A stretch of 26,721 nucleotides of DNA. It comes from Candidatus Eiseniibacteriota bacterium. GTDB taxonomy: Bacteria > Arandabacterota > Arandabacteria > JAGLYR01. Below, piece after piece: positions 1 to 26,721 of this stretch. Position 1 is the first letter of the stretch; every line of letters starts with the position of its first letter. The translations under genes and the position numbers were made by a program. The notes beneath the pieces were generated by a model. It saw nothing but the letters and a program-made list of their open reading frames with translations, was not told the origin of the DNA and did not search any database. The stretch is from contig JAGLYR010000126.1 in assembly GCA_023132135.1 (NCBI GenBank), positions 1 through 26,721 of the forward strand, read 5' to 3'.

Positions 1-45
1 GGTCGAAATCGACCCCGCGCCTTGCCAGTCACAGCCTGCGTCCCT

Positions 46-270
46 CTCGCGACGGGATTCCTGAATAACCCAGGCTACAACAGCAGCATTGCGGTCTCAG
101 AATCCGACGCCGTAGGGGCGACCCGCTGGTCGCCCTCCCCGATTGACGACTATCGATTCTCGACCAGCAAATGGTGATGTTCGGCCCACTCCGGTCTCCT
201 TGCACGAAGCCCCGCAGCACGAGGCACCGCTCCTCATGCCCTTTTCCATGGACTAGGGATTGCGGACTAC
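46..270. repeat. Composite intergenic repeat, copy A
   Basis: Three blocks here recur in the same order at 23369-23519. Positions 46-81 are identical over 36 nt to 23369-23404 and form the right half of a palindrome that is complete only in the second copy. Positions 116-135 form a hairpin (GGGCGACC, loop CGCT, GGTCGCCC), matching the hairpin at 23422-23442. Positions 236-265 (ATGCCCTTTTCC, then TGGACTAGGGATTG) match 23470 onward. The spacers between blocks differ. A short echo, ACTACGTACTACGTACT, lies near 268-284. No coding potential is seen. This looks like a non-autonomous dispersed repeat assembly rather than a gene; its origin is unknown. Confidence 0.75.
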
Positions 271-663
271 GTACTACGTACTTGTTCTGACGCCTCTCCA
301 TGATGACAAACCGGGGGTTGACGAAGCCTGCCGAGAGTACTACAGTTCAGATTGGCGCCCTGATTGTCCCAAACGGGAGGCGTTGTTGAGAGCATCCGGT
401 ATCAAAGAGAGGGCTAGCGGGGAAAGGGCGGGGGACCTGTCCCGAAGCGGGGGCGTACGCCGCCGGGTGGTGGCAATGGCCTCCGACCCGGGCAAGATCT
501 GTCGGCAGGACGCGGGGCAGCCGAATCGGTGCGAAGTGTATGACTATCATAGGGAGTGGAACGCGGCAGAAGCACCCTCTATCGGCCTGGCGTGCGGGCG
601 GGGGATGCTGGGCTGTCGCGACTGCAGAGAACGGCTGATCCGAGTAGGGAGCTTGCGCAGGGA
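271..663. other. Gene-free stretch upstream of scpA
   Basis: No reading frame here has a ribosome site, recognisable motif or family resemblance. The longest + frame (260-667) reads as low-quality Arg/Gly-rich sequence. Short frames starting at 303 and 540 end after about 28 and 32 codons. I looked for RNase P RNA, tmRNA, SRP RNA and cobalamin-riboswitch signatures and saw none. A small hairpin with TCCC/GGGA pairing lies near 367-380. The stretch may be a long 5' leader of the scpA operon or an unrecognised RNA. Confidence 0.4.
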
Positions 664-1428
664 ATGACCGACCAGCCCGGGACCTCGAGTCCCGTAGATC
701 CCAGAATCCAGACGGAACCCTATCAAGTCAGATTGGAGCACTTCGAGGGTCCGATGGATCTTCTCCTGTTTCTCATCAAGCAGGAAGAGATCAATATCTA
801 TGACATTCCCATAGCGCGGATCACGGGGCAGTACGTCGCTTACCTGGAGCGCGTTGACCTGGCAGACCTGGATTCCGCCGGCGAGTTTCTTCTGATGGCC
901 GCGACCCTGATGCGGATAAAGGCCAGGATGCTCCTGCCCAGGGTTTCCGATGCGGAGGAGCAGGAGGAGGACCCGAGACAGGAACTGGTGGATCGGCTTC
1001 TCGAGTACCAGAAGTTCAAGGCGGCTGCGGTCACGCTCAAGGGACTCGCGCAGGACCGCGTGCTGTTTCACAAGCGGGGAATGCGGGACACCGTTTCCGA
1101 AACGGAAGAACTGCCGGTACTGGAGCCCGCCACGCTCTACGATCTCATGAAGGCGTTTTCGCGGGTTCTGGAGCGGACCCGCCATCATGAAGCTCTCATC
1201 GTGCAGCAGGAGGAGATCTCCGTTGAGGAGGTGCGGGCCGGAATTCTTGAGCGCCTGGAGCGGCATCCCAGGTTCCTGTTCGATGACTTGTTCGAGGAGC
1301 ACTCGACGCGCCTGGACATCATTGTCACACTGGTTGCGATCCTCGATCTCGTGCGGACCCGCGAGGTGGAGATCGGGCAGACGAGAAGGTTTGGTGAGAT
1401 ATGGATCGAGAAGACAAGTCCGTCCTAG
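664..1428 (+). CDS. scpA: Segregation and condensation protein A (ScpA kleisin)
   Basis: ScpA is the kleisin subunit of the SMC-ScpAB condensin that bridges SMC heads and helps chromosome segregation. The protein is 254 aa, usual for the family. Near residues 18-35 it carries the diagnostic N-terminal block LEHFEGPMDLLLFLI, followed by KQEEINIYDIPI. A middle Glu-rich linker leads to a C-terminal winged-helix segment with FLFDDLF and VTLVAILDLVR. ATG 664 is chosen because the family begins shortly before FEGPMDLLL; AGGGAG at 646-651 is a possible but slightly distant ribosome site. An in-frame extension back to 556 exists but reads as noise. The gene overlaps scpB by 28 nt, as is typical of a co-translated pair. 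It is the first clear gene of the + strand run. Confidence 0.95.
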   Translation: MTDQPGTSSPVDPRIQTEPYQVRLEHFEGPMDLLLFLIKQEEINIYDIPIARITGQYVAYLERVDLADLDSAGEFLLMAATLMRIKARMLLPRVSDAEEQEEDPRQELVDRLLEYQKFKAAAVTLKGLAQDRVLFHKRGMRDTVSETEELPVLEPATLYDLMKAFSRVLERTRHHEALIVQQEEISVEEVRAGILERLERHPRFLFDDLFEEHSTRLDIIVTLVAILDLVRTREVEIGQTRRFGEIWIEKTSPS

Positions 1429-2054
1429 TGGATGAGGTGGTGGACACACTGCCCGGGATTGTCGAGGCACTCCTGTTCGCATCGGATTCGCCCCTCTCTG
1501 TTCAGAAACTGGCGAGTCTCGTTGACGACGCCGACCCTGCAGACGTGAGAGATGCTCTGGCCCGCCTGGCGGAAGTGTATGATCGTCAAGTGCGGGCGTT
1601 TCAGCTGGTGCAGGTGGCGGGGGGGTACCAGCTATGCACGCTGCCGCGGTACGCCCACTGGGTGGAACGTCTCTACAAGGGACGGCAGAAGTCCCGATTG
1701 TCGAATGCCGCTCTCGAGACGCTTGCGATCATCGGGTACAAGCAGCCGATCGCAAAGGCGGAAATAGCGGAAATCAGGGGGGTGGACGTGGATGGGGTTC
1801 TGCGGACTCTTATGGAGAGGAACCTGGTCACTGTGGTCGGAAGGAAGGAAACCCCGGGACGACCGCTCCTCTTCGGGACGAGCAAGGAGTTCCTCCTCCA
1901 CTTCGGTCTCAATCTTATACAGGATCTTCCCAGCATCGAGGAGATGGAGGAGCTGATTCGCGAGAAGAGCCTCTCCAGTGCGCGGGAGGAGTTCCTTCCC
2001 GAACCCTCAGAAGAACTGGAGACACGGCTTTCGGAAACAGGACCTTCAGACTGA
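1401..2054 (+). CDS. scpB: Segregation and condensation protein B (ScpB)
   Basis: ScpB dimerises and binds ScpA in the SMC-ScpAB complex. The protein is 217 aa with two winged-helix domains. The first begins near residue 18 with VEALLFASDSPLS. The second contains LSNAALETLAIIGYKQPI, followed by the EIRGVDVDGVLRTL helix and the GRPLLFGTSKEFL hairpin, all diagnostic of the family. A short acidic tail of about 35 residues ends the protein. The ATG start lies inside the scpA 3' end, and the stop TGA at 2052-2054 overlaps the apparent CTG start of rluB. The order scpA-scpB-rluB-cmk is widespread in bacteria. Confidence 0.95.
   Translation: MDREDKSVLVDEVVDTLPGIVEALLFASDSPLSVQKLASLVDDADPADVRDALARLAEVYDRQVRAFQLVQVAGGYQLCTLPRYAHWVERLYKGRQKSRLSNAALETLAIIGYKQPIAKAEIAEIRGVDVDGVLRTLMERNLVTVVGRKETPGRPLLFGTSKEFLLHFGLNLIQDLPSIEEMEELIREKSLSSAREEFLPEPSEELETRLSETGPSD
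2037..2054 (+). promoter_or_regulatory. Ribosome site and CTG start of rluB at the scpB stop
   Basis: ACAGGA at 2037-2042 sits 8 nt before a CTG at 2051-2053, and the scpB stop TGA occupies 2052-2054. This gives a CTGA stop/start overlap analogous to the common ATGA. No ATG, GTG or TTG lies in the rluB frame between the end of scpB's well-conserved part and ATG 2070. Starting at 2070 would cut off the first helix of the S4 domain and has no ribosome site. Confidence 0.5.
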
Positions 2055-2773
2055 ATCAGTATCTCGCCATGGCCGGAGTGGCTTCGCGGCGCGGGAGCGA
2101 CGGGTTGATTGCCGAAGGCCGGGTCGAGGTCAACGGAGAGAGGGTGGAACACGCGGGGATCCGGATTGACCCCGTTTCAGACACGGTCTGTGTGGATGAC
2201 CGCCCGGTTCGTCTGCCTCGCAGGAACACCAGCCTGATTTTGAACAAACCGAGGGGAATGCTGGTTACCCTGAAAGATCCGAGGGGAAGATCCACGATTG
2301 CGGCCATACTGGCGGACCTGCCGGAGAGGGTGTTTCCGGTGGGGCGTCTGGACAAGGATTCCGGGGGGCTTCTGCTGCTGACCAGTGACGGGGATCTGGC
2401 TCATCGGGTTGCGCATCCGAGCTTCGGTTTTCGGAAAACCTACCGCGTCACGGTTGCCGGGGAGTTCAATCAGGCGGATCTCAGCAGCATGAGGCGGGGT
2501 GTTCTGCTGACTGAGGGAATGACGCGGCCGGTCTCGGCCCGGATTCTGGGTGGAGATTCGGACCGCACGGAAATCGAGATTGTGCTGGTGGAGGGGAGAA
2601 AGAGGGAGATTCGCCGCATCCTTTCGCGGCTGGGGTTTGGGGTCACCTCCCTGGTCCGCGTGGGCCTTGGCGAGCTCCGGCTGGGAGCACTCCGACCAGG
2701 CGAATGGCGGTTGTTGAGTTCACAGGAAGTGCGCGAGTTGCGCCGCGCAGCCGGACTGGAAGACCGTGACTGA
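2051..2773 (+). CDS. rluB: 23S rRNA pseudouridine synthase, RluB/RsuA family
   Basis: Members of this family isomerise a single uridine in the large (RluB) or small (RsuA) rRNA; the scpAB neighbourhood favours RluB. An N-terminal S4 RNA-binding domain (NQYLAMAGVASRRGSD, then VNGERVEHAGIRID) covers about residues 1-60. The synthase domain follows with LILNKPRGMLVT, the catalytic-Asp motif VGRLDKDSGGLLLLTSDG (Asp about 101), KTYRV and the C-terminal GRKREIRRIL block. The length is 240 aa from the proposed CTG start, normal for the family. The alternative ATG 2070 removes the first S4 helix. The gene overlaps the GTG of cmk-plsC by 8 nt. Function is secure; the exact target base is not. Confidence 0.88.
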   Translation: MNQYLAMAGVASRRGSDGLIAEGRVEVNGERVEHAGIRIDPVSDTVCVDDRPVRLPRRNTSLILNKPRGMLVTLKDPRGRSTIAAILADLPERVFPVGRLDKDSGGLLLLTSDGDLAHRVAHPSFGFRKTYRVTVAGEFNQADLSSMRRGVLLTEGMTRPVSARILGGDSDRTEIEIVLVEGRKREIRRILSRLGFGVTSLVRVGLGELRLGALRPGEWRLLSSQEVRELRRAAGLEDRD

Positions 2774-4106
2774 TCTGACTGTGACCATAGATGGCCCCGC
2801 GGGGTCGGGCAAGAGCACGACCGCGAGGTTGGTGGCGGAGAGGTTGGGCTATCGGTATATTGACAGCGGGGCGTTATACCGCGCGATCGCGTGGAAAGCC
2901 ATGGAGAAGGGTATCGAGTTCGGGAATTCCGCCGGACTTGGAGAACTCGCCGGGCGAACCAGATTGCGTCTCGAGTTCGTAAACGGACGGCAGCAGGTGT
3001 GGGTGGACGATGAGGATGTCACAGAGAAGATTCGTGAGCCAGAGGTTTCCGGAGGGGCATCATCCATTGCCCGCGATCGGCGCGTGCGCGACGCTCTGAC
3101 CGAAATCCAGCGGGAGATGGCGGTTGGTGGGGGAGTGGTGCTGGAAGGACGGGACAGTGGCACTGTTGTCCTGCCCTCGGCCGGGGTGAAGGTTTTCCTG
3201 ACGGCGTCGGTGCGAGCGCGGGCAAAGCGAAGGCAGAGGGAACTGGACCTGGCCGGGACCGAGATGTCCGTGGAGGATGTGGAGCGTGACCTGGAGAGGC
3301 GGGACGCGCAGGATTCGGGTCGTGAACATGCGCCGCTCCGCGTGCCCGGCGGCGCTCTGGAAATCGACACGACGGATCTGAGTATCGAACAGCAGGTGCA
3401 GGCCGTGGTGGATGCGGTGCGCAGCGTGACAGGTTTTCCTTCCCGTTCAGGGAAGGCACGGAGGCTTGCCCCCGGAGTGCGGCAGATGCGGTTTCTCTAC
3501 AGGCTCATCTGGCGCGTTCTGAACTTCGTGGGGGTCGCTCTCGTTGGTTTTCGTGTGGTCGCCCGCGACCATGTTCCCTGGCCCGGCGGTTGCATTGTGG
3601 CCTGCAATCACGTCTCCTTCTGGGACCCCCCCATCGTCGGGATGGCTGTTCGGCGGGAGAGCCACTACCTGGCCAAGAAGCAACTGTTTCGAAATCGGTT
3701 CTTTGGCTGGTTCATCTCTTCATTGAACGCGGTTCCCATTGACCGCGAACGGATTGACCGGCAGGGACTCAAGATGGCCCAGGATCTCTTGCGCTCAGGA
3801 TGCCTGCTGCTGGTCTTTCCGGAGGGAACGCGGCAGAAGACCGGATGCCTCGGCAAGGCGCTGCCTGGAGTGGGACTCATTGCAGTGGGCGCGGGGGTTC
3901 CGGTTGTGCCGGCATACATCTCGGGGACGTTGGGTTTCTGGCGCAATTTCTTCCGGCGCGGCCGTCTGTGTGTTCGTTTTGGGGAGGCGGTAAGCCCCGG
4001 GTCTGTTTGCATGGATCAAGGCCGCGTGGCCGCGGCCAGGTGGCTCAGCGACCACGTGATGGAGAGAATCGGGCAGCTGAAAAGCGCTGCTCTGGGAGAA
4101 TCATGA
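2766..4106 (+). CDS. cmk-plsC: Fused cytidylate kinase / 1-acylglycerol-3-phosphate acyltransferase
   Basis: One 446-aa frame holds two enzymes. Residues 1 to about 222 are CMP/dCMP kinase: Walker A GPAGSGKS at 10-17, then YIDSGALYRAIAW, the GRDSGTVVLPSA block, the RRDAQDSGRE lid and the terminal IDTTDLSIEQQV. After a basic linker of about 20 residues, residues 240-446 form a PlsC acyltransferase with NHVSFWD (His282, Asp287), the FPEGTR motif at 351-356 and VPAYISGT. The linker region contains no stop and no obvious internal start. PlsC makes phosphatidic acid at the inner membrane face; Cmk recycles CMP, which phospholipid synthesis from CDP-diacylglycerol releases, so the pairing makes metabolic sense (inference). 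The start is GTG 2766, inside the end of rluB. The stop overlaps the ispH ATG (ATGA). Confidence 0.92.
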   Translation: MTDLTVTIDGPAGSGKSTTARLVAERLGYRYIDSGALYRAIAWKAMEKGIEFGNSAGLGELAGRTRLRLEFVNGRQQVWVDDEDVTEKIREPEVSGGASSIARDRRVRDALTEIQREMAVGGGVVLEGRDSGTVVLPSAGVKVFLTASVRARAKRRQRELDLAGTEMSVEDVERDLERRDAQDSGREHAPLRVPGGALEIDTTDLSIEQQVQAVVDAVRSVTGFPSRSGKARRLAPGVRQMRFLYRLIWRVLNFVGVALVGFRVVARDHVPWPGGCIVACNHVSFWDPPIVGMAVRRESHYLAKKQLFRNRFFGWFISSLNAVPIDRERIDRQGLKMAQDLLRSGCLLLVFPEGTRQKTGCLGKALPGVGLIAVGAGVPVVPAYISGTLGFWRNFFRRGRLCVRFGEAVSPGSVCMDQGRVAAARWLSDHVMERIGQLKSAALGES

Positions 4107-4966
4107 AAGTCCTCGTGGTCAAGAACGCGGGTTTCTGCTTCGGGGTCAAGCGCGCAATCCGGATTGCGTCGGAAGCGGCCCGCTCGCGGCATGGACCCGT
4201 TTTCACCCTGGGGCCGCTGATTCATAATCCTCAAGTCGTTCGGAAGTTGGCGAAGGAGGGAGTCGTTGCGGTTCCGAGCCTTGATGATATGACGAAGGGT
4301 ACCATGGTCGTACGATCCCACGGGCTGGAGCCGGGAGTTATCGAAAAGGCTCGAGCCCGGGGGATGGAGATTGTGGATGCAACGTGCCCCAACGTGAAGA
4401 ATGCCCAGCGTTATGCGGCGCGACTGGCGAGGGAAGGTTATTTGACCGCCGTTGTGGGAGAGGCGTCGCATCCGGAGGTGCAGGGGATCCTCGGGCACGC
4501 GGGAGCGTCCTCCCTGGTCGTGGCGGAGGAGCGTGATGTGACGTGCCTCGAACCCCGTGAAGCCATTGGGGTCATCGCTCAGACGACTCTCTCGCAGGAA
4601 TATTTTTCAAGAATTGTCTCACTAATGGTTGAAAAGACCCGGGAGCTTGTGGTATATAACACCATCTGTGGCTGGACGGCTTCAATTCAGGAAGCTACCC
4701 GCGAGGTAGCGGAGAAGGCCGGCGTCATGGTGGTGGTGGGGGGTAGAAACAGCGCCAATACCACTCGTCTGGCGAGAATTTGCAGACGGGTCGGTAGACC
4801 GACCTACCATATCGAAACGGTTTCGGAGCTGAAGACCGAGTGGTTCGCGTCGGCCGATTCCGTTGGAGTGACCGCGGGCGCGTCCACGCCTGAGGGGCTC
4901 GTAAAAGATGTGCTGTCGGGGCTTGAAAGAATTGCCGAAATGGCGTATGATGGCGGAAGTCACTAG
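4103..4966 (+). CDS. ispH: 4-hydroxy-3-methylbut-2-enyl diphosphate reductase (IspH)
   Basis: IspH performs the last step of the MEP pathway, reducing HMBPP to IPP and DMAPP with an iron-sulfur cluster. The protein is 287 aa. The three cluster cysteines are visible in NAGFCFGVKRA (Cys12), VDATCPNVKN and YNTICGWT. Substrate-binding histidines lie in GPLIHNPQVV and GEASHPEV, with the further motifs VGGRNSANT and TAGASTPEGLV. The start ATG overlaps the cmk-plsC stop by 4 nt. The order cmk-(plsC)-ispH-rpsA is seen in many bacteria, and here it leads into rpsA 62 nt later. The pathway partners dxs and ispA lie further along the same strand. Confidence 0.96.
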   Translation: MKVLVVKNAGFCFGVKRAIRIASEAARSRHGPVFTLGPLIHNPQVVRKLAKEGVVAVPSLDDMTKGTMVVRSHGLEPGVIEKARARGMEIVDATCPNVKNAQRYAARLAREGYLTAVVGEASHPEVQGILGHAGASSLVVAEERDVTCLEPREAIGVIAQTTLSQEYFSRIVSLMVEKTRELVVYNTICGWTASIQEATREVAEKAGVMVVVGGRNSANTTRLARICRRVGRPTYHIETVSELKTEWFASADSVGVTAGASTPEGLVKDVLSGLERIAEMAYDGGSH

Positions 4967-5028
4967 GCTCCTTGCCCGCCCTGCGTGGCGGAGCCTAAAT
5001 CTGATAGAAGAGGGGGAACTGAAAGTTG

Positions 5029-7164
5029 ATGTTGGAAGCAGATCATCCGGAACAGGAGAAACCCGTGGAGCAGGAACCCGCGCCGGCCACAGAGGAAGCG
5101 GCGGAACAGGTGGTGCCGGAATCAGTATCTAGTCCGGCACCGGAGCAGGCACCAGAGAAAGTAGAGGAGCAGGCTCCGGAGCAGACACCAGAGCAGGCAG
5201 AGGAGCAGGCTCCGGAAGTCACAGAGGGCAAACCTCCCATCCAGAGCTGGCGGACGGTTCTGATGGAGCAGGAAGAGTCCGAGTATTCAGATGAAGAAGT
5301 GGCCGGGATGCTGGAGCTGTACGAAGATACGCTTCGGGACATCGAGGAGGGGGAGATCGTCAAGGGTCGAATCCTCCACGTCGGCGAAGCGGAGATCGTG
5401 GTGGACGTTGGCTTCAAGTCCGAGGGGGCCATTCCGATTTCCGAGTTCTCGGATCCATCCGCGGTGAAGGTTGGAGACGAGATCGAGGTTTTCCTGGAGA
5501 GATTGGAGAATCAGGATGGGCTCGTGGTTCTGTCCAAGCAGCGGGCCCATTTCATGCGGGTCTGGGACAAGATCAAGGATGCCTACGATACCCAGGCCGT
5601 GGTCCCCGGCAGACTGATGCGGCGAATCAAGGGTGGCCTGGTTGTGGATCTCTTCGGAGTGGAAGCGTTTCTGCCCGGCTCGCAAGTGGCACTGCGTCAG
5701 GTTCCGAACTTGGATGAGCTGATCGGCGAGATCCTGGAATTCCGTGTAATTAAGCTCAACAAGCGCCGCCGGAACATCGTGATCTCGCGCCGTGTTGTTC
5801 TCGAAGAGGAAAGGGCGAAGAAAAAAGCGCAGGTTCTGGCTGAGATCGAGAAGGGTGAGATCCGGGAAGGCATGGTCAAGAACATCACGGACTTCGGTGC
5901 TTTCGTGGATCTGGGGGGCATCGACGGACTGTTGCACATCACGGATCTTTGCTGGGGCCGTGTTTCGCACCCATCGGAAATGGTGGCTATTGGGGACACC
6001 ATCAAGGTGAAGGTGTTGGACTTCGACAAAGAGAGGGAACGGATTTCGCTCGGGCTCAAGCAGCTGACCCCGTATCCGTGGGAGAACGTAGACGAGCGGT
6101 ATGTCGTTGCTTCGCGGGTTCGAGGTAAGGTGGTCAGCATCACCGACTACGGCGCCTTCGTCGAGCTGGAAAAGGGCATTGAAGGACTCATCCATGTGTC
6201 CGAGATGTCCTGGACCCGCCACATTCGTCACCCATCGAAGGTCGTGGCGGTGGGGGATGTGATTGAGGCCGTTGTGCTGCGGGTGGACAAGGACAATGAG
6301 AAGATTTCCCTGGGAATCAAGCAGATAGAGCCGGATCCTTGGTTGACCATTGACGAGAAGTACCCTGTCGGGACAAGACTGTCCGGGAAGGTGCGCAATC
6401 TGACCACCTTTGGCGCCTTCGTTGAAATCGAGGAAGCCATTGACGGGCTGGTGCATATCTCGGACATGTCGTGGACCAAGCGAATCAAGCATCCGAGCGA
6501 AGTTGTCAAGAAGGGTGACAATGTTGATGTGATCGTCCTGAATGTGGATAAGGATAACCGGCGGATTTCCTTGGGTCTCAAGCAGGTTCAGGAGAATCCG
6601 TGGGAAGAGCTGGTCGAGAGGTATGCCCCCGGAGTCGAGGTTTCGGGAAAGATCTCCCGGCTCCTGGATCGTGGGGTAGTGGTGGACCTCGATGAACTCG
6701 AAGGGTTCGTGCCTCTCTCGCAACTGGCCATTGAGAACCTCGAGAAACCGGCTCTGGCGTTCTCTGAAGGAGACGGTCTCAATCTCAAGGTGATTCGTGC
6801 TGATCCCCAGAACCGCCGTATCGTTCTGAGCGTGAGAGCGTATCTGTCGAGCCGCGGGGACGAGGAAATGGAAGAGTTCCAGGCGGCTCATCCGGTTCGT
6901 GAGGAACCGCCGGTTGAAGATGCACCTGCGGCAGCCGAAGAAACCGGGTCGGTGGAGAAGCCTGCAGCTGAGGAGGCGGCAGCCGAAGAAACTGAGTCGG
7001 TGGAGAAGCCTGCAGCTGAGGAGGCGGCAGCCGAAGAAACCGGGTCGGTGGAGAAGCCTGCAGCTGAGGAGGCGAGTCCTGTTGAGACCGTGACGGGATC
7101 TCCTTCCGATGAGCAGGGTGAGGTTGAGGGAGAAGAGAAGAAGCCCGACGGAGAGTTGTCCTGA
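5029..7164 (+). CDS. rpsA: Ribosomal protein S1 with acidic repeat tails
   Basis: S1 binds mRNA and helps initiation on the 30S subunit. The 711-aa product has six S1 domains at about residues 107-176, 192-258, 277-346, 362-433, 449-519 and 536-604. Domains 3-5 carry the typical (D/T)(F/Y)GAFV and HPSxxV blocks; domains 1, 2 and 6 are more divergent. The first 100 residues are a Pro/Glu/Ala low-complexity segment (PEQAPEK-like units). The last 100 residues are an Ala/Glu-rich tail containing three 16-residue repeats. E. coli S1 is 557 aa, so both tails are extra. ATG 5029 is preferred over TTG 5026; GAGGGGG near 5010-5016 is the ribosome site. No clear terminator follows before the tRNA. Confidence 0.95.
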   Translation: MLEADHPEQEKPVEQEPAPATEEAAEQVVPESVSSPAPEQAPEKVEEQAPEQTPEQAEEQAPEVTEGKPPIQSWRTVLMEQEESEYSDEEVAGMLELYEDTLRDIEEGEIVKGRILHVGEAEIVVDVGFKSEGAIPISEFSDPSAVKVGDEIEVFLERLENQDGLVVLSKQRAHFMRVWDKIKDAYDTQAVVPGRLMRRIKGGLVVDLFGVEAFLPGSQVALRQVPNLDELIGEILEFRVIKLNKRRRNIVISRRVVLEEERAKKKAQVLAEIEKGEIREGMVKNITDFGAFVDLGGIDGLLHITDLCWGRVSHPSEMVAIGDTIKVKVLDFDKERERISLGLKQLTPYPWENVDERYVVASRVRGKVVSITDYGAFVELEKGIEGLIHVSEMSWTRHIRHPSKVVAVGDVIEAVVLRVDKDNEKISLGIKQIEPDPWLTIDEKYPVGTRLSGKVRNLTTFGAFVEIEEAIDGLVHISDMSWTKRIKHPSEVVKKGDNVDVIVLNVDKDNRRISLGLKQVQENPWEELVERYAPGVEVSGKISRLLDRGVVVDLDELEGFVPLSQLAIENLEKPALAFSEGDGLNLKVIRADPQNRRIVLSVRAYLSSRGDEEMEEFQAAHPVREEPPVEDAPAAAEETGSVEKPAAEEAAAEETESVEKPAAEEAAAEETGSVEKPAAEEASPVETVTGSPSDEQGEVEGEEKKPDGELS
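6931..7074 (+). repeat. 48-bp in-frame tandem repeat, three copies, in rpsA
   Basis: Units at 6931-6978, 6979-7026 and 7027-7074 are each exactly 16 codons (AAEETGSVEKPAAEEA). Units 1 and 3 are identical; unit 2 differs at two adjacent codons (ACC GGG to ACT GAG). Unit length keeps the frame. Near identity at the DNA level suggests recent duplication in a disordered tail. Confidence 0.9.
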
Positions 7165-7218
7165 CCCGGGCAGGAGAATGCATACGCTTGACATAACTCC
7201 CGTGGCTGCTGGAGTCAG

Positions 7219-7247
7219 CTGACAGTAGCGGGTGTGTACCCTTAGGT
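7219..7247 (+). promoter_or_regulatory. Possible promoter for tRNA-Val
   Basis: CTGACA at 7219-7224 resembles a -35 box, and TTAGGT at 7242-7247 could be a weak -10 with a 17-nt spacer. A start near 7254 would lie just before the tRNA at 7262. A perfect TTGACA at 7188-7193 is also present but lacks a good -10 box. The two elements are tentative; the tRNA may simply be cut from the rpsA transcript. Confidence 0.25.
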
Positions 7248-7261
7248 AGACCGGCTTACGT

Positions 7262-7338
7262 GGGCGATTAGCTCAGATGGTTAGAGTGCCTGCTCGACAC
7301 GCAGGAGGTCACTGGTTCAATTCCAGTATCGCCCACCA
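7262..7338 (+). tRNA. tRNA-Val (GAC) with C33
   Basis: A complete cloverleaf of 77 nt with CCA encoded (7336-7338). The acceptor arm GGGCGAT/ATCGCCC pairs over 7 bp. The D arm is GCTC/GAGT, the anticodon stem CCTGC/GCAGG, and the T arm ACTGG, TTCAATT, CCAGT. The anticodon loop is TCGACAC, giving anticodon GAC at 7296-7298 (Val, codons GUC/GUU) with A37. The discriminator is A73, as expected for Val and not Asp. Position 33, almost always U, is C here (7295). The T54-T55-C56 block is normal, and so is everything else except the wobble pair at the end of the D stem. Confidence 0.9.
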
Positions 7339-7377
7339 CCAGCATTTCCCGGCGCAGTCCAGGCGTGTCCTGAGATC

Positions 7378-7413
7378 CTCGCAGCAGGGATTCATGAACA
7401 AGCCAGGCCAGAA
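7378..7413 (+). repeat. Diverged copy of the palindromic repeat half
   Basis: Positions 7387-7408 match the core of the repeat seen at 58-79 and 23378-23399 in 19 of 22 positions, preceded by CTCGC at 7378-7382 as in the other copies. It lies in the 113-nt gap between tRNA-Val and thrS. It lacks the GGGCGACC hairpin and the GGACTAGGG block. Confidence 0.5.
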
Positions 7414-7451
7414 CCGGGGTGCATTGAGGAAAACGATCGCGCGGAGGGCGT

Positions 7452-9374
7452 TTGGGAGAGATTACGGTAAGAGTAGATAATCGGGGGGAGAAAGCGGTCG
7501 AGTCGGGAATCACCAGCGGGCAGGCCATGGCGGAGCTGGGTGTGAATCTGTCAGGGGTACTGGCTGCAATGGTGAATGACGAGCTTGTCGATCTGGCGCA
7601 TCCTGTGGACAAGGATGCCGGGATCCGGCCTGTGACCTTTGAGGATCCCGAAGGACGGCGAGTGTACTGGCACAGTGCTGCTCACCTGCTGGCGCAGGCG
7701 GTTCTTTCTCTCTATCCCGGGGCCCAACTGGGATTCGGTCCGGCTACCAAGGACGGTTTCTACTACGACTTCGATTCAGAGCACAAGTTCGTGCCCGAGG
7801 ATCTGGAAAAGATCGAAGCGGAAATGCAGCGTCTGGCTTCCCAGAACCTGGAGCTCCGCCGCCTTGAGATGAGCAGGGACGATGCCATTGCCTTCATGAA
7901 GGAGAAGGGGCAGTCCTACAAGGTTGAGCACCTTTCGGATCTGGAAGTGGACCGGGTCAGCTTCTACGAGCAGGGAGACTTCGTTGATCTTTGTGCCGGC
8001 CCTCATCTGCAGAGGACAGGTGCGCTCCGTTTCCTGAAGCTGACTTCCTTGGCGGGAGCCTACTGGAAGGACGCCGAGGGACGCCCGATGCTCCAGCGGA
8101 TTTACGGGATAGCGTTTCCGACAAAGGAGGACCTCGACGCGCACGTAGAACGGTTGGAGAAGGCGCGGCAGAGGGATCACCGACGTGTGGGGCCTGCGCT
8201 GGATATCTTCAGCTTTCATCCCGAGGCGGGCGCAGGTCTTGTCTACTGGCATCCAAAGGGAACTCGAATTCTGGAACGGATAGAGGACTTCTGGAAGACG
8301 GAGCACAGGAAGCGCGGTTACGACCTGGTCCGCACCCCTCACATTTCACGTGGTGAGATGTGGGAGAAATCGGGACACTACGAGTTCTACCGCGAGAATA
8401 TGTACTCTCTGGATATCGACGGGGTGGAGTACGCTATCAAGCCCATGAACTGTGTGGGCCACATCCTGATCTACAAGACCCAGATCCGAAGCTACCGGGA
8501 TCTCCCGATGCGGTTTGCGGAGCTCGGGACTGTGTATCGGTACGAGCGGTCGGGAGTGCTGCAGGGGTTGCTGAGGGTCCGCGGCTTCACGCAGGACGAC
8601 GCGCACATTTTCTGCACGCCGGACCAGATCCAAGATGAACTGGCGGGAGTGTTTGAGCTCACGCGCTTCATGCTGGACACCTTTGGGTTCAAGGAGTGCT
8701 GCGTCGAGCTCAGCGTCCGGGATCCCGCCAACCGCGGCAAGTACGCGGGATCCGACGAGATGTGGGAAAAGGCCGAAGCAGCCCTCTGCAGTGTCCTCGG
8801 GACCTGTGATCAGGAGTATGAGCGCGCCGAAGGGGAGGCTGTTTTCTACGGCCCCAAGATCGATGTGAAAATAGTGGATGCACTGGGACATCTTTGGCAG
8901 GGACCGACGATCCAGTTCGACTTCAATCTTCCGGAGCGGCTCGATGTGACTTACGTGGGGCCGGATGGAGGACGCCACCCTGTTCTGATGATTCACCGGA
9001 CTGTGCTGGGGTCCATGGAGCGCTTCATGGGAACGCTCCTGGAGCATTACGGTGGGGACTTCCCCCTGTGGCTGGCTCCCACCCAGGCCCGGCTGTTGCC
9101 GATCCGGGAAGAGCATGTTCCCTTCGCGCAACAGGTGGCCGAGCGTCTCCGCCAGGAGAATCTTGATGTTGACATTGATGCCAGTGATGAGAAAGTCGGG
9201 TACAAGATCCGGAAGGCCGAGATGGAGCATGTTCCGTACATGCTGGTAGTGGGAGGCAAGGAGGTCGAATCGGATCAGGTGTCCGTGAGAAAACGTAAAG
9301 TGGGTGACCAGGGACAGGTGCCCGTGGGCGAACTTGCGGAGCGGCTGGCCGCGGAGGTTGCCTCGCGCATGTAG
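7452..9374 (+). CDS. thrS: Threonyl-tRNA synthetase
   Basis: ThrRS charges tRNA-Thr and edits mis-attached serine. The 640-aa product has a TGS domain (about 1-65), the editing domain with HSAAH and DLCAGPH, and a class II core. The core shows motif 2 (FAELGTVYRYERSG, then RVRGFTQDDAHIFC) and motif 3 (GSMERFMGTLLEHYGG). The C-terminal anticodon-binding domain carries DEKVGYKIR. Zinc ligands are Cys in MNCVGH and His in DDAH and MIHR. The usual MNCPGH is MNCVGH here, a change next to the zinc cysteine. The start is TTG 7452, the only usual start codon between an in-frame stop at 7425 and the TGS domain, with GGAGGG at 7443-7448 rather close. It heads the thrS-infC-rplT-pheST order common in bacteria. 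Confidence 0.96.
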   Translation: MGEITVRVDNRGEKAVESGITSGQAMAELGVNLSGVLAAMVNDELVDLAHPVDKDAGIRPVTFEDPEGRRVYWHSAAHLLAQAVLSLYPGAQLGFGPATKDGFYYDFDSEHKFVPEDLEKIEAEMQRLASQNLELRRLEMSRDDAIAFMKEKGQSYKVEHLSDLEVDRVSFYEQGDFVDLCAGPHLQRTGALRFLKLTSLAGAYWKDAEGRPMLQRIYGIAFPTKEDLDAHVERLEKARQRDHRRVGPALDIFSFHPEAGAGLVYWHPKGTRILERIEDFWKTEHRKRGYDLVRTPHISRGEMWEKSGHYEFYRENMYSLDIDGVEYAIKPMNCVGHILIYKTQIRSYRDLPMRFAELGTVYRYERSGVLQGLLRVRGFTQDDAHIFCTPDQIQDELAGVFELTRFMLDTFGFKECCVELSVRDPANRGKYAGSDEMWEKAEAALCSVLGTCDQEYERAEGEAVFYGPKIDVKIVDALGHLWQGPTIQFDFNLPERLDVTYVGPDGGRHPVLMIHRTVLGSMERFMGTLLEHYGGDFPLWLAPTQARLLPIREEHVPFAQQVAERLRQENLDVDIDASDEKVGYKIRKAEMEHVPYMLVVGGKEVESDQVSVRKRKVGDQGQVPVGELAERLAAEVASRM

Positions 9375-9415
9375 GTGGGATTCTGACGTCTGTATGAGGC
9401 GGGCGTCGTGGAAAT

Positions 9416-9433
9416 GGGAGGTGAAGAACTATT
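9416..9433 (+). promoter_or_regulatory. Ribosome site and ATT start of infC
   Basis: GGGAGGTGA at 9416-9424 is a strong Shine-Dalgarno, with GGAGG ending 9 nt before ATT at 9431-9433. The frame is closed by TGA at 9422-9424, and no ATG, GTG or TTG occurs before GTG 9488, which has no ribosome site. AUU is the known, autoregulated start of infC in E. coli and several other bacteria. Confidence 0.85.
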
Positions 9434-10057
9434 CCCAGCCCGAGAGAAGTACGGATAAACAGCAGAATTCGTATTCCTGAGGTACGAGTGGTCGGGGCGG
9501 ACGGGGAACTCATCGGTGTGATGCCCACCCCGCAGGCACTGGAAATCGCCCGCGACCGAGATCTCGATCTGGTGGAAGTTGCGCCGAAGTCAAGACCGCC
9601 GGTGTGCCGCATCATGGACTACGGCAAGTACAAGTACGAACTGAGCAAGCGGGCGAGAAAGGCGAAGACACGGCAGCACCAGATTCAGATGAAGGAAATG
9701 AGAGTTCGTCCCAAGATCGACGAACATGACTATCAGTTCAAAGCGCGGAAAGTCCGGGAGTTCATTGAGGGGCGGGACAAGGTCCGGGTCACGGTGATCT
9801 TTCGTGGACGGGAAATGACGCACCCCGAGCGAGGTGAACGGATCCTGAAGCGCTTGGTGGAAGACATGAGCGACGTGAGTGTGCAGGAGGGGCCGATTCG
9901 GCGTGAGGGCCGGAACATGGTGCTGATGTTGATTCCGAAGCTCTCCAACGTGCCCAAGGAACGGGCAAAAGAGACCGCGCCGAGTGGGTCCAAGGCGGGC
10001 CCGACGAAGGTTCCGCCGACAACGCCCGAACCTGCCGGCGAAGAAACCCGGTCATGA
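9431..10057 (+). CDS. infC: Translation initiation factor IF-3, AUU start
   Basis: IF-3 binds the 30S subunit and proofreads start codon choice. The 208-aa protein starts I(M)PSPREVRINSRIRIPEVR, which contains the conserved RIN..IR..EVR block. It continues with RDLDLVEVAP, the PPVCRIMDYGKYKYE linker start, the KEMRVRPKI/DEHDYQFK block and FRGREMTH in the C domain. About 40 extra Pro/Lys/Glu-rich residues follow the usual end. Starting at GTG 9488 would remove the conserved N-terminal block, so ATT 9431 is used. IF-3 rejects non-standard start codons, so an AUU start gives negative autoregulation; this is established for E. coli and inferred here. The stop overlaps an ATG (10054) of a 16-codon frame where rpmI would normally begin. 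Confidence 0.95.
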   Translation: MPSPREVRINSRIRIPEVRVVGADGELIGVMPTPQALEIARDRDLDLVEVAPKSRPPVCRIMDYGKYKYELSKRARKAKTRQHQIQMKEMRVRPKIDEHDYQFKARKVREFIEGRDKVRVTVIFRGREMTHPERGERILKRLVEDMSDVSVQEGPIRREGRNMVLMLIPKLSNVPKERAKETAPSGSKAGPTKVPPTTPEPAGEETRS

Positions 10058-10104
10058 AATCGAAAACAGGAGAACGTGAAAGGGTTCGACCATGCCAAGA
10101 GTAA
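10054..10104 (+). pseudogene. 16-codon frame, possible rpmI (L35) relic
   Basis: This frame begins in an ATGA overlap with the infC stop and reads [17 protein letters not shown]35 proteins commonly begin M-K-(T/S)-K-x-(G/S)-A-A-K-R-(F/V)-(K/R), so M, K, S/T, K, T/S, G, R10 and R12 line up. It then runs into rplT, leaving room for no L35. A functional rpmI between infC and rplT is therefore absent. The resemblance covers only 12 residues and may be chance in a purine-rich leader that holds AGGAGA and the rplT ribosome site. Confidence 0.25.
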
Positions 10105-10463
10105 AGAAAAGCCCGGCGTCGCGCCGGCGGAGAAGGAAGATTCTTAAAGCAGCGAAGGGGTACCGTGGCGGCAGGAGCAAGTTGCTCCGTACGGCCAGCG
10201 AGGCTGTGGACCGGGCCCTACGCTACGCCTATCGTGACCGCAGGCAGCGGAAACGTGAATTCCGCGCGTTGTGGATCATCCGTATCAATGCTGCAGTTCG
10301 TCTCCACGGGTTGTCGTACAGCCGGTTCATGGCCGGCCTCAAACAGGCCAACGTGGATATCGACCGCAAGATGTTGGCCGAGATGGCAGTCAACGACGCA
10401 CAATCCTTCGGGCGGTTGGCCGAGCTGGCCCGGTCATCACAGGCAGCGCCAGCCAATCAGTAG
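10092..10463 (+). CDS. rplT: Large ribosomal subunit protein L20 (bL20)
   Basis: L20 is needed for early 50S assembly. The 123-aa product shows the family throughout: a basic N-terminal extension ([20 protein letters not shown]), [33 protein letters not shown] and [30 protein letters not shown] at 10079-10084 serves as ribosome site 7 nt before the ATG. In many bacteria the gene lies directly after rpmI; here it follows infC after 34 nt. L20 represses its own operon by binding the leader in E. coli and B. subtilis; the sequence here is too short for me to see a similar leader fold. Confidence 0.97.
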
Positions 10464-10477
10464 GAGGGTGAGTCGGC

Positions 10478-11488
10478 TTGAGCCGTCCGGAGGATCTTCT
10501 CGAGGAAGCTCGGAAAGAGATCTCTCAAGCGAGCTCGTCGGAGTCGCTGGAGTCTGTTCGCGTCAAGTATCTTGGGCGCAAGGGACTGCTGACGGGTGTG
10601 CTGCGGGATGTCGGGAAGCTGCCCCCTGGGGATAGACCGAGGGCCGGGGCGGAGCTGAACCGGGTAAAAATCGCGATCCAGGCCCTTCTTGATGAGAGGA
10701 AAACGGGTAATGATTCGGGCGCCGCGATCCCGGTCCCGGGGGGCGTGGATTTGACCCTGCCGGGGCGCGGTCGGTTTTTCGGGCAGCGCCATCCTCTTTC
10801 GCAGATTACCGCTGAGATTGTGTCAATCTTCTACAGCATGGGATTCGGCGTGGTAGAGGGTTGCGAAGTCGAGGAGGAGTACTACAACTTCGAAGCGCTG
10901 AACACGCCGGACTGGCACCCGTCCCGGGATGAGCATGACTCTTTCTACCTGGCGCCCGGAATCCTGCTGAGGACTCACACCTCGCCGGTCCAGATTCGTA
11001 TCATGGAGAAGACGAAGCCTCCTGTGCGAATCGTTGCGCCCGGGCGGTGCTTCCGGCGTGACGCGCCGGATGCTTCGCACTTCACCAACTTCCACCAGAT
11101 CGAGGGGCTGTACGTCGACCGTGACGTGAGCTTCGCCAACCTGAAGGGGACCTTGGCCGAGTTCGCGCGTCGTGTGTTCGGGCCAGAGCGCGAGATTCGG
11201 TTCCGGCCGCACTACTTCCCTTTCACCGAGCCGAGTGCGGAGATGGATGTCTCGTGCGCCAACTGTGGCGGCAAGGGTTGCCGGACGTGTTCGGGCAAGG
11301 GCTGGCTGGAGATCCTGGGCTGCGGGATGGTGCATCCGAACGTCTTCAAATACGTGGATATCGACTGCGAAATCTACAACGGATACGCTTTCGGCATGGG
11401 CATCGAGCGCATCGCGATGCTGAAATACGGAGTCAACGACATCCGATTGTTCTATGAGAATGACATCGAGTTCCTGTCGCAATTCTGA
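10478..11488 (+). CDS. pheS: Phenylalanyl-tRNA synthetase alpha subunit
   Basis: PheS is the catalytic class II subunit of the (alpha-beta)2 enzyme. The 336-aa product has an N-terminal coiled coil (about 1-90) and then the catalytic domain with HPLSQITAEIVSIFYSMGF, LLRTHTSPVQIR, the motif 2 segment GRCFRRDAPDASHFTNFHQIEG and the motif 3 segment GYAFGMGIERIAML. Near residues 260-272 lies a CANC-GGKGC-RTC cluster resembling a small zinc ribbon, a known variant in several phyla. The start is TTG 10478, with an excellent AGGAGGG at 10462-10468. An upstream GTG is out of frame. It follows rplT by 14 nt and precedes pheT. Confidence 0.96.
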   Translation: MSRPEDLLEEARKEISQASSSESLESVRVKYLGRKGLLTGVLRDVGKLPPGDRPRAGAELNRVKIAIQALLDERKTGNDSGAAIPVPGGVDLTLPGRGRFFGQRHPLSQITAEIVSIFYSMGFGVVEGCEVEEEYYNFEALNTPDWHPSRDEHDSFYLAPGILLRTHTSPVQIRIMEKTKPPVRIVAPGRCFRRDAPDASHFTNFHQIEGLYVDRDVSFANLKGTLAEFARRVFGPEREIRFRPHYFPFTEPSAEMDVSCANCGGKGCRTCSGKGWLEILGCGMVHPNVFKYVDIDCEIYNGYAFGMGIERIAMLKYGVNDIRLFYENDIEFLSQF

Positions 11489-11509
11489 GGAGTGTCCGCA
11501 GACCACTCC
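11489..11509 (+). other. Small hairpin between pheS and pheT
   Basis: GGAGTG (11489-11494) pairs with CACTCC (11504-11509) across a 9-nt loop directly after the pheS stop. A moderately T-rich stretch (TTTGTTAATA) follows at 11517-11526. It is too weak to call a terminator, and pheT must still be expressed; it may slow or attenuate transcription. Confidence 0.3.
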
Positions 11510-11540
11510 GGCCGGTTTGTTAATAGGATGAAGATTCTCT

Positions 11541-13946
11541 ATGAAAGTGCTGCTGGGTTGGCTCAAGGACTTCGTGGCCATTGAGGAATCGCCGGAGAAA
11601 CTTGCCGGGATTCTGACCGAACAGGGTTTCGAAGTCGAGGCCATAGTTCCCACGGGATCGATGTTCGATAGGATTGTGGTCGGCGAGATCATCGAGCGCG
11701 AACCGTTGGACTCCGATACATCCCTGCTCCGTTGCGGGGTTTCTGTGGGTGACAGAGCGATCCAGACGGTCTGTGGCGATCCGAAGGTGAAAGTTGGAAA
11801 TCGAGTCCCGGTGGCTCTGCCGGGGGCGGAACTTGGTGGCGGGATGAGAGTCGAGACAGGCCGGGTAGCGGGCGTGGAATCCGAGGCGGTGCTGTGTTCC
11901 CTCTTCGACCTTGGTCTCCGGAGTGTCCAGGATGAGGTTCATTGTTTCGGAGGAACGCCGGCGCTGGGCTCCGCGATTGCGCCTCTTCTTGACCTGGAAG
12001 ATCACCTCCTGGAAATCGAGCTGACTCCCAACCGCGGGGACTGCCTCAGCATCCAGGGAATGGCGCGCGAGATCGCTGCCGCGACGGGGCGCATTCTGCA
12101 GGTACCGGATGCAGCTGTGGAGGAAGGCCCCGGCCTTGCCGGCGAGCGTGTCGCAATTGACATAGAAGCCCGCGATCTCTGTCCGAAGTACGTTGCCCGG
12201 ATTGTGGAAAACGTCAGCGTTTGTCCGTCGCCTCTCTGGTTGACCCGGCGGCTGAGACTGATGGGCCTCCGGCCCATCAGCAATGTGGTGGACGTATCCA
12301 ACTATGTCCTCCTTGAGATGGGACAGCCGCTTCACACGTTCGACTACTCCTGCCTGGCCGGTGGGAGAATCGTTGTGCGCCGAGGAAAGGCGGGCGAGGA
12401 GTTCGTTGCTCTGGACGAGACGATCCATAGGCTGGATTCCGAGGTCCTCGTCATCGCTGATGGCGAGAAGCCAGTGGCGCTGGCGGGAGTCATGGGCGGG
12501 ATCAACTCGGGTGTGGTAGATACCACCAAGGTTGTTCTGATTGAGAGCGCGCATTTCGACGCGGTCAACATACGGAAAACGGCCCGGAAACGAGGGCTGT
12601 CGACAGAAGCGTCCATGCGTTTTGAGCGTGGAATCGACCCGGGTGGAGTGGAACGGGCGGCAGATCGATGCGCCCGGCTCTTGGCGGAGGTGGCAAATGG
12701 CACAGTGCTTTCGGGCCGGGTGGAGGCGGGAGACGGAGCGCCTCAGCGGAAGTCGATTTCCCTGAGAGTCCGGCGGGCTAATGTCCACTTGGGTATTTCA
12801 CTGGAGAGCTCGGAAATGGGGGCCTTGCTGCAGGCGCTGGATTTCGAGGTGACGGGTGATGATGTGTTGGAAGTGACGCCGCCCGGTTTCCGCAACGATG
12901 TCACGATGGAAGCGGACCTGGTGGAAGAAGTTGCCCGGATGAGAGGCTATTCCAAAATCCCGGTGGATATGGAGAAGCACCGTGCGGCGCCTGCTTCGGA
13001 GACTCCTCGGGCCAGGATACTGGAGAGGGTGCGGGAGGTACTTGGTGGGCTTGGGTTGAATGAAGCTGTGACGGGGACCCTGAGGGAACCGGGGGATCTG
13101 TTGGCGCTGGGGAGAGTTAGTGAAGAGGAGATTGAGAAGATCCGACTGAAGAATCCGCTCTCGCAGGATCAGTCCGTACTCCGGCCCAGTCTGATTCCGG
13201 GCCTGGTCGCATGTGTGCGTACGAACCTGAACCGGCGGCGGGAAAACGTCCGGCTTTATGAAATCGGTACCGTGTTTCGACCGGCTGCGGATTCGGCGCG
13301 GCCGCGGGAAGCGACACATCTGGCCGGAATTCTGACGGGGCTTCGCGATCCGGTATCGTGGGGGACGGATCCCGTTGCTGTCGACTTCTACGACCTGAGG
13401 GGACTATTGGAGGATTTGGCCGGGGGGCTTCGCCTCCCCGGGATAGCCCTGGTCCCGGACGAAATCCCGACCTTGGAATCGCGGTGTTCCGTGCGGGTGG
13501 AGGTGGGGGAGGAAAGCATAGGTTGCGCGGGGCGGCTGGATCCGGAACTGGGGGAGTCCATCGGGGTGAAGGAAGCGGTCTTTCTCTTTGAACTAGTACT
13601 TGATAAACTCGTGGCTAAGGCACTAGGGTTACAGCAGTTCAGGGTGCTGCCACGTTTTCCGGCTGTGGGCCGCGATCTGGCCATTGTTGTGGGGGAAGAT
13701 GTGCCCTACGAGAGGATCAGTGGCACAATCCGGGAAAAGGGAGAGCCGCTCCTTCGAGGCGTGCGCCTCTTTGATGTCTACCGGGGAGAGCAGGTTCCTC
13801 GGGGGAAAAGGAGTTTGGCCTACAGCTTGATCTTTCGCTCCGACAAGCGTACCTTGACGGATGAAGAGGTAGATGACAAACTGAGGACCATCACTGGATC
13901 GTTGCAGCAGGATTTTGGCGCTGTTCTCCGCTCCGAGGTGGTGTAG
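11541..13946 (+). CDS. pheT: Phenylalanyl-tRNA synthetase beta subunit
   Basis: PheT carries tRNA binding and editing of misacylated Tyr. The 801-aa product is of normal bacterial length. It begins MKVLLGWLKDFV, followed by the EMAP-type tRNA-binding domain (about 40-150), the B3/B4 editing module (LTPNRGDCLSIQGMAREIA, NVVDVSNYVLLEMGQPLHTFD, ALAGVMGG), the B5 domain (about 400-480, ending VEEVARMRGY) and the catalytic-like core (NPLSQDQSVLRPSLIPGL). The last 95 residues are the FDX-ACB anticodon-binding domain (PRFPAVGRDLAIVV to FRSDKRTLTDEEV). AGGATGAAG near 11526 is a weak ribosome site. The gene ends 21 nt before the next start. Confidence 0.96.
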   Translation: MKVLLGWLKDFVAIEESPEKLAGILTEQGFEVEAIVPTGSMFDRIVVGEIIEREPLDSDTSLLRCGVSVGDRAIQTVCGDPKVKVGNRVPVALPGAELGGGMRVETGRVAGVESEAVLCSLFDLGLRSVQDEVHCFGGTPALGSAIAPLLDLEDHLLEIELTPNRGDCLSIQGMAREIAAATGRILQVPDAAVEEGPGLAGERVAIDIEARDLCPKYVARIVENVSVCPSPLWLTRRLRLMGLRPISNVVDVSNYVLLEMGQPLHTFDYSCLAGGRIVVRRGKAGEEFVALDETIHRLDSEVLVIADGEKPVALAGVMGGINSGVVDTTKVVLIESAHFDAVNIRKTARKRGLSTEASMRFERGIDPGGVERAADRCARLLAEVANGTVLSGRVEAGDGAPQRKSISLRVRRANVHLGISLESSEMGALLQALDFEVTGDDVLEVTPPGFRNDVTMEADLVEEVARMRGYSKIPVDMEKHRAAPASETPRARILERVREVLGGLGLNEAVTGTLREPGDLLALGRVSEEEIEKIRLKNPLSQDQSVLRPSLIPGLVACVRTNLNRRRENVRLYEIGTVFRPAADSARPREATHLAGILTGLRDPVSWGTDPVAVDFYDLRGLLEDLAGGLRLPGIALVPDEIPTLESRCSVRVEVGEESIGCAGRLDPELGESIGVKEAVFLFELVLDKLVAKALGLQQFRVLPRFPAVGRDLAIVVGEDVPYERISGTIREKGEPLLRGVRLFDVYRGEQVPRGKRSLAYSLIFRSDKRTLTDEEVDDKLRTITGSLQQDFGAVLRSEVV

Positions 13947-13967
13947 CGGGGAATGGGGGGAAAGAGC

Positions 13968-14294
13968 ATGTCGAAGCCTGGCGATTCCCTCTTTGCCGAG
14001 GGATACCAGGAGAGCCTGAAGTTGCTGGAGGGCTTGGTTCGCAAAGCTGGGGACCGAATCCGGCGACTCACGGAGGAGAACGGCAAGCTGGAGGAACAAG
14101 TACGCGATCTCAAGTCCGAAAAACGGGAGATGGTGGCTGCAACAAAACAGTTGCAGGAGAATGCGAAGCGAGCTATGATGTCCCGTGGTCGTAGCAATCT
14201 TGCGAAGACCAGGATCAAGGAGATCATTCAAAGAATCGAACAGGTTGAAAGAGAGGGCGGTTCTGCCCGGAGCAAGACCAGGAGGAGAGTCTAG
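13968..14294 (+). CDS. Small coiled-coil protein, possibly ZapB-like
   Basis: The 108-aa product has no family I can name with confidence. Residues about 10-75 form one long heptad-rich helix rich in Leu, Glu, Lys and Arg (LKLLEGLVRKAGDRIRRLTE, then GKLEEQVRDLKSEKREMV). A short basic segment follows, then a second helix IKEIIQRIEQVERE and a basic tail (SARSKTRRRV). GGGGGGAAAG at 13955-13964 is an excellent ribosome site for ATG 13968; an in-frame ATG at 13953 lacks one. The position directly before zapA and the coiled-coil build suggest a division-ring accessory like ZapB (DUF904), but this is inference. A nucleic-acid or membrane scaffold is equally open. Confidence 0.75.
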   Translation: MSKPGDSLFAEGYQESLKLLEGLVRKAGDRIRRLTEENGKLEEQVRDLKSEKREMVAATKQLQENAKRAMMSRGRSNLAKTRIKEIIQRIEQVEREGGSARSKTRRRV

Positions 14295-14375
14295 AACTGG
14301 CGAACCGGCGGTCCGGCTGAAGGATCGTTCGGAGAACTTCTGTATGAATAACTCTAGTGACGTTTGGATGGGAAA

Positions 14376-14660
14376 ATGAGCAGGTCGACGGTCGTAGAAA
14401 TCCTGGGTCAGGAATACCGCGTGAAGGGTGACAGCGGCATCGAACGCATTCAAATGGTAGGTCGTTACGTTGACCAGAAAATGCGGGAGTTGACCCGGGC
14501 GTCTTCCTTGGGTTCGTCAACCAGGGTAGCCATTCTCGCTGCCCTCAACATCGCGGACGAACTACATGCAGAGAGGTATAAGGCCGCCGATGCCTTGCGG
14601 AAGGTTGACGAGCAGTTGCGCTCGATGAAAGCGTTGTTGGAGGAATCCCTGCAGGAGTGA
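14376..14660 (+). CDS. zapA: Cell division protein ZapA
   Basis: ZapA binds and bundles FtsZ filaments at the division site. The 94-aa product has the N-terminal beta unit (STVVEILGQEYRVKG) and the helix block RIQMVGRYVDQKMRELTRA, then VAILAALNIADELHAERYKA and a terminal coiled coil that forms the tetramer. ATG 14376 is preferred because the family starts just before the first strand; TTG 14364 in frame is possible. The ribosome site is weak. It follows the small coiled-coil gene by 81 nt, with no clear promoter in the gap. The hairpin downstream probably ends or attenuates this transcript before rny. Confidence 0.92.
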   Translation: MSRSTVVEILGQEYRVKGDSGIERIQMVGRYVDQKMRELTRASSLGSSTRVAILAALNIADELHAERYKAADALRKVDEQLRSMKALLEESLQE

Positions 14661-14716
14661 CTCGCCAGTTCGGATAGTCCCGGAGGTCGCAAGGTCCCGG
14701 GGCATGAAGGTCGGAT

Positions 14717-14777
14717 CCCTGTTCTTGTTCTGTGGCAGGATTCTGTCAACAGACAAGGGCAGGGGTATTTTCATTTC
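14717..14777 (+). terminator. Terminator-like or attenuator hairpin before rny
   Basis: The arm at 14717-14733 pairs with 14749-14765 over about 16 bp, including two G-U pairs and one bulged U. The loop is about 15 nt and the tract after it is T-rich (TATTTTCATTTC, 14766-14777). It lies between zapA and rny. Wobble pairs and the interrupted T tract make it an imperfect intrinsic terminator, perhaps an attenuator. Confidence 0.5.
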
Positions 14778-14798
14778 ATGGAAAGGGGTGGTCCTGAT

Positions 14799-16370
14799 AT
14801 GTCAGGTCTGCTTCTCACTATACTGATAGCGATTGTCTCCGCCGGGGGGTTCTTGTGTCTGGGTTGGTATGCGCACCGCAGAGTGGGTGAGAACAACCTT
14901 CTCAGTACGGCAAAACAGGCGGAAAAGCTGATCGCCGAGGCGAAAAAGGAAGCCGACACTTACGGCCGGGAAGCCACGCTTCAGGCGAAGAACGAATGGT
15001 ACCGAGCCAAGGAGAATTTCGACAAGGAGACGAAGGAAAAGCGGGAGGACCTGCAAACCCTGGAGAAAACCTTCGCGGAACGCGATGCCAACCTGAACCG
15101 GCGAGTGGATATTCTGGACAAGAAGGAGAATTCGCTTGCCAGCCGGGACGATGAGCTGGAGAAGCAGGAGCGGTCGGTAGAGGAAAAGAAGCAGGATCTC
15201 GAACAGTTGCTTGTGGAGCAGAACTCGAAACTGGAGAGAATCGCGGGGCTGACCCAGGAAGAGGCGAAGCGCATGTTGATTGCCAACATGGAGAACGAAG
15301 CGCGCCGCGATTCGCAACGGGTGCTTCGGGAAATCCGGGACGATACCCAGCGAAGGGCCACGAAGGAGTCGGCTTCGATTCTGGCTCTGGCCATCCAGCG
15401 GTGCGCGGCCGACCACACGGTTGAGTCGACGGTCTCGGTGGTGTCGCTGCCCAACGATGAGATGAAGGGTCGGATCATTGGCCGGGAGGGCCGGAATATC
15501 CGGGCTTTCGAAACGGCGACGGGAGTAGATGTCATCATCGATGATACTCCCGAAGCGGTAATTCTCTCAGGGTTCGATCCCATCCGGCGGGAGACGGCCC
15601 GACGTTCCCTGGAGCGCCTGATCACCGATGGCAGGATCCATCCCGGCCGTATTGAGGAAACGGTGGCGAAGGTACGGAAAGAGATGGAGGAGACCATTCT
15701 CGAGGCGGGCGAGGTTGCGGCCATGGAGGCCGGTGTTCCGGGTCTCCACACAGAGCTGATCCGGCTGCTCGGGCGACTCAAGTACCGGACATCCTACGGG
15801 CAGAATGTCCTGCAGCATTCCAAGGAGGTTTCCTATCTCGTCGGTGTAATGGCTTCGGAGCTGGAGCTCGACGGAAGATTGGCCCGCCGGGTTGGCCTGC
15901 TGCATGATGTCGGGAAAGCGGTGGACCACGAGGCGGAGGGGACCCACGCAGAGATCGGTGCGGATCTGGCGGGGAAATTCGGAGAACCCGGTGCTGTGGT
16001 CGAGGGGATCCGCTTCCACCACGACGATGCCACACAGCATCCGGATGCCTTCATTTCGACCTTGGTACAGGCTGCGGATGCGGTATCCTCGGCGCGCCCG
16101 GGAGCGCGGCGCGAGACGTTGGAAAGCTATATCAAGAGGCTGAAGAACCTCGAGCACGTGGCGAACTCCTTCCCCGGAGTGACCAAGTCCTACGCAATCC
16201 AGGCGGGTCGCGAGATCCGGATCATGGTGGAACACAAGGAGGTTTCGGACCAGCGGGCCGAGGAATTGGCTCAGGCCATCGCCAAGCAGATTGAAGCGGA
16301 GCTGGAGTACCCCGGGCAGATCAAAGTTGTCGTGATTCGAGAGGTCAGGGTGGTGGACTACGCGAAGTAG
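14799..16370 (+). CDS. rny: Ribonuclease Y
   Basis: RNase Y is a membrane-anchored endoribonuclease that starts mRNA decay. The 523-aa product begins with one transmembrane helix ([20 protein letters not shown], residues 2-21) and a long Lys/Glu-rich coiled coil (about 30-160). A KH domain follows with the [15 protein letters not shown] loop at 224, then [12 protein letters not shown] and the HD domain with [10 protein letters not shown] (His369, Asp370). It ends with the usual [17 protein letters not shown] 14799 is chosen because the family starts just before the membrane helix and AGGGG lies at 14784-14788; ATG 14778 in frame would add seven residues. ymdB follows after 8 nt, a common pairing. 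Confidence 0.95.
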
Positions 16371-16378
16371 GGGGGCCC

Positions 16379-17179
16379 GTGGCCGGGTCGGTGAATATTC
16401 TGTTCGTTGCCGACATCGTAGGCCGCCCGGGACGGCGGGCTGTACGGGCCCTGGTTCCGGGTCTGCGGGAGCGCTACGGGATTGACCTCTGTATTGCCAA
16501 TGCTGAGAATGCAGCTCACGGGTTCGGACTGACGCCGTTGTTGGCCGATGAGATTCTGGCCAGCGGTGTGGATGTTCTGACTTCCGGGAACCACATCTGG
16601 GATCGGAAGGAGCTGCTACCCTACCTCGAGAAACACCCATCTGTTCTCAGACCGGCTAATTACCCTCCGGGGGTTGTAGGACGGGGAGCAACTGTCCACA
16701 TCCTCGAAGGGGGAGACAAAGTGGGCGTCCTCTGCCTGCAGGGTCGGGTCTTCATGCACGAGACGGACTGTCCTTTCCGCATCGCTGATGGCCTGCTCGG
16801 GAGTCTGCGCGAGGAAACCCCGATCATCCTGGTGGATTTCCATGCAGAGGCGACCAGTGAGAAGGTTGCCATGGGCCGCTATCTGGACGGTCGCGTCAGT
16901 GCCGTAATGGGCACCCATACACATGTGCAAACTGCCGACGAACAGATTCTTCCTGCAGGAACTGCCTACCTGACAGATGCCGGTATGACGGGACCTCACG
17001 ATTCGGTGATTGGCATGGACGCGGAGGCAGCGCTCAGGCGTTTCCTGACGCAGGTAATGGGCCGGCTTGAGGTGGCGCGTGGTCGTATTCGGCTCTCCGG
17101 AGTCGTGATCTCTGTTGATCGGCAGACGGGGCGGGCCAAGAGTATCCGGAGGCTCCACGAGTCGCTTCCGGAGGGGTGA
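16379..17179 (+). CDS. ymdB: YmdB-family calcineurin-like metallophosphoesterase
   Basis: YmdB-type proteins are dinuclear-metal phosphodiesterases; the B. subtilis member hydrolyses cyclic nucleotides and affects biofilm and motility decisions. The 266-aa product shows the family metal motifs in order: ILFVADIVGRPGRRAV, ANAENAAHGFG, TSGNHIWD, VDFHAEATSEK and GTHTHVQTAD, then YLTDAGMTGPHDSVIGMD. The start is GTG 16379, 8 nt after rny; there is no good ribosome site beyond the G-rich GGGGGG run. The rny-ymdB adjacency is seen in Firmicutes, Deinococcus and others and suggests a link to RNA turnover. The cellular role in this organism is not known. Confidence 0.93.
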   Translation: MAGSVNILFVADIVGRPGRRAVRALVPGLRERYGIDLCIANAENAAHGFGLTPLLADEILASGVDVLTSGNHIWDRKELLPYLEKHPSVLRPANYPPGVVGRGATVHILEGGDKVGVLCLQGRVFMHETDCPFRIADGLLGSLREETPIILVDFHAEATSEKVAMGRYLDGRVSAVMGTHTHVQTADEQILPAGTAYLTDAGMTGPHDSVIGMDAEAALRRFLTQVMGRLEVARGRIRLSGVVISVDRQTGRAKSIRRLHESLPEG

Positions 17180-17190
17180 TGTGGGTGGGC

Positions 17191-17205
17191 GACAAGTGAC
17201 AAGTG
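17191..17205 (+). repeat. Short tandem GACAAGT repeat
   Basis: GACAAGT occurs twice in tandem (17191-17204) and is followed by GGCGA, in the 39-nt gap between ymdB and folD. Its style resembles the other low-complexity intergenic motifs of the window (GGACTAGGG, GGTGAAAGG). No function can be assigned. Confidence 0.5.
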
Positions 17206-17218
17206 GCGAGGGGTATTG

Positions 17219-18115
17219 ATGAGTGTAACGATCCTGAGGGGTAAAGAGCTGGCAGGGCGGATTGAGGAGCGAGTGGCGCGTGGGGTGGCGGAGCTCAGAA
17301 CCAGGTACAGGGCGCCGTGTGTGACCGTTGTGTTAGTGGGAAACAACCCTGCGTCGGAAGTATACGTGCGGCGGAAGGCCAAGGCTTGCGAAAGGGCCGG
17401 CATCCGCATGAACCTGGTTCGTTTGCCGGAGCGTTGCGGCGAGGAGCAGATCCTGAGGCAGGTCGATGAGGCGAACCGGGCTGACGAAATCGACGGCATA
17501 CTCGTACAGCTTCCTCTGCCGAAGGATGTGGATGACAGGCGGATCCTGGAATCGATCCGACCCGAGAAGGATGTCGACGGTTTTCACCCCTGGAACCTGG
17601 GACGGCTGATGCAAGGCTGCCCCGTCTTTGTTCCCTGTACCGTGGCCGGCATTATCGAGCTGCTCAAGGATGCGGGAATTCGTATCACCGGCCGGAGAGT
17701 CGTGGTCGTGGGGAGAAGCATTGTCGTCGGGTTGCCCCTGGCGAATCTGTTGCTCCGCCGGAGTGATGAAGGGAATGCAACCGTCACGGTTTGCCATTCT
17801 CGTACGCCGGATTTGGGCGCGGTCACGCGGACTGCAGAGATCCTCGTGGTTGCCGCCGGCCGGGCGGGACTGGTCACGGGAGACATGGTTGCAGAGGGGT
17901 GTGTTGTCGTGGATGTGGGTGTGAACCGGGTCGATGATCCGGGGACAAAGAGGGGCTACCGGCTGGCTGGTGACGTTGACTTCGAGTCCGTTTCGCTGAA
18001 GGCTTCGGCAATCACGCCGGTGCCCGGCGGTGTTGGACCTCTGACTGTGGCAATGTTACTGGAGAATACCCTCGGGGCGGCGCAGATGAAGTTCGATCGG
18101 AGCCGGTCCGCATGA
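17219..18115 (+). CDS. folD: Bifunctional methylene-THF dehydrogenase / methenyl-THF cyclohydrolase
   Basis: FolD interconverts methylene-, methenyl- and formyl-tetrahydrofolate, supplying formyl groups for purines and initiator tRNA. The 298-aa product contains SEVYVRRKAKACERAGI with the catalytic Lys, ILVQLPLPKDVD, the DVDGFHPWNLGRL substrate block and the dinucleotide-binding motif VVVGRSIVVGLPLANLLL. It ends with TPVPGGVGPLTVAMLLENT. ATG 17219, with GAGGGG at 17209-17214, is better than the in-frame TTG 17216. folD upstream of xseA is a widespread gene order, and xseA starts 6 nt after the stop. Confidence 0.96.
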   Translation: MSVTILRGKELAGRIEERVARGVAELRTRYRAPCVTVVLVGNNPASEVYVRRKAKACERAGIRMNLVRLPERCGEEQILRQVDEANRADEIDGILVQLPLPKDVDDRRILESIRPEKDVDGFHPWNLGRLMQGCPVFVPCTVAGIIELLKDAGIRITGRRVVVVGRSIVVGLPLANLLLRRSDEGNATVTVCHSRTPDLGAVTRTAEILVVAAGRAGLVTGDMVAEGCVVVDVGVNRVDDPGTKRGYRLAGDVDFESVSLKASAITPVPGGVGPLTVAMLLENTLGAAQMKFDRSRSA

Positions 18116-18121
18116 TGCGGG

Positions 18122-19396
18122 ATGGCCCGGCTGCACGGCGTGCAGTCGGTATGGAGAGTGATCGGGTTGTCGGAGATTGAGGCAGAGAGAGTCTACACCG
18201 TCAGCGAGCTGAACCGCGACGTGCGGGCCTTGGTGGAAGAGACCTTCCCAAGCGTCTGGGTTGAGGGCGAGATTGCCAACTATGTGCATCACACGTCGGG
18301 GCACATGTACTTTTCCCTCAGGGACGAGACGGCACAGCTCCGCGGCGTGATGTTCCGGGGGTGCAACCGGCGTCTGCGTTTTGAGCCTGAAAATGGTCTC
18401 CACGTGTTGGCCCGCGGCGGTCTCAGCATCTACGAGCGCGGCGGCCAGTACCAGATGATCATCGATCTGCTCCAGCCGGCGGGCATCGGTTCACTGGAGC
18501 TGGCGTTCCAGCAGATACGGCGCAAGTTGGAGGCCGAAGGGCTGTTTGATCCGGAACACAAACGCCCGATCCCGGCGTTCCCGCTCGGGGTGGGTATTGC
18601 CACGTCCCCGACCGGGGCAGCCATTCGAGACATCGTTCACGTGATCGGACGAAGGGCTCCCTGGGTGGAGATCGTGCTGCGTCCTACACAGGTGCAGGGG
18701 GAGGGGGCGGCGGAAGATATTGCGTGTGCCGTGCGGGAGCTGAATGAGTTCGGGGATCTGGATGTCCTGATCGTGGGGCGGGGGGGCGGCTCCGCGGAGG
18801 ACCTCTGGGCGTTCAACGAAGAGGTTGTGGCGCGGAGTGTTTTCGAGTCGGAGATCCCTGTGATCTCGGCGGTGGGACACGAGATCGACTACACGATTTC
18901 GGATCTCGCGGCGGACCTGCGCGCTCCGACACCTTCAGCAGCAGCAGAGGTGGTGACGCCCGACGGGACGGCGCTGAAACGGGACATAGCGAGATTGCAG
19001 TCGCGGCTGGTCTCCGGAATCCGGAACCGCCTGAGAATGACGAAGGTGGAGTTCTGTTCCTACGGTGACCGTTGGAAAGCATTGAGGTTCGAGATGGGGA
19101 TCGGGCAGATGATGCAACGTCCGGATGAGTTGTTGAACCGTCTGGTCCGGCGGGTGGGCCACGCGATGGAACTCAGCCAGCGGGAACTGGGAGCCCTGGC
19201 TGCACGTCTGAACGGAGTCAGCCCACTGGCGGTCTTGGGCCGGGGGTACTGCCTGTGCCGGAAGCTGCCGGGGATGGCTGTGGTGACCAGGGCGTCGTGC
19301 CTGACGGCCGGGGATGAAATCCTGCTCCGATTCCATGAGGGTGAGACTGTTTGCTCGGTTGAGGAGGTTCGGGATTCGGAGGAGAGCCCACAATGA
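18122..19396 (+). CDS. xseA: Exodeoxyribonuclease VII large subunit
   Basis: XseA is the catalytic subunit of exonuclease VII, which degrades single-stranded DNA from both ends in repair. The 424-aa product has an N-terminal OB domain (YTVSELNRDVRALVEETFPS, VWVEGEIANY, GHMYFSLRD) and the catalytic domain with GVGIATSPTGAAIRDI and VGRGGGSAEDLWAFN. SAVGHEIDYTISDLAADLRA and PTPSAAAE follow, then a long helical segment that binds XseB, and a terminal LGRGYCL block. ATG 18122 has only a weak ribosome site; TTG 18167, 11 nt after a GGAG, would start just before the OB domain and is a fair alternative. It overlaps xseB by 4 nt (ATGA). Confidence 0.95.
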   Translation: MARLHGVQSVWRVIGLSEIEAERVYTVSELNRDVRALVEETFPSVWVEGEIANYVHHTSGHMYFSLRDETAQLRGVMFRGCNRRLRFEPENGLHVLARGGLSIYERGGQYQMIIDLLQPAGIGSLELAFQQIRRKLEAEGLFDPEHKRPIPAFPLGVGIATSPTGAAIRDIVHVIGRRAPWVEIVLRPTQVQGEGAAEDIACAVRELNEFGDLDVLIVGRGGGSAEDLWAFNEEVVARSVFESEIPVISAVGHEIDYTISDLAADLRAPTPSAAAEVVTPDGTALKRDIARLQSRLVSGIRNRLRMTKVEFCSYGDRWKALRFEMGIGQMMQRPDELLNRLVRRVGHAMELSQRELGALAARLNGVSPLAVLGRGYCLCRKLPGMAVVTRASCLTAGDEILLRFHEGETVCSVEEVRDSEESPQ

Positions 19397-19635
19397 CGGA
19401 TAAGGTTACCTTTGAAAAAGCACTGGCTGATCTGGAGAAAGCGGTTGAGGTTCTGGAGAGAGGTGAGCTCGGTCTCGATGAATCCATCGGGAAATTCGAG
19501 GAAGGCGTAGCGCTGGCAGCGAAGTGCGCGGACATGTTGAAGGCTGCGGAACTCAGAGTGCAGAAGTTGGTGAAACGGGCGGAAGGCACCTTTGACCTGG
19601 AAGGGATGGACATCAACCAGGAGGGAGGGGTGTGA
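19393..19635 (+). CDS. xseB: Exodeoxyribonuclease VII small subunit
   Basis: XseB wraps the helical arm of XseA as an accessory subunit. The 80-aa product carries the family core: TFEKALADLEKAVEVLERGE, LGLDESIGKFEEGVAL, AAKCADMLKAAELRVQKLV. It starts in an ATGA overlap with xseA and its stop is followed at once by the GTG of ispA, so the three genes are probably translated in a coupled way. Confidence 0.95.
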   Translation: MTDKVTFEKALADLEKAVEVLERGELGLDESIGKFEEGVALAAKCADMLKAAELRVQKLVKRAEGTFDLEGMDINQEGGV

Positions 19636-20505
19636 GTGAGCAAGACCCCTGATGCAACCCTGGTCGAGCAGATGGATGTCATGCGCTCCCGGGTCGAAGC
19701 GGCACTGGAGGAGATCCTTCGGACGGAGGATCCCCGGGAATCCCGCTTGGTGGATGCCATGCGTTACAGTGTTATGGGGGACGGCAAGCGGATCCGCCCG
19801 ATTCTCTGCCTGGCTTCGTACGAGGCGGTGGGAGGGCGGGGGAACGAAGCCCTGCCTGTGGCTGCCGCCCTGGAGCTCATCCACGCGTACTCCCTGGTTC
19901 ACGATGACCTGCCCTGCATGGACGACGACGATACGAGGCGCGGGAAACCGGCGGTGCACAAAGCCTATGGGGAAGGGATGGCGGTGCTGGTCGGCGACGG
20001 GTTGCTGACGCTTGCTTTCGAGGTGCTTGCAACCGCGCCCGAGGGCTCATCTTTGCCTCCGGCGCGAAAGATGCAAGTCCTGAAGAACATAGCGCGCGCT
20101 GCTGGTATCCGTGGTATGATAGCGGGCCAGGTAGGTGATCTGGAGGCTCTCGAATGTCCTGGAGACGCTTCGCTGATTGACTACGTGCACGCCCGCAAGA
20201 CGGGAGCTCTCATCGCTGTGTCTGTCTGGTCCGGCGCGCGGTTGGGCACCGATGAACCAGGTATGATTGCCCGGCTGGGACAGTACGGTGAGAACGTGGG
20301 ACTGGCGTTCCAGATCGTGGATGACATCCTCGACTACACGGATCGTCCGGACGAAGCGGCGAGCTACGTGGTTTGCCATGGCCTTGTCCGAGCGCGCGAG
20401 CGGGCGGAGGAATTGATCTCGACAGCGAAGGCCGGACTGGACCCGCTTGGAGAAAACGGACGGTTGCTGAGAGATATCGCGGACTTCATCTTGGCTCAGG
20501 CGTAG
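19636..20505 (+). CDS. ispA: Trans-type polyprenyl diphosphate synthase (IspA/FPPS-like)
   Basis: The enzyme condenses DMAPP with IPP into farnesyl or geranylgeranyl diphosphate. The 289-aa product shows GDGKRIRPILCLASYEA, the first Asp-rich motif HDDLPCMDDDDTRRGKPAVH, GMIAGQVGDLE, HARKTGALI and the second Asp-rich motif FQIVDDILDYT. The next segment is abnormal. In relatives DDILD is followed by a loop with GK..G.D...GK.TYP before the GLE.AR helix; here DRPDEAASYVVCHGLVRARE follows directly, so about 13 residues including the conserved lysines are missing. Activity or product length may differ. GTG 19636 abuts the xseB stop and GGAGGG (19621-19626) precedes it. The order xseAB-ispA-dxs is typical. 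Chain length cannot be told from sequence alone. Confidence 0.88.
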   Translation: MSKTPDATLVEQMDVMRSRVEAALEEILRTEDPRESRLVDAMRYSVMGDGKRIRPILCLASYEAVGGRGNEALPVAAALELIHAYSLVHDDLPCMDDDDTRRGKPAVHKAYGEGMAVLVGDGLLTLAFEVLATAPEGSSLPPARKMQVLKNIARAAGIRGMIAGQVGDLEALECPGDASLIDYVHARKTGALIAVSVWSGARLGTDEPGMIARLGQYGENVGLAFQIVDDILDYTDRPDEAASYVVCHGLVRARERAEELISTAKAGLDPLGENGRLLRDIADFILAQA

Positions 20506-20536
20506 CGGGAAGCACTCAAAGACATGAGGTTGAACA

Positions 20537-22480
20537 ATGGATGGGTCGATTCTGCCAGGGATTTCGTCGCCGGCTGACCTGAAAAACCTGTCGATTCCGG
20601 AGCTGGATGTCCTGGCCGGTGAGATCAGGGAGTACATGATTTCAGTGGTCTCGAAGAATGGTGGGCATCTGGCGCCGAGTCTGGGAACAGTGGAGCTGAC
20701 GTTGGCGCTCCACTACTGCTTCGACTCGCCGCGTGACAAGATTGTCTGGGACGTGGGCCACCAGGCCTATGTCCACAAGATCCTGACGGGGCGGCGGGAG
20801 GAATTCAGCAGCCTCAGGCAGGAAGACGGAATCAGCGGCTTTCCCAGGCGCTCGGAGAGTAACCACGACGTGTTCGGAACAGGTCATGCCAGTACGTCGA
20901 TTTCGTCGGCGTTGGGGATCGCTGCAGCGCGGGATCTCAAAGGGGAGAAGCACCATGTCCTGGCGGTGATCGGGGATGGGGCACTGACGGGCGGGATGGC
21001 CTTTGAGGGGCTCAACCACGCGGGTGATCTGGGAAAAGACCTCATTGTCATCCTCAATGACAACCGCATGTCTATCTCTCCCAACGTGGGAGCTATCTCG
21101 CGGTACTTGACGAGACTGGTCACGGCGCGCATCTACATACATCTGGAAGCGGATGTCTGGGAGCTCCTCTCCAGGATGGGCAGAATCGGCCGCAAGGGTC
21201 GGGTTCTGGTCCGGCGGATCAAACAGGGTCTGAAGAACCTGGTGGTTCCCAATATCCTTTTCGAGGAGATGGGGTTCCGCTACTTCGGGCCCGTGGAAGG
21301 TCACCAGATAGGAGAGTTGATCACAACTCTGGATTCGGTGCGAAATCTGCGGGGGCCCCTCCTTGTGCACGTGCTTACTCAGAAGGGGAAAGGGTACCGC
21401 CATGCCGAGGAAGATGCCTCCCGTTTCCACGGGATCGGCTCCTTCAACAAGCAAACGGGCACTGCCAACGATCACTCGAAGCATCCGTCCTACACCAAGG
21501 TTTTCGGAGAAGCCCTGGTTTCGCTGGCCGAGGACCGCCCGGCCGTAGTGGCGATCACGGCGGCCATGCCGGATGGCACGGGACTCATGCCCTTCCAGAA
21601 GCGGTTTCCGGAGCGGTTCTTCGATGTCGGGATTGCCGAGCAGCACGCGGTGACCTTTGCGGCCGGTTTGGCCGTGGGTGGGCGGAAACCTGTCGTGGCG
21701 ATATACTCCACATTCCTCCAACGGGCCTTCGACCAGATTGCCCATGACATCTGCCTGCAGAATCTGAATGTGGTCTTCTGTCTGGACCGGGCTGGATTGG
21801 TGGGGGAGGACGGCCCTACCCACCACGGCTGCTTTGATCTTGGGTACCTGTGCCAGCTGCCCAATATGGTGGTGATGGCGCCCAAGGACGAAAACGAGCT
21901 CCGGCACATGCTCCGGACCGCGCTCGATTACCAGGGCGGCCCGGTAGCGATTCGCTACCCGCGGTCCGTTGGTCTTGGAGTCGCGATGGACAAGATTCCT
22001 GTAGCTGTTCCCGTAGGTGAGGGGGAGCTGCTGCGGGACGGGGAGGACCTGGGCATCGTGGCAATCGGGTCGATGGTTGCTTCGGCCATGGATGCGGCGG
22101 AGCGTCTCTCGGCCCGTGGAATCGAAGCAGCAGTGTTCAACGCCAGGTTCGCGAAGCCCCTGGACGGACAGGCCGTACTGCGGATTGCCCGCAGGACCGG
22201 GCGTATCCTGACGGTGGAGGAGAACGTGGTGTCCGGAGGGTTTGGGTCTGTGGTGTCCACACTCCTTCACGAAGAGAAAGCGGAAGAAGTCGAACTCAGA
22301 ATGCTGGGGCTTCCCGATCGCTTTGTTGCGCACGGCGGCCGCGCTAGCTTGTTGAAGCATGCGGGTCTGGACGTGGACGGGATTGAAGCAGCGGCCGTGG
22401 AACTACTGGGCAGATCTGCCGGCGCGCAGGAATCTCGCGGGCGATGGAAACAGAGAAGCGGAGCGGGCAGTGAAGCTTGA
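20537..22480 (+). CDS. dxs: 1-deoxy-D-xylulose-5-phosphate synthase
   Basis: DXS joins pyruvate and glyceraldehyde 3-phosphate with thiamine diphosphate, the entry step of the MEP pathway. The 647-aa product has SKNGGHLAPSLGTVELTLAL with the catalytic-site His, DVGHQAYVHKILTGR, and the ThDP motif GDGALTGGMAFEGLNHAG (from Gly146), ending at LNDN. The second domain has FDVGIAEQHAVTFAAGLAVG with the catalytic Glu, then DRAGLVGEDGPTHHG and IRYPR. GAGGT at 20526-20530 lies 6 nt before the ATG. It follows ispA by 31 nt and overlaps nadK by 11 nt. Together with ispH in this window it supports a working MEP pathway. Confidence 0.97.
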   Translation: MDGSILPGISSPADLKNLSIPELDVLAGEIREYMISVVSKNGGHLAPSLGTVELTLALHYCFDSPRDKIVWDVGHQAYVHKILTGRREEFSSLRQEDGISGFPRRSESNHDVFGTGHASTSISSALGIAAARDLKGEKHHVLAVIGDGALTGGMAFEGLNHAGDLGKDLIVILNDNRMSISPNVGAISRYLTRLVTARIYIHLEADVWELLSRMGRIGRKGRVLVRRIKQGLKNLVVPNILFEEMGFRYFGPVEGHQIGELITTLDSVRNLRGPLLVHVLTQKGKGYRHAEEDASRFHGIGSFNKQTGTANDHSKHPSYTKVFGEALVSLAEDRPAVVAITAAMPDGTGLMPFQKRFPERFFDVGIAEQHAVTFAAGLAVGGRKPVVAIYSTFLQRAFDQIAHDICLQNLNVVFCLDRAGLVGEDGPTHHGCFDLGYLCQLPNMVVMAPKDENELRHMLRTALDYQGGPVAIRYPRSVGLGVAMDKIPVAVPVGEGELLRDGEDLGIVAIGSMVASAMDAAERLSARGIEAAVFNARFAKPLDGQAVLRIARRTGRILTVEENVVSGGFGSVVSTLLHEEKAEEVELRMLGLPDRFVAHGGRASLLKHAGLDVDGIEAAAVELLGRSAGAQESRGRWKQRSGAGSEA

Positions 22481-23345
22481 GCGAATTGGAATCTGGGGCA
22501 ATACCGCCAAATCGGCCGTGGGGCCGTTGGCTCGCAATCTGATTCAATGGGTCGAAGAGAAGGGGCTCGAAGCTGTGATTGCCCAGCCACTGGCGGAGTC
22601 CCTGGGCGAGGTGCGCGGGGGGGTGGGGGAGAATCGTCTGGCCGAATCCATCGATCTTCTGGTGTCACTGGGTGGAGATGGGTCGCTTCTTCATTCGGCC
22701 CGGATTGTGGGTGGCGCGGGGGTGCCCATCCTTGGAGTGAACCTGGGCCGCCTCGGGTTCCTGGCCGAGGTGGCGCCCGATCAGATGCTGGAGGCAATGG
22801 AGAGAATCCTGTCCGGGAAATTCCGGATTGAGGAGCGCATGAACCTGGAGGCCACCCTCTTGCGGGGCAGGAAGGAGGCGGGGAGATTCATCGCCCTCAA
22901 CGACGTTGCCATGGACCGCGGGGCATCACCGAGGGTCATGGAATTCGAAATCAGGGTGAAAGGCGTGCCGGTTACAACATACATCGGGGACGGCGTCATT
23001 GTCAGCACCCCCACGGGCTCGACCGGTTATTCGCTCTCGGCCAATGGTCCTGTGGTCAGTCCAACGGTCCGGGCCGTGATAATCACCCCCATCTGCGCTC
23101 ACAGTCTCGCTGCCCGCACGGTGATTGTCTCCGAAAAGGAGGAAGTGGAAATAGAGTTTCACTCAGCGACTTCCGAAGCGCGGATGGCCGTGGATGGGCA
23201 GGTGGGCATTGCTCTGGAGGAAGGAGACCGGATCGCTGTGCGGGCGGCTCAGCAAGTTACCCGTCTGGTACTTCTGGACAACGCCTCCTTCTATGAGGTT
23301 CTGAGGACCAAGTTCCGTTGGGGGAATCCGAGATGGAGCGATTAG
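22470..23345 (+). CDS. nadK: NAD kinase
   Basis: NadK phosphorylates NAD to NADP with ATP or polyphosphate. The 291-aa product opens with ERIGIWGNTAK and carries the GGDG motif at 68-71 (LVSLGGDGSLLHSARI), GVNLGRLGFLAEV, ALNDVAMDRG (ND where many relatives have NE), the binding loop STPTGSTGYSLSANGP and ITPICAHSLAAR. GTG 22470 fits the family start; an open frame extends further back to 22359 but overlaps dxs in noise. In many bacteria tlyA and argR lie in the dxs-nadK-recN row; neither is present here. The stop codon is part of the palindrome that starts at 23344. Confidence 0.95.
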   Translation: MKLERIGIWGNTAKSAVGPLARNLIQWVEEKGLEAVIAQPLAESLGEVRGGVGENRLAESIDLLVSLGGDGSLLHSARIVGGAGVPILGVNLGRLGFLAEVAPDQMLEAMERILSGKFRIEERMNLEATLLRGRKEAGRFIALNDVAMDRGASPRVMEFEIRVKGVPVTTYIGDGVIVSTPTGSTGYSLSANGPVVSPTVRAVIITPICAHSLAARTVIVSEKEEVEIEFHSATSEARMAVDGQVGIALEEGDRIAVRAAQQVTRLVLLDNASFYEVLRTKFRWGNPRWSD

Positions 23346-23399
23346 CCTGGATTATTCATGAATCCCTGCTCGCGACGGGATTCCTGAATAACCCAGGCT
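23344..23399 (+). repeat. Full palindrome of the intergenic repeat (copy B)
   Basis: The left arm AGCCTGGATTATTCATGAAT (from 23344) is matched by the complement of the right arm ending at 23399, over about 25 nt per arm with 3-4 mismatches, around a short CTCGCGA centre. The palindrome starts inside the nadK stop codon. Its right half (23369-23404) is identical to 46-81. It could end transcription or protect the 3' end of the upstream message. Confidence 0.8.
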
Positions 23400-23404
23400 A
23401 CAAC

Positions 23405-23519
23405 GGCAATGTGCCAAGTAGGGGCGACCCGGTGGGTCGCCCTCCCCTCCGGGGGCTTAAATCTCTCCAATGCCCTTTTCCTTGGACTAGGGACTGGGGA
23501 CTAGGGACTGGGGATTGCC
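23405..23519 (+). repeat. Second part of composite repeat copy B
   Basis: GGGCGACCC (23422-23430) pairs perfectly with GGGTCGCCC (23434-23442) across a GGT loop. At 23470 a block ATGCCCTTTTCC leads into a 16-bp tandem, GGACTAGGGACTGGGG, present twice at 23484-23515. The same elements in the same order lie at 111-270. recN starts 18 nt later, with only a weak ribosome site, so the repeat occupies its leader. Confidence 0.75.
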
Positions 23520-23537
23520 CGACCTGGATGACAATCC

Positions 23538-25217
23538 ATGCTGCGTGAAATTGCTGTCAGGGACTTCGCTCTGGTCGATGATCTCCGGTTGGCCTTAGGC
23601 GCTGGTCTGAACGTGCTCACCGGGGAGACGGGTGCGGGCAAGTCCATTCTGGTCGACGCCATCGCGTTGGCTGTGGGGGAGCGCGCGTCTTCGGACTCGG
23701 TTCGAACAGGGCGGGAACGGACCGTGGTGGAGGCGGTGTTCGACGTGGGGTCTCTGGTCGGCGTTGATGCTCTGCTCGCTGAGATGGGCGTGGAGGGAAC
23801 CGGGGAGTTGGTTGTCCGGCGCGAGATTGCCCGGACTGGTCCGAACCGTTGCTTCATGAATGGAACGGCCAGTACCTTGGCAATGCTCAAGCGTGCGGGG
23901 GATCGGATCGTGGATATCCACGGGCAGCACGAACACCAGCTGCTTCTGCATCCGGAACGGCACGTCGACTTCCTGGATTCGTACCTGGGACTCTTGGGCA
24001 AGAGAGATGCCTACCGGGATGCTTTGCGCGAGTGGCGGCAGAGGCGGGAGGAACTGGCCCGGATGAGGGCCGGCCTGGCTTCGTCCGAGGAAAGGATCGA
24101 TTACCTGCGCTACGCGTGCCAGGAGTTGGACAGGGCGGGGCTTACTCCGGGCGAAGACGAGAACCTGGAAGCGGAAAGGCGTGTGCTCGCCAACTCGGAA
24201 AAGCTCGTGCTTGCGGCGTCGGGCGCTGCGGAGGCTTTGTCCGAGGGAGATACTACCGCGCTGGATCTGCTGAGCCGCGCCCGGAGATCGCTCGAGGAAG
24301 CCGGCCGCGTTGATCCGCAACTGCGAGTTCTGGCGGAGGAACTGGACACAGCCATCGCGCATGCGGAGGATGTGGCGCGGTCCCTGGGGACGTATGGCGA
24401 CGGAATCGAGCACGGGCCGGAGAGGCTGGAGGAGATCAACAACCGGCTTTCGCTACTGGAGAGGCTCAAGAGGCGATACAGGACCACGCTTGATGAGGTA
24501 ATCAGCCGTCACGGGGAAATGAAAGCGGAGCTCGGCTCCCTGGAGAATTCGGAAAGCACACTCGGCGATTTGGAAGAGAAGCTCAGGAGCGCGCAGTCGC
24601 AGGTGGTGAAACGGGGCCGGGATCTGATGGGCCGGCGGCAGCGGGGGACATCGAGGCTCAGCACCGAGGTAGTCGCGGTTCTGAAGGAACTGGAGATGCA
24701 GGATGCCCGGTTTGAGGTCCGGATGGACGTCGGTGAATCCGACCGGGAGGAGGATCTCATGGCCCGGGCGGACGAGAATGGGCTGGAGAGAATAGAGTTC
24801 CTGATCTCATCCAATGTGGGGGAACCGCCCAAGCCGCTGGCCAGGATTGCCTCCGGCGGTGAGATGAGTCGAATCATGCTGGCTCTGAAGACTGCACTGG
24901 TCGAGTCCGATCCGGTGGGAACCCTGATCTTCGATGAGATTGATATTGGGATTGGCGGTCAGGCGGCCCGGACGCTGGGAGAGAAACTCAAGGAACTGGG
25001 TCGCGCGCGCCAGGTCCTGTGCGTGACACACCTGCCACAGATTGCGGGTATGGCGGACCGCCATTATGTGGCGGAGAAGAGGAACAGGCTAGGTCGCACC
25101 TGGACGGAAGTCCGGTTGCTGGAGGACGAAGAGCGCGTGGAGGAAGTGGCTCGGATGATAGCGGGGAAACGGCCGACGCCGACCGCGATTGAACATGCGC
25201 GGGAACTCATCATGTAG
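23538..25217 (+). CDS. recN: DNA repair protein RecN
   Basis: RecN is an SMC-like ATPase that holds broken DNA ends during recombination. The 559-aa product has the N-terminal LREIAVRDFALVDDL and Walker A GETGAGKS at 29-36. The DIHGQHEHQLLLHPERHVDF block is followed by a central coiled coil (about 150-370). The C-terminal ATPase half carries the ABC signature ASGGEMSRIMLALK, Walker B TLIFDEIDIGIGG and CVTHLPQIAGMADRHY. Length and domain order are normal. The leader is filled by a repeat, and I see no LexA-type box there. pgsA follows after 33 nt. Confidence 0.96.
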   Translation: MLREIAVRDFALVDDLRLALGAGLNVLTGETGAGKSILVDAIALAVGERASSDSVRTGRERTVVEAVFDVGSLVGVDALLAEMGVEGTGELVVRREIARTGPNRCFMNGTASTLAMLKRAGDRIVDIHGQHEHQLLLHPERHVDFLDSYLGLLGKRDAYRDALREWRQRREELARMRAGLASSEERIDYLRYACQELDRAGLTPGEDENLEAERRVLANSEKLVLAASGAAEALSEGDTTALDLLSRARRSLEEAGRVDPQLRVLAEELDTAIAHAEDVARSLGTYGDGIEHGPERLEEINNRLSLLERLKRRYRTTLDEVISRHGEMKAELGSLENSESTLGDLEEKLRSAQSQVVKRGRDLMGRRQRGTSRLSTEVVAVLKELEMQDARFEVRMDVGESDREEDLMARADENGLERIEFLISSNVGEPPKPLARIASGGEMSRIMLALKTALVESDPVGTLIFDEIDIGIGGQAARTLGEKLKELGRARQVLCVTHLPQIAGMADRHYVAEKRNRLGRTWTEVRLLEDEERVEEVARMIAGKRPTPTAIEHARELIM

Positions 25218-25250
25218 CGTGGCTGATGGGCGAACGCCTGGAGAGACTGA

Positions 25251-25775
25251 TTGCACCGCCTGCCGAACGCGATTTCGATATTTCGAAGCTTGCTCGCGAT
25301 CCCCATCGTGTTCTATACTGTCTCGGTCCCTGAAGGGATACCTGTCGTGGCTCTGGGTATTCTGGCTCTGGCTTGGGTCACAGATGGCCTGGACGGCTGG
25401 TTGGCCCGGAGGCTGGACGTGGAGTCGGAGCTGGGGCGTGTACTGGACCCCGTGGCGGACAAGGTGGTGATTGCCGCGATGGCCGGGGCTCTGTGGGCAA
25501 CGGGGAGGGTGCCGACGTGGTTGCTTGCGGTGATCGTCGGCCGGGATGCCGGTATCCTGGTGTTGGGTGTCGCAATGCAAAGGCGGATGGGTTCTGTCCC
25601 TCGCGCCAACCGGCTTGGGAAGGCGACCCTGGTGGTTCTTGTCGTTACCCTGGGCGCGTACATGCTGGAGCTCCAGCAAGTCTCGGCTGTTCTGAAATGG
25701 ATTGCGGTGGTGGCGGTCGCCGGCTCGGCTGTCAGCTACGGATACCGGTTTAGACAACACTCGGTGCGCCCATAG
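25251..25775 (+). CDS. pgsA: CDP-alcohol phosphatidyltransferase, PgsA-like
   Basis: This membrane enzyme family joins an alcohol to the phosphatidyl group of CDP-diacylglycerol; the size and context suggest phosphatidylglycerophosphate synthase. The 174-aa product begins LPNAISIFRSLLAIPIVFY and has the full catalytic motif D45-x2-D48-G49-x2-A52-R53-x8-G62-x3-D66-x3-D70. Several hydrophobic helices follow. TTG 25251 is the start: a stop codon in frame lies directly before it, and GGAGAG (25241-25246) is close upstream. The last 10 nt, including the stop TAG (25773-25775), lie inside the tRNA-Arg gene. Phosphatidylserine synthase or a related enzyme is less likely but not excluded. Confidence 0.9.
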   Translation: MHRLPNAISIFRSLLAIPIVFYTVSVPEGIPVVALGILALAWVTDGLDGWLARRLDVESELGRVLDPVADKVVIAAMAGALWATGRVPTWLLAVIVGRDAGILVLGVAMQRRMGSVPRANRLGKATLVVLVVTLGAYMLELQQVSAVLKWIAVVAVAGSAVSYGYRFRQHSVRP

Positions 25776-25842
25776 CTCAGTTGGATAGAGCGTCTGCCTC
25801 CGGAGCAGAAGGTCGCAGGTTCGAATCCTGTTGGGCGTACCA
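25766..25842 (+). tRNA. tRNA-Arg (CCG)
   Basis: A complete 77-nt cloverleaf with encoded CCA (25840-25842). The acceptor GCGCCCA pairs with TGGGCGT (G-U at 1:72). The D arm is GCTC/GAGC, the anticodon stem TCTGC/GCAGA with loop CTCCGGA, and the T arm GCAGG, TTCGAAT, CCTGT. The anticodon CCG is at 25800-25802, with U33 and G37 as normal. The first 10 nt overlap the pgsA 3' end, so the two cannot both be whole on one processed transcript. Confidence 0.95.
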
Positions 25843-25894
25843 GCGAGCGCACGCGTTTGGCGGGGCTAAGGCCCCGCCATTCTTCTGCGCTCGC
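25843..25894 (+). terminator. Nested terminator hairpin after tRNA-Arg
   Basis: An inner stem of 8 G/C-only pairs, GGCGGGGC and GCCCCGCC with loop TAAG (25859-25878), is followed by ATTCTTCT. It sits within an outer 9-bp stem, GCGAGCGCA (25843-25851) with TGCGCTCGC (25886-25894). It probably ends the long + strand run; the T tract is short, so the strength is uncertain. Confidence 0.7.
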
Positions 25895-25898
25895 CGCG

Positions 25899-25982
25899 AG
25901 GTGAAAGGAGAGAGGAGAAAGGTGAAGAGCCCAAGGCGGTCAGGAACACAGGCGTTCCCTTCACCTCGGTCGCCTTTCACCT
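25899..25982. repeat. Large nested palindrome between convergent genes
   Basis: Three stems nest in order: AGGTGAAAGG (25899-25908) with CCTTTCACCT (25973-25982), AGGTGAAG (25920-25927) with CTTCACCT (25959-25966), and GGAAC (25943-25947) with GTTCC (25954-25958). The left side is a purine tract, the right side its pyrimidine mirror. The outer arm covers the stop codon of the - strand gene, so it may end that transcript. Confidence 0.65.
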
Positions 25983-26174
25983 TTCGCCTGTCGTATCTTC
26001 CGAACTTGCCGCCATCTGCTCGCTTTGCCGCTTCGCCTCGTTCTTGCTGATAATGCTCTCCATCATTTCGCAGAACCGCCGGATGTGGGCCGTGCTGTAA
26101 GCTTCCAGGTCGTCGATTTCGGGTATGTCTGCATCCGAACAGGATGGGAGGCTTTTTTCTGTTGCACTGGGCAT
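25977..26174 (-). CDS. Small acidic protein of unknown function
   Basis: The 65-aa product is not a family I recognise. It reads as a real short protein: an acidic middle (DIPEIDDLEAYSTAHIRRFC), an amphipathic helix EMMESIISKNEAKRQSEQMA and a hydrophilic end. It contains two Cys (near residues 12 and 34) and no membrane segment. On the - strand AGAGGT lies 6 nt before its ATG. It follows the lipoprotein gene by 14 nt on the same strand and is probably co-transcribed with it. It is convergent to the tRNA-Arg/pgsA side. No function is proposed. Confidence 0.55.
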   Translation of the reverse strand: MPSATEKSLPSCSDADIPEIDDLEAYSTAHIRRFCEMMESIISKNEAKRQSEQMAASSEDTTGER

Positions 26175-26188
26175 TGCATACCTCTCAG

Positions 26189-26368
26189 TCAGGGTGTGTG
26201 GATGGGGGGGGTTGATACGCCGCCAAAGGGATCGCTGGTATCGCCGCTTCCGTCCAGGACAGCAGGCGCGGGCGCGATCGGACTACGCACGTCTCCGCGG
26301 CCGCAACCTGCGCTGAGGACAGCGGCAGTGGTCACGAGAATCATGATGGCAATCCGCAAATGGCTCAT
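26189..26368 (-). CDS. Small predicted lipoprotein
   Basis: The 59-aa product begins MSHLRIAIMILVTTAAVLSA followed by GC: a short basic n-region, a hydrophobic core and the lipobox LSAGC with the lipid-bearing Cys at about residue 22. The mature part, about 38 residues, is Gly/Pro/Ser/Asp-rich and ends STPPIHTP, with no domain I know. A strong GGAGG (complement at 26375-26379) lies 6 nt before the ATG. An open frame extends further upstream, but its sequence is unlike a protein and has no ribosome site. It probably forms a two-gene unit with the acidic protein downstream. Lysis or entericidin-like lipoproteins are of similar size, but no specific match is seen. Confidence 0.6.
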   Translation of the reverse strand: MSHLRIAIMILVTTAAVLSAGCGRGDVRSPIAPAPAVLDGSGDTSDPFGGVSTPPIHTP

Positions 26369-26612
26369 CGCGTGCCTCCGGTCCGGCAAGTCCGCCGAAA
26401 CACTCCGAAAGAGCAAGAAATGGGCCTTTGGCAAACGCGGAGCCGCGGAGCTTTCGCATGTGCATACCTTGCCTATTTTGACTGATGTTGGCAAAGGCGC
26501 TGGTTTCTTCACGGAGGTTTTCGGGAGAAACCGGCAGAGAATCTGGCAGGGCCTGCGAATGGTCAGGATTTGAGCACTAGCCTGCATTTCTCACCAGGTT
26601 TCTGCTACGGTA
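26369..26612. other. Leader of the small - strand genes, no gene seen
   Basis: Apart from the ribosome site at 26375-26379, this stretch has no supported gene on either strand. The + frame crossing it (26025-26573) is the shadow of the two small - strand genes. I see no convincing -35/-10 pair reading leftward. TGAGAAATGCAGGCTAG on the - strand (26579-26595) resembles the AGGCTA end of the palindromic repeats elsewhere in the window. Confidence 0.4.
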
Positions 26613-26721
26613 CCGGTCCATGGGCTGCGAGGCGCCTTTTCCCTCGTCGCTTCCTCAACGTAGCCACGGCTACGCTTCCGGGATCGACTCAGTCCAAAGG
26701 CGCCTCTCGCCACATGGCCCG
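26613..26721. repeat. Large palindromic element at window end
   Basis: The arm 26613-26640 is a close reverse complement of 26696-26721, sharing the exact core AGGCGCCTTT/AAAGGCGCCT with a few bulges elsewhere. Between them is a perfect 7-bp hairpin, CGTAGCC-AC-GGCTACG (26659-26674). The outer arm reaches the window edge, so the element may extend further. No coding frame is supported. A REP- or MITE-like element or a structured RNA would both fit. Confidence 0.65.

Follow-up and report, generated by a model that had tools for sequence, protein, structure and literature searches.

The genes for initiation factor IF3 and ribosomal proteins L35 and L20 form infC–rpmI–rplT, one of the bacterial gene orders least prone to change and the textbook example of how L20 regulates its own synthesis and that of L35. 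L20 controls L35 and L20 together in both Escherichia coli and Bacillus subtilis (PMC10931766, PMC6097659), and the B. subtilis type of L20 leader is narrowly distributed, in the Firmicutes (PMC6097659). The locus described here lies in a 26,721-nt stretch of a Candidatus Eiseniibacteriota draft genome, the whole of which is referred to below as the window. The junction matches the E. coli and B. subtilis operons in the adjacency, order and strand of infC and rplT and in its flanking genes (thrS before infC, pheST after rplT), but rpmI lies in another unit and no known L20 leader was found. Rfam, searched for an L20-binding leader, gave no match at all up to an E-value of 5 in positions 9300–10600 of the window, and the same search in relatives returned tRNAs only. 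Absence of an Rfam leader match is expected, since the B. subtilis type is confined to the Firmicutes.

All of the genes at this junction lie on the forward strand. The gene next upstream of infC is thrS (7452–9374), an open reading frame with 50–56% identity to the syntenic frame in relatives, and rplT is followed in the same run by pheS (10478–11488) and pheT (11541–13946), both assigned from their open reading frames and from relatives. infC spans 9431–10057; the protein read from 9431 matches TIGR00168 with 216.7 bits, an IF3_C match lies at 9683–9940 and the last codon is TGA (10055–10057). The start codon is probably AUU at 9431–9433, judging from the frame and from an upstream GGAGGTG; AUU is a rare start codon that E. 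coli infC also uses. The GTG at 9488 given in the list of open reading frames lies too late for IF3. rplT is intact (10092–10463; PF00453, 153 bits) and starts with the ATG at 10092. The intervening segment (10058–10091) holds a purine-rich ribosome-binding sequence for rplT.

The first-pass annotation of this DNA had reported that rpmI is missing between infC and rplT, and the two genes are indeed exactly 34 nt apart with no L35 profile match between them. The whole-genome L35 profile search found no match anywhere else in the window. This absence is far beyond chance, because the adjacency is kept throughout a sample of genomes outside the class to which the window's genome belongs and throughout a set of named genomes. 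Our 60-genome sample includes 52 genomes outside the class, 51 of which have both L35 and L20, and in all 51, compared by eye, the two genes share a contig and lie no more than a few hundred bases apart. Among 80 named genomes fetched by L20, which are a best-hit sample and not a random one, rpmI lies between infC and rplT in every case (80/80).

A single L35 match was found in the window's genome, on a separate contig of the 345-contig draft (C322:2087–2269). The match is full length and scores 71 bits (E 3.8e-19) against the Pfam cut-off of 28.9 bits for PF01632; with TIGR00001 the gene scores 72.4 bits (cut-off 51.2) over positions 1–61 of 63. Judged by both Pfam and NCBIfam, this is an ordinary, intact, single-copy bL35 gene, which resembles the rest of the family in its full-length match above curated cut-offs and differs by genomic location only. 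Of the two possibilities raised earlier, that L35 had moved or that the ribosome lacks it, the genome-wide profile search bears out the first and speaks against the second; with its frame intact, L35 is presumably still made by this genome. The short contigs give no way of positioning C322 with respect to the window.

The class is represented in our collection by eight draft genomes, including that of the window, and these make up the whole phylum there. The seven that have both infC and rplT (G000–G006) all show the junction without rpmI, so that no intact rpmI was found in the gap in any of the six class relatives in which it was sought; the eighth assembly (G007) has no infC–rplT junction. 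All eight genomes carry a single good rpmI elsewhere, always directly downstream of a gene for a small zinc-finger protein, here called znf. In seven of the eight, rpsU (bS21) heads the cluster, with znf and then rpmI following it and a divergent regulator gene of the sigma-54 response-regulator type on its other side. The exception is the window's genome, where C322 carries the regulator and znf–rpmI while the only rpsU lies apart, on contig C107. The number of S21 genes also differs, with two per genome in G001–G007 and one in the window's genome (L145; L141–L152).

From these comparisons we consider it very likely that rpmI relocated to a separate znf–rpmI unit and that infC–rplT closed up. 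The relocation is old and lineage-wide, and is neither an ongoing deletion nor an assembly error. In the sequence of events that we propose, rpmI would have left infC–rplT for a position downstream of znf, in an ancestral unit consisting of rpsU–znf–rpmI and the divergent response-regulator gene. The window's genome would have kept the regulator and znf–rpmI on C322, with rpsU elsewhere, and infC and rplT would have closed up after the departure of rpmI. L35 would then be expressed with the zinc-finger protein, on a transcript not shared with L20, and because the two transcripts would be separate, L20 could no longer control L35 in cis. Expression of rplT would depend on infC. In several class relatives the reading frame of infC extends into rplT, which suggests translational coupling of the two genes there. 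A lineage-wide break of this kind shows that L35 does not have to stay coupled to L20. As a separate observation, the infC of one relative (G002; L136, about 2700–2980) encodes a long C-terminal extension made of PKADEV/PKVDEV repeats, ahead of rplT.

The same arrangement is found beyond the class. A profile of the zinc-finger protein, run over 386 genomes, picked out two more phylum-level groups (f69, f102) with strong matches and two single genomes (G179, G032) with weaker ones. The gene is present in 4/5 genomes of the f69 phylum and 7/7 of the f102 phylum, and both groups again show the order rpsU–znf–rpmI. Six genomes of these groups were tested; each has rpmI and rplT on separate contigs, and the five that hold both infC and rplT all show them contiguous without rpmI. 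In G179 and G032, znf is not beside rpmI and the usual rpmI–rplT order is kept. The link between znf–rpmI pairing and a broken infC–rpmI–rplT is therefore complete within the sampled genomes. We found no earlier description of the rpmI relocation or of the rpsU–znf–rpmI unit in the open-access literature. Most f102-phylum genomes also encode an additional homologue of the zinc-finger protein, shorter than the first (L174–L176, L262–L264).

The presence of the cluster in three phylum-level groups could reflect horizontal transfer or repeated relocation instead of one ancestral event, an explanation to which we give somewhat less than an even chance. In its favour, a tree of concatenated ThrS, IF3, L20, PheS and PheT from 52 genomes separates the three groups, and keeping them as one clade lowers the best attainable score by 69 log-units. 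Backbone support in the concatenated tree is low, however, and the AU test does not reject a single clade (p 0.123). The data appear flat, since an earlier quick tree, now superseded, gave the opposite sign, with the held-together tree scoring 100 log-units better than the quick tree; a tree of L35 alone (65 residues) is too short and has no resolution. Also against transfer or repetition, the order rpsU–znf–rpmI is kept in all three groups and the divergent regulator is present in every locus clearly long enough to show it, bar two. As a rare gene-order marker, the relocation may serve to unite or separate these three poorly placed groups.

A far less probable explanation is the in-place deletion of most of rpmI, which the first-pass annotation had proposed from a possible N-terminal relic. 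The 16-codon frame on which this rested is present (10054–10104, forward strand); it begins in an ATGA overlap with infC, so that a short ATG frame with a K-x-K-T motif does sit in the gap. Aligned locally to L35 N-termini, however, it scores 21 at best, a value equalled or exceeded by 1208/5000 residue shuffles (24%), by 713/2232 open nucleotide shuffles and by 73/536 open ATG frames of the window (14%). Much of the frame, including AGGAGAACGTGAAAGGG, is the purine-rich stretch expected ahead of rplT, and purine-rich sequence of the ribosome-binding type encodes Lys, Arg, Glu and Gly. The six class relatives that have the infC–rplT junction show no counterpart. The shuffles, the other ATG frames and the relatives lead us to reject the relic reading, and we regard the frame as a chance one. 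Deletion in place is further opposed by the intact rpmI elsewhere in the genome and by the class-wide extent of the rearrangement; a relocation common to the whole class is too old for a readable N-terminus to be left in one genome.

The weakest alternative, that misassembly removed rpmI from the window's contig and that C322 is a contaminant, could draw on the fragmented draft and on the separate contig that carries rpmI, but is very improbable given the same junction in six separate class genomes, which excludes an assembly deletion, the znf–rpmI pair elsewhere in all seven and an estimated contamination of 0.42%. A binning error affecting C322 alone is likewise unlikely, because its znf–rpmI pair and neighbouring regulator match those of the class.

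The relocation of rpmI points to an uncharacterised small protein whose gene is kept between those of S21 and L35. The protein has 58–61 residues, and 23 positions are invariant in seven class members, including C37, C40, C53 and C54 (CPVCGM...CC). These cysteines are the basis on which zinc binding is predicted. The best Pfam matches reach 15–17 bits, all under the cut-offs, and NCBIfam gives no match; by its sequence this would be a tiny, undescribed zinc-finger protein belonging to no Pfam or NCBIfam family. We claim no fold, because the single-sequence structure model is weak (mean pLDDT 62.8, pTM 0.41) and its best Foldseek match has an E-value of 0.4. Sequence matches in the PDB cover the cysteine knuckle only; they include two archaeal ribosomal C2H2 proteins (E 0.09–0.2), and such knuckle-only matches are not evidence of homology. 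In one relative (G005) the gene contains an in-frame TAG (L131, about 4243–4245), at a position that is Glu or Asp in the others; this may reflect a broken gene or a draft error.

The relocation itself is modest, and the zinc-finger protein between S21 and L35, together with a ribosome-binding site that in relatives lies in a conserved stem, is of more interest. A tentative reading, which we hold to be possible though unlikely, is that rpsU–znf–rpmI is a conserved ribosomal unit of several little-known phyla, that the protein of about 60 residues binds zinc and is a new component of the ribosome or of its assembly machinery, and that in the class relatives the translation of znf, and perhaps that of L35, is governed by an RNA structure hiding the znf ribosome-binding site, in place of L20 control. 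As a lead from seven sequences, the region between rpsU and znf suggests that znf, and perhaps rpmI, is regulated at the level of translation in these relatives. The switch was not seen in the window's genome, where the region upstream of znf folds with a z-score of −0.95.

In all seven class relatives, the DNA that separates the stop codon of rpsU from znf opens with a conserved GTAGAGCTTTTCGAGCCCTTTCGATTCTAC. This element, which can pair with the znf ribosome-binding site, lies at L127:4184–4275, L128:778–868, L129:4474–4562 (reverse strand), L130:3874–3964, L131:4010–4102, L132:4192–4285 and L133:4430–4524. In the consensus fold, its CCCTTTC and TTCTAC segments form pairs with the znf ribosome-binding region, which lies downstream of them. 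Across the seven sequences 96.7% of cells pair; the fold was obtained from this very alignment, and for that reason the slid controls favour it. Folded singly, the seven sequences give z-scores of −1.3 to −4.0. Two-sided changes occur at three pairs, all of them in G005, and three are reached by 4/500 shuffles.
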